A stretch of DNA of 64,000 nt from Candidatus Kryptobacter tengchongensis. Lineage in GTDB: Bacteria > Bacteroidota > Ignavibacteria > Kryptoniales > Kryptoniaceae. Shown in pieces: positions 1 to 64,000 of this stretch. The stretch is from positions 248,001 to 312,000 of the forward strand of contig FAON01000012.1 of NCBI GenBank assembly GCA_001485605.1, read 5' to 3'. The number at the start of each line of letters is the position of its first letter. Positions within the stretch are counted from its first letter, which is position 1. The notes beneath the pieces are model-generated. The model saw only the letters and a list, made by a program, of their open reading frames with translations. It had not been told where the DNA came from and ran no database searches. The position numbers and the translations under genes were made by a program.

Positions 1-113
1 TCTCTACCTTTCCATACCGGCGTATGATTAGGTGAAGTTATGACAAACCATAAGATGATCAACATTACAGCAGGAAATACAATTAACAGCCAAAGATTTC
101 GTTTCATTCCCAT
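1..113 (-). CDS. Partial membrane-anchored protein, N-terminus only
   Basis: Reading the minus strand from an ATG at 113 gives an open frame to the window edge (about 37 residues). It starts MGMKRN and then has one strongly hydrophobic stretch of about 20 residues (LWLLIVFPAVMLIILWFVI) followed by a polar tail, the pattern of an uncleaved N-terminal anchor or signal sequence. It lies 45 bases downstream of the 128-residue exported protein on the same strand, so the two probably form one operon. The function cannot be told from this fragment. Confidence 0.5.
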   Translation of the reverse strand, partial: MGMKRNLWLLIVFPAVMLIILWFVITSPNHTPVWKGR

Positions 114-158
114 GTTTAATTTTATTAAAAAGGGCGGGTTAAAAACCTATCCATATAA

Positions 159-545
159 TTATTTCAGCTGCTCAACAGATTCAATTACAACCCCGGGTAA
201 ACCACCTCTTTGATGTAGAACACCTGTTATCGTCACTTTTTCAGCTGCAAATCCCTTTAACTTCTCATAGGGTTCTGGTTTTTCATGGTTTTCAACTATA
301 AGATAAACTTTTCCATCGTCGGTTAAAATTCCAATTGGTGCACCTCCTTTAATGCACATCTCGGCACATTTTTTATGTTCAGGTCCTTTCTTTCCCCCGG
401 CGACATAACAGGCAAGGTCAAGCACTTCACCTTTAAGAATTACATTCTTTGCCACAGACTTTGTTTCTGGCTTGCTCTGTGGAAGGAGAGCTGAAACCCC
501 AAAACTTAAGAGAACAATGATTGCAAATAATTTTATCGCCCGCAT
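159..545 (-). CDS. Exported small protein with CxxxC motif, unknown function
   Basis: The 128-residue product has a signal peptide (KLFAIIVLLSFGVSALL) and a mature domain that begins with GEVLDLACYVAGGKKG and contains KCAEMCIKGG, giving three cysteines, two of them spaced CxxxC. The remainder looks like a small beta-rich fold (VTITGVLHQRGGLPGVVIESV), similar in feel to OB-fold proteins. It should act outside the cytoplasm. A cysteine- and histidine-containing exported domain would suit metal or haem binding, but I do not recognise the family. A GAGGTG ribosome site precedes the ATG. It is followed by the truncated membrane protein at 113-1. Confidence 0.7.
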   Translation of the reverse strand: MRAIKLFAIIVLLSFGVSALLPQSKPETKSVAKNVILKGEVLDLACYVAGGKKGPEHKKCAEMCIKGGAPIGILTDDGKVYLIVENHEKPEPYEKLKGFAAEKVTITGVLHQRGGLPGVVIESVEQLK

Positions 546-553
546 TGTAGCAC

Positions 554-610
554 CTCAATTTTCGTTTTAAAAATATATGTTCAAAATTCCCAACAAGCTC
601 AATTTTCGTT
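554..610. repeat. 13-bp direct repeat upstream of the exported protein
   Basis: CTCAATTTTCGTT occurs at 554-566 and again at 598-610, 44 bases apart. The copy nearer the gene includes the start of its ribosome-binding region on the minus strand. It may be a duplicated regulator site or chance similarity in AT-rich DNA. Confidence 0.3.
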
Positions 611-635
611 AAAGTTCCCGAGGAAAAAATGAAAT

Positions 636-1517
636 TTATTTGTTCCTGTACTGTTCAAGGAGATGTTCACTTACAAATTTTGTTCTATAGTATAAAACAT
701 AAAATGCCTCATCAAAAACTAAATTACCTCTTTCCCTTTCAAGATAATCAATAACCTGACTTAAAACTTTTCTTGCTTGTTCAACCCTGTTATTCTGATA
801 ATGTCTTAACCCTCTTTCATACATACTTATTAGATGATTTTTTGCCCTCTCTTTTAGCCAGTTCTGCTCAAAACATTTATTTGTTTTATCAATAAGATGA
901 TAAAATCCTGAATCTGAAACAAAATACATAGTTGAATCAAAATTCCACTCCCCAGGTGGTAAGGGTCCAGGTCCTACTGTCTTATAAACTTTCCCTGGTC
1001 CATATAGGGTTAAGTCATCATAACCCGGAATCATACCAGGAGCCTCACCTTCCGGGAACGAAGGAATAGGAGCATAACCTTCCACATAAAAATCATTTAT
1101 ATCAGGTAAAAGTGTTTTCTTTGGTGGGAAAATATATGTTTTAAAAGAAAAACCAGATGCAGAATCACCAGGTGGAATAAATGCTGTAGAATCCCAACTC
1201 CCCCAGTTGACCCAAGCACTATTTGGTAGATCAACAAGTGGTCCAATGCACACCCCATCCCATCTTGGAAGAGGGGGCCAAGTAATTTCATAAATCTTTA
1301 AAGTATCTTCTGTTCTTGACAAAAGGATAGCAAACATCCAGATTGATTGCTCACTTGTTGGTAAACTATATATTTTATACTCATATTTAAAATAATTATT
1401 TGTGGTATCAGCAGAAATTATCGGTTTTATTTTAACATCTACTTTATTTCTCGGGATTACTTGACCTTGAGAATTTAAATTTAGAAAAAACAAACATAAA
1501 AAAATCAACCTCTTCAT
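636..1517 (-). CDS. Secreted hypothetical protein
   Basis: The 293-residue product begins with a clear signal peptide (MKRLIFLCLFFLNLNSQGQ) and is preceded by a good AGGAGGT ribosome site 5 bases from the ATG. The first 190 residues are beta-rich and full of aromatic residues and prolines. The last 80 (from about NKCFEQNWLKERAKNHL) are charged and helical, including a stretch resembling a TPR-like helix pair. No known domain is recognised. It sits 10 bases downstream of the secreted M15-like protein, so they are probably co-expressed and both act in the periplasm or at the cell surface. Confidence 0.7.
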   Translation of the reverse strand: MKRLIFLCLFFLNLNSQGQVIPRNKVDVKIKPIISADTTNNYFKYEYKIYSLPTSEQSIWMFAILLSRTEDTLKIYEITWPPLPRWDGVCIGPLVDLPNSAWVNWGSWDSTAFIPPGDSASGFSFKTYIFPPKKTLLPDINDFYVEGYAPIPSFPEGEAPGMIPGYDDLTLYGPGKVYKTVGPGPLPPGEWNFDSTMYFVSDSGFYHLIDKTNKCFEQNWLKERAKNHLISMYERGLRHYQNNRVEQARKVLSQVIDYLERERGNLVFDEAFYVLYYRTKFVSEHLLEQYRNK

Positions 1518-1527
1518 TTTTTACCTC

Positions 1528-2901
1528 CTACATTCTTATGTGATAATGATTTACTTCATTTTGTATCCTTCCTCCGTATCTCTCTACTAAAATCTCTAAT
1601 AACCTCCTATCCACCTCTCCAACAACCTGTCCCTGTTCATTCACTACTCTCGTTGCTATGTCTATATCAACTCCCATTCTATGACTACCATGCGGTCTTC
1701 TCCAATTTCCATCTATATCAAAAAGTCCTCCAAATGGTAAAGAAATATCATTTATACAAAGCCTATGATTAGTGATTGAATAATAAAGATGACAAACTCT
1801 TGAAAGCCTTAAATAAGTAAGTGGTGCAATATAATGATTATGATCAGGTTGCTGGCATTCAGGAGGAGTTGGTGGTTCTCTCCAAGGGGTGTGTGGTCCA
1901 TGATGTTCACATGTCCCTCCAACTTTTAAATAATATGGACTTTCAGGTAAAAGGGCAAGTCCAGGAATAGCAACGACAATTTCGGCTGTATCTCTTAAAG
2001 TTGTATCATCAGCAAGATACACGACTATTTTTTCAATGCCTCCGAACTCCCCAGCGGTGTATATATTAGTTAATCTCCCCGATGAATCTGTCATCCCTGT
2101 GTAAAAATCCAGCTTCCCAGCATAACTATTCCTGTTACCATTGTGATCATGCCCACCGCTGCTATCAACCGCGAAAACTTCAAATTTAACAGAATCGCTG
2201 AAACCTTTCATCTCCCTGTATCCTTTCCTAAGTTCAACAAAAAGATACGATTTATTATAATTGTTACTTTTTGAAATTAATGGCAAAACTGTATCTTTCT
2301 CAACCCTAATTTTTATTTCCTTTTTCAAACTAAATCTTTCAACAATAACCCAAAGGTCATCAAATGATTGGTCAACAACACCCTGTTCAAATTCTATCTT
2401 AAAGGTTGAGTCATTTAAATTTATAATCCTTGAATATCCCCATCCGCTACTGTTCCACCAGTTATACCAAAATCCACCAAATTGAAGGCTTGTCCCCGGT
2501 GGATATTCAGGTGATTCCCAAGTATATCCAATATACTTATCATAACCCTTTGTTGCTGTCCCTATTAAAACGTTTCCGCTATCTGTAATCAAATAAAGGT
2601 CCCAGTCAGCTGATGAATTGACCCTGAGTATTGTCACAACCACTATGCCTCCTTCAGGTAAATCAATTGTCGCAAATGATCCACTTCCTGAAATAAAAGA
2701 TTTTTTAAATTTTTCAAATCTTTCCTGAGAGAGCGTATCTTTTAACGCACCCGATAAAGTATCACCTACTTTACCTATGGTTATCTTCTCTCTTATCTGA
2801 ACCTGGGAAAGCGAAAATTCAAGTAAAAACATAACAAAAGAAAAAAGAAGAAAAAAATTAAATTTTAAGTTCTTCTCTGAAATCGCTCGCTTCTCTTGCA
2901 A
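1528..2901 (-). CDS. Secreted protein with M15/LAS-type zinc peptidase C-terminus
   Basis: The 457-residue product starts at a TTG preceded by GGGAGAG and has an N-terminal hydrophobic signal (FNFFLLFSFVMFLLEFSLS). The middle is a series of beta-rich, Ig-like stretches. The last 70 residues hold SHRMGVDID and then EVNHYHIRM. The spacing H-x6-D and a later E..H.H matches the zinc-site pattern of LAS/M15 peptidases (VanY, VanX and MepA group), which cut D-Ala or cross-links in peptidoglycan. Family assignment from the motif alone is tentative. No T9SS tail is present, so export is probably to the periplasm. It shares an operon with the flanking secreted proteins. Confidence 0.6.
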   Translation of the reverse strand: MQEKRAISEKNLKFNFFLLFSFVMFLLEFSLSQVQIREKITIGKVGDTLSGALKDTLSQERFEKFKKSFISGSGSFATIDLPEGGIVVVTILRVNSSADWDLYLITDSGNVLIGTATKGYDKYIGYTWESPEYPPGTSLQFGGFWYNWWNSSGWGYSRIINLNDSTFKIEFEQGVVDQSFDDLWVIVERFSLKKEIKIRVEKDTVLPLISKSNNYNKSYLFVELRKGYREMKGFSDSVKFEVFAVDSSGGHDHNGNRNSYAGKLDFYTGMTDSSGRLTNIYTAGEFGGIEKIVVYLADDTTLRDTAEIVVAIPGLALLPESPYYLKVGGTCEHHGPHTPWREPPTPPECQQPDHNHYIAPLTYLRLSRVCHLYYSITNHRLCINDISLPFGGLFDIDGNWRRPHGSHRMGVDIDIATRVVNEQGQVVGEVDRRLLEILVERYGGRIQNEVNHYHIRM

Positions 2902-2916
2902 CTTTTATCTCTCCCT

Positions 2917-3561
2917 TTATTTTAATAGAATCATTTTTTTAAAATCGCTCCACTTTTCTGTAAAGATGCAATAAAAGTAAATCCCGGAGCTTACATAAAC
3001 TCCCCTATCGTTTCTTCCATCCCATTCAACTTCAAAATATCCAGCTGACATATCTTTATCAACCAATTTTTTTACAACTCTGCCAAGCTGATCATAAATA
3101 ATTATTCTAATATGGCTCTTCTCAGGAATTTCAAATCCTATCCTTGTTGTTAGATTGAAAGGATTAGGATAGTTTTGATATAATTTGAAACTTTGGGGTG
3201 GGAGGATTTTTATTCTTATAATCTTCACATAAGAGTATTTGTTGTTTTTTAATTTAAAGAGCAACTCTCCGACACTATCAGGTGGGGCGTTTTTATCAAC
3301 ATCAAATTTAAATATTAAATTAACCGAATCCCCTGGATCAATCTTACTAACAAAATTTATCCTGTTTTTAACCTTAACCCAGCTTGGATAACTTGCAAAT
3401 TCTACATTTAAATTCTCCGATACCGTCTTGTCTAAGTTTTCCAAAGTTAAAATTAAAACATTGTCAGTAGAATTAAGGGGGACATCCCAGAACTTTATCT
3501 GTGAAAATATGATTGAGTTCAAAGTTAAAGCGAGCAGTATAAAAATTTTAAATTGAAGCAT
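2917..3561 (-). CDS. T9SS-sorted secreted protein
   Basis: From the ATG at 3561 the product is 214 residues with a signal peptide (KIFILLALTLNSIIFSQ). Residues about 25-125 look like an Ig-like beta-sandwich. The C-terminus is a type A sorting domain of the type IX secretion system: FKLYQNYPNPFN, then a beta-rich stretch with VYVSSGIYFY and final KKMILLK. Such proteins cross the outer membrane and are anchored or released. A longer frame could begin at 3606, but a TTGAAA-N17-TATTTG promoter overlaps that start, so 3561 is preferred. It heads the minus-strand group of secreted genes. Confidence 0.8.
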   Translation of the reverse strand: MLQFKIFILLALTLNSIIFSQIKFWDVPLNSTDNVLILTLENLDKTVSENLNVEFASYPSWVKVKNRINFVSKIDPGDSVNLIFKFDVDKNAPPDSVGELLFKLKNNKYSYVKIIRIKILPPQSFKLYQNYPNPFNLTTRIGFEIPEKSHIRIIIYDQLGRVVKKLVDKDMSAGYFEVEWDGRNDRGVYVSSGIYFYCIFTEKWSDFKKMILLK

Positions 3562-3603
3562 AAAATTTTTCAAATCTTTGTTTTCTTTCCAAAAAATGTT
3601 ACG

Positions 3604-3632
3604 CAAATACTATGCCAGTTTATAATTTTCAA
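3604..3632 (-). promoter_or_regulatory. Candidate sigma-70 promoter for the T9SS cargo gene
   Basis: On the minus strand TTGAAA (3632-3627) and TATTTG (3609-3604) are separated by exactly 17 bases. Transcription would start near 3597, about 35 bases before the ATG at 3561. Confidence 0.4.
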
Positions 3633-3765
3633 TTTTTTAAAAATCACTATATGGATGTCTTTTTAGTTTTTGTAACATTGTAACAAAATGTTGCATATTG
3701 CTGTAATGGGTTGCTACACTTTTAAGTTGGCGGAACACCAAAAATGATTTAAAGGGTGAGGCTTT

Positions 3766-3794
3766 TTGATAAAATTGATTTGACTGCTTAAATT
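3766..3794 (+). promoter_or_regulatory. Candidate promoter for the AlaX-led run
   Basis: TTGATA (3766-3771) and TAAATT (3789-3794) are spaced by 17 bases, only about 20 bases before the ATG at 3816. The leader would be very short. An AACATT/AATGTT inverted repeat lies farther upstream around 3676-3694. Confidence 0.35.
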
Positions 3795-3815
3795 TAATAA
3801 AAAATTTCTTCCACC

Positions 3816-5015
3816 ATGACTCAAAAACTTTACTACAACAATAGTTATACCACGCAATTTAAATCAAAAGTTATAGATGTTAAAAAATACAACGGTAAAA
3901 TTGCACTCATACTTGATAAAACTTACTTTTATCCAACCTCTGGAGGACAAGAACATGATACTGGGTTCATTAACAGTGCAAGGGTCGTTGATGTTATTGA
4001 GTTGGATAATGGTGAAATTTTACATGTAATTGATGGAGATGTACCGTCTGGCGATGTTGAATGTAAAATTGATTGGGATAGAAGATTTTCAAACATGCAG
4101 CAACATACGGGTCAGCATATACTTTCAAGAGCATTTGAAATTTTGTTGAACGCTGAAACCATCTCCTCACGGCTTGGTGATGATATCGGAACAATTGACC
4201 TTGATATTGAAACTTTATCTTACGATAAAGTTCATGAAGTTGAAAATCTTGCCAATCAAATCATCTGGGAAAATAGAGATGTTAAAATCCACTATGTTGA
4301 TGATACCGAAATTTCAAAGTTTCCCCTGCGGAAACAACCGAAGGTATCTGGAACAATCAGAATAGTAGAGGTGAGAGATTTTGATTTTTCCCCTTGTGGT
4401 GGAACACATGTCTCAAGGACGGGGGAAATAGGTCTTGTGAAAGTTAAGAGATGGGAGAGGGTTAAAGGTGGATTAACAAGGGTTGATTTCGTTTGTGGTG
4501 TTAGAGCCTTAAGAGATTATCAGGTGAAAAATAAAGTCTCAAACGAACTTGTTTCTCTTTTGAGTGTTCGGGATTTTGAACTATCTGAACAGGTGAGCAA
4601 ACTTCTTGATGCCCAGAGAGAAAAGCAAAGATTAATAAATTTTCTCACGGAAAAATTGATTGAGTTTGAGGCTGAAAAACTTTTTCAGAACGCTGAGAAA
4701 ACTGGAGACCTTAATTTCATCAATGTAAGTTTTGAGAATAGAAGTATTGAAGAGTTGAAAGTTCTCGCACGGAAGTTAATTCAATATCCCAAAGTTATTA
4801 CAATTCTTGGCTCAAAGTCAAACGGGGCAAACTTTATAATGGCAAGGTCAAGTGATGTTGAGATTGATTTGAAAGCAGTTTTAAATGAGATTTTAAATTT
4901 AACAGGTGTCAGGGGTGGGGGTAAAAGCGATTTTGTTCAATTTGGCGGAGCAGTTGAGAAATTTGAAGAAATGTTCAAAATCAGCGTTGATAAATTAAAA
5001 ACAAAAGTTTCTTGA
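3816..5015 (+). CDS. Alanyl-tRNA editing protein (AlaX-type with DHHA1)
   Basis: The 399-residue protein resembles the C-terminal half of alanyl-tRNA synthetase without the synthetase core. It has the AlaRS-type GG..HDTG start, the zinc-binding HTGQH (H97, H101) and CGGTH (C194, H198) of the SAD editing domain, a coiled central linker, and a DHHA1-like end with GVRGGGKSDFVQFGG. Free-standing proteins of this type hydrolyse Ser-tRNA(Ala) or Gly-tRNA(Ala) and so prevent mistranslation. The length fits the long AlaX class. It opens a plus-strand run in which the next gene starts 5 bases after its stop. Confidence 0.9.
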   Translation: MTQKLYYNNSYTTQFKSKVIDVKKYNGKIALILDKTYFYPTSGGQEHDTGFINSARVVDVIELDNGEILHVIDGDVPSGDVECKIDWDRRFSNMQQHTGQHILSRAFEILLNAETISSRLGDDIGTIDLDIETLSYDKVHEVENLANQIIWENRDVKIHYVDDTEISKFPLRKQPKVSGTIRIVEVRDFDFSPCGGTHVSRTGEIGLVKVKRWERVKGGLTRVDFVCGVRALRDYQVKNKVSNELVSLLSVRDFELSEQVSKLLDAQREKQRLINFLTEKLIEFEAEKLFQNAEKTGDLNFINVSFENRSIEELKVLARKLIQYPKVITILGSKSNGANFIMARSSDVEIDLKAVLNEILNLTGVRGGGKSDFVQFGGAVEKFEEMFKISVDKLKTKVS

Positions 5016-5019
5016 AGTT

Positions 5020-5310
5020 ATGCCCAGCGATTATGTCTGCGCACATATAATTGTTAAGGGGCTTGTGCAAGGGGTTGGATTTCGCTGGTTTGTCCAAAAA
5101 CATGCAAATCATCTTGGGTTAAACGGTTGGGTCAGAAATTTAAGCAACGGTGATGTTGAAATTGAAGTTGAAGGGGAACGCTCGCTTGTGGAAGAACTAA
5201 TAAAACTTGTAAAAGTTGGACCAAGATACGCACAAGTTGAAGATGTCCAAATAACTTGGAAACCTTATGAAGCAAAATATAAATCATTTGAAATAAAAGG
5301 ATGGTTTTAA
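5020..5310 (+). CDS. acyP: Acylphosphatase
   Basis: The 96-residue product shows the acylphosphatase signature GLVQGVGFRWFVQKHA followed by GLNGWVRNLSNGDVEIEVEG, including the catalytic Arg (in GFR) and Asn (in VRN). It hydrolyses acyl phosphates such as acetyl phosphate or 1,3-bisphosphoglycerate in the cytoplasm. Length is typical. It lies between alaX and ispF with almost no spacing, so it is probably co-transcribed. Confidence 0.93.
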   Translation: MPSDYVCAHIIVKGLVQGVGFRWFVQKHANHLGLNGWVRNLSNGDVEIEVEGERSLVEELIKLVKVGPRYAQVEDVQITWKPYEAKYKSFEIKGWF

Positions 5311-5311
5311 T

Positions 5312-5815
5312 TTGAGAATTGGAATCGGATATGACATACATCCACTCGTTGAAGGGAGGAAACTTTACATTGGTGGAGTTGAAATACCATCTGATAGAGG
5401 TTCGCTTGGGCATTCGGATGGAGATGTGTTAATTCACGCAATATGTGATGCCATTCTTGGGGCTATCAAGGCTGGTAACATTGGGGAGTTGTTCCCCGAC
5501 ACCGATGAAAAATATAAAGACGCAAGAAGCGAGATTTTCCTTAAAAAGGTAAAAGAGATCCTTGACGAGAAGAGGTTTGAGATAGTTAACATTGATTCAG
5601 TTATAATACTTGAGAAGGTTAAACTTGCTCCATTTGTTCAAGAGATAGTAGAAAAATTAAGTTCAATTCTTGAAGTTTCTCCTGATAAAATTTCCGTGAA
5701 GCCGAAAAGAAATGAAAAATTTGATGCAACTGGGAAGGGAGATGCCGTCGCTTGTTTTGCTGTTGTTCTATTAAAATCAAAAGAGAAACCTGATGGAGAC
5801 GAAGCAAATCCTTGA
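5312..5815 (+). CDS. ispF: 2-C-methyl-D-erythritol 2,4-cyclodiphosphate synthase
   Basis: IspF closes the cyclic diphosphate in the MEP route to isoprenoids. The 167-residue product has the metal ligands D8 and H10 in GYDIH and H42 in DVLIHAICDAI, plus the GNIGELFPDTD loop and a C-terminal TGKGDAVACFA. Length is normal. The start is a TTG one base after the acyP stop. The gene overlaps the following DedA gene by 23 bases, indicating a tight operon. Confidence 0.95.
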   Translation: MRIGIGYDIHPLVEGRKLYIGGVEIPSDRGSLGHSDGDVLIHAICDAILGAIKAGNIGELFPDTDEKYKDARSEIFLKKVKEILDEKRFEIVNIDSVIILEKVKLAPFVQEIVEKLSSILEVSPDKISVKPKRNEKFDATGKGDAVACFAVVLLKSKEKPDGDEANP

Positions 5816-6407
5816 ATTTATTTTAAGTATTGATAACCTTTGGATTTATCTCGTTGTTTTTTTCTTTGCATATATTGAGAATGTCTTCCCGCCTTCACCA
5901 AGCGATGTCATTGTTGTTTTCTGCGCTTCTTTATCTGGGCTTGGGAAAACTGATTTTACGCTTACGCTTATTTCAGCTGTTTTTGGAAGCACCCTTGGCT
6001 TTACCACAATGTATTTCATTGGGGATAAATTTGGGGATGAGATAATTGAAAAGGGTAAGATTAAATTCATAAAGCCAGACGAGATAAAAAAAGTTGAAAT
6101 CCTCTTTTCAAAATATGGATATCTTCTCATCGTTGTAAATAGATTTCTTGCTGGGACAAGGGCTTTTGTTGCTTTTTTTGCTGGACTTGGGGAATATGAT
6201 TTGAAAAAATCAATCTTGCTTTCCTTCATCAGCGCTTCGCTTTGGTATTTAATACTTGTGACGGGTGGCAAAATTCTTGGCGAAAATTGGCATTTGATAG
6301 CGGATGTGATCTCTGGTTATAGCAAAGTTGTAACTGTGATACTTACGCTTGGATTGATTATTTGGGTTTTGAGGAAAATTTTAAGAAATAAAAAAGGAAA
6401 ATCTTGA
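5793..6407 (+). CDS. DedA-family membrane protein
   Basis: The 204-residue protein has about five hydrophobic segments and DedA-type signatures: an N-terminal re-entrant region with ENVFPPSPSDVI, then FGSTLGFTTMYFIGDKFG, and the conserved NRFLAGTRAFVAFFAGLGEY. DedA proteins are inner-membrane transporters implicated in recycling undecaprenyl phosphate or phospholipids. The neighbouring PAP2 phosphatase fits a role in undecaprenyl-phosphate metabolism. The start ATG lies inside ispF. Confidence 0.88.
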   Translation: METKQILEFILSIDNLWIYLVVFFFAYIENVFPPSPSDVIVVFCASLSGLGKTDFTLTLISAVFGSTLGFTTMYFIGDKFGDEIIEKGKIKFIKPDEIKKVEILFSKYGYLLIVVNRFLAGTRAFVAFFAGLGEYDLKKSILLSFISASLWYLILVTGGKILGENWHLIADVISGYSKVVTVILTLGLIIWVLRKILRNKKGKS

Positions 6408-6988
6408 TTCAGGAACTTTTTCAAATTGACAAGGAGATTTTTTATTTTTTAAACCACAAAATAGCAAATCCCATCTTTGATTTTTTAATGCCGTTTGTGA
6501 CAAAGGATGTGAATTTGAGGGTTTTTCTTTTTTTAATCTGGCTTGGGTTTGTGATATTTGGCGGAAAAAGGGGAAGGATAATTGCAATTCTTTTAATCCC
6601 AGCGATTGCGATAAGCGATCAATTGAGCAGTCATATCATAAAACCTATTGTAGGCAGAATAAGACCATGCCATGAACTTGACAATGTAAGACTGCTCGTT
6701 GGGTGTGGGAGTGGTTTCTCTTTTCCGTCAAGTCATGCGGTGAATAGTTTTACCGTTGCAACTTTAATATCCAAATTTTATAAAAAATATGCGATATATC
6801 TTTTTTCACTTGCTTTTCTGATCTCGTTTTCAAGAGTCTATGTTGGAGTTCATTATCCATTTGATGTTCTGGCTGGGATGATGCTTGGCGTAGTTGTTGG
6901 GTTTGCGATTGTTTATTCATGGTTATACATCAATGAACTTGTGAAAAACAAATTTGGAAAGAAAGTTGAAGAGGAAAATCTTCAATGA
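6404..6988 (+). CDS. PAP2-family membrane phosphatase
   Basis: The 194-residue protein has the three PAP2 motifs: KPIVGRIRP (residues 80-88), PSSH (108-111) and SRVYVGVHYPFD (143-154), set among about five membrane segments. These enzymes remove phosphate from lipid phosphates or pyrophosphates, for example undecaprenyl pyrophosphate or lipid A. The exact substrate cannot be told. The TTG start overlaps the DedA stop by four bases, a sign of translational coupling. Confidence 0.9.
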   Translation: MIQELFQIDKEIFYFLNHKIANPIFDFLMPFVTKDVNLRVFLFLIWLGFVIFGGKRGRIIAILLIPAIAISDQLSSHIIKPIVGRIRPCHELDNVRLLVGCGSGFSFPSSHAVNSFTVATLISKFYKKYAIYLFSLAFLISFSRVYVGVHYPFDVLAGMMLGVVVGFAIVYSWLYINELVKNKFGKKVEEENLQ

Positions 6989-8603
6989 AAGATTTCTTCT
7001 TGCATTTGTCAGCGGAGTTTTGCTTTCTTTATCGTTTCCACCGTTAAAGACTGGATTTTTTGCAACTATTGGGTTTGTTCCGCTTCTTTTTTTGATTGAC
7101 AGGCTTGAAAATTACAAACAACTTTTTCGGTATTCTTACATAGCATTTTTCTTTTTCAATCTTTTCACACTTTACTGGGTCGGTGGTTGGTCAAAAGAAG
7201 CAGATCCTTTCTTGATGGTTGGTTGCGTCCTTCTAATTCTGGTTCATCCAATTCTTTTCTTCTTGCCGATGTGGTTTTACATGTTCATTAAAAAAAATTA
7301 CGGCGGAAAACTTCATCTTTTCATCTTCCCATTCGCTTTTACACTTTTTGAATATTTTCGTTCCACGACAGAACTTGCATTCCCGTGGCTTACGATTGGC
7401 AACACACAAACATATTTTCTTGAGAAGATTCAATTCATTGAATTCACAGGGATTTATGGTTTATCATTTCTTATTCTTACCGTGAATGTTATTTTTTATC
7501 TTGCTCTTAAGGAGATCTTCAGAGAAAAAAATTTTCTTTCAAAATCCGCATTGCGATATTTTATAGTTGGAGTTTTGATTTACATCGTTCCAGATGTTTA
7601 TGGGGTTTATGTCCTTAAAAGTTCTGATGAGGATTCTTTTAAAGAAATGAAGGTTGGTTTGATTCAGCCTGACATAAATCCATGGCTCAAATGGGAGGGG
7701 ACGCTTGCTGAACAACTTGAACTTTACATGGGTATGACGAAAGATTTAATACACAGAGAACCAGATGTTGAACTTGTGGTTTATCCAGAAACTGCGATAA
7801 CTTATTATTTTCTTCTTTCGCCATATCGTTATCATTTTAATTGGTTTAAAAGTCAGATTGATAGTTTGAATGTGGCTATTTTGACGGGTTTCCCAGATGC
7901 GAGATTTTATGATGATCCATCTCAAGCGCCACCAAGCAGTCATATTATAAAGGATACGGGGCAAAGGTATGATGCTTACAATGCGATGGGTTTATTTTTG
8001 CCGGGCTCGGATAAAATTCAGAAATATGCAAAGATGATACTTGTCCCGTTTGGAGAACGTTTGCCTTATGCGGATGTATTTCACTTTTTGATTGAGCCAT
8101 TGCAATGGGGCGTTGGAATAAGCAACTGGGCAAAGGGGAAAGATACAACTGTGTTTGAGATGAAAAGAAGAAACGGTGAAATTGTGAAATTTTCTGGTGG
8201 GGTTTGCTATGAATCAATCTATCCGTCGCTGATTCGTGAATTTGTCAAAAGGGGCGCTCAATTTCTTGTTGTGATTACAAACGATAGCTGGTATGGGAAT
8301 ACATCTGGACCGTATCAGCATTTTCAATATTCAATCTTGCGAGCTGTTGAAAATAGGAGAAGCATAGTAAGATGTGCAAATGGTGGGATTTCGGGTTTCA
8401 TTGACCCATATGGCAGGGTTCAGAGGAAAACAAGATTTCATGAGAAAACACAGATAGCGGATGTAATAAGGTTAAACGATGAAAAAACTTTTTACACTAA
8501 ATACGGGGATATTATAGTTCATATTTCCGGCTTTGCTGTTGTGCTTGCTTTTCTATTTACAATGTTCAAAAAATTTAAAACAAAGAGAGGATTTACAAAA
8601 TGA
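6954..8603 (+). CDS. lnt: Apolipoprotein N-acyltransferase
   Basis: Lnt adds the third acyl chain to lipoproteins in the inner membrane. The 549-residue product has five or six N-terminal membrane segments (residues about 12-225), then a nitrilase-like domain with the expected triad: E279 in VYPETAI, K360 in KMILVPFGE and C418 in GGVCYES. A final membrane segment (about 520-540) closes the protein. The start is a TTG inside the PAP2 gene (35-base overlap), with an alternative TTG at 6966. The next gene, a lipoprotein, overlaps by four bases. Confidence 0.93.
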   Translation: MERKLKRKIFNERFLLAFVSGVLLSLSFPPLKTGFFATIGFVPLLFLIDRLENYKQLFRYSYIAFFFFNLFTLYWVGGWSKEADPFLMVGCVLLILVHPILFFLPMWFYMFIKKNYGGKLHLFIFPFAFTLFEYFRSTTELAFPWLTIGNTQTYFLEKIQFIEFTGIYGLSFLILTVNVIFYLALKEIFREKNFLSKSALRYFIVGVLIYIVPDVYGVYVLKSSDEDSFKEMKVGLIQPDINPWLKWEGTLAEQLELYMGMTKDLIHREPDVELVVYPETAITYYFLLSPYRYHFNWFKSQIDSLNVAILTGFPDARFYDDPSQAPPSSHIIKDTGQRYDAYNAMGLFLPGSDKIQKYAKMILVPFGERLPYADVFHFLIEPLQWGVGISNWAKGKDTTVFEMKRRNGEIVKFSGGVCYESIYPSLIREFVKRGAQFLVVITNDSWYGNTSGPYQHFQYSILRAVENRRSIVRCANGGISGFIDPYGRVQRKTRFHEKTQIADVIRLNDEKTFYTKYGDIIVHISGFAVVLAFLFTMFKKFKTKRGFTK

Positions 8604-10339
8604 AGTTAAAAGTAATTTCGGTTTTTGTAATGAGCTTGATTTTTATCTCAGGTTGTGCAAAGCAGTCGGAAGATGAGAAATTTTCAAGGCTTGTGAACAA
8701 TTTCATTGATGAATATTTCAAGTATCATCCAGTTGTGGCGACATGGGTTGGATATCATAAGTATGATCATTTGCTTGATGATTTTTCTGGAGAAATGCTA
8801 AGAGAAAAACTTGAATGGCTTAAAAATTATAGAAAGAAGTTTTCGGAGTTTGATTTGAAAAAACTTTCACGGGATAACAGTATTGACTGTCGGATTTTAA
8901 TTGAGAAAATTGACGAGATGATTTTTGAACTTGAAGAGTTGAAGGAACATGAATGGAATCCGTTGGTTTATAATTCTGTGATTGGTGATGGGCTGATGTA
9001 TTTAATAACGCAAGATTTTGCCCCTGCTCAGGAGAGGTTGAAAAATGTCATTGAGAGGGTTAAACAAATTCCGAGATTTGTCAAGCAAGCAAAGGAAAAT
9101 CTTAAAGATGCCCCGCAGATTCACATTGAGACCGCAATAAGACAAAACAAGGGGAACATTAATATTTTAAAAAATGATTTGACAAAATTTGCTGATACTT
9201 TGGAAATATCAAGTGAATTAAAAACAGAATTGAAGAAGGTTGTTGATTCTGCGATTTCTTCACTTGAGGAATATGGTAAATGGCTTGAAAATGATCTTAA
9301 ACCAAGATCAAAGCGTGATTTTAGGTTGGGTAAGGAACTTTACTACAAAAAAATGAAGTATTATTTGAAAACAAATTTGACGCCAGATGAAATCCTTTCA
9401 CTTGCTGAAAAGGAGAAATCTAAAACTCATGATGAAATGTATCAACTTGCTTTGCAACTTTATAAGTATTACTATGGTAAGGAACCAAAAAAGATGGATA
9501 AATTATCCGTGATCAAGGCAGTGCTTGATAAAGTTGTGCTTGAACATCCAAAACCGTCAGAAATTATGGATAGGATAAAATCTGATTTGAATTACTTGAC
9601 GGAGTTTATCAAAGAGAAAAATTTGCTGACCCTTGATGAAAGCAAACCCTTGGTAGTTCGTGAGACGCCCGAATATCAGCGTGGGGTTGCAGTTGCTTCG
9701 CTTGAAGCGCCAGGTCCTCTTGAAAAAAATATGAAAACATTTTACAATGTATCGCCAATCCCGGAAGATTGGACGCCAGAGCAGGTTGAATCATACCTTC
9801 GCGAGTATAATTATTACTCGCTTCTTGAGTTAAGCATTCATGAAGCCATTCCAGGGCATTATGTTCAGCTATATTATTCAAATCGCTGTCCATCAATTGT
9901 AAGAAGCGTTTTTTGGAGTGGGACGATGGTTGAGGGTTGGGCTGTTTATGCAGAAAGATTGATGGTTGAAAATGGAATTTTAAATAATGACCCGAGGATG
10001 AAGTTAATTCATTTGAAATGGTATATCAGAGTTATTATAAATGCAATCCTTGACCATAAAATTCACGCTGGGGGTATGACGCAGGATGAGGCTCTTGATT
10101 TGATGATGAGAGAAGGATTTCAGGAAAGAGCAGAGGCTGAAGGAAAATGGAAAAGGGCATGCCTTACATCTGCTCAACTTTCAAGTTATTTCACGGGATT
10201 TCAGGAAATAATGGCTTTGAGGGAGGAATACATGAAGTTGAAAGGAGATAAATTTAACATAAAAGAATTTAATGAGAATCTACTTTCTCATGGTTCGCCA
10301 CCTGTAAAGTATTTAAGGGAAATTTTGCTTGAAAGATAA
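8600..10339 (+). CDS. DUF885-family lipoprotein, probable zinc peptidase
   Basis: The 579-residue product has a lipoprotein signal (FVMSLIFISGC, lipid Cys at 19). The C-terminal half carries the DUF885 signature HEAIPGHY (H414, E415, H419) and, about 40 residues later, EGWAVYAERL, which together resemble a gluzincin-type HExxH...E zinc site. DUF885 proteins are exported putative peptidases; the substrate is unknown. The gene overlaps lnt by four bases, so a lipoprotein and the enzyme that matures lipoproteins are translated together. Confidence 0.85.
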   Translation: MKLKVISVFVMSLIFISGCAKQSEDEKFSRLVNNFIDEYFKYHPVVATWVGYHKYDHLLDDFSGEMLREKLEWLKNYRKKFSEFDLKKLSRDNSIDCRILIEKIDEMIFELEELKEHEWNPLVYNSVIGDGLMYLITQDFAPAQERLKNVIERVKQIPRFVKQAKENLKDAPQIHIETAIRQNKGNINILKNDLTKFADTLEISSELKTELKKVVDSAISSLEEYGKWLENDLKPRSKRDFRLGKELYYKKMKYYLKTNLTPDEILSLAEKEKSKTHDEMYQLALQLYKYYYGKEPKKMDKLSVIKAVLDKVVLEHPKPSEIMDRIKSDLNYLTEFIKEKNLLTLDESKPLVVRETPEYQRGVAVASLEAPGPLEKNMKTFYNVSPIPEDWTPEQVESYLREYNYYSLLELSIHEAIPGHYVQLYYSNRCPSIVRSVFWSGTMVEGWAVYAERLMVENGILNNDPRMKLIHLKWYIRVIINAILDHKIHAGGMTQDEALDLMMREGFQERAEAEGKWKRACLTSAQLSSYFTGFQEIMALREEYMKLKGDKFNIKEFNENLLSHGSPPVKYLREILLER

Positions 10340-10350
10340 CTTAACTCAAT

Positions 10351-11013
10351 TTGAGGATTGATTTGTTAAGATTTGAAGTTTTAAACAGGACAATTTTTAT
10401 TGAATCACCCCTTGGTTCTGCAGATTATACAATGGCAGTTGATGATGTGATTGAAAAATATTCTTCGGGTGATAAAATTCCATTTTGGATTGAGGTTTGG
10501 CCATCTGCAATTGTCCTTGCTGAGTTTATACTTGGCAGTGATGAATTTTCTAATAAGAAGGTCCTTGAGCTTGGATGTGGGCTTGGATTAACAAGTGTTG
10601 CGCTTGGTCTTAAAAACGCTGTTCTTACCGTAACTGATTATGAAATGATGGCTCTGCAATATGCAAGAAAAAATTACATTAGGAATATCGGGAGCGAGAA
10701 GAATGCAAAGTTCGTTTATCTTGACTGGAGACACCCGACCATTTCTGAGAAATTTGACTTTGTAATTGGTGCTGATATAATTTACGAGCGCAATTTGTTT
10801 GACAGTTTGATAAATGTTTTAAAAATTACGATGGCAACGGAATCTATTTGTTATCTTGCGGACCCAAACAGGAGTATCGCTTTTGAGTTCTTTGAAATTT
10901 TAAAGAAGCGGAATTTTAAGCATGAAATTGTTTTAAGGAAAGAAATTGATTATAGGGGTTCAAAGGCAGTTGTATTGATTTACAAGATAAAGAAATTGGA
11001 TTCAGATTTATGA
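10351..11013 (+). CDS. Class I SAM-dependent methyltransferase
   Basis: The 220-residue product has the SAM-binding motif LELGCGLGLTSVAL (about residues 70-85), then TDYEMMALQYAR and a motif-IV-like FDFVIGADIIYE. The pattern resembles the protein-lysine methyltransferase (METTL/NNT1) group, so a protein substrate is plausible but unproven. The predicted start is TTG at 10351. It overlaps aroK by four bases. Confidence 0.8.
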   Translation: MRIDLLRFEVLNRTIFIESPLGSADYTMAVDDVIEKYSSGDKIPFWIEVWPSAIVLAEFILGSDEFSNKKVLELGCGLGLTSVALGLKNAVLTVTDYEMMALQYARKNYIRNIGSEKNAKFVYLDWRHPTISEKFDFVIGADIIYERNLFDSLINVLKITMATESICYLADPNRSIAFEFFEILKKRNFKHEIVLRKEIDYRGSKAVVLIYKIKKLDSDL

Positions 11014-11555
11014 AGAAATCGCTTGTTTTCTTAACTGGTTTTATGGGCAGTGGTAAAAGCACAATCGGACCATTGCTTGCAAAACAGCTCGGATATGGTT
11101 TTCTTGATGTTGATGAATTGATTGAAAGCGTTGAAGGTAAGAGCATAGTTGATATATTTCGTGAAAGGGGTGAGATTTATTTTAGGAACATTGAGCGAAA
11201 AATTTTAATTGAAACTGTTTTGAGCCTTTCAAAATTTGTTGTGTCCCTTGGTGGCGGAACTGTAACTTTTGCCGATAATCTTTATCTTGTGAAGGGATCA
11301 GGTATTTTAATTTACCTTAAAGCAAGTCCAGAGGTTTTGCTTCAAAGGATAAAATATAAGACAGACAGACCGCTTTTGCTTGATCCAGCTGGAAATGTTT
11401 TGCCCGAAAATCTGCTCTTAGAAAGAATTTTATCATTGTTGAAAATTAGAGAACCATTTTATCTACAGGCAGATTTTTTGGTCTCAACCGATGATAAAGA
11501 TGTTGATGAAACTGTTAATGAAATTTTAAAAAAACTTGAGAATAAAATTGCGTAA
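11010..11555 (+). CDS. aroK: Shikimate kinase
   Basis: Shikimate kinase phosphorylates shikimate in the common aromatic pathway. The 181-residue protein has a Walker A loop (GFMGSGKST, about residues 9-17), DVDELIE for shikimate binding, the FRERGEIYFRNIE segment and SLGGGT. The lid Arg is present in KTDRPLL. Length is typical. It overlaps aroB by about 20 bases, forming an aroKB pair. Confidence 0.95.
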   Translation: MKKSLVFLTGFMGSGKSTIGPLLAKQLGYGFLDVDELIESVEGKSIVDIFRERGEIYFRNIERKILIETVLSLSKFVVSLGGGTVTFADNLYLVKGSGILIYLKASPEVLLQRIKYKTDRPLLLDPAGNVLPENLLLERILSLLKIREPFYLQADFLVSTDDKDVDETVNEILKKLENKIA

Positions 11556-12642
11556 AATCACGCTCAAGTTAAAAAATATAAAGTATCCGATTTACATTGG
11601 GAATCAGATAATTGATAGATTCCCTGACCTTTGCAGAAAACATGGTGTAAAGCCACACCTTGCCGTGATAACTGATAAAATAGTCGCAGGAATTTATCTT
11701 GATGAATTTGTAAGCATTTTGAAAAAGCGAGGGTTTGCACCAGAGATTATTATTGTTAATCCAGGGGAAGAAAGCAAAAGTTTAAATGTTTTATCTAAGA
11801 TTTTCACGGATTTGATTCAAATGAAATTGCGTCGGGATGAAACGATTGTTGCTTTTGGTGGTGGAGTGGTGGGGGATCTTGCTGGTTTTGCATCAGCGGT
11901 TTATCTTCGTGGTGTTAATTTGATTCAACTTCCGACCACACTCCTTGCGATGGTTGATAGTTCAATTGGTGGAAAAGTTGGGATAAATCATAAACTTGGG
12001 AAAAATTTAATTGGTTCATTTTATCATCCAATTTTTGTCTTTTCAGATGTGAATTTTTTGAAAACATTGCCCAAGCGTGAATTTATGTGTGGGCTTGGAG
12101 AAGTTGTCAAATATGGTATCATAATGGATGCAGAAATTTTTAAAATTATTGAGTCAAATTTTGATAATATTTTAAATCTTGACTTTAAACTCATGCAAAC
12201 TCTTGTCTTCAGGTCAATTTCAGTTAAATCCTCTGTCGTTCAAAAAGATGAGAAAGAAAAGAAGTTTAGGATGATTTTAAATTTTGGTCATACGATCGGG
12301 CATGGGATAGAGGCGGGTTTGAATTATCGTAGGTTAAAGCACGGTGAGGCAGTTATGTTTGGGATGATAGGTGAAAGTTTTATTGCGTTTAGTAGGGGAA
12401 TTTTGAGGGAGAAGGATTTCAGCAGGATGAGAAATTTGCTTTTTAAAATGGGTTTGGTTTTTCCGAAAAAATTTCTTGCAAAGGATGTGATTTTGAAGCA
12501 TATTGGTTATGATAAAAAAATTTTTTCAGAACAGCGGTTGAATATGTATTTGCCAATGAAAATTGGAAAGATGAGGTTCTTTAACGATGTGTCGTTTGGT
12601 GAGATAGAAAGAGCTCTTGATTTTTTGTTTAATCAAAATTAA
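11536..12642 (+). CDS. aroB: 3-dehydroquinate synthase
   Basis: AroB makes dehydroquinate from DAHP using NAD and a metal. The 368-residue product has the NAD-binding GEESKS and GGGVVGDLAGFASAVYLRG segments, PTTLLAMVDSSIGGK, and the zinc ligands in the GLGEVVKYG and FGHTIGHGIE regions. Length is normal. The start is a TTG at 11536, or the in-frame TTG at 11548; both lie within aroK. Confidence 0.95.
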   Translation: MRIKLRKITLKLKNIKYPIYIGNQIIDRFPDLCRKHGVKPHLAVITDKIVAGIYLDEFVSILKKRGFAPEIIIVNPGEESKSLNVLSKIFTDLIQMKLRRDETIVAFGGGVVGDLAGFASAVYLRGVNLIQLPTTLLAMVDSSIGGKVGINHKLGKNLIGSFYHPIFVFSDVNFLKTLPKREFMCGLGEVVKYGIIMDAEIFKIIESNFDNILNLDFKLMQTLVFRSISVKSSVVQKDEKEKKFRMILNFGHTIGHGIEAGLNYRRLKHGEAVMFGMIGESFIAFSRGILREKDFSRMRNLLFKMGLVFPKKFLAKDVILKHIGYDKKIFSEQRLNMYLPMKIGKMRFFNDVSFGEIERALDFLFNQN

Positions 12643-12656
12643 AAGAGTTCAAGCTT

Positions 12657-14498
12657 ATGAAAAAAAGCTACATTTTTTTATTTGTTTTAATAGTGTCAAA
12701 CCTTTTATCTCAAACCTACCCAAAAAGGGAAGTTCGTGCGGTGTGGCTTACAACTGTTTATGGGCTTGACTGGCCAAGCGCTAAGGCAACAAGCCAAAAT
12801 GGTATTCAACAGCAAAAAAATGAATTAATTCAAATTCTTGATAATTTGAAATTGGCTAATTTTAATACGGTGATAATGCAGGTTCGTGCCCGCGGTGATT
12901 TAATTTATCCGAGCCGATATGAACCGTGGGCAACCTCTTTAACTGGGACTTTAGGGCGTGATCCGGGCTATGACCCGTTGAAATTCGCAATTGAAGAAAC
13001 CCATAAAAGAGGGATGGAATTTCATGCGTGGTGGAATGTTGTCAAAGTTAAAGACGATTCAACCCTTCCTCCCAACACAAACCCACCTCACATAGTTTTA
13101 AGACACCCAGATTATGTTAAGTATTATAAACCTAATAACGAGTGGTGGATTGACATGGGAAAACCCGAAGCGAGGAATTATTTGATAAATGTTGTTATGG
13201 AACTTGTGCGAAATTATGATATTGATGGAATTCATTTTGATTATATAAGATATCCAAATCCTGACTTTCCTGATAGCGATACATATGCTTTATATCAAAG
13301 CGAATATCCCAACAAAGAAGAGTGGAGGAGGGAAAATATAAATAAATTTGTTAGAGCAGTTTATGACAGCATAAAAAGAGTGAAGCCATGGGTTAAGGTT
13401 GGTTCAGCGCCAATTGGTATTTATAAAAATATATGTGATTCAAACGGAGTTTATGTTTACAGTCCCAATTGTGGTTCATGCCAAAGTGGGATCCCCGTTG
13501 CAACAGGGTGGCAGGCATATTGTTCAATTTATCAGGATTCAAGAAGATGGTTGGCAGAGGGTAAACATGATTATCATTCGCCACAGATTTATTGGGATAT
13601 ACAAACTAATCCAAAATATAATGTTCTCGCCCGAGATTGGAAAAATAATAGTTATGGGAGACATATTTATGCAGGTTCAGCAGCTTACAGAATGTCTTCT
13701 AACTCTGGCGATTGGTCTGTGTCGGAGATTCTTTCGCAAATTGACACAAGCAGGTCAATTGGTGTTGAAGGAAATACATTTTTCAGGTATAAATCTTTAC
13801 TTTTGAAGGGATTGATTGATAGTTTGAAAAATTCAAGATATAAGTATCCAGCTTTTATTCATCCAATGCCGTGGCTTGATGCTGTGAAACCTAATCCGCC
13901 TGTTAATTTAATAGCTCGTAAAATTTCAGAAAAAGTTTTTGAATTGGTATGGAGCAATCCTGAACCCCCTGCGGATAATGATACTGTTAGATATTACGCC
14001 ATTTATAAATCGGAAACATCACCCGTTGATATAAACAACATAGAAAATCTTGTAGCTATTGTTGAAGGAAATAGGATAAGTTATTCAATCCAAGTTGATG
14101 ACCCGAACAAAAGGTATTACATAGTTGTAACTGCGTTTGATAAACTTCATAATGAAAGTGTCCCGTCAAACGAGGTTGCGACAATCCCCGTTGCAGTTGC
14201 AGAGTTTAAAGAAACCCCAAGTAAATTTGAGCTTTATCAAAACTATCCTAATCCGTTTAACATTGAAACGACAATTGAATTTGATGTTCCGTTTAATTCG
14301 TGGGTAAGTTTAAAAATTTACAATATGCTTGGTCAAGAAGTTAGAACCCTTGTTGATGGTTTAACGGAAGCTGGCAAACATAAAGTTATTTGGGATGGCA
14401 AAAATGATAGCGGTCAAGTTGTTACATCGGGTATTTATTTTTGTAGGTTTATCGCTGGGACTTTCACAAAAAGTATAAAGATTGTTTTAGTCAAGTAG
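12657..14498 (+). CDS. GHL10 (YngK/DUF187) glycosidase-like protein with T9SS tail
   Basis: The 613-residue protein has a signal peptide (YIFLFVLIVSNLLSQ), a TIM-barrel domain of the GHL10/YngK type (about residues 25-390: REVRAVWLTT, MQVRARGD, HAWWNV, IDGIHFDYIRYP), a fibronectin type III-like module (about 410-505) and a type A T9SS sorting domain (FELYQNYPNPFN to the end). Members are thought to act on glycans; substrate unknown. The T9SS tail indicates surface display or release. The gene lies 14 bases after aroB but its role differs from it. Confidence 0.88.
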   Translation: MKKSYIFLFVLIVSNLLSQTYPKREVRAVWLTTVYGLDWPSAKATSQNGIQQQKNELIQILDNLKLANFNTVIMQVRARGDLIYPSRYEPWATSLTGTLGRDPGYDPLKFAIEETHKRGMEFHAWWNVVKVKDDSTLPPNTNPPHIVLRHPDYVKYYKPNNEWWIDMGKPEARNYLINVVMELVRNYDIDGIHFDYIRYPNPDFPDSDTYALYQSEYPNKEEWRRENINKFVRAVYDSIKRVKPWVKVGSAPIGIYKNICDSNGVYVYSPNCGSCQSGIPVATGWQAYCSIYQDSRRWLAEGKHDYHSPQIYWDIQTNPKYNVLARDWKNNSYGRHIYAGSAAYRMSSNSGDWSVSEILSQIDTSRSIGVEGNTFFRYKSLLLKGLIDSLKNSRYKYPAFIHPMPWLDAVKPNPPVNLIARKISEKVFELVWSNPEPPADNDTVRYYAIYKSETSPVDINNIENLVAIVEGNRISYSIQVDDPNKRYYIVVTAFDKLHNESVPSNEVATIPVAVAEFKETPSKFELYQNYPNPFNIETTIEFDVPFNSWVSLKIYNMLGQEVRTLVDGLTEAGKHKVIWDGKNDSGQVVTSGIYFCRFIAGTFTKSIKIVLVK

Positions 14499-14562
14499 TA
14501 AAAATTTTATGTTTTGAAATTTGTATTTTGAGTGTGACTTATGGTAATTCCAGCGTTTTTCA

Positions 14563-16335
14563 TCAATCTTCTCTTTTTATCTGAATGTGGAGCTCGTCAA
14601 GTTGTCTTGGGTCAACTTCAGATGGGGCATCATCCATAAGTGAAACTGCACTGCTTGTTTTTGGGAAGGCTATAACATCACGAATTGATTTCATACCTGT
14701 AAGGAGCATAACGAGGCGATCAAATCCAAAAGCAATCCCGCCATGCGGTGGTGGTCCATATTTAAATGCCTCAAGAAGGAACCCAAATTTTCTCTTTGAT
14801 TCTTCTTCTGAGATTCCAAGAAGTTTGAAGATTTTCTGTTGAAGTTCTGCATCGTGGATTCTTATACTCCCACCTGCAATTTCGTTCCCATTCAACACAA
14901 GGTCATAAGCCCTTGCACGAACTTTCTTAGGGTCTGTATCAAGCAGGTGAATATCTTCAAGTTTTGGTGATGTAAATGGATGGTGAACCGAAACCCAACG
15001 ATTCTCTTCCTCATCCCATTCAAGTAGCGGAAAATCAACAATCCATGCAAGTTTAAAATCATTTTCATCAATCAAATTTAATCTTTTCCCAAGCTCAACC
15101 CGTAGGTTTCCAAGTATTGTATAAACTTTTTCTGGTTTATCGGAAATTAAAATTATCAAATCACCCTCATTTGATTTCATTCTTTCTTTCAACTTCTGTA
15201 GAGAGAACTTTGAGATGTATTTTGCAATTGGTGAATTGAGTTCGCCGTTTTCAACTTTGAAATGCACAAGCCCCTCTGCACCGAAATTTTTGGCAAGCGT
15301 TGCTATCTCATCAATCTGTTTTCTTGAATAATTTCCGCATCCTTCAAGATTCATACCGCATATAACGCCTCCATTTTCTATAGTTTCTCTAAAAATTTTA
15401 AATTCTGTGTGTTTGAAAATATCAGTTACATTCACAATTTTTAAATCAAATCTTAAATCTGGCTTATCCGTTCCATAAGTTTGGATTGCTTCAGTGTAAG
15501 GAATTCTCGGGAAAGGCGTTGGTATCTCAATGTTTTTAATCTCTTTGAATAACCTTACCATCAGTCCCTCAACGATATTGAAGATATCATCTTCTGTGAC
15601 AAATGACATCTCCACATCAATTTGAGTGAATTCGGGTTGTCTGTCTGCTCTTAAATCCTCATCTCTAAAGCACTTAACAATTTGAAAGTATCTGTCAAAG
15701 CCAGCAACCATTAAAATTTGCTTATAAAGTTGGGGCGATTGGGGTAGAGCATAAAACTTTCCAGGATGAAGTCTGCTTGGAACAAGAAAATCCCTTGCTC
15801 CTTCCGGTGTGCTTTTAACCAGAAATGAAGTCTCTATTTCAAGAAAATTATTTTCGTCAAAGTATCTTCTAACAATTTGTGCCATTTTATGTCTTATGAT
15901 AAAGTTTGCCTGCATTGAGGGTCTTCTAAGATCAAGATATCTGTATTTAAGACGAAGCTCTTCAGAGACGTTTATATCATCTTCAATTAAGAATGGCGGG
16001 GTTTCTGATTTGCTTAAAATTTGAACCTCATCAGCAAGCACATCAATTTCCCCTGTTGGAAGCGATGGGTTTTCAGCTCCTTTAGGTCTTCGCTCAACCT
16101 TTCCAGTTACAGAAATTACATATTCTGATTTTAATTCTTTTGCAATCTGGTATGCTTCAGAATTATGTTGAGGTGAGAAGACAATTTGTGTTTTCCCGTA
16201 TCTATCTCTCAGGTCAATAAAGATCAATCCCCCGAGATCTCTTCTTTTATCAACCCAGCCATTTAATGTAACTGTTTTACCGACATCACTTGCCCTTAAT
16301 TCTCCGCAAGTGTGGGTTCTTTTTTTGAAAATCAT
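14563..16335 (-). CDS. aspS: Aspartyl-tRNA synthetase
   Basis: This class II synthetase charges tRNA-Asp, or Asp and Asn tRNAs if non-discriminating. From the ATG at 16335 the product is 590 residues: N-terminal OB-fold anticodon-binding domain (LNGWVDKRRDLGG), motif 2 region with FRDEDLRADRQPEF, the bacterial GAD insertion, and motif 3 GIAFGFDRLVMLL. A longer frame begins at 16392, but this overlaps a consensus promoter and the first 19 residues lack homology features, so 16335 is chosen. It is a single gene, convergent with the GHL10 gene. Confidence 0.96.
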   Translation of the reverse strand: MIFKKRTHTCGELRASDVGKTVTLNGWVDKRRDLGGLIFIDLRDRYGKTQIVFSPQHNSEAYQIAKELKSEYVISVTGKVERRPKGAENPSLPTGEIDVLADEVQILSKSETPPFLIEDDINVSEELRLKYRYLDLRRPSMQANFIIRHKMAQIVRRYFDENNFLEIETSFLVKSTPEGARDFLVPSRLHPGKFYALPQSPQLYKQILMVAGFDRYFQIVKCFRDEDLRADRQPEFTQIDVEMSFVTEDDIFNIVEGLMVRLFKEIKNIEIPTPFPRIPYTEAIQTYGTDKPDLRFDLKIVNVTDIFKHTEFKIFRETIENGGVICGMNLEGCGNYSRKQIDEIATLAKNFGAEGLVHFKVENGELNSPIAKYISKFSLQKLKERMKSNEGDLIILISDKPEKVYTILGNLRVELGKRLNLIDENDFKLAWIVDFPLLEWDEEENRWVSVHHPFTSPKLEDIHLLDTDPKKVRARAYDLVLNGNEIAGGSIRIHDAELQQKIFKLLGISEEESKRKFGFLLEAFKYGPPPHGGIAFGFDRLVMLLTGMKSIRDVIAFPKTSSAVSLMDDAPSEVDPRQLDELHIQIKRED

Positions 16336-16363
16336 ATTTAGTTTTTTCGTCGTTTTTTCCCAA

Positions 16364-16392
16364 AATATATCAAATATATGCGTCATTATCAA
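16364..16392 (-). promoter_or_regulatory. Sigma-70-like promoter of aspS
   Basis: On the minus strand TTGATA (16392-16387) and TATATT (16369-16364) are exactly 17 bases apart. The predicted transcription start lies about 20 bases before the ATG at 16335, which supports that start codon. Confidence 0.6.
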
Positions 16393-16562
16393 GTCATTGT
16401 TTTTTCACAAGGTTTGTCTAATTTTATTCAGTTTTTTCCCCAAATGCTCAATATTAGCCATCCATCTGGATCTGCCCCCTTCAAAATTTGCCAAAAGCTT
16501 TTTACAAATGTATGGCATAGATTTTGAGTTAAAAAGTTTGGAGAGAACATAAAAGATTAACA

Positions 16563-16943
16563 ATGCGAAAGACTATCTTATTGGTTGACGATGACGAGCT
16601 TGTGAGAATAACTTTGAAGGAATTTTTTACATTGCTTGGCTTAACGGTTATTGAAGCAAGCAATGGAAGGGAAGGTATTGAGAAGGCAATTAATAATGAA
16701 ATTCACATTTTAATTGCTGATTATAGAATGCCTGACCTAACTGGAGTTGAGATGATAAAGGAGATTCGGAAATTCAAACGGGATTTTAAAATTATCATAC
16801 TTACAGGCTTTGCAAATGAGATCACTAATGAAGTCATAAGAGAGTTTGGTGTAGTTGCAGTTTTGCAGAAACCCGTTGATCTCGGGGTGCTTGAAAAATT
16901 GATAACTCAACTTTTAAGCAATCCTAAAAATAAAAGGGGATAG
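16563..16943 (+). CDS. Single-domain response regulator
   Basis: The 126-residue product is a lone receiver domain: acidic pair VDDDE, phospho-acceptor D53 in IADYRMP, T/S in LTGFA and K in LQKPVD. There is no output domain, so it must act by protein contact or as a phosphate sink. It is the first gene of the chemosensory cluster, followed 4 bases later by the binding protein and MCP genes. Confidence 0.88.
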   Translation: MRKTILLVDDDELVRITLKEFFTLLGLTVIEASNGREGIEKAINNEIHILIADYRMPDLTGVEMIKEIRKFKRDFKIIILTGFANEITNEVIREFGVVAVLQKPVDLGVLEKLITQLLSNPKNKRG

Positions 16944-16947
16944 TGAA

Positions 16948-17469
16948 ATGAAACGAATAATTCTTTTTTTGATATTTTTTCAGTCAATGGTTTTCGCTCA
17001 AAGAGCCACGCCACTTCAGTATCTTTACATGATGAAGTCTTTAAAGCCAGAAGTTCAAAAAATTGGTGTATTGTGTGATTTAGGCAAATATCAAGGGCTT
17101 ATAGAAAAACTTCAACGCTCTGCTTATTCAGTTGGTGTTAAAATTATTGTAGCAGATGTTAAGGAGTTGAAAGATGTATCTCAACGGTTTGGTGATTTGG
17201 TGAAAAATGGGGTTGATTTCATCTGGATTTTTGATGAGAGCGATGTATCTGCTCATCCAATTGCAAGAGAGTTCATCATTAAAAATGCGATTTTGAGCAA
17301 AATTCCAGTTGCGGTTCCAAATGCAGAGTTTGTCAAAGAAGGTGGGCTTTTCTCGCTTGAAATTTCGGGCGATGATGTAAAAGTTTATGTCAATAACAAA
17401 GTCGCCAACGCTCTTCAAATAACCGTTCCAGAAAACTATAAGGAGAGGGTGCAATATGTGGTTAATTAA
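16948..17469 (+). CDS. Exported ABC-type substrate-binding-like protein
   Basis: The 173-residue protein has a signal peptide ([14 protein letters not shown]) and one alpha/beta lobe reminiscent of the ABC_sub_bind (PF04392-like) family: [11 protein letters not shown], then [16 protein letters not shown], then [17 protein letters not shown]. At 173 residues it is about half the size of a two-lobed binding protein. It overlaps the MCP gene by 14 bases, which suggests that it presents a ligand to the receptor. Family assignment is by general resemblance only. Confidence 0.65.
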
Positions 17470-19327
17470 AAAATTTAACAATCTCAAATGGCGTTATAAA
17501 ACATTCATCGGGATTGAACTAATTGTTGTAGGCACGGCACTTGTCGTTTCGCTGATTTATTCAATGATACTTGGTAAAGCTATAGAAAGACAGTTTTTGA
17601 AAAGGATTGAGGCAACTGTTAAACAATTTTCAAATTCAGCAATTTACGGGATTTTGCTTCAAGATGTAAACCAGCTAAATCAGTTGATTGAAAGCTTCTA
17701 TCAGGACGGTTTCATAAAATACATCGCTGTGTACGGCGCTGATGGGAAATTACTTTCGGAGAAAAATCTTGGAATTTTAAATGGCGATGAGAAGAAATTA
17801 GGGGATTTAAAAGAAGATATAACTTATTCTGAGATCTCAACGAGGGTTGGTTCTGTTCTTGATGTTCAGGCAAAGGTTTATCGTGGAAGCGATTTTGCTG
17901 GATATGTGAGGTTTGGTTTTTCAACTGATGAAATCAATGGGATATTGTCAAAGGCTCATTTTGTAAATTTGGGATTTGTTTTGTTTGCCGTTTTGCTGGG
18001 TCTTGGTTTCGGGTATTTTGTGATTTCATTGTTTGTGGAGCCTGTTGAAAAAATTCGTTACGCAGCTGAGCTTGTATCGCAAGGCAATGTTAATGTTAGT
18101 ATTGATGACAAATGTATAGAGAGGGAAGATGAAATTGGGAGTTTGGCGAGGTCTTTTAACAAGATGATTGAGAACATCAAAAGCGCAATTGATGAGATAT
18201 CTTCACAGCGTGAAATTTCTGAAAAAGCACGAATTGAGGCAGAAGAAGCAAGAATAAAAATACAGGAACAGCAGAGGTATCTTGAAAGTCAAATGCAGAA
18301 AATTTTTGATGTGATTGAATCAGTTTCAAATGGGGATTTAACAAAAGAAGCGATTGCGGAAAGGGATGATGAAGTTGGTGCCCTTGTGAAAAAACTTAAT
18401 AAAATGATCAATGAATTGAGGTTCTTGGTTAAGGAGATAATTGATTCAAGTTATGCCGTTGCTAATTCAACATCTCAGATAAGCAGTTCAACCGAGGAAA
18501 TGTCAGCAGCGGTTCAAGATCAAGCAAGACAAATTGCGGAGATCGTTTCAGCAATTGAGGAGATGTCAAGAACGATAATTGAGAACGCAAATCAAGCTGA
18601 AAGGGTAGCCAAACTTGCTTATGAAAGTAGTTCATTTGCAACCGAAGGAAGCAAAGCGGTGGTTGCGACAATTGAACAAATGCATCGGCTTGCTGATGTT
18701 GTAAAAAATTCATCGCAAAGTGTTCAAATCCTCGGAAAAAGCAGCAATCAAATTGGTGAGATAATTGATGTTATAGAAGATATCGCCGATCAGACAAATC
18801 TACTTGCTCTTAATGCAGCAATTGAAGCAGCTCGTGCAGGTGAACAAGGGCGTGGGTTTGCGGTCGTCGCTGATGAGGTCAGAAAACTTGCAGAGAGGAC
18901 AATGAAAGCCACGAAGGAGATAAGCAAAATGATAAAACAGATACAAAACGACACAAATGAAGTAGTTAAAATTATGGAGTCAGGCGTAAAAGTTGCCGAA
19001 ACGGGAATTCAACTTGCAGATAGCGCAAATCTTGCTCTTAAACAAATTGTTCAAAATGCAGGAGATGTTGCAAACTTAATCTCGGAAATTTCACGGGCGA
19101 ATAAAGAACAATCAAGAGTGAGCGAAGATATAAGCAAAGCGGTTGAATCAATAAGTTCAATCGCAGAGCAAACATCAGCAGGGGTTCATCAAATTGCAAA
19201 GGCTGTTGAGGATCTGAGCAAACTTACGGAGAAATTAAGACAAATTGTTATGAGGTTTAAAATCGGGCAAGAAATTGGGAAGGAAAATTATGTAAGGTTT
19301 GCGCAAATCCGTGGAAATGGTGTTTAA
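17456..19327 (+). CDS. Methyl-accepting chemotaxis protein
   Basis: The 623-residue receptor has two membrane segments (about 17-39 and 170-192) flanking a periplasmic domain of about 130 residues, a HAMP domain after the second, a second HAMP-like block (around [21 protein letters not shown]), and a long coiled signalling domain with the hairpin tip [23 protein letters not shown] (quoted here as the family's conserved turn). No C-terminal CheR-tethering pentapeptide is present. It would signal to the CheA and CheW encoded downstream. The binding protein encoded just before is a likely partner. Confidence 0.93.
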
Positions 19328-19363
19328 GATTTTCGTTGAAAAGCCGATAAATAAAAATGCCCT

Positions 19364-19391
19364 TTGACAAAAATTCTCGTAAAGATAAGAC
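19364..19391 (+). promoter_or_regulatory. Candidate internal promoter before cheW
   Basis: TTGACA (19364-19369) is followed after 16 bases by TAAGAC (19386-19391), in the 100-base gap between the MCP gene and cheW. The -35 is consensus, the -10 weak. Confidence 0.35.
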
Positions 19392-19427
19392 TCAACTTTT
19401 AAACTAAAAACAAAGCAAAGTTTTAGA

Positions 19428-19934
19428 ATGAATCTGCAAGATATTGTAAATGCAGAAGATTACAGGGAGACGCTACAACTTGTGAGCTTTAAGCTTGGCG
19501 ATGAAGAATTTGGTGTGAATATACTTCAGGTCCAGGAGATAAATCGGCTTATTCAAATAACAAAAGTTCCAAATGCACCAGATTTTGTTGAGGGTGTGAT
19601 GAATTTAAGAGGGAAGATCGTCCCAGTTATAAATTTGAGAAAAAGGCTTGGGCTTGGTGAAAAGGAACACGATAAGAATACAAGGATCATTGTTGTTGAA
19701 TTAAATGATAAAACAGTTGGTTTTATAGTTGACAGCGTAAGTGAGGTTTTAAGGGTTTCAAAAAATGTTGTTGAACCACCACCAGAACTCATCTGTGGGA
19801 TTGACAGCGAATACATAACTGGGATTGTAAAGCTTGACGATCGCCTTATGATTTTGCTTGACCTTGAAAAAATTTTAACCATTGAAGAAAAAGAATCTTT
19901 AAAAGAGGTTTACAGTCTGACAAATGAAGGTTAA
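19428..19934 (+). CDS. cheW: CheW coupling protein
   Basis: CheW bridges receptors and CheA. The 168-residue product shows the CheW fold signatures: LVSFKLGDEEFGVNILQVQEI, PDFVEGVMNLRGKIVPVINLRKRLG, and VGFIVDSVSEVLRV. Length is typical. The last 11 bases overlap the DUF342 gene. Confidence 0.95.
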   Translation: MNLQDIVNAEDYRETLQLVSFKLGDEEFGVNILQVQEINRLIQITKVPNAPDFVEGVMNLRGKIVPVINLRKRLGLGEKEHDKNTRIIVVELNDKTVGFIVDSVSEVLRVSKNVVEPPPELICGIDSEYITGIVKLDDRLMILLDLEKILTIEEKESLKEVYSLTNEG

Positions 19935-21246
19935 AATTACACCTGATAAGCTTAGGGCTTATCTTGTTGTTGAATCAAAAGATGAATTGAACAATCTATG
20001 CATTGATGATGTTGTAAAGTTCGTTAATTCAAAAGGCGTGGTTCAGGGAATTAAAATTATTGAAATTCAAAGTTTGCTTGAAAACCCACAGGAAGGTGAA
20101 TTTTTAATCGCCGAGGGCAATCCACCTATTGATGGAAGAGATGGGTATATCTCTTTTGAATTTGACATAACTAAGAAAACGCTTATTAGAAATGTTAAAG
20201 CAGGTGAAAAGATAGCGGTGGTTTATCCTCCAACATCTGGAGTTAATGGAATTGGGATAACAGGAGAAATTTTGAAAGCAAAACAGGGAAAACCTGCAAA
20301 TGTTTTCCTTGGTCAGAATGTTGCTTTCTTGGATTCGGATAATTCTGTTATAGTTTCAACATCAGATGGAAATCTTGTTTTAAATGAAGATGGGACAATT
20401 GAAGTTTCACCTGTTCTGAAAATTAATGGGAATATTGATGTAAGCTTTGGAGAAGTTAACTTCATTGGGACATTGATAGTTAATGGCGATATAAAATCTG
20501 GGGCAAAAGTAAAGGTTGGGAAAAATCTTGAGGTCTACGGAAACATTGAAGATGCTGAGGTTGAGGTTAAAGGAAATGCCCTTATTGGTGGTGGCTTTAT
20601 TGGCTATGGTAGGGGTCGGCTTTATGTTCATGGCGATGTTTCTCTAAGGTACATAACAAATCAAAATCTTATAGCAGATGGAGATGTTGTGATAAAGCGG
20701 GAAGCTGTTAATGCAAATATCGTATGCGGTGGGAAAATTATAGCGAAAGATGCTGTGATAATTGGAGGAACGGTGATGTGTAAAGGTGAAGTTGAAGCTA
20801 AAAGCATCGGGGGAGCAGAATATTCAAGAACGGTGATAATTATTGGGAGAAGAGATAAGCAGATTGAAAAACTTAAAAAAGTAACAGCAGAGATAAAACG
20901 GCTTGGGTCATACCTTGAGGGAATTAAATCGGAAATTTATGCTCTGGCAAGGTTGAAGATTGATTGGGGAGAACTTCCAGAAGACCAGGAAAGACAGCTT
21001 CAAAATCTAATGAAATGGCGGGATGAAATACCAAAGCGACTTCAACAGCTTGAAGTATTGCGGGAAAATTTGCTTAATGATATGAAGAAATCGGGTAAAG
21101 CGAGGTTGATTGTTTACGGCACAATTTATAAAAACACGTACATTGAGATAAATGGCGCAAGGGAAGAAATAAATTTTGACATGAAAAATTCCATCTTTGA
21201 AGAAGATATGGGAATAGTTGTAAGAAGCAAACTTCAAGAAGTATGA
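19924..21246 (+). CDS. FapA/DUF342-family polymerising protein
   Basis: The 440-residue protein matches the FapA/DUF342 pattern: an alpha/beta N-terminus, then IAEGNPPIDGRDGYI and VAVVYPPTSGVNGIG-like turns, a right-handed parallel beta-helix core with many short GN/GD repeats (GNIDVSFGEVNFIGTL, GDIKSGAKVKVGKN, GNIEDAEVEVKGNAL), and a C-terminal coiled coil (about 315-390). In Vibrio, FapA-type proteins influence polar flagellar placement. Here it lies between cheW and a HEAT-repeat gene with overlapping stops and starts, so it may be a scaffold of the chemosensory array. Confidence 0.8.
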   Translation: MKVKITPDKLRAYLVVESKDELNNLCIDDVVKFVNSKGVVQGIKIIEIQSLLENPQEGEFLIAEGNPPIDGRDGYISFEFDITKKTLIRNVKAGEKIAVVYPPTSGVNGIGITGEILKAKQGKPANVFLGQNVAFLDSDNSVIVSTSDGNLVLNEDGTIEVSPVLKINGNIDVSFGEVNFIGTLIVNGDIKSGAKVKVGKNLEVYGNIEDAEVEVKGNALIGGGFIGYGRGRLYVHGDVSLRYITNQNLIADGDVVIKREAVNANIVCGGKIIAKDAVIIGGTVMCKGEVEAKSIGGAEYSRTVIIIGRRDKQIEKLKKVTAEIKRLGSYLEGIKSEIYALARLKIDWGELPEDQERQLQNLMKWRDEIPKRLQQLEVLRENLLNDMKKSGKARLIVYGTIYKNTYIEINGAREEINFDMKNSIFEEDMGIVVRSKLQEV

Positions 21247-22526
21247 GCAGAGCTTATGAAACAATAATTGCTGGATTGAATTCCTTTGACCCTGACGAGA
21301 GGAGATTGTCTGTTGAAGCAAGTGTTAAGTTCGGCGATAGAGAAGAGGTGGTTGATAAATTGATTGATCTTTTGAAGGATCGGGATAAAGGGGTTCGTGA
21401 TGCGGTCGCAAATGCTCTTGTTTTAATTGCAAGTGAATTTGAAAAGTCAAAAAAGAAGATCATAAAAGGAATTTGCAGTCTAATCCAATGTGAAGATATC
21501 GGCTTAAAAAATTTATCGGCTGAACTTATCTTTAAAATTGGGAAAGATGCACTTGATGAGATTAAAGAACTTGCAAATCATCGGGATAAAGATGTCAGAA
21601 AAATAGCCGTTGATATTATCGGGTTGCTAAATGAAAAATCCATGTTTGATTTTTTGAAAGAAAAATTGAATGACCCTAACCCGAATGTTATAACCTCTGC
21701 AATTGAGGCGATCGGAAACATAGGGGATGATAGCGCAATTGAAGTTTTAATTGATTCGTTTTCAAAATTTGAATTTGCACAAATTCAAATTATTGAGTCG
21801 CTTGGGAAGATAGGTGAAAAAGTAAAAGATAAAAAAATTATATGCGATTTCCTGATGGAAACATTTGAAAGTTCAGATGACCCGATTTTGAAAAGTGCGG
21901 TTGTTGAAGCTCTTGGCAAAGTAGGAGATGAAAGTCATATTAACTTTTTGATGGATTTGACTCTTAATCAAAATATAGCAATTCAAAAGATGGCAATTGT
22001 TTCGCTCGTTGAAATCTGTGCGAGATTGGATTGTAAGCTTAATGCAAATAAATACTTTTTCAAATCTTTTTTCAAACAGGGCGTTGAAATTTTCTTTGAG
22101 ATGAACGAGCCAGAGTTTAAAATCAAATTTCTTAACTTTGCTTCAAAGTGGATCAAATTTGATGAGGTGAAAAGTTTTATCCTTTCGCTCATTGATGGAA
22201 ACGAGAAAATATCAGAAAAAGTGTTTGAGATTGCGAGGGCAAATGCGAAAGACCTAATCAGTTTTTCGCTTAAAAACAGTATTGAAAGCGAAAAGTTTAT
22301 CAATTTAATTGAAGCGATACTTTGCGATGCGGAAAAAGTTTTTGAAAACATTGAACTTAAAAAAGCTGTGCTACAAAAATTGACGGAGTTATTTTATGAG
22401 GCTGATATTGAAAGGAAAATTATGATTTTGAATCTTCTTTCATCGCTTGACGAGATTGAATTTATGAAACTTTTAAATGAATCCCAAGATGACCCTATTT
22501 TAAAAATGTATTTCGGATTGGTTTAA
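21243..22526 (+). CDS. HEAT-repeat protein
   Basis: The 427-residue cytoplasmic protein is made of helical repeats, clearest at residues 15-260, where units such as DRDKGVRDAVANALVLI, HRDKDVRKIAVDIIGLL, DPNPNVITSAIEAIGNIGD and DDPILKSAVVEALGKVGD recur about every 35 residues. HEAT arrays bind proteins. It overlaps the DUF342 gene by four bases and precedes cheR, so it probably belongs to the chemosensory machinery. No enzymatic motif is seen. Confidence 0.8.
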   Translation: MSRAYETIIAGLNSFDPDERRLSVEASVKFGDREEVVDKLIDLLKDRDKGVRDAVANALVLIASEFEKSKKKIIKGICSLIQCEDIGLKNLSAELIFKIGKDALDEIKELANHRDKDVRKIAVDIIGLLNEKSMFDFLKEKLNDPNPNVITSAIEAIGNIGDDSAIEVLIDSFSKFEFAQIQIIESLGKIGEKVKDKKIICDFLMETFESSDDPILKSAVVEALGKVGDESHINFLMDLTLNQNIAIQKMAIVSLVEICARLDCKLNANKYFFKSFFKQGVEIFFEMNEPEFKIKFLNFASKWIKFDEVKSFILSLIDGNEKISEKVFEIARANAKDLISFSLKNSIESEKFINLIEAILCDAEKVFENIELKKAVLQKLTELFYEADIERKIMILNLLSSLDEIEFMKLLNESQDDPILKMYFGLV

Positions 22527-22559
22527 AAATTCAAATCAAAAGTCTTTGATTTTTTACAG

Positions 22560-23432
22560 ATGTTGATTGGGCAGAAAAATAAGGATATGTGGAATCTAAC
22601 ATTGAGCGATGAAGAGTTTTTTGAATTGAGAAATTTCATCTCACAGTTGACGGGGATATTTTTTCCAGACAGCAAAAGATATTTCGTTGAATCACGAGTT
22701 CGCCCAAGAATTGAATTCCTTGGTTTAAAAAGTTTTACGGATTATCTAATGTATTTGAAATTTTCCCCGTTGCGAAAAGAAGAACTTGAGATCTTATTTA
22801 GGTTGATAACGATAAACGAGACATATTTTTTCAGAGATGAGTTACAATTCAAGGTAATTGAGGAAGCAATTTTGCCTGAAATTATTGAGTCAAAGCCAAG
22901 GAATGGATTTAGAACTTTACGGATTTGGAGCGCAGGATGCTCAACTGGGGAAGAAGCGTATACGATCGCCATGATCTTCCTTGAAAAGATAAAGCCAAGG
23001 TTTCCAGATCTTAAAGTTGAGATAATCGGCACAGATATCAATACCGCAGTTCTTGAAATTGCAAAGAGGGGAATTTATAAACAATACTCTATGAGATATG
23101 TTCCAGAAGATTATATTAGAAAATACTTTAAAATTTTAAACGGGGAAGAATTTCATTTGGTTGAGGAGGTTAAAAAACTGGTTCGTTTTACTCAAGTCAA
23201 TTTGATGGATAAGTTCCAAATGGTGATGATGAGAAATTTTGATCTTGTTTTGTTGAGAAATGTTCTGATTTACTTTGATGAAAATGCAAGGCGTGAGGTT
23301 GTCTCTATGGTTTATGACTCAATGAATAGAGGTGGTTATCTCGTTGTTGGGTATTCAGAGACATTAAGAAACTTAACAAAGGCGTTCAAAGTCGTTTACT
23401 TTGATAAAACGGTCGCATATAAAAAAGAATGA
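22560..23432 (+). CDS. cheR: Chemotaxis protein methyltransferase CheR
   Basis: CheR methylates receptor glutamates for adaptation. The 290-residue product has the helical N-terminal domain (FISQLTGIFFPDSKRYFVESR), the NETYFFRD motif, the SAM-binding LRIWSAGCSTGEEAYTIAM, TDINTAVLEIAKRGIY, and DLVLLRNVLIYFD. Length fits. The start may be ATG 22560 or the in-frame ATG at 22587, which has AAGGAT upstream. Confidence 0.95.
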   Translation: MLIGQKNKDMWNLTLSDEEFFELRNFISQLTGIFFPDSKRYFVESRVRPRIEFLGLKSFTDYLMYLKFSPLRKEELEILFRLITINETYFFRDELQFKVIEEAILPEIIESKPRNGFRTLRIWSAGCSTGEEAYTIAMIFLEKIKPRFPDLKVEIIGTDINTAVLEIAKRGIYKQYSMRYVPEDYIRKYFKILNGEEFHLVEEVKKLVRFTQVNLMDKFQMVMMRNFDLVLLRNVLIYFDENARREVVSMVYDSMNRGGYLVVGYSETLRNLTKAFKVVYFDKTVAYKKE

Positions 23433-23441
23433 GGTGACGCT

Positions 23442-23810
23442 ATGCCGAGGACAATACTCGTAGTTGACGATTCCCCAACAATAAGAAAGTTTGTTTCACT
23501 TGCGCTTGAAAGCATGGGTTATAAGGTTCTGACGGCATCAGATGGAATGGAGGTTTTTGAAGTTCTTGCAAAAGTCGGCGCGGTTGACTTAATAATCACA
23601 GATATAAACATGCCAAATCTTGATGGATTTGAGTTGATAAAGTCTTTACGCTCTAATGAAAGGTTCAAAGATGTGCCGATAATAATATTGTCTTCTCTTT
23701 CAGATGGGAAAAACATTGACACAGGGTTAAAACTTGGTGCAAATTCTTATTTGATCAAGCCGTTCAATGTAAAAAGAATTCAATATGAGGTTTCAAAATA
23801 TCTAAACTAA
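23442..23810 (+). CDS. CheY-like response regulator
   Basis: A 122-residue stand-alone receiver: VVDDSPTIRKF, phospho-acceptor D54 in IITDINMPNL, S in ILSSLS and K in LIKPF. It is preceded by GAGGTG. It is the first of two receivers between cheR and cheZ. This one has the less CheY-like alpha4/beta5 face and may be a phosphate sink or act on another output. Confidence 0.9.
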   Translation: MPRTILVVDDSPTIRKFVSLALESMGYKVLTASDGMEVFEVLAKVGAVDLIITDINMPNLDGFELIKSLRSNERFKDVPIIILSSLSDGKNIDTGLKLGANSYLIKPFNVKRIQYEVSKYLN

Positions 23811-23826
23811 AGGAGGTAGAGGTTTT

Positions 23827-24210
23827 ATGGAGGATGGGAAAATCAAATTTCTTGTTGTTGATGATTCACCGACGATGCGAAGAATCGTAATAAATGCTTT
23901 AAAGAACATCGGCTACACTGACATAGTTGAAGCCGAAGATGGGAAAGATGCGCTTGCAAAACTTTACGCTGAAAAGATTGATTTCATAATAACAGACTGG
24001 AATATGCCAAACATGACTGGGCTTGAGTTGACCAAAGCAGTAAGATCAGATCCAAACTTCGCAAATATACCAATTCTTATGGTCACAACCAGAGGGATGA
24101 AGCAAGATGTCCTTGAGGCACTTCAAGCACGGGTGAATAATTATATTGTGAAGCCATTTACGCCGCAAGTTTTAAAGGAAAAAATAGAGCAAATCTTGAA
24201 AACACTTTAA
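23827..24210 (+). CDS. cheY: Chemotaxis response regulator CheY
   Basis: A 127-residue receiver very close to classical CheY: VVDDSPTMRRIV, phospho-acceptor D57 in IITDWNMPNMTGLEL, T in MVTTRG and K in YIVKPF. It has a strong AAAGGAGGT ribosome site. It is followed 13 bases later by the CheZ-like phosphatase gene, so it is the likely main diffusible output of the array. Confidence 0.93.
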   Translation: MEDGKIKFLVVDDSPTMRRIVINALKNIGYTDIVEAEDGKDALAKLYAEKIDFIITDWNMPNMTGLELTKAVRSDPNFANIPILMVTTRGMKQDVLEALQARVNNYIVKPFTPQVLKEKIEQILKTL

Positions 24211-24223
24211 AGGAGGCAAAGTT

Positions 24224-25018
24224 ATGGAGGTAAAAGAGTCGGGAATAGCAAAACAGATTGATTTAATTTTAAGAGAGATAGAAGAACTGAAGGCGATATT
24301 CATCCTCGGGCAAAGAGTTTTACCGTTCCTTGAGGAATTGTTTGGCTTTGTTAAAGAAATTGGTCCAATGCTTAATGAGATAAACAAGTCACTTGAGGAA
24401 AGTTCAAAAAAAATTCCAAGAGCTTCAAATCAGTTAACCACGGTTACAAAAACAACAGAGATGGCAACGACAGAAATACTTGATGCTCTTGATGAAATGA
24501 GTTTAAAGTTTGGCGAGATTAAAGGTTTCATAACTGCTATGAAAAATTGTTATGAGAAGCAGAAAAAACTTGCCCAAAAAATTAGTAGATGCCTTAAAAA
24601 TGAAGAATTTGGCAAAATTCATGGATTATGGGGAAGGTTTTATGAGACATTTAAAAACTGTAACGGTTTTGATGATGTGCTCATTAAATTGGCGGATGTG
24701 AAGCAAAGCGCAGACAATATAATGATTGCTTTACAGTTTCAAGATATAACTGCGCAACAGATCTCAGCTATAACCTATCTCATTGAATCAGTTCAGGAAA
24801 GGTTAACCCATCTTCTTGAGAATCTTGAGGATAAAAAGCTAAAAAATTCAGAAACAAAAATTTTTGATTCAAGAGACGAATCATTTAATCCAATGGCTCA
24901 ATACGATAGATCTGAACTTAAACAAAAAATAGTTGATGAGGTTATAGAAGAAAACGGAAACATTGCCTCACAAGAGGAGATAGACAAAATTTTCAGCCAT
25001 GGGAAGAATGCCAGTTAG
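24224..25018 (+). CDS. cheZ: CheZ-like CheY-P phosphatase
   Basis: The 264-residue protein is mostly helical with a long hairpin. It contains MIALQFQDITAQQIS, which matches the CheZ active-site helix (D..QD.TGQ type; catalytic Gln and Asp region). Its last residues, ASQEEIDKIFSHG, resemble the CheY-binding tail of CheZ and the N-terminal CheY-P-binding peptide of FliM. It would dephosphorylate CheY-P. An AAAGGAGG site precedes the ATG. CheZ is best known in Proteobacteria, so its occurrence here is of interest. Confidence 0.82.
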   Translation: MEVKESGIAKQIDLILREIEELKAIFILGQRVLPFLEELFGFVKEIGPMLNEINKSLEESSKKIPRASNQLTTVTKTTEMATTEILDALDEMSLKFGEIKGFITAMKNCYEKQKKLAQKISRCLKNEEFGKIHGLWGRFYETFKNCNGFDDVLIKLADVKQSADNIMIALQFQDITAQQISAITYLIESVQERLTHLLENLEDKKLKNSETKIFDSRDESFNPMAQYDRSELKQKIVDEVIEENGNIASQEEIDKIFSHGKNAS

Positions 25019-25046
25019 CAATCATTAAAATAAAAAATTTTAAACC

Positions 25047-26777
25047 ATGTCAGCCTCAATGATTTTTGATAACGAGATGAGGGAAATCATTGAAAGCTTT
25101 ATAGTTGAAGCAAAAGAGATTCTTGAAAGACTTGACCATGATTTGATAGAACTTGAGAAGAGACCAGATGATGCCGAACTTTTGAACGCAATTTTCAGGC
25201 ATGTCCATACCATCAAAGGAACATCATCTTTCATTGGTTTTGAACAAATGAGCGAGCTTACGCACAAACTTGAAGATGTTTTGAATAAACTTCGCAAAGG
25301 GGAGCTTAAAGTTCGCTCTGATGTGATGGATGTGATATTTGAATCTTATGATCTTATGAAAATTTTGCTCTCAAAACTTGAAAATAAAGATTTAACACCA
25401 CTTGAAATTGAAGATGTTGTCTCAAAACTTGAACGGATAAGCAACGGTGAAATTATAAATAGCGATGAAGAAAATCTTATTGATGAGGAGATAAAAAATG
25501 AAAAATATGACAAATCCGTAGCCATAGGTGATGGGGTTGACTTTCTTCAAAAAGAACAGTCAAGGGTTATTGACAAGACGATAAGAGTTGATGTTGAAAG
25601 GCTTGATGAGTTGATGAACCTTGTCGGTGAGCTTGTTCTTGGGAGGAATAGGTTATTGCAGATAATTTCTGGAATTGTTGAGAAGTTTGAAGGTGAAGCA
25701 ACATCCCGTGAGCTAATGGATACAGTTTCGCAGGTTGAATATTTGACATCCGAACTTCAAACGGTTGTGATGCGTGCAAGGATGCTGCCAATAGCGAAAG
25801 TCTTCAATAAGTTTCCAAGAATGGTGAGAGACCTTTCAAGAGAAATGAATAAGGAGGTTGATCTTTTTATATACGGCGAGGAAACAGAGGTTGATAAATC
25901 TGTGATTGAATATATTCACGATCCGCTTGTTCATATAATAAGAAATGCAATTGATCATGGAATTGAATCAAGGGAGGAAAGGATAAAGGCTGGGAAGCCA
26001 GAGAAGGGGAAAATAATTCTAAAGGCAGAACATGAAGGTAATTACATTGTGATAACTGTTGAGGATGATGGTCGTGGAATTGATCCGAACAAAATAAGAA
26101 GAAAAGCGGTTGAAAAAAATTTGATCACAGAGCAGGAGGCGATGTCAATAAGTGATAAGGATATTCTAAATTTTATTTTTATTCCCGGCTTCAGCACAGC
26201 AGATAAAGTTACAAATGTATCAGGTCGTGGTGTTGGGCTTGATGTGGTTAAAGCAAATATAACAAAATTAAATGGGATGATTGATGTTCAATCAAAACTC
26301 GGTTTTGGAACTAAATTTGTATTGAAATTACCTTTAACACTTGCTATAATTCAAGGATTGCTCATTGGCGTATGCGGTGAGGTTTTTATAATTCCTCTTT
26401 CATCCGTAATTGAAGTTGTGAGAGTAAAATCAAATCAAGTGCATTCAATTAAAGGCAAGGAAATGATCCGCCTTCGTGATTCTGTTTTGCCACTTGTGAG
26501 ATTGGAAAGGATTTTTAATCTGGGTTCAAACGGGGAGGGAAAGGAGAATCTTTATGTTGTTGTTTTAGGTCTTGCGGAGAAAAAACTTGGTCTTATCGTT
26601 GATGAATTAATCGGTCAGAAGGAGGTTGTGATAAAGTCCCTTGGTTCATATTTGAAAAATATCAAAGGAATCGCTGGCGCCACAATCCTTGGAGATGGAA
26701 CGGTGAGAATGATAATTGATGTAGCACAAATTTTCAAGATGTCTTCGGGAAATTTTTTTAGTTTTGCAAAACTCTAA
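25047..26777 (+). CDS. cheA: Chemotaxis histidine kinase CheA
   Basis: The 576-residue kinase has a P1 phosphotransfer domain with H54 in HTIKGTSSF, a short charged linker (about 135-180), the P3 dimerisation hairpin (MNLVGELVLGRNRLLQ), the P4 ATPase domain (N-box HIIRNAIDHGIE, G-boxes VEDDGRGID and GRGVGLDVVK) and a CheW-like P5 domain (about 445-576). A P2 CheY-docking domain seems to be missing, as the linker is too short. It phosphorylates the CheY and CheB encoded beside it. Confidence 0.95.
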   Translation: MSASMIFDNEMREIIESFIVEAKEILERLDHDLIELEKRPDDAELLNAIFRHVHTIKGTSSFIGFEQMSELTHKLEDVLNKLRKGELKVRSDVMDVIFESYDLMKILLSKLENKDLTPLEIEDVVSKLERISNGEIINSDEENLIDEEIKNEKYDKSVAIGDGVDFLQKEQSRVIDKTIRVDVERLDELMNLVGELVLGRNRLLQIISGIVEKFEGEATSRELMDTVSQVEYLTSELQTVVMRARMLPIAKVFNKFPRMVRDLSREMNKEVDLFIYGEETEVDKSVIEYIHDPLVHIIRNAIDHGIESREERIKAGKPEKGKIILKAEHEGNYIVITVEDDGRGIDPNKIRRKAVEKNLITEQEAMSISDKDILNFIFIPGFSTADKVTNVSGRGVGLDVVKANITKLNGMIDVQSKLGFGTKFVLKLPLTLAIIQGLLIGVCGEVFIIPLSSVIEVVRVKSNQVHSIKGKEMIRLRDSVLPLVRLERIFNLGSNGEGKENLYVVVLGLAEKKLGLIVDELIGQKEVVIKSLGSYLKNIKGIAGATILGDGTVRMIIDVAQIFKMSSGNFFSFAKL

Positions 26778-26782
26778 ATGCT

Positions 26783-27832
26783 TTGCCAATGAGTCAGGAT
26801 TACCAAATAAAGGTAATTGTTGTTGATGATTCTGCTTTCATGAGAAAATCTCTTTCATTGATGCTTGAATCAGATCCACAAATAAAAGTTGTTGCAACTG
26901 CAAGAGATGGGTTTGAAGCGATTGAAAAGATAAAAATGTTTAAACCTGATATTGTCACCCTTGATGTTGAGATGCCACGGATGGATGGGCTTACAGCTTT
27001 GAAAATTATCATGAAAGAATGTCCCGTTCCAGTTCTTATGGTTAGTTCTTTAACAATTGAAGGGGCGGAGGCAACGCTTGAAGCATTAAAACTTGGTGCG
27101 GTTGATTTTATACCCAAACAGCTTTCCTATGTCTCACTTGATATAGTTAAAATAAAAGATGAATTAATTCAAAAAGTTAAGTCAATTGCAACTAGCAAAT
27201 ACATTCGCAGAAAAATTTATGGATCTCAAACCGAGATCCCAAAAGAAATAAAATTTAAACAAATTGCAAAAAGATTTGAGCTTGTTGCAATTGGAGTTTC
27301 AACTGGTGGACCGCTTGCACTTCAAGAAGTTTTATCAAAGATACCGAGAGACTTTCCTGCCGGGATCGTGATTGCCCAACATATGCCTCCAAACTTTACA
27401 AGATTACTTGCGGAAAGATTGAACTCAGTAAGTAAAATTGAGGTCAGAGAAGCTCAAACTGGAGATAAGGTTAAACCGGGGCTTGCCTTGATAGCTCAGG
27501 GCGGAAGAAATCTAATTTTTGAAAATGTCTTCGGTGAGAAAATAGTTAAAATAGTTGATAAACCAAACACGCTTTACAAACCGTCAGTTGATGTTATGAT
27601 GGAATCAGCTGCAGAGGTTTTCGGGAATAGGGTTCTCGCAGTGATAATGACGGGTATGGGAAAAGATGGACTTGAAGGGTTGAAAAAGGTGAAAGAAAAA
27701 GGTGGATATATAATCGCGCAGAATGAGGAAACATGCGTGGTTTACGGCATGCCTAAAGCAGTTGTTGATATTGGGCTTGCTGATAGCATACTCCCGCTTG
27801 AAAAAATTGGAGAGGCAATTGCTCTGATGTAG
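26783..27832 (+). CDS. cheB: Chemotaxis protein-glutamate methylesterase CheB
   Basis: CheB removes receptor methyl groups or deamidates glutamines. The 349-residue protein has an N-terminal receiver (VVDDSAFMRK; phospho-acceptor D61 in VTLDVEMPRMDG) and a C-terminal esterase with GVSTGGP (catalytic Ser), AQHMPPNFT (catalytic His) and MTGMGKDG (catalytic Asp region). Length is typical. It starts either at TTG 26783 or ATG 26789. It ends the chemosensory cluster. Confidence 0.96.
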   Translation: MPMSQDYQIKVIVVDDSAFMRKSLSLMLESDPQIKVVATARDGFEAIEKIKMFKPDIVTLDVEMPRMDGLTALKIIMKECPVPVLMVSSLTIEGAEATLEALKLGAVDFIPKQLSYVSLDIVKIKDELIQKVKSIATSKYIRRKIYGSQTEIPKEIKFKQIAKRFELVAIGVSTGGPLALQEVLSKIPRDFPAGIVIAQHMPPNFTRLLAERLNSVSKIEVREAQTGDKVKPGLALIAQGGRNLIFENVFGEKIVKIVDKPNTLYKPSVDVMMESAAEVFGNRVLAVIMTGMGKDGLEGLKKVKEKGGYIIAQNEETCVVYGMPKAVVDIGLADSILPLEKIGEAIALM

Positions 27833-27964
27833 GGAAAATTTCCCTTACGCTTCTTTATCCATTTTTATTACCTTCAAATCATATAATTTTATCTCCAATA
27901 AATTTACGGGCATAGGTCTTGATTTTTTAAACTGAAACCCAGCGCGATCCTACTTTATTTAAAC

Positions 27965-27993
27965 TTGACTTTTAAATTTTTATTTGTTATATT
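27965..27993 (+). promoter_or_regulatory. Sigma-70-like promoter of the TonB receptor operon
   Basis: TTGACT (27965-27970) and TATATT (27988-27993) are exactly 17 bases apart. The predicted start of transcription falls at about 28000, inside the inverted repeat at 27996-28022. A 35-base block from 27984 closely resembles the arsR promoter at 43685. Confidence 0.6.
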
Positions 27994-27995
27994 TA

Positions 27996-28022
27996 CTTTG
28001 CAATACAAAGTAGTTTGCAAAG
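27996..28022. promoter_or_regulatory. Inverted repeat, candidate operator
   Basis: CTTTGCAA (27996-28003) and TTGCAAAG (28015-28022) are a perfect 8-base inverted repeat with an 11-base centre, placed across the predicted transcription start. A dimeric regulator bound here would block transcription. The winged-helix protein encoded at the end of this operon is one candidate. Confidence 0.5.
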
Positions 28023-28044
28023 CAAGTCAAAATATAAAGAAAAG

Positions 28045-30210
28045 ATGAACTGCAAGAGAAATGACTTCTCAATAGTAAGACTTGTTTATATCAGCTTCTT
28101 GCTGCTCCTTCCTTCTCTTCTTCTTAGTCAAAATAATGGGATAACTTTGGAAGGAAAAGTAACAGATCAAACGGGTAAGCCTATCCCTTATGTAAATGTC
28201 TACTTAAAAGGATATATGAAGGGAAGTATGTCAGATGAAAATGGCAAATTTAAATTTATTGTAGATAAACACGGAGTGTACACCTTGGTGGCTTCACATA
28301 TAGGTTATGAAACATATGAAAAAACAATTCAAATTCGGACTGAAGAAGCTATATTTATAGAGATAACTCTGAGAGAGAAGACGATAGAAGAAGAGATGAT
28401 AACTATAACAGCTAGTGTCTTTACTGGTGGGGAGGGGAAAGGGGTGACGCTTACCCCTCTTGAGGTGGTTTTAACACCTGGAGCTGCAGCTGATGTTTTT
28501 GGAGCCATAAAAACATTTCCCGGAATTCAAACGATATCAGAAGGCTCTGGATTGTTCGTTCGTGGTGGAGATGTTTCTGAAACAGCGGTCATCCTTGATG
28601 GTGCCTATATTAATCATCCCTACCGGTATGAATCCCCCAATGGTGGATATTTTGGCATGATTTCCCCATTTTTGTTAAAAGGGATATTCTTTTCTAGTGG
28701 TGGATTCTCAGTTGAATATGGGAATGCGCTTTCTGGAATCTTAGATATGAAAAGTTTAGATCTACCATATGAAAAGCTAATTAACATTGGGGTTGGCTTA
28801 GCTGCGCTCTCAACCATGATTAAACTTCCCATCAAGCCTGACAAAGTGGGAATCTCAATGTCAGGGAATTACAGCGATACCCGACATCTATTTAAACTAA
28901 ATGGTCACACTTACAGATTTTCGCAATATCCGAAAGCATACGATATTAATTTAAATCTAATGTATCAATATTCGTCAAAGGGGAGATTAAAATTATTCTT
29001 ATTTCGTGAGAAAAATGATATCGGTATTGAAGTAAAACATCTATCTGAAGCATTTTATGAGGGGGACAATGTTACAAATTTTGTTAATCTTAGCTGGCAA
29101 GATTTGATCGCATCTAAATTTTTATTGAGCGGAAACATTGCATATACAAATTTTGCAAAAAAACAAAAATTGGATGCTTTTTTGGATCTTCTAACCGATG
29201 AACGGTTACACCAAATTAGATTAAAAGGTGAATATCAAATTTCTAACAATATGGTTTTGCAAAGTGGTATAGAGCTTTTCAGGGACGATATATCTTACAA
29301 GGGTCACTTTCAATTTCCCGATGAAGAAACATCGGGCTCGGAGACAATCAAAGTTGACGCAAATTATAAAGCTTACAGGTTAGCTTTTTATTCACAATTA
29401 CAAGTTAATTTTTCAACTAAATTAAGTTATGTTATCGGGTTTAGATATGAATGTCATTCAAAAAGCAACCAGCAACTATTAGACCCTCGTTCTTCATTGA
29501 GCCTGAAATTGAAAAATAACTGGGATTTAGTTTTTTCTATTGGTCAATACCATCAATTCCCAGAGCCAGTTTTTTTTGATCCAGTTATTGGAAATCCGGA
29601 TTTAAAAGCTATGAAATCATGGCATTATATTTTGGGTCTTGTTCACCATAGCGAGAGCACCATCCTTCGTATAGAACTTTACTATAAAGATTATAAGAAT
29701 TTGCTAATAAATGATCAAAAACTAAATTATGTAAATCAAGGTTATGGTTTTAGCAAAGGGCTTGACTTTTTCCTTAAGCGAGATTGGGAATTTTTTAAAG
29801 TGCGGATATCTTATAGCTATCTTGAGGCGAAGCGTAAATGGATGGATGCTCCAAAACTTTCCCCAACGAAATTTGATATCCCACACAATTTTACGGTAGT
29901 CGCTCAATTAAATTTAACCCAGTTAAATATCGGGATGCTATATCAATACGCAGCTGGCAAGCCTTATACCAGTGAACCAAACCAATATCATGACAAAAGG
30001 ACGCCAAGCTACCAAAGATTAGATATTTCGCTTTCTTATTTATTTAATTTGATCGGCAATGGCATTGATGTGTTTTATCTGGCTATTTCAAATGTCCTCG
30101 GAAGAGAGAATATACTTGATTACATCTATTCACCCGACTATAAAAAACCGGTGCCGATCAAAAGCGTAATGCTTCGCAGTTTTTATTTTGGTATATCCAT
30201 TTCATTGTAA
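28045..30210 (+). CDS. TonB-dependent outer-membrane receptor
   Basis: From the ATG at 28045 the product is 721 residues: signal peptide (LVYISFLLLLPSLLLSQ), a carboxypeptidase-D-like regulatory domain (LEGKVTDQTGKPIPYVNVYLKG), a plug domain (FPGIQTISEGSGLFVRGGD, VILDGAYINHPY) and a barrel ending in a region with IYSPDYKKPVP and final SFYFGISISL. The substrate is unknown. The frame extends to a TTG at 28015, but that codon lies in the operator. Codon and base use seem slightly different from the chemotaxis genes upstream (more C-ended and ATT/TTA variants), too weak a sign to claim transfer. Confidence 0.9.
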   Translation: MNCKRNDFSIVRLVYISFLLLLPSLLLSQNNGITLEGKVTDQTGKPIPYVNVYLKGYMKGSMSDENGKFKFIVDKHGVYTLVASHIGYETYEKTIQIRTEEAIFIEITLREKTIEEEMITITASVFTGGEGKGVTLTPLEVVLTPGAAADVFGAIKTFPGIQTISEGSGLFVRGGDVSETAVILDGAYINHPYRYESPNGGYFGMISPFLLKGIFFSSGGFSVEYGNALSGILDMKSLDLPYEKLINIGVGLAALSTMIKLPIKPDKVGISMSGNYSDTRHLFKLNGHTYRFSQYPKAYDINLNLMYQYSSKGRLKLFLFREKNDIGIEVKHLSEAFYEGDNVTNFVNLSWQDLIASKFLLSGNIAYTNFAKKQKLDAFLDLLTDERLHQIRLKGEYQISNNMVLQSGIELFRDDISYKGHFQFPDEETSGSETIKVDANYKAYRLAFYSQLQVNFSTKLSYVIGFRYECHSKSNQQLLDPRSSLSLKLKNNWDLVFSIGQYHQFPEPVFFDPVIGNPDLKAMKSWHYILGLVHHSESTILRIELYYKDYKNLLINDQKLNYVNQGYGFSKGLDFFLKRDWEFFKVRISYSYLEAKRKWMDAPKLSPTKFDIPHNFTVVAQLNLTQLNIGMLYQYAAGKPYTSEPNQYHDKRTPSYQRLDISLSYLFNLIGNGIDVFYLAISNVLGRENILDYIYSPDYKKPVPIKSVMLRSFYFGISISL

Positions 30211-30233
30211 AAAATTAAATAGAGAAGTAAATT

Positions 30234-31022
30234 ATGGTGAAAAAACTTTTACTCTTGCTTTGGATATCACCGATTTTTAACTGTGCTATAATGTTAGCAC
30301 AATCCTCAAAAAACATCCCTCCAGATACTGCATTACTTCAATCAATAATACAGCTACAAAAGGCGCTTGACGAATGGAATAAGAAAAAGATGTTACAAGC
30401 CCGGGCTACCTTTGAGCAATTGTTAGCTTATTCCAACGATCAATGGTTAGTACATTATTATATTGCTTTATCAGACCTTTATCTAACCCAATATCATCTT
30501 TCTTCAAAAGAAAAGGATGAAGTTAAAAAATATATAGAAGATGGAATTGAAAACTTAGAACGCTCAATTAAATTGAAAGAAAATTTTGCTGATTCTTATG
30601 CTTTATTAGCTAATCTTTATGGAATGGAAATTTCGCTTTCACCCACTAAAGGCATAATATTAGGTCCACGTATTAACAGTGTATTAGCAACAGCTGAGAA
30701 ATTAGAGCCAAATAATCCCCGTGTTCATTTGGTCGCTGGAATTTCAGCGTTTCATACTCCCAAGTTATTTGGTGGTGGTGAAGATAAAGCTATTCAAAGA
30801 TTAAATAAAGCGGCTGAACTTTTTGAGACTTATCAACCCCCTTCTCCTCTGTATCCAAACTGGGGGCATGAAGAGGTATATGCTTGGTTAGGACTAATTG
30901 CTATGAAGCAAAATGATTTTGAATTAGCAGAAAAATATTTTAATAAAGCATTAAAGATCAATCCCAATTACTTTTGGGTTAAATATGTTCTTTTACCACA
31001 ATTGAAGGAAAAACAAAATTAG
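30234..31022 (+). CDS. Exported TPR-like protein
   Basis: The 262-residue product has a signal peptide (LLLLLWISPIFNCAIMLAQ) and helical TPR-like units, clearest at residues about 40-70 (WNKKKMLQARATFEQLLAY), 100-125 and 215-250 (VYAWLGLIAMKQNDFELAEKYFNKALKI-type, shortened here). It is likely periplasmic. It follows the TonB receptor gene by 24 bases and may assist it; precise function unknown. Confidence 0.8.
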   Translation: MVKKLLLLLWISPIFNCAIMLAQSSKNIPPDTALLQSIIQLQKALDEWNKKKMLQARATFEQLLAYSNDQWLVHYYIALSDLYLTQYHLSSKEKDEVKKYIEDGIENLERSIKLKENFADSYALLANLYGMEISLSPTKGIILGPRINSVLATAEKLEPNNPRVHLVAGISAFHTPKLFGGGEDKAIQRLNKAAELFETYQPPSPLYPNWGHEEVYAWLGLIAMKQNDFELAEKYFNKALKINPNYFWVKYVLLPQLKEKQN

Positions 31023-31034
31023 GGAATTAAATCT

Positions 31035-31655
31035 ATGCGAGAAGAGAATAAGCCTTCAGAAGCGCAAGAATCACTCATTCAAATTATTGAAGCATTTAGG
31101 CGTATGAGAATCGCCCTTGCAAGGAGAAAAACTGGGAACTATCTTATATTATGGGGTTTTATCCTATTCGTTGGATATATTTTGACCGAGATTTTCATGC
31201 GCTTGGGGAAATATGATAGCATAGTGTGGGTCTGGATTATTTTACCAACAATTGGGCTAATTGGAGTATGTTTAATAACGGTAAATCAAACGAAGAAAAC
31301 AAAAGAGCGTTTCCCGGAAGGCTTTTATATATTTTTGATTTGGATCTCCCTTGTTTTTTATGGATTTATCATCTTTGCGGTGATTTTATGGATGGGGAAT
31401 GTTTCGCTTAATGGAATTCAGGTTTCGCTTTTGTTCTTAAATCTTGCTATGTTTGGATATGTTTTAATGGGGATCCTGCTTGGGAAAGAGTTAGCGCTAA
31501 TTGGTATTTCCACTTCAATTTTATCAGTTTTATGCGGTTTATTTTTGCAGGAATTTTTTAATTTAGCAATGGCCTTGATTTGTTTAATCACCTTCATCGG
31601 TGGAGGATTTTATATCAATAAAAAATGGGAGTTGAAAAACGAGAGTACATCTTGA
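31035..31655 (+). CDS. Multi-pass membrane protein, unknown function
   Basis: The 206-residue protein has a charged 40-residue cytoplasmic N-terminus (with FRRMRIALARRKTG) and about six hydrophobic segments up to residue 195. No family is recognised. Its gene sits between the TPR gene and a winged-helix regulator gene; membrane proteins in this place often pair with the regulator. Its stop codon TGA (31653-31655) lies inside the start region of the regulator, with the sequence TCT TGA TGA at the junction. Confidence 0.75.
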   Translation: MREENKPSEAQESLIQIIEAFRRMRIALARRKTGNYLILWGFILFVGYILTEIFMRLGKYDSIVWVWIILPTIGLIGVCLITVNQTKKTKERFPEGFYIFLIWISLVFYGFIIFAVILWMGNVSLNGIQVSLLFLNLAMFGYVLMGILLGKELALIGISTSILSVLCGLFLQEFFNLAMALICLITFIGGGFYINKKWELKNESTS

Positions 31656-31935
31656 TGAAATAATTCATCAACCGACAAGAACAAGGATAATGGCTTCACT
31701 ATATGCCTTAGCAGAAGGTGATGAGATTGAATTTATAGCTTTAAGAGATATTCTTGGTCTTTCAGATGGGAACTTATCATCTCATCTTATTAAACTTGAA
31801 GAGGTTGGCTATGTAAAGATAAGAAAAACGTTTGAGGGGAAAAAGCCAAGAACATATATCTCACTCACGAGGAAGGGAAGGCGAGCCTTTGAAGATTATA
31901 CAAAGTCACTTATGGAGCTTTTGAAGTTAAAATGA
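31625..31935 (+). CDS. Winged-helix regulator (HTH_34/MarR-like), start disrupted
   Basis: The clear frame from ATG 31690 gives 81 residues with a winged-helix DNA-binding fold: LRDILGLSDGNLSSHLIKLEEVGYV followed by a wing with KKPRTYISLTRKGRRAFEDY (family HTH_34-like). The family's conserved first helix is encoded just upstream in the same frame (codons for LDEIIHQPTRTRI, 31651-31689), but that frame has no ATG, GTG or TTG before the TGA at 31633. ATG 31655 and ATG 31625 are both one base out of frame. The span given covers the full disputed region. See the finding on a frameshift. Confidence 0.75.
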
Positions 31936-32024
31936 GTAAACGGACCTTGTTTAAGCATATCTGCCGGTAGAAATGGGATAGGCAGAAATGAAAGGCGAAA
32001 CGATTTCAAAAATCGCAAAAAATG

Positions 32025-32630
32025 TTAATGCATTTTAGCACCAATTATGAACTTAACAACTTCACCATAAATGTTTTCAACTTTTTCAACTGCAAACCCA
32101 GATTTAATCACAAGTTTATCTGTCTCACGATTTATGTTCTCGCCAAAGATTGAGGTCAATTTATTTCCAATATCAAAAAGTTTTGAAGTCATTTTTCCAT
32201 CGGGTCTTACATGTTCAAGTAGGATCAATCTACCATTTGGCTTCAAGACCCTTAAAATTTCTTGAAATCCTTTTTCAGGATTTTTAACTTCGCAAAACAC
32301 AAAGGTTGCAAAAACTGTATCAAATGTTTCATTTTCAAATGGCAATGCTTCAATTTTTGCACAAACAAAAGAAACTTCCCTTTTAAACTTTTTCGCTTTC
32401 TTGATAGCCCTTTTTATCATCCAAAATTTTGGCTCAACACATATAATTTCAAATCCATTCGGGTAAAGAGGTATATTTAATCCAGTTCCGACTCCGATCT
32501 CAAGAATTCTATAACCTTTAACAAATTTAAAAATTTTTCCCCTTAATTTTCTTAATCCGAGTTTTTCAAGTGGGAACATAAAAATGTCGTAAATAAATGG
32601 TAAAATTTTCTCAAAAATTTTTAAAGCCAT
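32025..32630 (-). CDS. Class I SAM methyltransferase (UbiE/PmtA-like)
   Basis: The 201-residue protein has RILEIGVGTGLNIPLYP (SAM motif I), ICVEPKFWMIKRA, IEALPFENETFDTVFATFVFCEV and ILRVLKPNGRLILLEHVRPDG, the set seen in small methyltransferases acting on lipids or quinones. The hydrophobic N-terminus (ILPFIYDIFMFPLEKLG) fits membrane association. It overlaps the upstream SDR gene by 10 bases, suggesting an operon. Substrate is not determined. Confidence 0.82.
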   Translation of the reverse strand: MALKIFEKILPFIYDIFMFPLEKLGLRKLRGKIFKFVKGYRILEIGVGTGLNIPLYPNGFEIICVEPKFWMIKRAIKKAKKFKREVSFVCAKIEALPFENETFDTVFATFVFCEVKNPEKGFQEILRVLKPNGRLILLEHVRPDGKMTSKLFDIGNKLTSIFGENINRETDKLVIKSGFAVEKVENIYGEVVKFIIGAKMH

Positions 32631-33598
32631 TTATTTTCAACATACCAATTTATTGTCAAACGCATTCCATCTTCAAGTGAAACCTTTGGCTTATAGCCAA
32701 GTTCTTTTTTGGCTTTTTCAATTGAGCAAGCCCAGTTCTTTTGCCTTATGTCTTTTATTTTTTCAAGGTTAAGAGGTGATGCTTTCCCTTGAAGTTTAAA
32801 AACTAATTCGGAAACGAACGAGACAGAGTAAAGGATCATGGGTGGGATCTTCAAGCGAATTACCTTTTTATCAATTGCTTTTAAAACAGCGGTTTCAATC
32901 TCTTTCCAAGTGTAAATTCTTTCGTCGGAAATGAAATAAACTTTACCAGTTGCTTCATCGCTTTCCCCAGCAAGTATAAAACCATCAACAAGATCTGAAA
33001 CGTAAACCAGGCTTAAAATTTGTTCATCTGGCAACACGGCAGGAAGAAAACCAAATTTAACATATTTGAAAAGCTCAAATGTATATGTATCACGTGGACC
33101 ATACACTGAAGGGGGACGAACTATTGTTATTGGCAATTTATCTTTAAACGAAAGAGCTAATTTTTCAGCCTCTGCTTTACTCTTTCCATATGAAGTTATA
33201 GGTTTATATTCTCTTGTCTCATCAACTGGAATCGCATCGTCCCCGGGTCCAACAGCTGCTAAGCTGCTTGCGAGAATAAATTTTTTTAATTTTTGATTTT
33301 CCAGACTTGCGTTTAATAAATTTCTTGTCGTTTCAACATTTCCACGATAATAATCTTGATAATTCTTCCCTTTTGTCACACCAGCAATGTGATAAACATA
33401 ATCAACATCTTTGATCGCTTTTTTTAAAAAATCAGTATCAAACAAACTCCCCTTGAGAATCTCAACATTTTTTCCATCAAGCCATTTTAGGTTGCTTGTA
33501 TCTCTGACAATGCATCTTATATCATAGCCACGCCTTAAAAGTTCATCAACAAGATGACTTCCAATGAATCCCGTCCCACCTGTTACGAGTGCTTTCAT
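32621..33598 (-). CDS. NAD(P)-dependent epimerase/dehydratase (extended SDR)
   Basis: The 325-residue protein has the nucleotide-binding TGGTGFIGSHL at residues 6-17, the catalytic Ser region ILASSLAAVG and Tyr/Lys in SYGKSKAEAE, and RPPSVYGPRD. The family covers sugar-nucleotide epimerases, 3-beta-hydroxysteroid-type dehydrogenases and flavanone reductase-like enzymes. Lack of close landmark motifs stops a finer call. It lies 8 bases after the DUF3108 gene. Confidence 0.85.
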   Translation of the reverse strand: MKALVTGGTGFIGSHLVDELLRRGYDIRCIVRDTSNLKWLDGKNVEILKGSLFDTDFLKKAIKDVDYVYHIAGVTKGKNYQDYYRGNVETTRNLLNASLENQKLKKFILASSLAAVGPGDDAIPVDETREYKPITSYGKSKAEAEKLALSFKDKLPITIVRPPSVYGPRDTYTFELFKYVKFGFLPAVLPDEQILSLVYVSDLVDGFILAGESDEATGKVYFISDERIYTWKEIETAVLKAIDKKVIRLKIPPMILYSVSFVSELVFKLQGKASPLNLEKIKDIRQKNWACSIEKAKKELGYKPKVSLEDGMRLTINWYVENKWL

Positions 33599-33605
33599 TT
33601 AAAAA

Positions 33606-34400
33606 TCAATTTTTATTTTTGTCTGCAATCCAAGATGGTTCCCAGTTTTTTCTATCCCATTTTACGAGCTCAACCTTCACATTACCAAGCGATGTTTTAA
33701 AATATGCCCTTATCGGGATTTTAGCTGGATCATCTGAATAATATGCGATGAAATCACCTGTAACCCCAGCGATCTCTTCAGTAATGAAAGGAATAAAACC
33801 AACTACTTTTTTCACTTTGACATTTAAATTTGAAAATTTGATGTTGGCGTTCTCAGTTGGAAAGGTTACTTTAACATCTTTAACATCAAGTTGAATCAAT
33901 ATGGGGATTGTGACCTCTTGCCCTGTGCCAAGAAGTTGTCTTGTCAGGTAAAACGCAGCGATGCCGTTATAAAAACTCCTTGTATTTTTTTCAAGCACCT
34001 CTATAACCTCACCTGTTTTGATATCTTTTTGCGTTGCGATTATTTTGTCGTCTTTCCGTTCAAAGATTGTTACAACTTTTCTTCCTTTTTTTGTTTCGTA
34101 AATTAAAAATTTAGCATCAAGAAGTGAATCAACTTTAAATTCACTTTCAAATCCATAGTGAATGCTTATAAAGAAAAGCCATGGGTTTGAGTCCATTTGA
34201 AAGCGTGATTTGACATATTCACCGTCTGTTTTGGTCCAGATTTTTATGCTGCCAAGATTTATAAATCCCCAAAATGCGTGGTATTCAAGATATTCATTCT
34301 CAAATTTAAAATCGTTTTTTGAGATCTTCCCTTCAACAAGGTAAAAAACAAAAATCGCCATTGATAAGATTAAAAAAATTCGCTTCATCTCATTTTTCAA
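33606..34400 (-). CDS. DUF3108-family exported protein
   Basis: The 264-residue protein has a signal peptide (RIFLILSMAIFVFYLVEG) and the DUF3108 pattern: LEYHAFWGFINLGSIKIWT, an FYNGIAAFYLTRQL segment, and IPIRAYFKTSLGNVKVELV. DUF3108 proteins are periplasmic beta-rich proteins of unknown function in Gram-negative bacteria. The start overlaps the peptidase-barrel gene end by 11 bases, with an alternative ATG four codons later. Co-expression with that gene is likely. Confidence 0.8.
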   Translation of the reverse strand: MKNEMKRIFLILSMAIFVFYLVEGKISKNDFKFENEYLEYHAFWGFINLGSIKIWTKTDGEYVKSRFQMDSNPWLFFISIHYGFESEFKVDSLLDAKFLIYETKKGRKVVTIFERKDDKIIATQKDIKTGEVIEVLEKNTRSFYNGIAAFYLTRQLLGTGQEVTIPILIQLDVKDVKVTFPTENANIKFSNLNVKVKKVVGFIPFITEEIAGVTGDFIAYYSDDPAKIPIRAYFKTSLGNVKVELVKWDRKNWEPSWIADKNKN

Positions 34401-37400
34401 CTTTTATTTCAATAGCCCATCTCAATCTCGGTTTCTCATAAGTTAGGCCAATCGGAAATATCATATTTACGCTCAATCTGTTAAAACTCGCGATTAAATT
34501 TTCAGCGATGGATGGAATAAATGTAAAAGGTTGAAATTTAATTTCAAAACCATAGTCATATTTAAGTCCAGAATGATATAAAATCACATAATCCTTTGTT
34601 GTATCTTCTAGGGGTTGTACCAAAGGTGGTGATAATTCCCCCGTTTTCATAATACCTATATCTCCGAAGGCAGAAAATTTTATCTGCCCGAGGGGCGGGA
34701 AATTTCTCAGCGTTAAAAATGTTAAGTCAAAACTCAAACTTCCGCCTTTTTCAACCCATGTGTCAGTTCTGTCAAAATAACCCCTTAAATTCAAACCACC
34801 TTTTAAGAACAACCTTGCCCTATCGGAAAATTTCTCATTGATTAAGTAAATCATCCTAAAGGATTGATTTAAAAATTGCTCGTGTGGATTTGCGACGAAA
34901 TAGAACTTTTCTTGCGATGGAATTTGACCATAAGAATTCACAAAGTAAAATCTCGTTGCGAACTCAAATTTGCTTAAAATCGTATTTTGTTTTACTTCAA
35001 TTGAAAACTTTGTAAAATTTTTAGAACTGTTTGATGAAGTGGTTTTTAAGGTAAAAGTTCCATATAAAGATGTGCTACCAATTGTGTGAGTTATCCCAGC
35101 TGTAAGCCCAAGTGCATTGAACTTTCCTGAGTCCCATCGTAGATTTGCAAAAGGCATCTTGTTCTCAACGAGCATGGTATGTTCAAAAAACAGTGAGATA
35201 TTGTAAAATGGTGGAATTGTCAGGTAAAATGGTCTTATATCTTTGAAGATTTCAAAATAAAGCCTTCTCAGACCATGAAGTTTGAAAATTTCAATTTGAA
35301 AACCGCTTAACCTTCCAAGTATTGGAAAGGTGTTGTTGCGATAGTTTATAAAGTAATCAAAATTTTTAGTCTTCGTGTTGAACCATATACCAAGTTTTGT
35401 CGCATAATAATCAAAAAGGTAAGCTCCATTTGTAAAAGCTCCAAGTCTTGCTCCATCTCTTTGTGCAAACCAAATTGATGGTCTTATACTAAACCAATAT
35501 CTTTCAAGAGGTGGGTTTAATTGGGTTTGTTCAAGTAATCTTATCCGAACCTTGTTGAAAGCACCTGTTCTATTGTTTAACCTGTTAACATCTCTTAATT
35601 TCAATCTACTGTCAATTTCAAGCATTTTCACTTTTTTATCAAATGAAAGTTCAAATTCGTAAACGGGGTTAACCCAAAACCATGGCGGAAGGATAATTGC
35701 GTTAGGTTCTTGTTTGGGTTTGAGTTGAAGATCAAGCGGAATTATAACTTTTTGATAAGTTTCATCTTCAAAATAAATGTAAAGGTCAACTGGCATAACT
35801 ATTTGACCACAGTTGCGCAATTTAACTTTGATTTTATATTTTTCGCTACCATTTTCACGCACCCATTTCCCAGAGAAATTTTCAATAGCATAATCACACT
35901 TTCTCGTGGTTTTGAGCCATTGATCAAAAAACCAATCAAGTTCCATTCCACTTATTTTTTCGGCGATTTTTTCAAAATCCTTCGTTGTTGGATGTTTAAA
36001 ACTCCACTCTTTGAAAAATTCCTTCATAACAAGGTCAAATACGCTATCCCCGATTACATATTCAAGCATATCAAAAATAGAAGCACCCTTGCCATAGACA
36101 GCATTGGTATAGGTCGTTGATTCCCGAAAGAAATCTGAATGAAAAAGCACAGGCTCTTCATAACCAAATTGGGAAAATCTTATGTAGTTTCTATAACCGC
36201 CAAAGATATCCGATTCTGGAATTAGCAATTTATAAATTCCAAAAGATTCACTCCATTTTTCACCGAGCAATTTTTTAAAAACCCTCGGGGTTACAAAGCT
36301 TGCGCCACCTTCATCTATCCACGCCTCTTTTGATTCATTGTTTCCAATCAAACCATAAAACCAATTATGCCCGATTTCATGTGCAAGAATTCCAATCATG
36401 CTTGTTCTCCCACGGCGTCCAGTTATCATTATAAGCATTGGGTATTCCATCCCACCGTCGCCTGCTTGCGCAACTGTGAAACTTTTATAAGGATACTTGT
36501 AGAACCATTCACTGTAGAATTTTATTATTTCCTTTGTAAACTTTCCTGCCTCACGCCAGAGCATATAGACATCTGGTTGATAGAGAAGATGGACTATAAC
36601 AGTATCATCTTCAAGCGTCAGCCATGTGATTTCGTGGATGTAATCCCTATCCGCAACCCAGGCAAAATCGTGCACTTTTTCAGCTTTGAAATGCCATGTT
36701 TTTAAATCCGTCTTTAAATCTTTTTTCCATTGCTGTGGGAATATCACTGTATCAACAGCGCCGAGTTCATATCCGCACATGACCTCAGCTGGATTCTGAA
36801 TTACACCTGTTGCTCCAACGAGATAATCTGATGGCAGAGTTATCTTGACATCAAAGTTTCCCCATACCCCATAAAATTCACGCTCAATGTATTGATCCGC
36901 ATGCCAACCCTCAAAATCATACTCGCAAATTTTGGGATACCATTGAGCCATGCTGTAATCAATACCCTCGCGATTATCCCTGCCGTTTCTTCTTGTTTGC
37001 TTTGGAATTTGAGATTCAAATTCCATTTCAAGTTTAACATAATGACCGGGGGCAAGGGGTTTTTTAAGCCTTGCTCTTAAAATTGTATCAAAAATTTCAA
37101 AATCAACATCTTCATCATCAGCTTTTAAAAACTTAACATTTGTCCAGCCGTATTCATCAGGTTTCAGCGACCTAATTCTTTCCCCAAGCCCATTTTTAAT
37201 GACATCACCACGAATTTGCATTGAACTGCCCGGTCTGAATGCATTTAAGTATAGATGGTAATAAATCTCCCAAAGTGTATCAGGAGAGTTATTATGATAA
37301 ATTGCTATTTGTTTGCCAGTGAGTTTATGTGTTTTCGTGTCAAGAAAAACATCCATTATATAATCAACATCTTGTTGAAAATAACCGGGTCTTTGAGCAA

Positions 37401-37452
37401 TGGAAAAAGTTGATAAGATGAGAATAGGGAGAAAAAACTTTATGAATCCCAT
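34390..37452 (-). CDS. M1-family metallopeptidase fused to a probable outer-membrane barrel
   Basis: The 1020-residue protein has a signal peptide (FFLPILILSTFSIAQ), an M1 aminopeptidase domain (about 25-520) with the substrate motif GGMEYPML, the zinc site HEIGH (H358, E359, H362) and E381 exactly 18 residues on (WIDEGG). A beta-sandwich follows, then about 380 residues (640-1020) made of amphipathic strands rich in Tyr and Phe with long polar turns and a GGLNLRGYFDR segment like Omp85 barrels. I infer a peptidase tethered to the outer membrane. Typical M1 enzymes lack such a tail. Confidence 0.85.
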   Translation of the reverse strand: MGFIKFFLPILILSTFSIAQRPGYFQQDVDYIMDVFLDTKTHKLTGKQIAIYHNNSPDTLWEIYYHLYLNAFRPGSSMQIRGDVIKNGLGERIRSLKPDEYGWTNVKFLKADDEDVDFEIFDTILRARLKKPLAPGHYVKLEMEFESQIPKQTRRNGRDNREGIDYSMAQWYPKICEYDFEGWHADQYIEREFYGVWGNFDVKITLPSDYLVGATGVIQNPAEVMCGYELGAVDTVIFPQQWKKDLKTDLKTWHFKAEKVHDFAWVADRDYIHEITWLTLEDDTVIVHLLYQPDVYMLWREAGKFTKEIIKFYSEWFYKYPYKSFTVAQAGDGGMEYPMLIMITGRRGRTSMIGILAHEIGHNWFYGLIGNNESKEAWIDEGGASFVTPRVFKKLLGEKWSESFGIYKLLIPESDIFGGYRNYIRFSQFGYEEPVLFHSDFFRESTTYTNAVYGKGASIFDMLEYVIGDSVFDLVMKEFFKEWSFKHPTTKDFEKIAEKISGMELDWFFDQWLKTTRKCDYAIENFSGKWVRENGSEKYKIKVKLRNCGQIVMPVDLYIYFEDETYQKVIIPLDLQLKPKQEPNAIILPPWFWVNPVYEFELSFDKKVKMLEIDSRLKLRDVNRLNNRTGAFNKVRIRLLEQTQLNPPLERYWFSIRPSIWFAQRDGARLGAFTNGAYLFDYYATKLGIWFNTKTKNFDYFINYRNNTFPILGRLSGFQIEIFKLHGLRRLYFEIFKDIRPFYLTIPPFYNISLFFEHTMLVENKMPFANLRWDSGKFNALGLTAGITHTIGSTSLYGTFTLKTTSSNSSKNFTKFSIEVKQNTILSKFEFATRFYFVNSYGQIPSQEKFYFVANPHEQFLNQSFRMIYLINEKFSDRARLFLKGGLNLRGYFDRTDTWVEKGGSLSFDLTFLTLRNFPPLGQIKFSAFGDIGIMKTGELSPPLVQPLEDTTKDYVILYHSGLKYDYGFEIKFQPFTFIPSIAENLIASFNRLSVNMIFPIGLTYEKPRLRWAIEIKVEK

Positions 37453-38420
37453 GTGAAAGCTTCTCTTATCTTTTGTATTTCTTCTTCTGTGAGTTTCAAA
37501 TTCACTGCTCCAACATTTTCTTCAACCTGTTCTGGGTTTCTTGCCCCAACAATTGCTGTTGTAATGCCAGGTTGTGAGAATGTCCAGTTGATGACAATTT
37601 GAGCAAGTGTTGCGTTTTTTTCTCTTGCAATTGGTTTTATTTTTTCAAGCGCATCAAGGATTTTCTTTCTGTTTTCGGGTTGAAACCAAAATTGTTTTTT
37701 TCTTAAATCGCCACTTTTAAATTCCGTCTCCATTGTTATCTTGCCCGTCAAAAGTCCCTGTTCAAGTGGGCTATACGCTAAGATTGAAATTTTATTTTCA
37801 ACGCAAAGTGGCACCAATTCGCTTTCTATCCAGCGATCCACCAAGCTATATTTTACCTGATTGCTTTCAACCCTTGAATATTTTAGTGTTTCCTTTAGAA
37901 GGTTTACATCAAAATTACTTACCCCGAAGGCTCTTATTTTTCCTTGTTCCTGAAGTCGTGTCAAAGCCTCAAGTGATTCATCAATTGGAGTTGTTTTATC
38001 AGGCCAGTGAATCTGATAAATGTCTATGTAATCTGTGTTAAGTCGCTTCAAACTCCTCTCACATTCTTCAATTATTGAATTTTTTCGCGCGTTTTTATAG
38101 ACATAGTATCTTTTCCCGTTGAAATAAGTGTCAAAGAAAAACTCACCTTCATCTTTATCCCAGCGCAAACCACATTTCGTAGCTATGATAACTTCATGTC
38201 TTCTACCTTTTATTGCTTTGCCAACTATTTCTTCCCCTAAGCCAAATCCATAAACTGGAGCTGTGTCAATGCAGTTCATCCCGAGATCAATTGCCTTATG
38301 AATTGCTTTGATTGCAAGTTCTTCATCTGTCCCGCCCCAATACCATCCGCCGATTGCCCATCCGCCAAAGGTTATAACGGGGATTTGGATTTCTGTTTGT
38401 CCTAATTGTTTGTATTTCAT
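37440..38420 (-). CDS. Aldo/keto reductase
   Basis: The 326-residue protein has the AKR set: NCIDTAPVYGFGLGEE (catalytic Asp and Tyr), EVIIATKCGLRW (catalytic Lys), DYIDIYQIHWPD (catalytic His), AFGVSNFD and AYSPLEQGLLTG, with C-terminal GITTAIVGARNPEQVEEN for NADPH. It resembles the YajO/Tas-type group that acts on small aldehydes. It overlaps the M1 peptidase gene by 13 bases and follows the cupin gene by 6 bases. Confidence 0.92.
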   Translation of the reverse strand: MKYKQLGQTEIQIPVITFGGWAIGGWYWGGTDEELAIKAIHKAIDLGMNCIDTAPVYGFGLGEEIVGKAIKGRRHEVIIATKCGLRWDKDEGEFFFDTYFNGKRYYVYKNARKNSIIEECERSLKRLNTDYIDIYQIHWPDKTTPIDESLEALTRLQEQGKIRAFGVSNFDVNLLKETLKYSRVESNQVKYSLVDRWIESELVPLCVENKISILAYSPLEQGLLTGKITMETEFKSGDLRKKQFWFQPENRKKILDALEKIKPIAREKNATLAQIVINWTFSQPGITTAIVGARNPEQVEENVGAVNLKLTEEEIQKIREAFTWDS

Positions 38421-38426
38421 CTTTCA

Positions 38427-38747
38427 TCACGCATTTGTTTTTGATATATTGTATCCGTAAAGCCAATATGCAACTCTGTCACTTTTGTTTCTAACTGAAT
38501 GAACCGCACCTCTTGGAATGAACCATTCGTCACCTGGATTTAACTCTGCTACTTCACCCTCACATTCAATTTCAAGTGTGACATTTAGTGGTGTGACAAG
38601 TTCATCGGTGTCGTGTATGAAATTTTCCCACCTTTGTCCTGGAGGGTCAACCCATATATCGCTTGTAAATCCACGCTCTTGCCATTCTTTTTTAATTTCT
38701 TTCTCTTCTTTACCAAGCCATTTTCCTCTTTCAATGAACAACGGCAT
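38427..38747 (-). CDS. Small cupin-domain protein
   Basis: The 106-residue product is a single cupin barrel: LNVTLEIECEGEVAELNPGDEWFIPRGAVHSVRN, with the PGD and PxGxxH turn and one clear metal-ligand His. A tryptophan-rich stretch lies before it. It could bind a small ligand or metal; substrate unknown. It heads the minus-strand group 38747-32025, and its promoter must lie in the 148-base divergent gap with the UbiA fusion gene, where I find no convincing -35/-10 pair. Confidence 0.8.
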   Translation of the reverse strand: MPLFIERGKWLGKEEKEIKKEWQERGFTSDIWVDPPGQRWENFIHDTDELVTPLNVTLEIECEGEVAELNPGDEWFIPRGAVHSVRNKSDRVAYWLYGYNISKTNA

Positions 38748-38895
38748 GGTTTGAGGATTTTTGTTTTTGTTAAAAATTTAAAAGTCAGCCAGATATAAAA
38801 GCAACTTTAAGTTTTGAATTGCTTTATTTTTAAGACATCGTTAAATTTAAATAGGTTTCCAATTACTAATTTTCAAACAAAATTTCAGTCCAACG

Positions 38896-40254
38896 ATGCA
38901 GGATAACTATAGGAAATATCTTGAGACAGCGAAGAAAATTTTTGAGGAAAACAAAACTTTAACTCTTGTAAGTCGGGGTAAGGATGGGAAAGTATGGGCA
39001 GGTAAAGTTTATTTCGGTGAGGAGGATGGGTATATTTATGTAGCGCTTGAAAGAGGGAAAAATTATAACAACATCATTGAAAATCCGAATGTGTTTTTTG
39101 TGATAGAGCATGGCGTTCCCGATAGATTTATTCAAGGCGAGGGTGTCGCTGAGGTGCTTGGGGATATAACTGAAAGACCAGAAAGGAGTGTAATTTTTAG
39201 GAAGGCAATTGAATTGGTTGTATATGCGAAGAAAATTCCCGGCGTTACGCTTTTTAGAATAAGACCGACTAAACTTTACATTTCTGATTTCACGGAGGAA
39301 TGGAAACCAAGGATTGAAATTGATGTTACGGATGAGGTGTTAAAAGTTTTTCAAACTAAACTTAAGACAAAATATAAGTTTTTTAAAGTTGCGTTTAGAG
39401 CTATAAGACCTTTTGCATTTCCAGCAACCATTGCTCCCGTTTTGCTCGGAACTTTTATAGCTCCCCATGTTTCAATCCCAATGTTTCTTCTAACCTTCTT
39501 TGGTCTTATACTTGCTCATTCTGCTGTAAATGTTTTGAGCGATTATTTTGATTATATTCGTGGTGCTGATACATGGCGTGTGCTTGGCTCAAGCCGTGTC
39601 CTCGTTGATGGCTTGATGAATCCCAAGCATCATCTATTTTTTGGTATATCCTTGCTTTTGTTATCACTTATTATCGGATTTTATTTCGTTTTCGCAATTG
39701 GTAATAAAATTTTGTATTTCATAATTCCAGGTTTGATTCTTGGAATTTTTTATACTGCTCCACCTGTCGGGTTTAAATATAGAGCGCTTGGCGACCTTGC
39801 TGTTTTTCTTGCGTTCGGACCTATAATGACACTCGGAGTTTATTATATTCAGGCAAAGGAGATCTCCTGGCTTCCCGTTGTCTTATCAATCCCGATTGGT
39901 TTATTAACAACAGCAATTTTGCATGGAAATAATTTTAGAGATATAAAAGAAGATCTTGAAGCGGGATATAAAACACTAGCTGGAATTTTGGGAATCAAAG
40001 CATCAAGTTATTACTATACTGGGCTTGTTGTCCTTGCTTATTTGTTGATGGCTTATTTTATCATTAAAGGGTATCTCCCTGTTGCTTCGGTAATTTCATT
40101 TATAACTTTGCCAATCGCTTTGAAAAACATCAAAATTTCTTTCAACCAAGCACTTGTTAATTTTACATTTCTTGATCTGTTAACTGCTAAACTTCAACTT
40201 TATTTCTCATCCTTGTTAATCACAGGCGTAATTTTGGGAAAATTTTTGATTTAA
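38896..40254 (+). CDS. PNPOx-like domain fused to UbiA-type prenyltransferase
   Basis: Residues 1-130 form a pyridoxamine-oxidase-like split barrel (ENKTLTLVSRGKDGKVWAG, NPNVFFVIEHG, LFRIRPTKLYISDF). Residues about 165-452 are a UbiA-family membrane prenyltransferase with eight or nine membrane segments, the first Asp motif NVLSDYFDYIRGAD and the second DIKEDLEAG. The prenyltransferase resembles MenA (1,4-dihydroxy-2-naphthoate prenyltransferase). A role in menaquinone or another prenylated product is likely. The fused flavin/F420/haem-type domain is unusual. It is followed 28 bases later by a CDP-alcohol phosphatidyltransferase gene. Confidence 0.85.
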   Translation: MQDNYRKYLETAKKIFEENKTLTLVSRGKDGKVWAGKVYFGEEDGYIYVALERGKNYNNIIENPNVFFVIEHGVPDRFIQGEGVAEVLGDITERPERSVIFRKAIELVVYAKKIPGVTLFRIRPTKLYISDFTEEWKPRIEIDVTDEVLKVFQTKLKTKYKFFKVAFRAIRPFAFPATIAPVLLGTFIAPHVSIPMFLLTFFGLILAHSAVNVLSDYFDYIRGADTWRVLGSSRVLVDGLMNPKHHLFFGISLLLLSLIIGFYFVFAIGNKILYFIIPGLILGIFYTAPPVGFKYRALGDLAVFLAFGPIMTLGVYYIQAKEISWLPVVLSIPIGLLTTAILHGNNFRDIKEDLEAGYKTLAGILGIKASSYYYTGLVVLAYLLMAYFIIKGYLPVASVISFITLPIALKNIKISFNQALVNFTFLDLLTAKLQLYFSSLLITGVILGKFLI

Positions 40255-40282
40255 ACTTTGAAAAATAAGCTAAAAGCTCACG

Positions 40283-40816
40283 ATGAAAATTACACTTGGT
40301 TTAAAGCTTGCAGCTGATATTTTGACAACTTTAAGATTTTTAATAGGATTTTACATAGTGAGGTTTTCATATTTTGAACCTCAGGATGGTGTGCCCTCGG
40401 CTTCGCTTTTGCTGTGGATTGCATGGGTGACAGATTTGCTTGATGGACCAATTTCACGGCTTGATCCAAGGAAAATTCAAACTTGGATTGGAAGACATGA
40501 TTTAACTGCTGATGTTATGGTTTCGCTTGGATGTTGGCTCTTTTTAGTCTTTTCAAATTTGATCAACCCTTTGATTGGCTTTGGTTATATCTTGTTGGGC
40601 GCGTTTCTCCTTTGGTATTTCAAATCTGAATATTTAGCTTGGGCTTTGCAAGCACTGCCTTATGGATTGATGATTTTAACCGCATTGAAATATGCGTTTG
40701 TCTATGGAATATTGCTTATCGCATGGATCATAATTGTGGTCATCGTGACATGGCCCAGGTTTCCGAAATATACACTGCCAGAATTTTTAAGAGGAATGAA
40801 AGCGTTGTTTAAATGA
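40283..40816 (+). CDS. CDP-alcohol phosphatidyltransferase family protein
   Basis: The 177-residue membrane protein has about five hydrophobic segments and a variant of the family motif, D-x2-DG-x2-(A)R-x-G-x-D-x3-D: here DLLDGPISR, then GRHDLTAD. Ser replaces Ala before Arg and the spacing to Gly is longer than usual. The family makes phospholipids such as phosphatidylglycerophosphate or phosphatidylinositol-type lipids. Its gene's last 8 bases overlap the end of the convergent lutC. Confidence 0.75.
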   Translation: MKITLGLKLAADILTTLRFLIGFYIVRFSYFEPQDGVPSASLLLWIAWVTDLLDGPISRLDPRKIQTWIGRHDLTADVMVSLGCWLFLVFSNLINPLIGFGYILLGAFLLWYFKSEYLAWALQALPYGLMILTALKYAFVYGILLIAWIIIVVIVTWPRFPKYTLPEFLRGMKALFK

Positions 40817-41420
40817 GAAGTAGATAAATTTTTTGGGGTCCATGAACCCCTTGAACGATCACCTTCTCAATATCAGCTGTTCTGCTTGGTCCTGTGATTA
40901 AAAGAATTGAATCAAAGTCTCCACCAACCTGTGCAAAAAGTTCCTCAAAAGTTGGGCATATTTTGTTCTCTTGTGCAATTACAATGTGTATCCTTGGCAA
41001 AAGCAAACTTGATTTAAATCTTTTTTCATTATGGATGAAAACTATCGTTCCAGTTTCAGCTACTAAAAAATCACATCCAGTAATTGATACATCAACCTCA
41101 CTGAGATGCTTTTCCGAATGTGGTTGGGTTATTATCTGATCAGCCTGTAAGCTTTTTATGATATCATCTATTCCCCGTTCAAAGCTTTCTGCGAAAATCT
41201 TCCTCGCATTTTCAGAATAAATTATCTTTGATAGATCATCGTAAATTTTTTCACGCGTCGTTTTTATGAAAACTCCACCGGCTCTTTCAAACTCAAATTT
41301 AAATTTTTTCACGAGATCTTTTTTATCAGCGGTTTCACCAACTTTTATCTCGGGAAGCTGTGTTTTCCCTTTTTGAAATTGTTTTAGAAAATGAATTATA
41401 TGCTCTCTTGATTTTTCCAT
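40809..41420 (-). CDS. lutC: LutC-like LUD-domain protein
   Basis: The 203-residue protein is a LUD domain (also YkgG): SITGCDFLVAETGTIVFIHNEKR and LPRIHIVIAQENKICPTFEELFAQVGG, ending with GPSRTADIEKVIVQGVHGP. LutC helps LutA and LutB oxidise L-lactate to pyruvate. It is third in a minus-strand A-B-C order and overlaps lutB by 25 bases. Confidence 0.9.
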   Translation of the reverse strand: MEKSREHIIHFLKQFQKGKTQLPEIKVGETADKKDLVKKFKFEFERAGGVFIKTTREKIYDDLSKIIYSENARKIFAESFERGIDDIIKSLQADQIITQPHSEKHLSEVDVSITGCDFLVAETGTIVFIHNEKRFKSSLLLPRIHIVIAQENKICPTFEELFAQVGGDFDSILLITGPSRTADIEKVIVQGVHGPQKIYLLLI

Positions 41421-42781
41421 ATTTCCTTAAATGATTTTGGTGCAAGTTCTGGAAAAACTCTTCCATTTGACCAATTTTTAAATTTGGGCTTTATCCCGAG
41501 CTTGCGTATATATCTTAAAAGTTTTGAGCCAAATTCATAAAGTTTATGACTTCTCATTCCGATAAACCAAAGCTTAAAGATAAGTTTTTCAATCCACGGT
41601 GAAAAACCCGATTCAACCGCTCTATGCCTGAGCCAAAGCAAAAGGTGATGAATTTCTATCTTAACTGGGCAAATCTCATAACATTTGCCACATAATGACG
41701 AAGCAAATGGTAAAATGTATGAATTGTTAAGTTTAAGTTGCGCTGGTGTTATCACTGAGCCAATCGGACCAGGATATATTGAACCATAAGGATGACCTCC
41801 AACTCTTTGATAAACTGGGCAAGCAAGCATGCAAGCGCCACATTTAATGCAATAAAGCGCCTGTTTTAGTTTCTCATACCTCAATAAATCACTTCTACCG
41901 TTGTCAAGCAATATAACATAAACTTCCTCAGGTGAATCAAGTTTATTTTTTCTGGGTGCATTTATAATTGAGACATAACTTGTGAATCTCTGAGCGGTTG
42001 CACTTCTTCCAAGAATTTTGAAGAAAACTGTCAAATCAATAAGCCTTGGGATTATCTTCTCTATCCCAGCAATTGCGATATGAACTTTTGGGAGTGTTGT
42101 GCTTAAGCCCGCGTTCCCTTCGTTTTCAACTATTACAATTGAACCTGTTTCAGCAACGAGGAAATTTGCTCCTGATATACCAAGATCGGCGTTTAAAAAC
42201 TTTTTCCTTAAAAATTTCCTTGCAATTTTTGTTAATTCCTCTGGCTCATTTGTGAAATCAACCCCAAGCTTATCTGTAAAAAGTTTACCTATTTCATCCC
42301 TTGATTTGTGCATCGCTGGTGCTGTTATATGCGAAGGCATTTCATCAGCAAGCTGAACTATAAACTCCCCAAGGTCTGTTTCAATCGTTTCAATCCCGTT
42401 TGCTTCAAGAAATTCTCTTAATCCTATCTCTTCTGTTACCATTGATTTTGATTTAACGCATAACTTTGCATTTATTTTTTTAGCTATCTCAACGACATAA
42501 GTCCTCGCTTCATCTGCATCTTTAGCCCATAGAACCTTAATCCCGTTTTCAGTTGCTTTAGTTTCAAACATTTCAAGATAATAAGCGAGGTTTTCAATTG
42601 CGTGTTTTTTTATATCATGAGCTTTCTGTCGCAGTTCTTCCCAATTGGGTAGTTCTGAAACAACTTCAGCCCTTTTTGAAAGCGTATGTGAAATTGCCTT
42701 GGTTAGATTTTTTCTCAAATTTTCGTTTGCAAGGGCTTTTAATGCATTCTCTTTGAATTTTGAAGGCGTATAATTTAACAT
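41396..42781 (-). CDS. lutB: LutB iron-sulfur protein for lactate oxidation
   Basis: The 461-residue protein has an N-terminal LUD domain (GANFLVAETGSIVIVENEGN) and two ferredoxin-like 4Fe-4S motifs, CIKCGACMLACP and CGKCYEICPVKI, each giving four cysteines. The arrangement is that of LutB, the electron-transfer subunit. It lies 15 bases after lutA. Confidence 0.93.
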   Translation of the reverse strand: MLNYTPSKFKENALKALANENLRKNLTKAISHTLSKRAEVVSELPNWEELRQKAHDIKKHAIENLAYYLEMFETKATENGIKVLWAKDADEARTYVVEIAKKINAKLCVKSKSMVTEEIGLREFLEANGIETIETDLGEFIVQLADEMPSHITAPAMHKSRDEIGKLFTDKLGVDFTNEPEELTKIARKFLRKKFLNADLGISGANFLVAETGSIVIVENEGNAGLSTTLPKVHIAIAGIEKIIPRLIDLTVFFKILGRSATAQRFTSYVSIINAPRKNKLDSPEEVYVILLDNGRSDLLRYEKLKQALYCIKCGACMLACPVYQRVGGHPYGSIYPGPIGSVITPAQLKLNNSYILPFASSLCGKCYEICPVKIEIHHLLLWLRHRAVESGFSPWIEKLIFKLWFIGMRSHKLYEFGSKLLRYIRKLGIKPKFKNWSNGRVFPELAPKSFKEIWKNQESI

Positions 42782-42796
42782 ATTTCAGAAAATTTG

Positions 42797-43501
42797 TTAA
42801 AAATTTGCCAGAATTTGTGCAATGTGAATTGTTTTTATATTGATCCCGTGTTTTTTTGCATAGCCATCAATTTGCATCAAACAGCTTTGATCTGTTGATG
42901 TTACAAAATCTGCTCCAGAATTTAGAATGTAATTAACCTTATGCTTTGTCATATCAACCGAAATCTCTGGAAATTTCACCGAGAAAGTTCCCCCGAATCC
43001 GCAACAGTCTTCTGAGTTTACCATTTCAATAAGTTTTAATTTTTTAACATTTTTTAAGAGGATTTTTGGTTCGGTTTTTAGCCCAAGCTCTCTCAAAGCA
43101 TGGCATGAATCGTGATATGTTACCGTGTAATCAAACTCAGCTCCTGTTGAATCAATGTTCATTATATTTACAAGGAATTCTGTTAATTCAAAAAATTTTT
43201 TTGTTATGATTGCAATATCATCCTTGTCTATAAGTTCAGGATAAAAAATTCGGATCATACTTACACAGGAACCAGATGGTGAAACGATGTGGTCAAACTT
43301 TGAAAAAATCTTGAGAAATTTTTCAGCGAGGACTTTTGCTTCTTTTCGGTATCCCGTATTAAAGGCGGGTTGTCCACAGCAGGTTTGCTCAATTGGATAA
43401 TCAAATTTTATCCCAAATTTCTTTAAAATTTTGACCACTGCGAGACCAACTTCAGGATAAAACTGATCAATGTAGCATGGGATGAACAGTCCAATCTTCA
43501 T
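42797..43501 (-). CDS. lutA: LutA CCG-domain subunit of lactate oxidation
   Basis: From the ATG at 43501 the protein has 234 residues and two CCG cysteine-rich domains: FIPCYIDQFYPEVG, EQTCCGQPAFN, and SCHALRELG with EDCCGFGGTFS. These bind iron-sulfur centres in LutA and heterodisulfide-reductase-like proteins. A frame extending to 43555 would begin in the -35 box of the promoter, so 43501 is preferred. First gene of lutABC. Confidence 0.92.
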   Translation of the reverse strand: MKIGLFIPCYIDQFYPEVGLAVVKILKKFGIKFDYPIEQTCCGQPAFNTGYRKEAKVLAEKFLKIFSKFDHIVSPSGSCVSMIRIFYPELIDKDDIAIITKKFFELTEFLVNIMNIDSTGAEFDYTVTYHDSCHALRELGLKTEPKILLKNVKKLKLIEMVNSEDCCGFGGTFSVKFPEISVDMTKHKVNYILNSGADFVTSTDQSCLMQIDGYAKKHGINIKTIHIAQILANF

Positions 43502-43526
43502 CTCATTGATGTTTTTACTTTTTTCT

Positions 43527-43555
43527 AAAATAAAAATACTCGTGTTTATAATCAA
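43527..43555 (-). promoter_or_regulatory. Promoter of lutABC
   Basis: On the minus strand TTGATT (43555-43550) and TATTTT (43532-43527) are separated by 17 bases. The leader would be about 20 bases to the ATG at 43501. Confidence 0.5.
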
Positions 43556-43665
43556 GGTTTTTGAAAGTTTGTCAGTTTTTCAGGGTTAACATCAGCGGTG
43601 ATTTAAAAGTTATTGAAAGATTAAAAATTTTAGAGAACTTTAAAACCAGGCGGACAAACTGTCAC

Positions 43666-43694
43666 TTGACAAAGTGCGAAAATTTTGTTATATT
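43666..43694 (+). promoter_or_regulatory. Strong promoter of the arsR-led island
   Basis: TTGACA (43666-43671, full consensus) and TATATT (43689-43694) are exactly 17 bases apart. It precedes the first arsR gene and probably drives much of the redox island. Confidence 0.7.
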
Positions 43695-43696
43695 TG

Positions 43697-43723
43697 TATT
43701 GCAATATAAAGATATTTGAATAT
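43697..43723. promoter_or_regulatory. Two palindromes at the arsR transcription start
   Basis: TATTGCAATA (43697-43706) is a perfect 10-base palindrome and ATATT-TG-AATAT (43712-43723) is a perfect inverted repeat. They span the predicted transcription start and leader, the classical place for ArsR-family auto-repression. Confidence 0.5.
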
Positions 43724-43729
43724 ATTTAT

Positions 43730-44029
43730 ATGGAGCTTAAAAAGTTAAAAAACAGTGATTTCACCGAAGAGGCTGAAATTTTAAAGATTCTTGGGCACCC
43801 CATAAGATTGAAAATTGTATGTGGATTGATTGAGCAAAGTTTATGTGTAAATGATATAGGTGATTGTTTGGGGGAGCCACAGCCCAAAATTTCCCAACAT
43901 CTTGCTCTTTTGAGAGCAAAGGGGATCGTAAAGGCAGAAAGAGAAGGGGTCAATATAAAATACAGGGTGGTTCATCCGCTTGTGATAAAAATTATCAAGT
44001 TAGTTGAACGGGAAAAATTAAAGGAGTGA
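43730..44029 (+). CDS. ArsR-family repressor with three cysteines
   Basis: From the ATG at 43730 the protein has 99 residues: a winged helix with FTEEAEILKILGHPIRLKIV, recognition region PQPKISQHLALLRAKGIV, and wing REGVNIKYRV. Cysteines C31, C39 and C46 lie in and near the alpha3 helix (SLCVNDIGDC), the region that senses metalloids or thiol-reactive species in ArsR, SmtB and SqrR/BigR-type proteins. The classical ELCVCDL is altered, so metal or sulfide specificity is not predictable. The frame extends to 43685, but this would start inside the promoter -10 element. Confidence 0.88.
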   Translation: MELKKLKNSDFTEEAEILKILGHPIRLKIVCGLIEQSLCVNDIGDCLGEPQPKISQHLALLRAKGIVKAEREGVNIKYRVVHPLVIKIIKLVEREKLKE

Positions 44030-44036
44030 AAAAGCG

Positions 44037-44336
44037 ATGCTCGGTGAAAAAATAAATGAGTTTTCACAGATAGCGGAGATATTAAGGATACTTGGAAACC
44101 CAACTCGTTTGAAAATAATCAGCGAATTGATTGATTCTGATAAAACAGTATCGGAGTTATGGCATCTTGTTGGAATTTCGCAATCGCTTGTTTCACAACA
44201 CCTTGCTGTTTTAAGGCGAAGTGGGATAATAAAGAGTGTTCGCAGAGGAAATACCGTTTATTATTCGGTAGCAAATCCATTAGTGGTTAAAATTTTAAAA
44301 TTAACTAAAAATAAACTCAAACAAATGAGGGATTAA
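44037..44336 (+). CDS. ArsR-family repressor without cysteine
   Basis: A second 99-residue ArsR-like winged-helix protein lies 7 bases downstream: QIAEILRILGNPTRLKIISEL, SQSLVSQHLAVLRRSGII, and RRGNTVYYSV. It has no cysteine, so it cannot sense thiols or arsenite by cysteine chemistry. It is clearly a paralogue of the gene before it and could form heterodimers with it or answer to a different ligand. Confidence 0.88.
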   Translation: MLGEKINEFSQIAEILRILGNPTRLKIISELIDSDKTVSELWHLVGISQSLVSQHLAVLRRSGIIKSVRRGNTVYYSVANPLVVKILKLTKNKLKQMRD

Positions 44337-44339
44337 ACT

Positions 44340-45014
44340 ATGTTTCTTGATGCAGATGACAGAGAAGAATTGAGAAAAAGATTTGAGGAAAACCTCGTCA
44401 ACAAGGTTCGTGTAATTCACTTTACACGAGAGCTTGATTGCCAGTATTGTAGGGAGACAAAGCAACTTTTAACTGAACTCTCCGAGCTGTCGGACAAGAT
44501 ACAACTTGAAATTTACAATTTTTATACCGATACGGATAAAGTTGAGCAGTTTAAAATAGACAAGGTTCCCGCAACGGTTATCGCAAGCGAGGATAGGGAT
44601 TATGGAATAAGATACTTTGGTATACCATCGGGCTATGAATTTGCATCATTTCTTTTAGATATTGAAATGGTTTCAAGAGGTGTTTCTGGGTTGAGCCAAA
44701 GAAGCATTGAGAAGATAAAAGAAATTGATGTTCCGGTTCATATCCAGGTTTTTGTAACCCCGACCTGTCCATATTGCCCGAGCGCTGTTCATCTTGCACA
44801 TCAACTTGCTATGGAAAATGATCTTATCACTGCCGATATGGTTGAGGCGATTGAATTTCCAGATCTTGCTGAAAAATATATGGTTATGGGGGTTCCGAAA
44901 GTTGTAATGAACGATGTTTATTACTTTGAAGGTGCATTGCCAGAAAGACATTATGTTGACAAAGTTGTTGAGGCTGCGAGAAAAACCAAAGAAACACTGA
45001 AACAACAAAATTAA
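44340..45014 (+). CDS. PDO-type glutaredoxin-like disulfide oxidoreductase
   Basis: The 224-residue protein has two thioredoxin-fold units, each with an active site: C34-x-x-C37 (DCQYC) and C143-x-x-C146 (TPTCPYC). This is the layout of the protein disulfide oxidoreductases common in thermophilic archaea and bacteria, which form or reduce intracellular disulfides. It is directly downstream of the two arsR genes. Confidence 0.9.
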   Translation: MFLDADDREELRKRFEENLVNKVRVIHFTRELDCQYCRETKQLLTELSELSDKIQLEIYNFYTDTDKVEQFKIDKVPATVIASEDRDYGIRYFGIPSGYEFASFLLDIEMVSRGVSGLSQRSIEKIKEIDVPVHIQVFVTPTCPYCPSAVHLAHQLAMENDLITADMVEAIEFPDLAEKYMVMGVPKVVMNDVYYFEGALPERHYVDKVVEAARKTKETLKQQN

Positions 45015-45026
45015 GCAAATTAGCAC

Positions 45027-46388
45027 ATGGCAGAACGACTTGTTGTAATCGGTGGAGTTGCTGCGGGGATGAGCGCAGCAAGTAGGGCGAGGAGATTGAA
45101 ACCTGATATGGAAATCGTTGTATTTGAAAAAAGCGGTTTCGTTTCCTACGGTTCTTGTGGTTTGCCTTACTTTGTCTCAGATATAATTAAATCTCCAGAA
45201 AATCTCGTTGTATATGACGCTAAATTTTTTAAAGAGAAAAGAAATATTGATGTTTTTGTCCATCATGAGGTTTTAAAAATTTTCCCTGCGAAAAGGTCTA
45301 TTCTTGTTAAAAACCTTGAAAACGGGAGGGAATTTGAGGTTAATTATGATAAGCTTGTGATCGCAACTGGAGCTCGTGCTGTTAAGCCGAATATAAAGGG
45401 GATTGAATTAAAAGGTATTTACACAATTAGATTCCTTGAAGATGGGATTGCCATAAAAAACTTCATCAGAGAAAACTCGCCTAAAAAAGCCTTAATTATT
45501 GGTGCTGGCTATATTGGGATGGAGATGGCGGAATCTCTTGTTTCGCTTGGGTTGGATGTGACAATTGTTGAACAAATGCCGAATATACTTGGAAATATGG
45601 ATGATGAAATAAATGAGATCGTTGAGCAAGAACTTGCCAGAAACGGTGTGAAGCTTTTAAAATCAGTATCTGTGAATGAATTTAGTGGTGAAGATGGGTA
45701 TGTTAAAAGGGCCGTGTTAAGTAATGGGCAAGTTATTGATGTTGATCTTGTGATAGTTGGAGCTGGGATAAAGCCAAATTCTGAAATTGCCAGAGAAGCT
45801 GGAGTTGAGCTTGGAAGAAGCGGGGCAATCGCTGTGAACCAAAAGATGGAAACGAATGTTCATGGAATTTACTCGGCGGGTGATTGTGCTGAAGCATTTC
45901 ATCTTGTTTTGAATCGCCCTGTTTATATCCCGCTTGGAACGACCGCAAATAAACAAGGGAAAGTCGCTGGAGAAAACGCCGCGGGTGGAAATGCAATTTT
46001 TAAAGGTATCGTTGGAACAGCTGTGTTTAAAGTTTTTGAGCTTGAGGTGGCAAGAACAGGAATATCTGAAAAACAGGCAAAATCTGAGGGATTTGATTAT
46101 GTTTCAACGGTGATTGAACATGGTTCAAGGGCACACTATTATCCTGGTGGAAGTAAAATAAGAGTTAAACTTATCGCAGATAAAAAAACTGGGCGTTTGC
46201 TTGGTGCTGAGATGGTCGGAAGGGATGGTGTTGCTAAAAGAATAGATGTTTTCGCAACGGCTCTTCATGCAAGGTTAACCGTGGATGAAATTGGTCATCT
46301 TGATTTAAGTTATGCCCCACCATTTGCTCCTGTTTGGGATCCGATATTAATCGCTGCAAACGATCTTGAAAAGAAAATTAAAAAATGA
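45027..46388 (+). CDS. CoA-disulfide reductase/NADH oxidase family flavoenzyme
   Basis: The 453-residue protein has the FAD-binding VIGGVAAGMSAASRARR, a single redox Cys (C44 in SYGSCGLPY), the NAD-binding ALIIGAGYIGMEMAESL, YSAGDCAEAFH, and the C-terminal dimerisation domain. This set defines the CoADR/NADH oxidase/NADH-dependent persulfide reductase group. It lacks the fused rhodanese domain found in persulfide-reductase forms, but a separate rhodanese is encoded at 53274. It overlaps the next frame only in its last bases. Confidence 0.9.
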   Translation: MAERLVVIGGVAAGMSAASRARRLKPDMEIVVFEKSGFVSYGSCGLPYFVSDIIKSPENLVVYDAKFFKEKRNIDVFVHHEVLKIFPAKRSILVKNLENGREFEVNYDKLVIATGARAVKPNIKGIELKGIYTIRFLEDGIAIKNFIRENSPKKALIIGAGYIGMEMAESLVSLGLDVTIVEQMPNILGNMDDEINEIVEQELARNGVKLLKSVSVNEFSGEDGYVKRAVLSNGQVIDVDLVIVGAGIKPNSEIAREAGVELGRSGAIAVNQKMETNVHGIYSAGDCAEAFHLVLNRPVYIPLGTTANKQGKVAGENAAGGNAIFKGIVGTAVFKVFELEVARTGISEKQAKSEGFDYVSTVIEHGSRAHYYPGGSKIRVKLIADKKTGRLLGAEMVGRDGVAKRIDVFATALHARLTVDEIGHLDLSYAPPFAPVWDPILIAANDLEKKIKK

Positions 46389-46395
46389 TTTGGCT

Positions 46396-46644
46396 ATGGA
46401 ACAAAAGCAACCTAAAGTTATAATTTTCACAACACCAACTTGTCCCTGGTGTAGAGCAGCAAAGCAATATTTCATGCAGAAGAAAATTAAATTTACCGAA
46501 GTTGATGTCACGCGAGATCCAAGAGCAGCTAAGGATTTGATTCGTTTAACGGGGCAAACCGGTGTTCCGGTTATTTTAATAAATAATCGTCCTGTTGTTG
46601 GGTTTGACAGGGCAAAAATTGATCATTTACTCGGTTTAAAATAA
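46396..46644 (+). CDS. Glutaredoxin
   Basis: From the ATG at 46396 the product has 82 residues: VIIFTTPTCPWCRAAKQYF with CPWC active site, then GQTGVPVILINNRPVVGFD, the cis-Pro loop and GFD substrate-binding end of NrdH/Grx-like proteins. An upstream in-frame TTG at 46366 lies within the flavoenzyme gene and is less likely. It is a small cytoplasmic electron donor. Confidence 0.9.
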   Translation: MEQKQPKVIIFTTPTCPWCRAAKQYFMQKKIKFTEVDVTRDPRAAKDLIRLTGQTGVPVILINNRPVVGFDRAKIDHLLGLK

Positions 46645-46669
46645 AAACAAAAATAAAATTGGTGAAAAA

Positions 46670-46945
46670 ATGAAGATAAAACCACTTGATGACAGGGTTC
46701 TTGTTGAACCACTTGAAGAAGTTGAATCAAGAACAAGCTCTGGAATTATAATTCCAGACACCGCAAAGGAGAAACCGAGAATCGGGATCGTGATTGCGGT
46801 GGGAACAGATGAAGATCTGCAATCAAAAATTAAAGAAGGTGATAAAATTTTGTTTGCAAAGTATGGAGGCGAAGAAATTGAGATGAATGGAAAAGAGTAC
46901 AGGATAATCTCAAGAAGCGATATCCTTGCGGTAATTGAAGATTGA
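46670..46945 (+). CDS. groES: Co-chaperonin GroES
   Basis: The 91-residue protein has the canonical GroES features: KPLDDRVLVEPLEEVE, TSSGIIIPDTAKEKP (mobile loop) and ILFAKYGGEEIEMNGKEYRII. Length is typical. No groEL follows; the next gene is a ZIP transporter, so this is an orphan groES inside a redox gene set. Confidence 0.93.
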   Translation: MKIKPLDDRVLVEPLEEVESRTSSGIIIPDTAKEKPRIGIVIAVGTDEDLQSKIKEGDKILFAKYGGEEIEMNGKEYRIISRSDILAVIED

Positions 46946-46966
46946 AAAAGTTAATAAAAAACACGC

Positions 46967-47680
46967 ATGTTTATAGAAATAATTTTAGCAAATATCGTTG
47001 TAAGTCTTATTTCATTTGTTGGTATAATTTTCATCAGCGTAAGGGAAAAAATTTTTGAAAAGGTTATATTTTGGCTTGTTTCTTTTGCATCCGGAGCTTT
47101 TATCGGGATTGCCTTTTTGCGTATGATCCCTAATTCAATTGAAAAAAATCCCGGGGCGGTTTACACCGTTGTCCTCGGGATTTTTATTTTCTTTTTGCTT
47201 GAAAAGTTCTTTTATTGGAGACACTGTCATGAGGGAAAATGTGAATTTCATTCATTTGGATATTTGAACCTGGTTGGGGATAGTTTGCATAATTTCATTG
47301 ATGGAATGGTTATAGCTGCGAGCTTCGTTACCGATATAAAACTTGGATTGCTCACAACTCTTGCCATCATAATCCATGAAGTACCTCAAGAGCTCGGAGA
47401 TTTCGGTGTTTTAATCTATAGTGGATTTAGTAAAAAGAAGGCGCTTGTATTGAACTTCTTAACAGCTTTATTTGCGGTGTTTGGTGGAATAGTTGGCTAT
47501 CTTTTTTCTGAGAAAGTTGCACTGGTAAGATATAACTTCATTCCGTTTGCAGCTGGTGGATTTATATATATTTCACTTGTTGATCTTGTTCCAGAGCTAC
47601 ATAAAAAATTTTCGTTGTCCGAATCCGTTTTACAGCTTTTTTTCATCTTGCTTGGGATTTTGATTTTTGTAATTCTTTAG
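46967..47680 (+). CDS. ZIP-family metal transporter
   Basis: The 237-residue protein has about seven membrane segments, the metal-site helix GDSLHNFIDGMVIA and the matching HEVPQELGDFGVLI of helix 5. A variable loop WRHCHEGKCEFHS supplies histidines and cysteines for metal handling. ZIP proteins bring zinc, iron or manganese into the cytoplasm. It lies between groES and a histidine-rich NifX-like gene. Confidence 0.9.
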   Translation: MFIEIILANIVVSLISFVGIIFISVREKIFEKVIFWLVSFASGAFIGIAFLRMIPNSIEKNPGAVYTVVLGIFIFFLLEKFFYWRHCHEGKCEFHSFGYLNLVGDSLHNFIDGMVIAASFVTDIKLGLLTTLAIIIHEVPQELGDFGVLIYSGFSKKKALVLNFLTALFAVFGGIVGYLFSEKVALVRYNFIPFAAGGFIYISLVDLVPELHKKFSLSESVLQLFFILLGILIFVIL

Positions 47681-47698
47681 AACAAAAGAACTTTAAAA

Positions 47699-48064
47699 AT
47701 GAAAATTTCAGTCCCAACAGATGATGGTGAATATGTTTCTGAAGTCTTTGGGCATGCTCGCTACTTTTGGGTCATGGATATAGATAATCATGGAGTTGAA
47801 TTGAGAAACAACATTGAAGCACACGCTTCTCATGAATCTCAGCATTTTTCTCACGGTTATGGAAGGCATAAAAGAGCAGAGATAGTAGCCAAGATTTTAA
47901 AAGATGTTGAGATTATAATTACATCTCACATTGGGAAGCCGATGATTGATAAGATGCTTTCGGAAGAGAAAGTAATTTATATCGCTCCTAAGAAAGCCAA
48001 AATATCTGATGTTTTAGATTTATACTTTAAGGGACAACTTAAAAAAATAAAGCGGGAAATTTAG
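47699..48064 (+). CDS. NifX/NifB-associated domain protein, His-rich
   Basis: The 121-residue protein has the dinitrogenase iron-molybdenum cofactor fold (SVPTDDGEYVSEVFGHARYFWVMD) and a histidine-rich stretch HASHESQHFSHGYGRHKR (about residues 42-60), plus the IITSHIGKPM segment. Relatives bind iron-sulfur or molybdenum cofactor parts or zinc. It sits between a ZIP transporter and a sulfide:quinone reductase and may hold metal for them. No nitrogenase genes are nearby. Confidence 0.82.
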   Translation: MKISVPTDDGEYVSEVFGHARYFWVMDIDNHGVELRNNIEAHASHESQHFSHGYGRHKRAEIVAKILKDVEIIITSHIGKPMIDKMLSEEKVIYIAPKKAKISDVLDLYFKGQLKKIKREI

Positions 48065-48066
48065 AT

Positions 48067-49269
48067 ATGGCGAAAATACTTATTCTTGGTGGCTCATTTG
48101 CTGGTCTTACAGCAGCTTTTGATTTAAAGAGAAAACTTAAGGATAAAGCAGATGTAACGGTTATTTCAAAGGCGAAAAATTTCGTCTTCATTCCTTCTCT
48201 GATCTGGGTCCCATTTGGCTGGAGGAAACCCGAAGATATTTCGCTTGAACTTAAACCAATCCTTGAGAATAAAGGGATAAATTTTGTTCATGCGGAGGCT
48301 ACGAAAATTATCCCAGAGAAAAATCAGGTTGAAACAACCGCTGGGATATATAATTATGATTTTCTTTTGATCGCAACTGGACCTGATTTGAACTTTTCAG
48401 AAGTTGAAGGGCTTGGACCTCACGATGGGTATACAACATCAATTTGCACGATTGATCATGCGCTCCATGCTGGGGAGAAATGGAAAGAATTTGTAAAAAA
48501 TCCAGGTCCAATTGTGATTGGAGCGACTCAGAAAGCGAGTTGCTTTGGTGCTGCATATGAGTATGTGTTTAACATTGAATATGCAGCAAGAAAAGCAGGT
48601 ATAAGAGATAAAGTAAGCATTACTTTCGTGACATCTGAACCATTTCTTGCGAACTTTGGAATCGGTGGAGTTGGAAATTCACAAAAAATGACGGAATTTT
48701 TCTTTAAAAAACTTAACATCCGTGGCATTACGAATGTCGCAATTGAAAAGATAAGTGAGGACAAAATATATCTTTCAAATGGGGAGGTATTGCCGTATAA
48801 ATATGCCATGATAATTCCCCCATTTCTTGGTGTGAAAGCCGTGCGGGACTCAGGACTTGGCAATGAATCTGGATTTATACCAGTTGATGATACCTACAAA
48901 CATATAGATTACGATAACATCTATGCAGCTGGTGTAGCGGTTGCGGTGAAATATCCTGAGCCAACTCCTATTCCAATTGGTGTTCCAAAGACAGGTTATA
49001 TGTCTGAGGTTATGGCGAGGGTTGCAGCAGATAATATCACTTCAAAAGTTCTTGGCGTAAATCGTGCTAAAAAGCTTCCATTTGCAGATATCGCCCCACT
49101 TTGTGTAATGGACGCTGGAAATATGGGAGTTCTATTTATTGCGAGTAGAATCTTTAAACCACGGAAATATCACATTCTTTTCCCGGGTCCATGGTCGCAC
49201 TGGATTAAGGTTTGGTTTGAGAAATATTATCTTTGGAAGGTGAAAAACGGTTATTCTCAGTTGCCGTGA
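48067..49269 (+). CDS. sqr: Sulfide:quinone oxidoreductase
   Basis: The 400-residue flavoprotein begins with ILGGSFAGLTAAFDL for FAD binding and has cysteines C127 (SICTID), C159 (KASCFGAAYE) and C346 (APLCVMD). The spacing closely matches the three redox cysteines of known sulfide:quinone oxidoreductases. It would oxidise sulfide to persulfide or polysulfide at the membrane and reduce menaquinone. A hydrophobic C-terminal region would anchor it. It is two bases after the NifX-like gene stop. Confidence 0.88.
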   Translation: MAKILILGGSFAGLTAAFDLKRKLKDKADVTVISKAKNFVFIPSLIWVPFGWRKPEDISLELKPILENKGINFVHAEATKIIPEKNQVETTAGIYNYDFLLIATGPDLNFSEVEGLGPHDGYTTSICTIDHALHAGEKWKEFVKNPGPIVIGATQKASCFGAAYEYVFNIEYAARKAGIRDKVSITFVTSEPFLANFGIGGVGNSQKMTEFFFKKLNIRGITNVAIEKISEDKIYLSNGEVLPYKYAMIIPPFLGVKAVRDSGLGNESGFIPVDDTYKHIDYDNIYAAGVAVAVKYPEPTPIPIGVPKTGYMSEVMARVAADNITSKVLGVNRAKKLPFADIAPLCVMDAGNMGVLFIASRIFKPRKYHILFPGPWSHWIKVWFEKYYLWKVKNGYSQLP

Positions 49270-49291
49270 AATAATTGAATTTCAATTAAAA

Positions 49292-49319
49292 TTTGCTTAT
49301 CTTTAAAAGTCTTTATAAT
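49292..49319 (+). promoter_or_regulatory. Candidate promoter within the redox island
   Basis: TTTGCT (49292-49297) is followed after 16 bases by a perfect TATAAT (49314-49319), in the 125-base gap before the zinc-ribbon gene. The -35 is weak. Confidence 0.35.
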
Positions 49320-49394
49320 TGTGAAACATTTGCAGATTTTGATTTGTTATTAAAAATTGAACGGTTTTGCAAAACTTAAAGAAGGAGGTAGAAG

Positions 49395-49640
49395 TTGATC
49401 ACGACACCTGTAAATAAGCAAAAGGCGAAGGTAATTGGGATGGTCATAACGGACTGTCCAAATTGCAAGAATCAAATTTTCCTTGAAAAGCAAAGCGTAA
49501 AGGTATGTCCATATTGTGAAGCGGAGGTTCACCTTGATGTTGAAAACATTGATGTCCGTGTCTGGGCTATTGTTCCTGAAAGACCAGCTCGCAGAAGGAG
49601 AAAAAGGAGCAAGGAAGATATTGACCTTTTAGCAAATTAA
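49395..49640 (+). CDS. Zinc-ribbon small protein with basic tail
   Basis: The 81-residue product starts at a TTG with GGAGGT ideally placed 5 bases upstream. It holds TDCPNC and VCPYC, a four-cysteine zinc ribbon, and a very basic run PARRRRKRSKED near the end. It may bind nucleic acid or act as a regulator. I do not know its function. Confidence 0.72.
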   Translation: MITTPVNKQKAKVIGMVITDCPNCKNQIFLEKQSVKVCPYCEAEVHLDVENIDVRVWAIVPERPARRRRKRSKEDIDLLAN

Positions 49641-49655
49641 TTCAAGGAGGTAACT

Positions 49656-49865
49656 ATGAAAGTAAACGAAGCAACATGGGACAGGATCCTGCGTGTAATC
49701 GTTGGGTTGTTTCTCCTTTCTCTTTTGTTTTGGGTTGAAGGAAACTCAAAATATTGGGGATTGATTGGTTTACTTCCGCTTATAACAGGGCTTGTTGGAT
49801 ATTGTCCGGCTTATTCGCTTTTTAAGATATCTACCCGTAAAGAAACTCAATCTTCGGGGAGTTAA
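49656..49865 (+). CDS. DUF2892-family membrane protein
   Basis: The 69-residue protein has two membrane segments (ILRVIVGLFLLSLLFW and KYWGLIGLLPLITGLVG) followed by YCPAYSLF, the DUF2892/YgaP-like pattern. In YgaP this domain is fused to a rhodanese. A separate rhodanese gene lies 3.6 kb downstream. CAAGGAGGT precedes the ATG, and a rho-independent terminator follows. Confidence 0.85.
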   Translation: MKVNEATWDRILRVIVGLFLLSLLFWVEGNSKYWGLIGLLPLITGLVGYCPAYSLFKISTRKETQSSGS

Positions 49866-49871
49866 AATTTT

Positions 49872-49900
49872 AAAAAGCCCCGTTAAATCGGGGCTTTTTT
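49872..49900 (+). terminator. Rho-independent terminator
   Basis: AAAAAGCCCCG, loop TTAAAT, then CGGGGCTTTTTT: a GC-rich stem flanked by A and T runs. It lies 6 bases after the DUF2892 gene stop and so splits the island into two transcription units. Confidence 0.92.
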
Positions 49901-49926
49901 AATAAAATTAAGCGAGAATTTGAGAA

Positions 49927-50319
49927 ATGTTCATAATTTACATCGCGGGTGCTATAATTGTATTTTTTATTTTGATGAACTTAAGCGTTGTTTTGAGAGC
50001 AAAATTGAAAAAAGGTAAATCTCTGTCCGATCTTGGTGGAGAAATTGGGAAAGCTATTAAGAATGGTGAAAAAGTTGTGCTTTATTTTTACAGTCCCACT
50101 TGCTCCGCATGTAAAGTTCAAACCCCGATAATTGATAAACTTATGAATTCTGTAGATGGCAAGGTAAAAATTTTTAAGATTGATGTCAGCAGAGATATAA
50201 ATGTTGCTTTGAAACTTGGCGTAATGGGAACACCTTCAACTGTGATAATTGAGAACGCAAGAATTAAAGAGTTTTTCGTCGGTGTTAAATCAGAAAATAA
50301 ATTAAGAAAATTCCTATGA
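49927..50319 (+). CDS. Membrane-anchored thioredoxin-like protein
   Basis: The 130-residue product has one N-terminal membrane helix (YIAGAIIVFFILMNLSVVL) and a thioredoxin domain with active site CSAC in YSPTCSACKVQTP and the cis-Pro turn GVMGTPSTVII. The domain follows the anchor with a lysine-rich cytoplasmic-type linker; orientation is not certain. It overlaps the DUF302 gene by four bases. Confidence 0.85.
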   Translation: MFIIYIAGAIIVFFILMNLSVVLRAKLKKGKSLSDLGGEIGKAIKNGEKVVLYFYSPTCSACKVQTPIIDKLMNSVDGKVKIFKIDVSRDINVALKLGVMGTPSTVIIENARIKEFFVGVKSENKLRKFL

Positions 50320-50699
50320 AATACGGAATTTCAAAGGTCGTTGATCTCTCTTATGAAGAAGCGGTTAACAAAGTTACTGAAGAGCTCAAAAAAGAAGGAT
50401 TTGGAGTTCTAACAACGATAGATGTTAAAGAGACATTGAAAAAGAAACTTAATGTTGATTTTGATAAATATATCATTCTTGGCGCTTGTAATCCGCCATA
50501 TGCTTATAAAGCTTTACAGGCTGAATATGAGCTTGGATTAATACTTCCATGCAATGTGATTGTTTATGAAAAAGATGGGAAAGTTACTGTATCTGCATTT
50601 GACCCAGTGGTGATGTCGCAAATGATTGATAATCCAAAGTTAAAAGAAATTGCAGTGGAGGTTCGTGAAAAACTTGAAAGAGTTATCCAGAATGTTTAA
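50316..50699 (+). CDS. DUF302-family protein
   Basis: The 127-residue protein shows DUF302 features: SYEEAVNKVTEELKKEGFGVLTTIDVKET, the FDKYIILGACNPPYAYKAL segment with one conserved Cys, and LPCNVIVYEKDG. DUF302 proteins are often near sulfur oxidation and redox genes. No enzymatic function is known to me. Confidence 0.87.
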   Translation: MKYGISKVVDLSYEEAVNKVTEELKKEGFGVLTTIDVKETLKKKLNVDFDKYIILGACNPPYAYKALQAEYELGLILPCNVIVYEKDGKVTVSAFDPVVMSQMIDNPKLKEIAVEVREKLERVIQNV

Positions 50700-50717
50700 A
50701 AACAAAGATTGAGATCC

Positions 50718-51308
50718 ATGATGCCAAGGAAAGAACAGAAAAAGAAATCAAATTACCTGCCTATAATTGGGCTTTTGCTTTTAATTTTAGCTGTTGGTTA
50801 TCTTGGTTATACTTCAAAAAGAGCTAATGAATTGAAGGACGAAAATTATTCAACGATTACACCGGCTTTTGCGACCATGCCTTCGGATGTGAAACCTGCT
50901 CCTGATTTTGATCTTCCAGATGTGAATGGGAAAAGAGTGAAACTATCTAATTTTAAGGGTAAGGTTATAATTCTTGATTTTTGGGCTACATGGTGTCCGC
51001 CGTGTAGAGCTGAAATACCTGGGTTTATTGAACTTTACAAAAAGTATAAAGATAAAGGAGTTGAGATAATCGGAATTTCGCTTGATGAGGGCGGAGTTAA
51101 AGATGTTTTGCCATTTATGAAAGAGTTCGGGATTAATTATACAATTTTAATTGGGAATTATAAAGTCACGCAAGATTACGGTGGGATTCGTGGGATACCG
51201 ACTACATTTGTGATTGATAAAAAGGGTAATATAAGGGCAAAGTATGTGGGTTATCGTCCAAAGGAAGTTTTTGAAAGAGATATAATTATGCTCTTAAATG
51301 AGAAATGA
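50718..51308 (+). CDS. TlpA/ResA-type thiol-disulfide oxidoreductase
   Basis: The protein (196 residues from ATG 50718; an in-frame TTG lies at 50709) has an N-terminal membrane anchor (YLPIIGLLLLILAVGYLGY), then the thioredoxin domain with FWATWCPPCRAEIPG and the GIRGIPTTFVIDKKG cis-Pro turn. It acts on the outside of the inner membrane, reducing disulfides, for instance of cytochrome c precursors. It overlaps the next zinc-ribbon gene by 11 bases. Confidence 0.9.
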   Translation: MMPRKEQKKKSNYLPIIGLLLLILAVGYLGYTSKRANELKDENYSTITPAFATMPSDVKPAPDFDLPDVNGKRVKLSNFKGKVIILDFWATWCPPCRAEIPGFIELYKKYKDKGVEIIGISLDEGGVKDVLPFMKEFGINYTILIGNYKVTQDYGGIRGIPTTFVIDKKGNIRAKYVGYRPKEVFERDIIMLLNEK

Positions 51309-51501
51309 AATGACAAAATCGGTTCACTTGAGTTTTCAAAGCATTGAAGTTGATGTTAAGAAGTGTCCAAATTGTGGAAACGAGATGATATTTATCAGGA
51401 AATGTTGCGGAGATAACGAAGTCTGGCGTTGTGAAAATTGTGAATATATTGAGAAGGAATTGAATCAAAACATCTGGTATTATTATATCTGGGCAAAATA
51501 A
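51298..51501 (+). CDS. Zinc-ribbon small protein
   Basis: The 67-residue product contains KCPNCGNEM and RCENCEY, a four-cysteine zinc ribbon, plus KCCGD between them. It begins inside the tlpA-like gene. No function is known. Overlap with tlpA supports its being a real gene. Confidence 0.65.
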   Translation: MRNEMTKSVHLSFQSIEVDVKKCPNCGNEMIFIRKCCGDNEVWRCENCEYIEKELNQNIWYYYIWAK

Positions 51502-51516
51502 ATTCTGAGTTTTGGA

Positions 51517-51681
51517 ATGGTTTCGGGAATAATTGGTGGACTTATCGGTGGAGTTTTGGGATTTTTCATAGGTAGATATTTTGCAAAACTTGGTGGTATG
51601 TGTCCGCTTTTGTGTAACCCGAGGATAAGCACAATATATTTTGCATTACTTGGTTTTTTGCTTGCTTATAATAAATTTTAA
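51517..51681 (+). CDS. 54-residue DUF6132-like mini membrane protein
   Basis: An ATG at 51517 opens a 54-codon frame to TAA 51681. The product begins with glycine-rich MVSGIIGGLIGGVLGFFIG, then has GGMCPLLCNPRISTIYFALLG, which is parallel to GTCPITSNPYLSTLYGLLLG of the DUF6132-like protein at 53895. It should have two membrane helices with the CPxxxNP turn between. The shared motif supports coding; the ribosome site is poor. Confidence 0.72.
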   Translation: MVSGIIGGLIGGVLGFFIGRYFAKLGGMCPLLCNPRISTIYFALLGFLLAYNKF

Positions 51682-51699
51682 AAAATAAGGAGGGTGAAA

Positions 51700-52146
51700 A
51701 TGCCGAAGGTTGAAGTTAAATTTGTAGATGGAATGACCTTCATTGGGAAGGGGGAATCAAATCATTGGGTTGTGATGGATGGTGCAGAAACAGTTGGTGG
51801 AAGCGACGCCGGGACAAGACCAATGGAACTTGTTTTAATTGCCCTTGGTGGTTGCACTGGAATGGATGTTGTGAGCATTTTGAGGAAGAAAAGGGTTAAA
51901 TTTGATAAATTTGAGATGAAAATCAGCGGGGAAAGGGCAGAAGAACATCCTAAAGTTTATACAAAAATTGACATTGAATACATAATCTATGGCAAAGAAA
52001 TAAATCCAAAAGATGTTGAACATGCAATTGAGCTTTCACAATCTAAATACTGCTCTGTTTCCGCGATGCTTAAAAAATCAGGAGCGCAGGTAAATTATTC
52101 TTACAAAATAATTCAGCCTGAAACGGAGGTGGTAAAGGGTGAATAA
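51700..52146 (+). CDS. OsmC-family peroxiredoxin-like protein
   Basis: From the ATG at 51700 (GGAGG 7 bases before) the product has 148 residues with two conserved cysteines: LGGCTGMDVV and SKYCSVSAML, the OsmC/Ohr redox pair. OsmC proteins remove organic hydroperoxides and can also process persulfides. The alternative GTG at 51694 lies too near the ribosome site. It overlaps the next gene by eight bases. Confidence 0.9.
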   Translation: MPKVEVKFVDGMTFIGKGESNHWVVMDGAETVGGSDAGTRPMELVLIALGGCTGMDVVSILRKKRVKFDKFEMKISGERAEEHPKVYTKIDIEYIIYGKEINPKDVEHAIELSQSKYCSVSAMLKKSGAQVNYSYKIIQPETEVVKGE

Positions 52147-52702
52147 AACATTTCTAATTTTCATTTTTGCTTTCTCTCTTTTGTTTCAATCGGATGAAAA
52201 AACTAAAAAAGCGGTTGAACTTGCAAGGGAGATTTCAAATGAGCTTGTTGATTCTGTGAAAGCAGTTCTTTTTAATGAACTTGCCAAAGGTGGTTATACA
52301 GGTGCAATTAAAGCATGTTCAAATCTTGCGCAGGAGATAATAAAAGCACATCGGGAAAAATATCAGGTTTATGTGAGGCGGATAAGTGAGAAATACAGAA
52401 ACGAACTTGACAAGCCAGATGATTATGAGGTTAAAGTTTTGAGGAAACTTGATGAACTTAACAAACAAAATGAACTACCACAGGAATTTTACGAAATTGT
52501 TGATGAAGATGGGGAAAGATATTTGAGATATTTTAAACCGTTAATTGTTCAACCTATGTGTTTAAATTGTCATGGAACAGAGGAGGTTTTGAAGAAGGAG
52601 ATAAAAGAATTTTTGAGGGAAAAATATCCGAATGATAAAGCTGTGGGTTATCACGCTGGAGATTTCAGAGGTGCCGTAAGCGTTAAGATTAAAATTAAAT
52701 AA
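52139..52702 (+). CDS. Exported DUF3365 (Tll0287-like) haem-binding protein
   Basis: The 187-residue protein has a signal peptide (FLIFIFAFSLLFQ) and a Tll0287-like domain with the c-type haem motif CLNCH (in PMCLNCHGTEEV), then GDFRGAVSVK. It starts at a GTG overlapping the osmC gene. It would be a periplasmic haem sensor or electron carrier. It is the only haem-type protein in the island. Confidence 0.82.
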   Translation: MNKTFLIFIFAFSLLFQSDEKTKKAVELAREISNELVDSVKAVLFNELAKGGYTGAIKACSNLAQEIIKAHREKYQVYVRRISEKYRNELDKPDDYEVKVLRKLDELNKQNELPQEFYEIVDEDGERYLRYFKPLIVQPMCLNCHGTEEVLKKEIKEFLREKYPNDKAVGYHAGDFRGAVSVKIKIK

Positions 52703-52710
52703 CTGAATTT

Positions 52711-53277
52711 ATGCATAAGTTCAACCCAGAAAATGCACACCGACTTCACAATGACGAAAGGAGGAAAATTCTTCCACCGGAAGAAATTTTGATTGAGTGC
52801 GGATTAAAAAAAGGGATGACGATGGCTGATGTTGGCTGTGGAAGTGGTTATTTTACAATCCCAGCGTCAAAAATTGTCGGCAATTCTGGAAAAGTCTATG
52901 CGATTGATGTTCAAGAGGAGATGTTAAATAGATTAAAACAGAACAATTTACCTGACAATGTGATTGTATTGCTTGCGGAGAATGATTATAAATTTCCGAT
53001 CACGGATGAAATAAGCGATTTTACACTTCTTGCGTTTGTTGTGCACGAAAATAGGGATATTGAGAGGTTTTTAAACGAGGTCAAAAGAATAACGAAAGAT
53101 AAAGGGAAGGTTGTTATTCTTGAGTGGAAGAAGCAGTTTGAGGAAGCGGGACCGCCGTATGAAGAAAGGATATCACAAGTGGATCTTGTTAAGATCCTTG
53201 ATAAACTTGATTTTTCAATTGTTGAGCAGGGTGATATTAATCAATCACATTATAAAATAATTTGCCTTAAAAAGTGA
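52711..53277 (+). CDS. Class I SAM-dependent methyltransferase
   Basis: The 188-residue protein has the SAM motif MADVGCGSGYFTIPASKIVG, then AIDVQEEMLNRLK, FTLLAFVVHENRD and KGKVVILEWKKQ. Such proteins next to redox genes sometimes methylate arsenic or small thiols, but no arsenic-binding cysteine set is seen. The substrate is unknown. The rhodanese gene begins at its stop. Confidence 0.82.
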   Translation: MHKFNPENAHRLHNDERRKILPPEEILIECGLKKGMTMADVGCGSGYFTIPASKIVGNSGKVYAIDVQEEMLNRLKQNNLPDNVIVLLAENDYKFPITDEISDFTLLAFVVHENRDIERFLNEVKRITKDKGKVVILEWKKQFEEAGPPYEERISQVDLVKILDKLDFSIVEQGDINQSHYKIICLKK

Positions 53278-53681
53278 AAACACGCTTTAAAGTTTTTCTA
53301 CTTTTTTCACTGTTGCTTTATTTTGTAAGTTGCACTGCAAGAGTTAGTCAAAATCAGACAAGCACTTACATAGATATAACTCCTATTGAGGCAAGGGAGA
53401 AAATTCAAAAGGCAAAAAATGTTTTACTTCTTGATGTTCGTACAAAGGAAGAGTTTTCCGAGGAGCGCATTAAAAATGCGTTAAATATCCCAGTTCAAGA
53501 ACTTGAAAAACGGTTGGATGAACTGAAAAAGTATAAAAATTTTGAAATCATTGTTTATTGTAGAAGTGGGGCGAGAAGTAGAAGAGCAAGCGAGATACTT
53601 GTTAAAAATGGATTTAAGTTCGTCTATAATCTTTCTGGTGGAATTATTGAATGGAAGAAACAATTTGAGGTGGAAAAATGA
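53274..53681 (+). CDS. Rhodanese-domain lipoprotein
   Basis: The 135-residue product has a lipoprotein signal (LLFSLLLYFVSC) and a rhodanese domain with LLLDVRTKEEFSEERI and the active-site loop VYCRSGARSR (catalytic Cys). Being exported, it would carry or accept persulfide sulfur outside the cytoplasm, a good match for sulfide oxidation by the upstream sqr. It starts at a GTG overlapping the methyltransferase stop. Confidence 0.9.
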   Translation: MKTRFKVFLLFSLLLYFVSCTARVSQNQTSTYIDITPIEAREKIQKAKNVLLLDVRTKEEFSEERIKNALNIPVQELEKRLDELKKYKNFEIIVYCRSGARSRRASEILVKNGFKFVYNLSGGIIEWKKQFEVEK

Positions 53682-53911
53682 AAAAAATTACAAAAGACAT
53701 AACAATTGAGGATCTTGTTACAGAATTTCCTGAATCAGTTGGTTTCTTAATGAAAAAGGGAATTAAGTGCATTGTTTGTGGTGAACCGATATGGGGAACA
53801 CTTGAGCAAGCGATAAAGGATAAAGGAAAGGAAAACGAGATGGAGCAAATAATTGATGAGTTAAACGAAGTCCTCGGTCTAAAAGAAAAACGAGATGATC
53901 AAAGTGAATAA
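53678..53911 (+). CDS. DUF1858-family small protein
   Basis: The 77-residue protein has the DUF1858 pattern: ITKDITIEDLVTEFPESVGFLMKKGIKCIVCGEPIWGTLEQA, a helical domain with two cysteines spaced CxxC (IKCIVCG), the usual partner of hybrid-cluster and sulfur proteins. It overlaps the rhodanese gene by four bases. Confidence 0.85.
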   Translation: MKKITKDITIEDLVTEFPESVGFLMKKGIKCIVCGEPIWGTLEQAIKDKGKENEMEQIIDELNEVLGLKEKRDDQSE

Positions 53912-54095
53912 ACTTAAATTTATTTTTCTTGGAGTAGGGGCTATTGCAGGTTATGGTTATTATTATTTCATCGGTTGTAAGGTTGGAACCTGCCCAATCA
54001 CAAGTAATCCATATCTTTCAACGCTTTATGGGTTATTATTAGGTCTTGGGGTTTATTTGACATTTTTTTCAGGTAAAAAGAAACAGGACAATTAA
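53895..54095 (+). CDS. DUF6132-like small membrane protein
   Basis: The 66-residue protein has two membrane helices around the turn GTCPITSNPYLSTLYG and an FIGC motif just before. It resembles the 54-residue protein encoded at 51517. Relatives often sit beside rhodanese, sulfide and copper genes. Role unknown. It overlaps the DUF1858 gene by 17 bases. Confidence 0.8.
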   Translation: MIKVNKLKFIFLGVGAIAGYGYYYFIGCKVGTCPITSNPYLSTLYGLLLGLGVYLTFFSGKKKQDN

Positions 54096-54097
54096 CA

Positions 54098-54361
54098 GTG
54101 GCTGTTGCGGTTCAGATAAGTTTATACCCATTGAGGCAGATGGATATAATAGAGCCAATTAACAGTGTGATTGAAATTTTTAAGTCATATGGTCTTGAAA
54201 CGCATGTTGGTTCAATGAGCACGCTTGTTTACGGTGAGGATGAGCAAGTTTTTAAAGCGCTTCAGGATGCTTACAAAAAGGCAGCTGAGTTTGGGGAGTT
54301 CGTTATGGTTGCGACTTTTTCAAACGCTTGTCCGCTGCCTTTAAGATTTGATATAGGATGA
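54098..54361 (+). CDS. YkoF/YqgV-type thiamine-binding-like protein
   Basis: The 87-residue protein has the YKOF/MTH1187-type pattern: VAVQISLYPLRQ, VIEIFKSYGLETHVGSMSTLVYGEDEQVFKALQDAYKKA. This family binds thiamine or its pyrimidine precursor in some members. It starts at a GTG, two bases after the DUF6132 stop, and ends the plus-strand island. The next gene is convergent. Confidence 0.8.
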   Translation: MAVAVQISLYPLRQMDIIEPINSVIEIFKSYGLETHVGSMSTLVYGEDEQVFKALQDAYKKAAEFGEFVMVATFSNACPLPLRFDIG

Positions 54362-54369
54362 AATTTACT

Positions 54370-54801
54370 CTATCTTTTTCTGTAAGTTTGTAACAGTTGT
54401 TGCATTATATCATTTGACAGTGATAATCCTTGAATGTTTAAGACGACGATGGTCATTATATCACTTACTATGATTGGTTGATTTTGTGAATCTGAGTAAA
54501 GATTATCAATTCTATCAACTATTTCTCCAACTGTTGTTGAGCCGATATCTGTGTAGGCGGTCCATTTCTGGAAGACCGCATCTGCAGTGTTTTGATTTAT
54601 GATTCCATTCTTTTTGAGGTTGTTGAGCGCATCTTTTAACACATCATCTCCCCAGGTCACACCATTCCAGAATCCAGCGACAAAATATATTTTTGCATTT
54701 TTATCAAGCCCCTGCCACCATTTTCCATCGCGAACTGATTGTGAATTTGAAAAAGCAATAAATGAAAAAAGCAGGGCAGCTAAGATAGAAATTTTACGCA
54801 T
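54370..54801 (-). CDS. Exported small helical protein, unknown function
   Basis: From the ATG at 54801 the product has 143 residues: signal peptide (ISILAALLFSFIAFSNS) and a largely helical mature part (DKNAKIYFVAGFWNGVTWGDDVLKDALNNLK). No family is recognised. A longer frame begins at 54846 but does not give a better signal peptide. It is convergent with the redox island. Confidence 0.65.
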   Translation of the reverse strand: MRKISILAALLFSFIAFSNSQSVRDGKWWQGLDKNAKIYFVAGFWNGVTWGDDVLKDALNNLKKNGIINQNTADAVFQKWTAYTDIGSTTVGEIVDRIDNLYSDSQNQPIIVSDIMTIVVLNIQGLSLSNDIMQQLLQTYRKR

Positions 54802-54929
54802 TGTAAATCTCCAAAGTTTGTTTAAAAAGTTTTTAAACCCTTTCACCCGTGGAAAGATTTCAGTTAACCTTCATTCAAGGGGGTGAGCAGGTCAAGTGCA
54901 AGATATAGAGTTAAAAGATAAAAAGCAAA

Positions 54930-55931
54930 TTACCATATTCCAATACCATCAGGTTCTTTGCCAGTTTTGATTGTTTTTATAACTTTTCCATTTTTGATGT
55001 CAATTACGCTTACGATATCAGCATTTGAATTTGCAACATAAATTAAGTTTTTATCATCAATACTTATCCCAATTGGGACAGGGCTATCGCCGAAAACGGA
55101 GCCGAACAATCTTCCCGTTTTTTCAACATCCACCTTTTCTGCAGTTTTTATTCTTTTTATCGTTTCTTTATTTTTCGCGTCAATTACGGCAATTTCGCCA
55201 CTCCTTGCACATGATATAATTGCATACTTTCCATCTTTTGAAAATTTAACCCGAATCGGGAAGCCATCAACTTTAAATTTTGTTTTCATCTCAAGTGTTT
55301 TTACATCAACGACTGCAATGCTGTCCTCGGCTCTGTTCGTGACCCAAATTTCGTTTCCATCGGGAGTAATATCAATTCCTTCGCTACCTCTGCCAGTTTG
55401 TATATTTTTGATAAGGTTCATCTCCTTCAAATCAATCGCGCTTATAGAGCCAGAGCCAATGTTTGCCACAAAACATTTTGTTTTGTCAAGTGAGAGAACA
55501 AGCATATGTGAAATTTCTTGGTCGGTTCTAACAGCGCCGATAATTTCCCCATTTTTGACATCAACGATGATAATTGATTTGTTTGCTTCAACTGTGATGA
55601 TCAGTTTTTCATTATCAATCCATTCAATGCCATGGGGTCTACGGAAATTGCCAAGGTTTATCGTTTTTTCAAGTGTTAATTTTTCAAGATTTAAAACTGT
55701 GATTGAATTTCCAGGATTTTCGCGTGTTCCATAATTTGTTATAGCTGCAAATTTTTTGTTTGGTGAGATCGCAACTTCATGTGGTCCTTCACCTGTGGGA
55801 ATTTGAATAAGTAATTTATCTTTTTTAAGGTCAAAAATCATTGCTGTGTTGTCTGATTTATTCAGCACAATTAAGTTTTGTGAAAGTGAGATATATAATG
55901 GAATGAATAGGATCAGGATTTTTTTAAGCAT
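54930..55931 (-). CDS. YVTN-repeat beta-propeller protein
   Basis: The 333-residue protein has a signal peptide and about seven beta-propeller blades with repeats such as IPTGEGPHEVAISPNKKFAAITNYG, ITVLNLEKLTLEKTINLG and IAVVDVKTLEMKTKFKVDGFP. This is the YVTN/YncE layout of periplasmic proteins of unknown ligand. It follows the Crp/Fnr-type regulator gene by 27 bases on the same strand. Confidence 0.88.
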   Translation of the reverse strand: MLKKILILFIPLYISLSQNLIVLNKSDNTAMIFDLKKDKLLIQIPTGEGPHEVAISPNKKFAAITNYGTRENPGNSITVLNLEKLTLEKTINLGNFRRPHGIEWIDNEKLIITVEANKSIIIVDVKNGEIIGAVRTDQEISHMLVLSLDKTKCFVANIGSGSISAIDLKEMNLIKNIQTGRGSEGIDITPDGNEIWVTNRAEDSIAVVDVKTLEMKTKFKVDGFPIRVKFSKDGKYAIISCARSGEIAVIDAKNKETIKRIKTAEKVDVEKTGRLFGSVFGDSPVPIGISIDDKNLIYVANSNADIVSVIDIKNGKVIKTIKTGKEPDGIGIW

Positions 55932-55958
55932 AGTTTGGCTCCGGTTTTGGTTTTGAAA

Positions 55959-56645
55959 TTATTTTGATAGGGCAAGATTTTTCAATTTTTCCAAGTTTAA
56001 AATTACAATTTTTTTCCCCTTGACCTCAATCAACCCATCATCTTGGAGTTTTCTCAAAGCTCTTGAAAGCGTCTCAATAACCGTCCCAAGGTATGATGCA
56101 AGCATTGATCTTGAAATGTTTAATATTATCTCATTTCCTTCTTTGCCATGGCATTGTTTTTCGTATTCTTCAATCAGATAGGTTGCGAGTCGTTGTGGGA
56201 CATCTTTTGATGTCAATTTCTCTATTTGTTGTGTTAATTCTTTTAATCTTTTAGCAAAACCTTGAAGAATTTTTAGGGAGATTTTTGGATTTTTTACAAA
56301 TAATTGAAGAAATCTTTCTTTGGGTATAAAAAGCAGGGTTGAATCCTCAATGGCTTCACAGCTTGAGTCGTATGTTTTCCCATCAAATAGTGGGATTTCT
56401 CCAACAAGATTAAATGGTTCAACTATTTGTATGGTTATATCTCTCCCATCTGGGGTTAGTTTAAAAATTCTCACTGCACCTTTTAGAAGGATATAAAAAC
56501 CCAGATAAGGTGCTCCTTCAGAAAAGATTAGCTCTTTTTTGGAAAATTTTTTCAGTTGGGATATTTGCGTGAATTTGCGGAGTTCATCGGTTGAAAGCTC
56601 GGAAAAAAGTGGAATTTGCCTTATTGTATCATGGTCTGGTTTCAT
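55959..56645 (-). CDS. Crp/Fnr-family transcriptional regulator
   Basis: The 228-residue protein has a cyclic-nucleotide-binding fold (about 10-130: FYILLKGAVRIFKLTPDGRDITIQIVEP, GEIPLFDGKTYDSSCEAIE) and a C-terminal helix-turn-helix (SRSMLASYLGTVIETLSRALRKL). The recognition helix carries the E..SR pattern of Fnr (IETLSR), so a TTGAT-type half-site is likely. No N-terminal cysteine cluster is present, so it is not an Fnr-type iron-sulfur sensor. It sits between the GH15-like and YVTN genes. Confidence 0.88.
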   Translation of the reverse strand: MKPDHDTIRQIPLFSELSTDELRKFTQISQLKKFSKKELIFSEGAPYLGFYILLKGAVRIFKLTPDGRDITIQIVEPFNLVGEIPLFDGKTYDSSCEAIEDSTLLFIPKERFLQLFVKNPKISLKILQGFAKRLKELTQQIEKLTSKDVPQRLATYLIEEYEKQCHGKEGNEIILNISRSMLASYLGTVIETLSRALRKLQDDGLIEVKGKKIVILNLEKLKNLALSK

Positions 56646-56651
56646 TTAAAC

Positions 56652-58964
56652 TCATTTTTTTATTTCAAGAAGAGCAAGAATATACGCTCCAGCCCCAAAA
56701 CCGACCATGGGATATTGCCCTTGATAATCAGAGTTCCACTCGTCATAGAGTTCTGCTATCAGATTGTAATTTAAATTTGATTGCGAAGTTACCCAGTTGA
56801 GAATTTGTTCTGAATCTTTTTTAAAACCAGCTTTTTTCATTGCCACCGAAATCCTCAAATCAATGAAAATCCACTCTTGTCTGTCATACCAATCACCGTT
56901 GTTAACCCTGAAGAAACCAAATCTATTTTTAATTTTTAGATTATTTTTTATCGCTTCTATTGTTTTTTTCGCAATTTCATCATCTGCAGGGATTAAGTTA
57001 AAATTTATCGCTTCAACCACGCTTGCGTCAAAATATTCAAAATCGTTATCGCTCTTTGCTTCAATTGTTCCTTTTATCACCTTATTTTCATCAACAAAAT
57101 TTTTTAAAAAAGATTTTAAAATTGAATCGGCGAAGGAATTATAGAATTTTTCAGCTGTTTTATCTTTCAAAAGTTCAGCAATTTTAGCGATTGACTTTAA
57201 ACCTTTGATTGCTGTTATTGTGGTATAGGCATAATGTTTCCCCGGAAGATGTCTTTCCCAAGGACCTGATTCAGCCCGTATTACCCCAAGTTTATCAATT
57301 GAAGATATTAACACATCTGCTATTTTTGTCGTCAGTGTATCCCAGTATGTTATCGCAAATTCAAGATCTCCGCTTTTTTCAACATAGTTTCCGAATGTCC
57401 ACAGGAAAAGTCCAAACCCATCAAGTTCAATGTTGGGTCCATTTTCATTATGGTCTGATTCTTCAACCCCATCTCCATAATACTTGCAAACAGTGATTTT
57501 ATAGTCTCTTTTAACTCCATAATCTTTTCCATCTTTGTATATAAATTTTTTATAAAATCCTGTCCTTGCTTTAAGCATAAATTCAAGAGCTGATTTTGCT
57601 TCATCAAAATATCCTAACTCAATTAAGCCATTTATGGCATAGGCTCCATCTCTAACCCAACAGTAAGTCCACTCACCTGGTGGGAGTGAAGCAAGGATTT
57701 GTCCATAGGAGGTGCCTTTTTCCCGACATTGTGCCATCTTTATAATTGCAAGTGATTGTCTGAAAAGTTCAGCTTCTTTTTTTGTCAATTTGAGGTTAAA
57801 ATGTGCTTGTTTAATAAAGTTTTCCCAAAATTTTATTTCATCTTCAATTATTTGGTCATTTTCTGTCAAATTTGAAAATCTCTCTATTTCTTCCCTTGTT
57901 CTTGATGATGCGATGGCGATGAAAATTCTTTTTTCAACTTCACCACCTGTTCCATCGCTTCGCTTAACTGTTTTGGATTTAACAACTTTTTTGATCTGTA
58001 AATTTTGAATATCCATTACATCGTCTAACTTATCTTCCGATGTTATTTCGCCTTGAATTGTGTTCGCTTTAAAATAGATTTTGCTTTGTTTGTATTTTTT
58101 GTTGATTTTGCAAATCGCAACTAAAACAGGCGCATCAATTTGAAACGGGGCGAAATAGAAGGTTTGGATGCCAAGTTTTCTATAACTTGCGAAAATTATG
58201 TTTGTTCCATTTATATAGCCAATCTCATCTTCGGAAATCTTTGATAAGTCATATTCTTTACCGTCAAGTTCAACGATAAAGTTTGCGCTATTTATAAAAT
58301 TTCTTGTGTAAATTCCTGATGATATGACTTTGTAAATGTGTTCGTACATTGATGTGATTTGATGTTTTTCAGTGTTATAAACTATGGCTGTGAATCCATT
58401 AGTTGAGACGAGAGCTTTTGCAGATCGGTGTGGTTTATTATTTTCTTTCACCTTTATATCAAAATCTTTTTTCAAAATCAAACCAACAGGACCTTTAAAA
58501 ATTCCGCCATCAAAACCGAAATCACAAACTCTAACTGCAAGGACATTATTTTTTTCTTTTAACAATCCTTTTGGTAATTGATATGCACGAAGCGTTGTCC
58601 ATTCGGTTCTTCGTTCAGGGGGAAACTTGCCTGTTTCTCCAACCTTAACTCCATTTAAATATGTTTCATCGGCATCATCTATGCTGCCAAGTAAAAGAAT
58701 TATCTCTTCTTTTAGAAGATTGGGGGGAAGATCAAAATGTAATCTATACCAAGCGAAACCATCGTAGTTTTCAAAGCCTTGACTTTCAAATGTTGCTGGG
58801 ACTTTTATTTTTATCCATTGGGAGTCATCAAAGTTGGGATCAAGCCATTTTAAATCATCCCCTGTTTTAAAAAGCCATTCGCCTGCAAAGTTTAATTTAA
58901 GTTTAAAATCCTGAGCTGAAAGCGTTGAAATGAGGAGAAGAAAGATCAAATAAATTTTTTTCAT
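56652..58964 (-). CDS. GH15-like glucoamylase-type protein with N-terminal beta-sandwich
   Basis: The 770-residue protein has a signal peptide (LIFLLLISTLSAQ), an N-terminal galactose-binding-like sandwich (about 25-165: GEWLFKTGDDLKWLD, DGFAWYRLHFDLP, NNVLAVRVCDFGFDGG) and an (alpha/alpha)6-type C-terminal region with GEWTYCWVRDGAYAINGL and SGPWERHLPGKHYAYT, which matches GH15 features including the catalytic Glu region. It may hydrolyse alpha-glucans in the periplasm. The same N-terminal sandwich is present in the next gene upstream. Confidence 0.82.
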   Translation of the reverse strand: MKKIYLIFLLLISTLSAQDFKLKLNFAGEWLFKTGDDLKWLDPNFDDSQWIKIKVPATFESQGFENYDGFAWYRLHFDLPPNLLKEEIILLLGSIDDADETYLNGVKVGETGKFPPERRTEWTTLRAYQLPKGLLKEKNNVLAVRVCDFGFDGGIFKGPVGLILKKDFDIKVKENNKPHRSAKALVSTNGFTAIVYNTEKHQITSMYEHIYKVISSGIYTRNFINSANFIVELDGKEYDLSKISEDEIGYINGTNIIFASYRKLGIQTFYFAPFQIDAPVLVAICKINKKYKQSKIYFKANTIQGEITSEDKLDDVMDIQNLQIKKVVKSKTVKRSDGTGGEVEKRIFIAIASSRTREEIERFSNLTENDQIIEDEIKFWENFIKQAHFNLKLTKKEAELFRQSLAIIKMAQCREKGTSYGQILASLPPGEWTYCWVRDGAYAINGLIELGYFDEAKSALEFMLKARTGFYKKFIYKDGKDYGVKRDYKITVCKYYGDGVEESDHNENGPNIELDGFGLFLWTFGNYVEKSGDLEFAITYWDTLTTKIADVLISSIDKLGVIRAESGPWERHLPGKHYAYTTITAIKGLKSIAKIAELLKDKTAEKFYNSFADSILKSFLKNFVDENKVIKGTIEAKSDNDFEYFDASVVEAINFNLIPADDEIAKKTIEAIKNNLKIKNRFGFFRVNNGDWYDRQEWIFIDLRISVAMKKAGFKKDSEQILNWVTSQSNLNYNLIAELYDEWNSDYQGQYPMVGFGAGAYILALLEIKK

Positions 58965-60658
58965 TGTGATTTTAAGCTTTCTTTAATTCTTACATATTTG
59001 CTTTTGTAAAAGTTATTTGAATGGAAAATTAGATTTTCTGTAAAATGAGAAAACCAAAAATCGCGGTTGTGTTCCCCAGGGTAAATTTTAAATTCGTGTT
59101 TTATCCCTTTGCTTTTTAGTATCTCGTGCATTTTTAAGTTTCCATCTTTAAGCCAGTCCTTATCCCCAACATAGAAAAATATGTTTAAACTGTCAAAGTG
59201 ATCTCGCGTTAATTCCTGTGCGATTGATGTCGGTTGAATTGATCTCCAGTAGATTGAATCACCCTCGTGTATATACTTTCTATCTTTAACCTTCTCAAAT
59301 GGAATTTCAAGTGCCCCCATCATGCTTCCAATTGAGGTGAACTTATCAAAGTATTTAAGCCCAAGCAGCATCGCTCCAAATCCGCCCATTGATACACCAT
59401 CAATAGCTCGGGTCTCGCGGCTTGGGATAGTTCTAAAAGTTGCATCAACATAATTTATTAAATCTTCAACAATATATTGCTCATACATTCTTTTCCTGTT
59501 TTTTGAGTTGGCATAAAAAGATGTGTCTGCATCTGGCATGACGATTATCATCTCAACAATTTTGCCGATATTGATTAAGCTATCAACGATGGAATTTATC
59601 TTGTCATATTTCCATGATTCATCACTTCCGCCATATCCATGTAAAAGATACAAGACAGGGTATCTTTTACTTATATCAGTGTCATAACTTGGTGGAAGAT
59701 AAACATAAAAATATCTCTCTTCCTGAAGCCATCTTGAGAAAAAGTTTGCTCTAAAAAATCTACTTCTGTTCCCAATTTCAAGCAGGGAGCCATTTTCAAA
59801 TTTAAAATATCTTACCTGTTCATCGCTGAATTTTACAGCTCCGGTTGTATCCTTTATCAGGCGAACATAGTCCGCAACGAGGATGCTATCGTTTTCGGGT
59901 GAGTGGTAAACTTTAAAGTCAACATAATCAATTGAGTATCTATTTTCGGTTAAAAAGTTGCTTATCTGATTTAAATCTCTCTTCCATAGTGTGTATGTTT
60001 TTTCGTTTTCTCTAAATCTTAAACTTAGAAATGAAAGGTATGGAGATATTTTCCCCATTGTCAGGAGCGAGTCCATGATTTTAATTGTTAAAAAGATCGC
60101 ATTATAATTTTCTTGGCTTGCGAATTTTTTCTTTTCGTTTTTCATATACCATAGTTCATCACGGGATACAATTAGAATTGGTCCTTCATAAATTCCACCG
60201 CCGAGCCCATGGTCTTCAACTCTTACAGCTATAACATTATCTCCGTCATAGTTTATAAGATCATTTGGTATAAAGTAAATTCTCTCTTGCGTCCATCCGT
60301 TTGTTATACCGATTAGTTCGCCATTGAAGTAAACCTTATCATTATCGTCAATTTTGCCAAGATAGAGGTAAATTTTTTTAGTTTTAAATGTTGATGGTAT
60401 TTTAACATGTTTTCTATACCATGCGATGCCGTCAAATTCATAGCCTTGTTTTTCCCATTGAGATGGAACGAAAATTTCAACCCAGCCGAACTCGTCAATT
60501 TTTACATCGCTCCATTTTTTGTCATCGCCGATTCTGAAAAGCCATTTACCGGATAGTTCTATTTTTTCGCCTTGATGTTCATCATTTATTTTTTGTTTTG
60601 TATTTCCTCCGCAACCCAAGACGAGAATAGAAATTAACAGCGCGAAGAGAAATTTCAT
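58961..60658 (-). CDS. Lipoprotein esterase with GH2-like beta-sandwich
   Basis: The 565-residue protein has a lipoprotein signal (LISILVLGC), a sandwich domain (about 33-165: GKWLFRIGDDKKWSD, DGIAWYRKHVKIP, DNVIAVRVEDHGLGGG) and a C-terminal alpha/beta-hydrolase of the esterase D/feruloyl-esterase type (YPVLYLLHGYGGSDESW, nucleophile Ser in DGVSMGGFG, His in PGEHNRDFW). It could remove acyl groups from polysaccharide. Its start overlaps the PNP gene region closely and its end overlaps the GH15-like gene by four bases. Confidence 0.87.
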   Translation of the reverse strand: MKFLFALLISILVLGCGGNTKQKINDEHQGEKIELSGKWLFRIGDDKKWSDVKIDEFGWVEIFVPSQWEKQGYEFDGIAWYRKHVKIPSTFKTKKIYLYLGKIDDNDKVYFNGELIGITNGWTQERIYFIPNDLINYDGDNVIAVRVEDHGLGGGIYEGPILIVSRDELWYMKNEKKKFASQENYNAIFLTIKIMDSLLTMGKISPYLSFLSLRFRENEKTYTLWKRDLNQISNFLTENRYSIDYVDFKVYHSPENDSILVADYVRLIKDTTGAVKFSDEQVRYFKFENGSLLEIGNRSRFFRANFFSRWLQEERYFYVYLPPSYDTDISKRYPVLYLLHGYGGSDESWKYDKINSIVDSLINIGKIVEMIIVMPDADTSFYANSKNRKRMYEQYIVEDLINYVDATFRTIPSRETRAIDGVSMGGFGAMLLGLKYFDKFTSIGSMMGALEIPFEKVKDRKYIHEGDSIYWRSIQPTSIAQELTRDHFDSLNIFFYVGDKDWLKDGNLKMHEILKSKGIKHEFKIYPGEHNRDFWFSHFTENLIFHSNNFYKSKYVRIKESLKSQ

Positions 60659-60661
60659 ATC

Positions 60662-61480
60662 TTAAAGCTCGCTTTGTTTTATTTTTTTGATCGTTTCTTT
60701 AATTAAAAGTGAAAATTCGTTTTTAACCCTTTGCGCAACTTCTGTAACCTCTTCATGTGAGAGCTTCGTTGAGCTTATTCCAGCAGCGTAATTCGTGATG
60801 CATGATATTCCGAGAACCCTCATTCCGAGATAATTTGCAGTTATAACTTCTGGAACAGTTGACATTCCGACCGCATCAGAACCGATTTTCCTAAGCATTT
60901 GAACTTCGGATGGTGTTTCATAATTTGGACCACGAACGCCACAGTAAATCCCTTCACGGACGGGTAGTCCAAGCTCAATTCCTGTTTGAATTGCTATTTT
61001 TCGGAGTTTTTCATCATAGGCTGGCTTGTTGAATCTATTTACATTTGGCGAGAAAATTTTAAGTGGATTTAGAAACATGAAGTTTATATGATCTGCAATT
61101 ATCATTAAATCGCCAGGTTTAAAATTTTTATTCAATCCCCCAGCTGCATTTGTGACAATTAAGATTTTAACACCGAGTTCATGCGCCACAAGCACCGGAT
61201 AAATGACATTTTCAATTTTCCCCGATTCATAGAAGTGAATTCTTCCTTGAAATCCAAGAAGATTTATATCATATAATCTTCCAAATACAAGATTCCCGGC
61301 ATGTCCTTCAACTGTTGGAAGTGGATAGTTTGGTATATCGCTTGTTTTAATTTTCATTTTATTTTCAAATTCTTCTGCAAGGTCGCCAAGCCCGGAACCA
61401 AGGATTATGGCTATCTGAGGACGGAGGTCATTTGTTTTTGCTTTGATGTATTTTATGCTTTCCTTTATTCTTTCAATCAT
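60662..61480 (-). CDS. Purine nucleoside phosphorylase
   Basis: The 272-residue protein is a family-2 (trimeric, PunA-type) purine nucleoside phosphorylase: IAIILGSGLGDLAEEF (phosphate loop), TVEGHAGNLVFG, VTNAAGGLNKNFKPGDLMIIADHIN, GPNYETPSEV, and VGMSTVPEVI. It splits purine nucleosides with phosphate for salvage. It overlaps the flippase-like gene by eight bases. Confidence 0.94.
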   Translation of the reverse strand: MIERIKESIKYIKAKTNDLRPQIAIILGSGLGDLAEEFENKMKIKTSDIPNYPLPTVEGHAGNLVFGRLYDINLLGFQGRIHFYESGKIENVIYPVLVAHELGVKILIVTNAAGGLNKNFKPGDLMIIADHINFMFLNPLKIFSPNVNRFNKPAYDEKLRKIAIQTGIELGLPVREGIYCGVRGPNYETPSEVQMLRKIGSDAVGMSTVPEVITANYLGMRVLGISCITNYAAGISSTKLSHEEVTEVAQRVKNEFSLLIKETIKKIKQSEL

Positions 61481-62417
61481 TTTTAAATTTCACAATTTTT
61501 TTCTGAAAAATGTAAAGCGCTATCAGACCAAGAGCAACAGCAAACCATAGAGTTGCAAATCTGATTATTATTGTTATCGCAACTGCGGTATTTTTCGGAA
61601 TTTTATTAAAGATTAAAAGCCCGCTCATGCTTCCCTCCGTAAATCCAAGACCGCCAGGTAGCATTGAGATTGCGCCAGCAAGTGTAGAGAAAGAATAAAT
61701 AAAAGTTGCAAGGTTAAGCGAGAGATCAATTGAATACGAACGAATCACAATGTAAAAGCCAAGGCATTCAAAAAACCATGATACGGTTGAAATCAAAACC
61801 GAGGGGATTAAAACCCTTAAGTCAATTAATTCAACTGTGCTATTGTAAGCGGTGTTAATTTTTGTTGCAAATTTATCCCCGATTATTTTTCTAATCCTTT
61901 CAAATACAAGATAAAAATTTCCCTTTTTGCTGATTATAAAAATTCCTCCAATGATTATAAATCCGACGCCGGCGATGATTTCCTTGCCGTAGTTAAAATA
62001 GAATGAGCCGTACAATGCAAGAATTACAAGGGCGATAAAATCAGTTAACCTTTCAACAAAGACTATTGGCGAAGAGCGTGAGATCTGAACATTATCGGTT
62101 ATTTTTAGCAGATAAGATTTTAAGGTTTCCCCAAATTTTCCGGGTGTAATTGACATTGTAAGACCACTGATGAAGATAAGGAAACTTTTTGTTGTTGAGA
62201 TTTTTATTCCAAGTTTTCTCAGGTAAAATTCCCAGCGGAAAAAGCGGAAGATATAATTCAGCAGGGAAAGAGTTAGAACAGGTATTAAGAAAATCCATTT
62301 GAAATTTTTTAAACTTAAAACAAGTTTTTCAAGGTCAGCGTAAATTGCGAGAAAAGCAAAAACCAAAGTGCAAACTAAAACAGATATGATAACTTTTTGA
62401 TGAAGATTTTTAATCAT
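61473..62417 (-). CDS. UPF0104/flippase-like membrane protein
   Basis: The 314-residue protein has eight or nine membrane segments and the family signature PGKFGETLKSYLL and LPGGLGFTEGSMSGLLI. The family (UPF0104, related to MprF flippase parts and AglD) moves lipids or lipid-linked intermediates across the membrane; substrate unknown. It overlaps the Maf gene by eight bases. Confidence 0.85.
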   Translation of the reverse strand: MIKNLHQKVIISVLVCTLVFAFLAIYADLEKLVLSLKNFKWIFLIPVLTLSLLNYIFRFFRWEFYLRKLGIKISTTKSFLIFISGLTMSITPGKFGETLKSYLLKITDNVQISRSSPIVFVERLTDFIALVILALYGSFYFNYGKEIIAGVGFIIIGGIFIISKKGNFYLVFERIRKIIGDKFATKINTAYNSTVELIDLRVLIPSVLISTVSWFFECLGFYIVIRSYSIDLSLNLATFIYSFSTLAGAISMLPGGLGFTEGSMSGLLIFNKIPKNTAVAITIIIRFATLWFAVALGLIALYIFQKKIVKFKND

Positions 62418-62997
62418 CAGATAAAAATCTTTTCATTGCGAGGTAAAATTTTGTAAGGGGAAATCCAACGACATTATAGAAACAACCATTAATTCTTTCA
62501 ACGAAGACCGCACCATAATCATCTTGAATTCCATATGCCCCCGCTTTATCAAGTGGTGAACCAGTCGCAACATATTCATCAATTTCATCTTCATCTATTT
62601 CTCTAAATTTAACATCTGTGACTTCAAAGTCAGAATAAATTTTATTTGTCTTTGTATCAAGGATTGTAAATCCGGTATAAACTCTGTGAGTTTTGCCCGA
62701 TAACTTTTTTAACATCAGTTTCGCCTCTTCCTGGTCTTTAGGTTTGCTTATGATCTCTCCATCAAGGACGACAATGGTGTCGGCTGAAATAATGATAGCG
62801 TCGGGGTAGTTCTTGGCAACTTCAATTGCTTTTTTCTTTGAAAGGGTCAAAACATGTTCTTCGGGTGAAGATGTTTGAAATGAGTCTTCATCAACCCCAC
62901 TTGGATGAACGATAAAACTTAAGCCGATTTGTTTTAAAAGGTTGTATCTTCTCGGTGATGCGGAGGCGAGGACAACGGTTTTATTTATCTTGAGCAT
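62410..62997 (-). CDS. maf: Maf-like nucleotide pyrophosphatase
   Basis: From the ATG at 62997 the product has 195 residues: LASASPRRYNLLKQIG at the start, ISADTIVVLDGEIISKP, KLSGKTHRVYTGF and DKAGAYGIQDDYGAVFVERINGCFYNVVGFPL, the full Maf signature. Maf proteins hydrolyse modified nucleoside triphosphates and are linked to cell division. A longer frame to 63078 runs through the terminator hairpin, so 62997 is preferred. Confidence 0.94.
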   Translation of the reverse strand: MLKINKTVVLASASPRRYNLLKQIGLSFIVHPSGVDEDSFQTSSPEEHVLTLSKKKAIEVAKNYPDAIIISADTIVVLDGEIISKPKDQEEAKLMLKKLSGKTHRVYTGFTILDTKTNKIYSDFEVTDVKFREIDEDEIDEYVATGSPLDKAGAYGIQDDYGAVFVERINGCFYNVVGFPLTKFYLAMKRFLSDD

Positions 62998-63021
62998 GTT
63001 TTTATTTTTTCCTTTATTAAT

Positions 63022-63048
63022 AAAAAATCCCGACACAAGGTCGGGATT
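63022..63048 (-). terminator. Rho-independent terminator of the small exported protein gene
   Basis: On the minus strand AATCCCGAC, loop CTTGT, GTCGGGATT followed by TTTT: a 9-base-pair stem with a U-run. It lies 44 bases after the stop of the gene at 63092-63484. Confidence 0.88.
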
Positions 63049-63091
63049 AAAATTAAAAAATGAAATGATTAAATTCAATTAAAAAATTTTC

Positions 63092-63484
63092 TCATCTAAA
63101 CATCGCTTTTATACTTCCCCAAGTTCTTTTCACGCTTGATACTTTATGAAGCACTGTTATAGGACCAACATGGAATGAGCCGGTGGTTGTCACAACTTGT
63201 AGTCTATATGCGTAGATATTGTCTGTTTGTTTGAAAGCAGATGCGTCAATATATTCATAGGTTGAATTGTTTCCTTTTGGATTTATCTCTGCAAGTTTGG
63301 TGAATTCGTTCAATTGATTTACACTTCTTTCAAGTATGAATTTTTGAACTCCTGTTTCATCGGAGGTTTTCCATCTTATGATGATGTTATCATTTTGGCT
63401 TTGGGCAGTAAAATATTCAACAACTGAACCAGCCATCAACATTACAAAGGCGATAAAGGGTAATAAGAAAAGTGCTTTTTTCAT
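63092..63484 (-). CDS. Small exported beta-rich protein (Fn3-like)
   Basis: The protein has a signal sequence (KKALFLLPFIAFVMLMAGS) and about 90 residues with a fibronectin type III-like pattern: IIIRWKTSDETGVQKFILERSVN, YEYIDASAF and YAYRLQVVTTTG. The start could be ATG 63484 or ATG 63493, three codons earlier; neither has a clear ribosome site. It has its own promoter and terminator, so it is a single-gene unit. Function unknown. Confidence 0.75.
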   Translation of the reverse strand: MKKALFLLPFIAFVMLMAGSVVEYFTAQSQNDNIIIRWKTSDETGVQKFILERSVNQLNEFTKLAEINPKGNNSTYEYIDASAFKQTDNIYAYRLQVVTTTGSFHVGPITVLHKVSSVKRTWGSIKAMFR

Positions 63485-63517
63485 ATAAGACATTTTTAAT
63501 TTATTTTTTTCAATTTA

Positions 63518-63546
63518 AAGTTAATCAGATTTTGATTAAAAGTCAA
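63518..63546 (-). promoter_or_regulatory. Promoter of the small exported protein gene
   Basis: On the minus strand TTGACT (63546-63541) and TAACTT (63523-63518) are separated by 17 bases. A perfect inverted repeat TTAATCA-N5-TGATTAA (63521-63539) fills most of the spacer. Confidence 0.6.
63521..63539. promoter_or_regulatory. Inverted repeat in promoter spacer, candidate operator
   Basis: TTAATCA (63521-63527), GATTT, TGATTAA (63533-63539). It lies between -35 and -10 boxes, a position that suits a repressor or activator. Confidence 0.4.
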
Positions 63547-63598
63547 GTGATATCGGGGTTATGCTTAAAAACTTTGATTGATCTCACATTTTAATTAC

Positions 63599-64000
63599 TT
63601 ATTTTTCCTCAACTCTTGCCTGTCCGCTTACCTTATAAACGACATAATTTTTTAAATCTTGGTCTGCTTCAAATCCATAACCTTGAAGAACTTCGTTTGG
63701 GGAGGTTACCTTTACGAAAGCGTCCGATCTTATTTTATTTCTTTCGTTATCCCAAAACAATCTGCTTGTTTCAACTTTTGTCCCTTCATCCGAGACGGCA
63801 ATGATATTTCCATATGCTTCAAGATTTTTTGTCTTTTCAATTACTCGTCCACTATCTGCTATAAGATAAGATGTATGTTTTCCAGTTTCATCGTAAAAAT
63901 CAACTCTGAAACCCTGGTTTAAGATCGTCACATCTTGAGTTTGAAAAACCATAATGTGATTTGCTTTTAAAACTGCTCTAACTTTGCCTGAATCGCTGAA
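63599..64000 (-). CDS. lptC: LptC-like lipopolysaccharide export protein, 5'-truncated by window edge
   Basis: The frame is open to the window edge, about 133 residues, reading FSDSGKVRAVLKANHIMVFQ at its visible start. Motifs FYDETGKHTSYLIADSGRVIEKTKNLEAYGNIIAVSDEG and the later VLQGYGFEADQDLKNYVV are typical of LptC, the periplasmic bridge that passes LPS from LptFG to LptA. The missing N-terminus should hold the membrane anchor. The apparent ATG at 63952 is internal. Confidence 0.82.
   Translation of the reverse strand, partial: FSDSGKVRAVLKANHIMVFQTQDVTILNQGFRVDFYDETGKHTSYLIADSGRVIEKTKNLEAYGNIIAVSDEGTKVETSRLFWDNERNKIRSDAFVKVTSPNEVLQGYGFEADQDLKNYVVYKVSGQARVEEK

Follow-up and report, generated by a model that had tools for sequence, protein, structure and literature searches.

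We analysed a window of 64,000 nucleotides, the whole stretch of Candidatus Kryptobacter tengchongensis DNA under study, and found an open reading frame that joins a PNPOx-type split barrel to an intact UbiA prenyltransferase. The fusion is real, conserved and recurrent. The explanation that we favour, and hold tentatively, is that the UbiA half is a UBIAD1-type prenyltransferase whose acceptor is a reduced naphthohydroquinone, and that a cytosolic barrel supplies or holds the reduced ring. Predicted folds, intact motifs, UBIAD1-type residues, constraint on the barrel and the linkage between barrel and UbiA back this explanation.

A split barrel fused to a UbiA prenyltransferase

The ORF (38,896–40,254, forward strand) was open over 452 codons, encodes 452 amino acids and has full-length homologues. 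Its split barrel spans residues 1–144 (38,896–39,327) and is followed by a linker (residues 145–165; 39,328–39,390), partly helical in the secondary structure of the AlphaFold2 model, and by the UbiA domain (residues 166–452; 39,391–40,251). Pfam UbiA (PF01040) matched residues 179–409 with an E-value of 2.6e-36 and 125.6 bits, against a cut-off of 34.2; this match, a helical fold and two Asp-rich motifs place the ORF in the UbiA prenyltransferase superfamily. PNPOx_N matched residues 10–128 with an E-value of 1e-5 and 26.3 bits, slightly below the Pfam gathering score of 28.1. Other fusions scored 24.8 (L100) and 19.9 bits (L010) or gave no PNPOx_N match at E 0.01 (L013), and unfused relatives of the barrel exceeded the gathering score (L051, 31.5 bits; L106, 29.1 bits). 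Because the PNPOx_N match is marginal, the assignment of the N-terminal domain rests on structure. The AlphaFold2 model of the full fusion (8 sequences; pLDDT 77.4, pTM 0.68), of moderate quality and given without an inter-domain confidence, showed a small beta barrel ahead of a helical domain. The barrel modelled alone (34 sequences; pLDDT 88.1, pTM 0.84) was predicted to be a split barrel, and its 50 best Foldseek matches, with E-values of 2e-8 to 2e-6, were PNPOx-like, GSP26 and HugZ-type barrels. These results confirmed what the first-pass annotation had proposed, namely that a PNPOx-type split barrel precedes an intact UbiA enzyme with both Asp motifs.

We then looked for the same domain pair elsewhere, a check suggested by that annotation. 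The full-length fusion was present in 5 of 296 genomes of the phylum and, as an open frame of more than 440 amino acids, in 14 of the 391 class genomes (one, L105, truncated by a contig end), with six in f1 (same genus), four in f8 and four in f61. Two more fusion genomes in f28, outside the class, gave 16 distinct genomes in four families, and three genomes carried the two parts as adjacent genes. One f1 genome, 71% complete (G380), had no fusion in the class sample. The nearest named relatives were those of Candidatus Kryptonia, with 82–84% identity to the fusion (recorded as Candidatus Kryptonia, Chrysopegis kryptomonas and Kryptonium thompsonii). All 16 fusions grouped in a single clade (support 100/99) of a tree built from 53 UbiA sequences, and within this clade those of f28 were nested beside f8 and f61. 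One scan of genome contigs matched close relatives alone, and the plasmids searched gave no full-length match. The occurrence in 16 genomes of four families rules out a fusion by chance or misassembly.

Signature residues of the prenyltransferase half

Both Asp motifs of the UbiA half were intact. The first lies with H208 in residues 208–225 (39,517–39,570; H-x3-N-x2-S-D-Y-x-D-x5-D) and comprises N212, D216-x2-D219 and D225; the second lies with H343 in residues 343–358 (39,922–39,969; H-G-N-N-x-R-D-x3-D-x4-Y) and comprises D349-x3-D353. The motif Asp residues were invariant in the eight aligned fusions and present in 16/16. At residue 215 the fusion has Ser, where the family consensus given for the first motif, NDxxDxxxD, has Asn (PMC4106721). 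A further segment, K294-Y-R-A-L-G-D300 (39,775–39,795), corresponds in the alignment to UBIAD1 K181-Y182 (residue numbers obtained by counting). The top fold match of the UbiA half was UBIAD1 (8djk), with a Z of 26.8 over 268 residues, followed by a match at Z 21.3, and the fusion profile, searched at E 0.001, hit no PDB sequence other than UBIAD1 (E 6.2e-42, 147 bits).

The first-pass annotation had called this half MenA-like. In its favour, TIGR00751 menA exceeded its cut-off in the window's fusion (107.5 against 102.15 bits) and also in L010 and L013, and further menA models ranked high, with the finer PRK06080 menA models all under their cut-offs for the window's fusion. TIGR01475 and the MqnP models gave no match to the fusion at E 1. 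We compared the fusions with the MenA of 14 MenD-positive genomes; at 20 positions, including one gap, all the fusions agreed with one another and MenA differed. Positions 208, 343 and 358, close to the motifs, were picked from this comparison and followed, with 294 added. The results showed H208, K294, H343 and Y358 in 16/16 fusions; UBIAD1 has H/K/H/I at these positions in a HMMER alignment of one UBIAD1 sequence. The MenA of the MenD-positive genomes (f4, f12, f31) had Q208, A/G294, V/I343 and K358 in 14/14. As these 14 had defined positions 208, 343 and 358, the independent test was a set of seven MenA controls from a plasmid collection, labelled as six phyla, one of which sits between menB and menC in Thermomicrobium. 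All seven had Q208, A/G294, no His at 343, and K/R358. They were picked for spread from 20 listed of 43 plasmid records, and include an unannotated frame (L153, Aeromonas) and one with a doubtful label (L151, labelled Pseudomonas, which adjoins a sporulation gene). The MenA residues Q208, A/G294 and K/R358 thus occurred in 0/16 fusions against 21/21 controls. With H/K/H at 208, 294 and 343, a signature defined within the same analysis and with one UBIAD1 sequence, and with UBIAD1 as the closest solved fold, the prenyltransferase half is better read as UBIAD1-type than as a classical MenA.

Unfused relatives in MenD-negative genomes had H208 and K294 in 11/11 and H343 in 9/11 (Ala in L024, Asn in L023). 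Four second-copy UbiA of f38 were of another kind, with H208 but N294, I343 and K358. Two f8 genomes (G043, G247) carried the fusion, an unfused H-type copy and a Q-type UbiA (L082, L086) without a MenD match. As a separate observation, three UbiA-like genes lie close together in f38 (L051 715–4126; L052–L054), and the third kind (e.g. L051 3146–4126), which has no Asp motif residues in the alignment, looks catalytically dead.

These residues bear on a different explanation, in which the fusion is an ordinary menaquinone prenyltransferase (MenA- or MqnP-like) acting on DHNA or its futalosine counterpart, and the barrel, a flavin or haem domain, is a redox sensor or helps to stabilise a dimer. 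The four followed residues are UBIAD1-type and not MenA-type, which argues against it. DHNA as the acceptor is nevertheless compatible with TIGR00751 menA passing its cut-off. In addition, the UBIAD1 paper cites K181 as a site for prenyl diphosphate (PMC4398444); the signature is thereby less informative on the acceptor and may report on the donor as well.

Quinone pathways of the host and its relatives

We judged the presence of a pathway by the marker families MenD, MenB and MqnA/D alone. MenD exceeded its cut-off in 0/16 and MenB in 0/15 genomes tested; four genomes (G310, G390, G597, G399) were left out of the MenD and Mqn tests, and f61 was also left out of the Mqn test. The MenD test works in this phylum, as 218 of 296 genomes were positive over the cut-off. 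A weak MenD-like match in the window's genome overlaps what we take to be acetolactate synthase genes. MqnA/MqnD (PF02621) was strong in 4/4 Kryptonia and 2/2 f28 genomes.

The window's genome has four UbiA genes besides the fusion. By NCBIfam, two were over their cut-offs as haem O synthase (TIGR01473) and decaprenyl-phosphate phosphoribosyltransferase. A third, on contig C9, was MqnP-like (TIGR01475, 300 bits; MqnP-specific models under their cut-offs). The fourth (L003 1378–2286; G000 contig C16) was of geranylgeranylglycerol-phosphate type, with 223.9 bits, below the cut-off of 296; on its own account, this gene hints at archaeal-type ether-lipid chemistry in Kryptobacter. The search for a separate menA, which the first-pass annotation had recommended, therefore found no second MenA among these four genes, all of which are of other kinds. 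For the MenA-like label this means that the TIGR00751 match stands, while the MenA residues, MenB and MenD are missing at the thresholds used and Mqn genes and an MqnP-like UbiA are present. The missing MenB (15/15) and MenD (16/16) and the separate MqnP-like enzyme also count against an ordinary menaquinone prenyltransferase, which we regard as possible though doubtful.

Haem-copper oxidase subunit I was found in 24/24 genomes tested, whether Mqn-positive or not. Eight genomes (G043, G271, G180, G133, G272, G125, G079, G280) matched neither PF02621 at E 0.001 nor MenD above its cut-off; these eight have a haem-copper oxidase and a MenA/UBIAD1-like UbiA. PF02621 was below its cut-off in G247, G101 and G196 (22–25 bits), and weak but over it in G192 and G160 (31.6 and 35.6 bits). 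Such genomes may depend on a scavenged precursor, on a divergent pathway or on a different quinone of their own making. Labelled menadione was reported to be converted to MKn in human gut cultures, that is, prenylated at the level of a community (PMC7928036). Many lineages seemingly devoid of quinone pathways were reported in a survey published in 2026 and covering 26,264 genomes, which adds that other quinones may await discovery (PMC13386864).

Fold and candidate cofactor of the barrel

By its predicted model, the barrel has the split-barrel fold of PNPOx-like proteins. The best fold-comparison Z was 17.6, over 142 residues. The haem binders At3g03890 and MSMEG_6519 matched at Z 17.4–17.6; flavin-fold proteins matched about as well, at Z 17.5 (Pden_1323) and 16.9 (2iab), and F420 binders somewhat lower, at about 14, with ranks 1–5 of the comparison tied. 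Structures of flavin, F420 and haem type, the kinds named in the first-pass annotation, thus all match. Some high-ranking proteins of this fold are regulators or non-enzymes (GluTR-binding protein, CREG), which would favour the ordinary menaquinone prenyltransferase with a sensing or stabilising barrel.

We aligned 15 fused and 19 unfused barrel sequences, the unfused ones being 23–28% identical to the window's barrel. Twelve positions were invariant in all 34: G28, W34, Y48, G54, N59, N63, F78, Q80, K103, P115, W136 and P138. Among the conserved segments are a loop and helix at residues 52–64, ERGKNYNNIIENP (39,049–39,087), with G54, N59 and N63 invariant and E52 in at least 90% of the sequences; the strand F78-x-Q80 (39,127–39,135); and W136-x-P138 (39,301–39,309), close to the end of the barrel. 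Residues 52–64 probably correspond to the site at which the phosphate of the cofactor is bound in proteins of the PNPOx fold; the FMN-phosphate loop of known proteins looks just partly conserved here. Haem was considered, since HugZ-, HutZ- and HOZ-type proteins score high. HugZ/HutZ-type haem proteins have a conserved axial His. No His or Cys was invariant in the 34 fused and unfused barrels; haem is therefore not favoured, and this also weakens haem sensing by the barrel of an ordinary MenA. The barrel may bind a redox cofactor, of which flavin is the likeliest candidate.

Proposed mechanism

In the mechanism that we favour, the C-terminal half would join a polyprenyl diphosphate to an aromatic hydroquinone in the membrane. 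The acceptor would most likely be a naphthohydroquinone, perhaps lacking the 2-carboxylate of DHNA (menadiol-like). The barrel would sit on the cytosolic face, onto which the active site opens, and would keep the acceptor ring as the hydroquinone by means of a redox cofactor, most likely flavin, coupling the two halves. UbiA Asp motifs are placed where TM2 ends on the cytoplasmic side of the membrane (PMC4106721), and a domain that precedes TM1 should therefore be on that side too. UBIAD1 formed no MK-4 without DTT in the experiments cited, from which their authors conclude that menadione needs reduction before prenylation; K181A and Y182A had markedly lower activity, and K181 is cited there as binding Mg2+/isoprenyl diphosphate (PMC4398444). 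A cytosolic redox barrel beside an acceptor site that requires a hydroquinone would be the simplest fit, provided that the predicted fold carries redox activity. In the window's genome, the fusion would be an extra enzyme, for salvage or side-chain remodelling, beside the futalosine pathway and the MqnP-like enzyme.

The first-pass annotation had suggested that the prenylated product is reduced or sensed by the extra domain. In its redox form, the barrel would reduce or oxidise the prenylated quinone, or relay electrons to the membrane pool from a donor in the cytosol, and a redox-protein fold ahead of a membrane enzyme expected to make lipid quinone-like products agrees with this. We consider it unlikely: with a haem-copper oxidase in 24/24 genomes, respiratory chains would already reduce the pool, and a reductase for the product would be less needed than one for the acceptor. 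Given that UBIAD1 is reported as inactive on menadione without DTT (PMC4398444), the suggestion is better put as reduction of the acceptor.

A bolder extension of the favoured mechanism is that the module marks a way, so far undescribed, for bacteria to obtain a respiratory quinone, in which a non-carboxylated naphthohydroquinone (or another ring), either synthesised or taken up, is reduced and prenylated in one step. Eight genomes of f8, f17, f38 and f50 (G043, G247, G271, G133, G272, G125, G079, G280) have both parts and a haem-copper oxidase, with neither MenD nor MqnA/D over the cut-off. In Kryptonia and f28, the same module stands beside the futalosine pathway. We regard this extension as distinctly unlikely.

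Conservation of the barrel and linkage with UbiA

Degeneration of the N-terminal domain in all homologues had been named in the first-pass annotation as the outcome that would speak against it. The results showed the reverse: when eight fusions were compared in 28 pairs, the barrel had the higher identity in 27 and the UbiA half in one (L006/L008; barrel 91.4%, UbiA half 91.6%). The dN/dS of the barrel between Kryptonia genomes was 0.019–0.067, with synonymous distances close to saturation in some pairs, and it was lower than that of the C-terminal half in all five pairs where both could be computed. These values indicate that the barrel is under strong purifying selection.

The barrel was detected in 11 of 296 phylum genomes (barrel profile, E 1e-6), all 11 of which also have an H208/K294/H343 UbiA, and in 0/14 genomes whose sampled MenA is Q-type. 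In two f38 genomes (G133, G079) and one of f50 (G280), a separate barrel gene encoding 146–176 amino acids lies directly upstream of UbiA on the same strand; for L012, the start was reset to a downstream ATG, leaving off 24 residues. In G272 and G125 (f38) and in G271 (f17), the barrel lay elsewhere. It was absent from five genomes with an H208 UbiA (G180, G192, G160, G101, G196), two of those UbiA lacking H343. A stand-alone barrel gene was found in 26 of 40 barrel-bearing class genomes (12 of f17 and 14 of f15; one, G430, is a fragment), and 16 stand-alone loci (L106–L121) gave no UbiA match. The fusion or pairing of barrel and UbiA is thus recurrent and not universal. In f15, the stand-alone barrel (L106–L109, L113, L117–L119) adjoins genes that we take to be aminotransferase-like and/or nadB-like, hinting at a separate use.

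The stand-alone copies, together with the Pfam score under the gathering threshold, would suit a functionless relic that merely rides on the prenyltransferase. This is improbable in view of a barrel more conserved than the catalytic half, its low dN/dS, the 12 residues invariant over 34 fused and unfused copies and the three adjacent-gene pairs.

Relation to known systems

The closest known enzyme is human UBIAD1 (8djk), a menadione:GGPP prenyltransferase, which shares the fold over 268 residues and has H, K-Y and H at 208, 294–295 and 343. Unlike the fusion, it has no fused split barrel and carries Ile in place of Y358; the redox motif proposed for it in the cited work is a CxxC and not a barrel (PMC4398444). 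Bacterial MenA (1,4-dihydroxy-2-naphthoate polyprenyltransferase) resembles the fusion in its UbiA family, in the spacing of the first Asp motif and in TIGR00751, but differs at the residues that all 21 controls share, has no barrel, and acts after MenD and MenB, neither of which was over the cut-off in the fusion genomes tested. MqnP, the UbiA enzyme of the futalosine pathway, is of the same family, and an MqnP-like enzyme is a separate gene in the same genome. On the barrel side, 3ec6, Rv2991, Pden_1323 and 2iab (PNPOx-like, GSP26, FDOR) and the haem-binding At3g03890, MSMEG_6519, HugZ and HutZ have the fold in common with the fusion. These known structures were solved without a UbiA half and are 9–23% identical to the barrel, whereas the barrel of the fusion is joined to a membrane enzyme.

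The literature that we searched, which lay outside most subscription journals and all preprints, held no report of a barrel–UbiA pair or of a bacterial UBIAD1-type enzyme with such a domain. The prenyltransferase half is of a known kind, and its combination with the barrel is new as far as this search shows. If our favoured reading is true, one protein couples acceptor reduction to quinone prenylation in bacteria, a need reported for UBIAD1, and the fusion offers a bacterial, probably heat-stable UBIAD1 relative for study. It would also give a gene handle on haem-copper-oxidase lineages that have no known menaquinone-pathway marker over the cut-off.

Gene neighbourhood

Homogentisate as the acceptor, leading to a plastoquinone- or tocopherol-like product, was suggested by 4-hydroxyphenylpyruvate dioxygenase (HPPD) over its cut-off in 22/27 genomes and lying some 4 kb away from the f8 fusion, and was dropped as highly improbable, since HPPD was not over the cut-off in any of the four Kryptonia genomes, the window's own included, and since in 6/15 other loci HPPD lies within 7 kb of genes that we take to be HmgA- or fumarylacetoacetase-like, suggesting tyrosine catabolism.

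The fusion is followed by a CDP-alcohol phosphatidyltransferase-like gene of 177 amino acids (40,283–40,816, forward strand), as the first-pass annotation had noted. Its PF01066 score was 20.9 bits, under the cut-off of 22, and 29.6 bits were obtained for the gene after the fusion in the Kryptonia relative L007. By eye, such a gene was downstream of the fusion in 6/6 f1 loci of the class sample, while none was seen after the fusion in the f8, f61 and f28 loci read, so the observation holds for f1 and does not extend to the other families. In 2/2 f28 genomes, the fusion is followed within 20 bases by what we presume to be an aroC-like (chorismate-synthase-like) gene (L010 2861–4069; L011 273–1481). 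An Rce1-like (CAAX-type) protease gene follows the fusion in 4/4 f61 loci (by eye; Pfam on L100). As no neighbour was common to all four fusion families, neighbours were rejected as general clues to function.

Two further observations concern the surroundings. An Rce1-like gene (L016 2461–3045, G180; Pfam) also precedes an unfused UbiA, so that such a gene lies beside UbiA in two families (L100–L104 except L101, of f61, and L016). In the window itself, the reverse strand at 40,809–43,555 carries genes for LUD-domain and iron-sulfur proteins that look like a LutABC cluster for lactate oxidation, of which the first LUD gene matched PF02589 with 98.8 bits and the remaining genes were assigned by appearance; LUD/iron-sulfur genes also adjoin the fusion in L006–L008.
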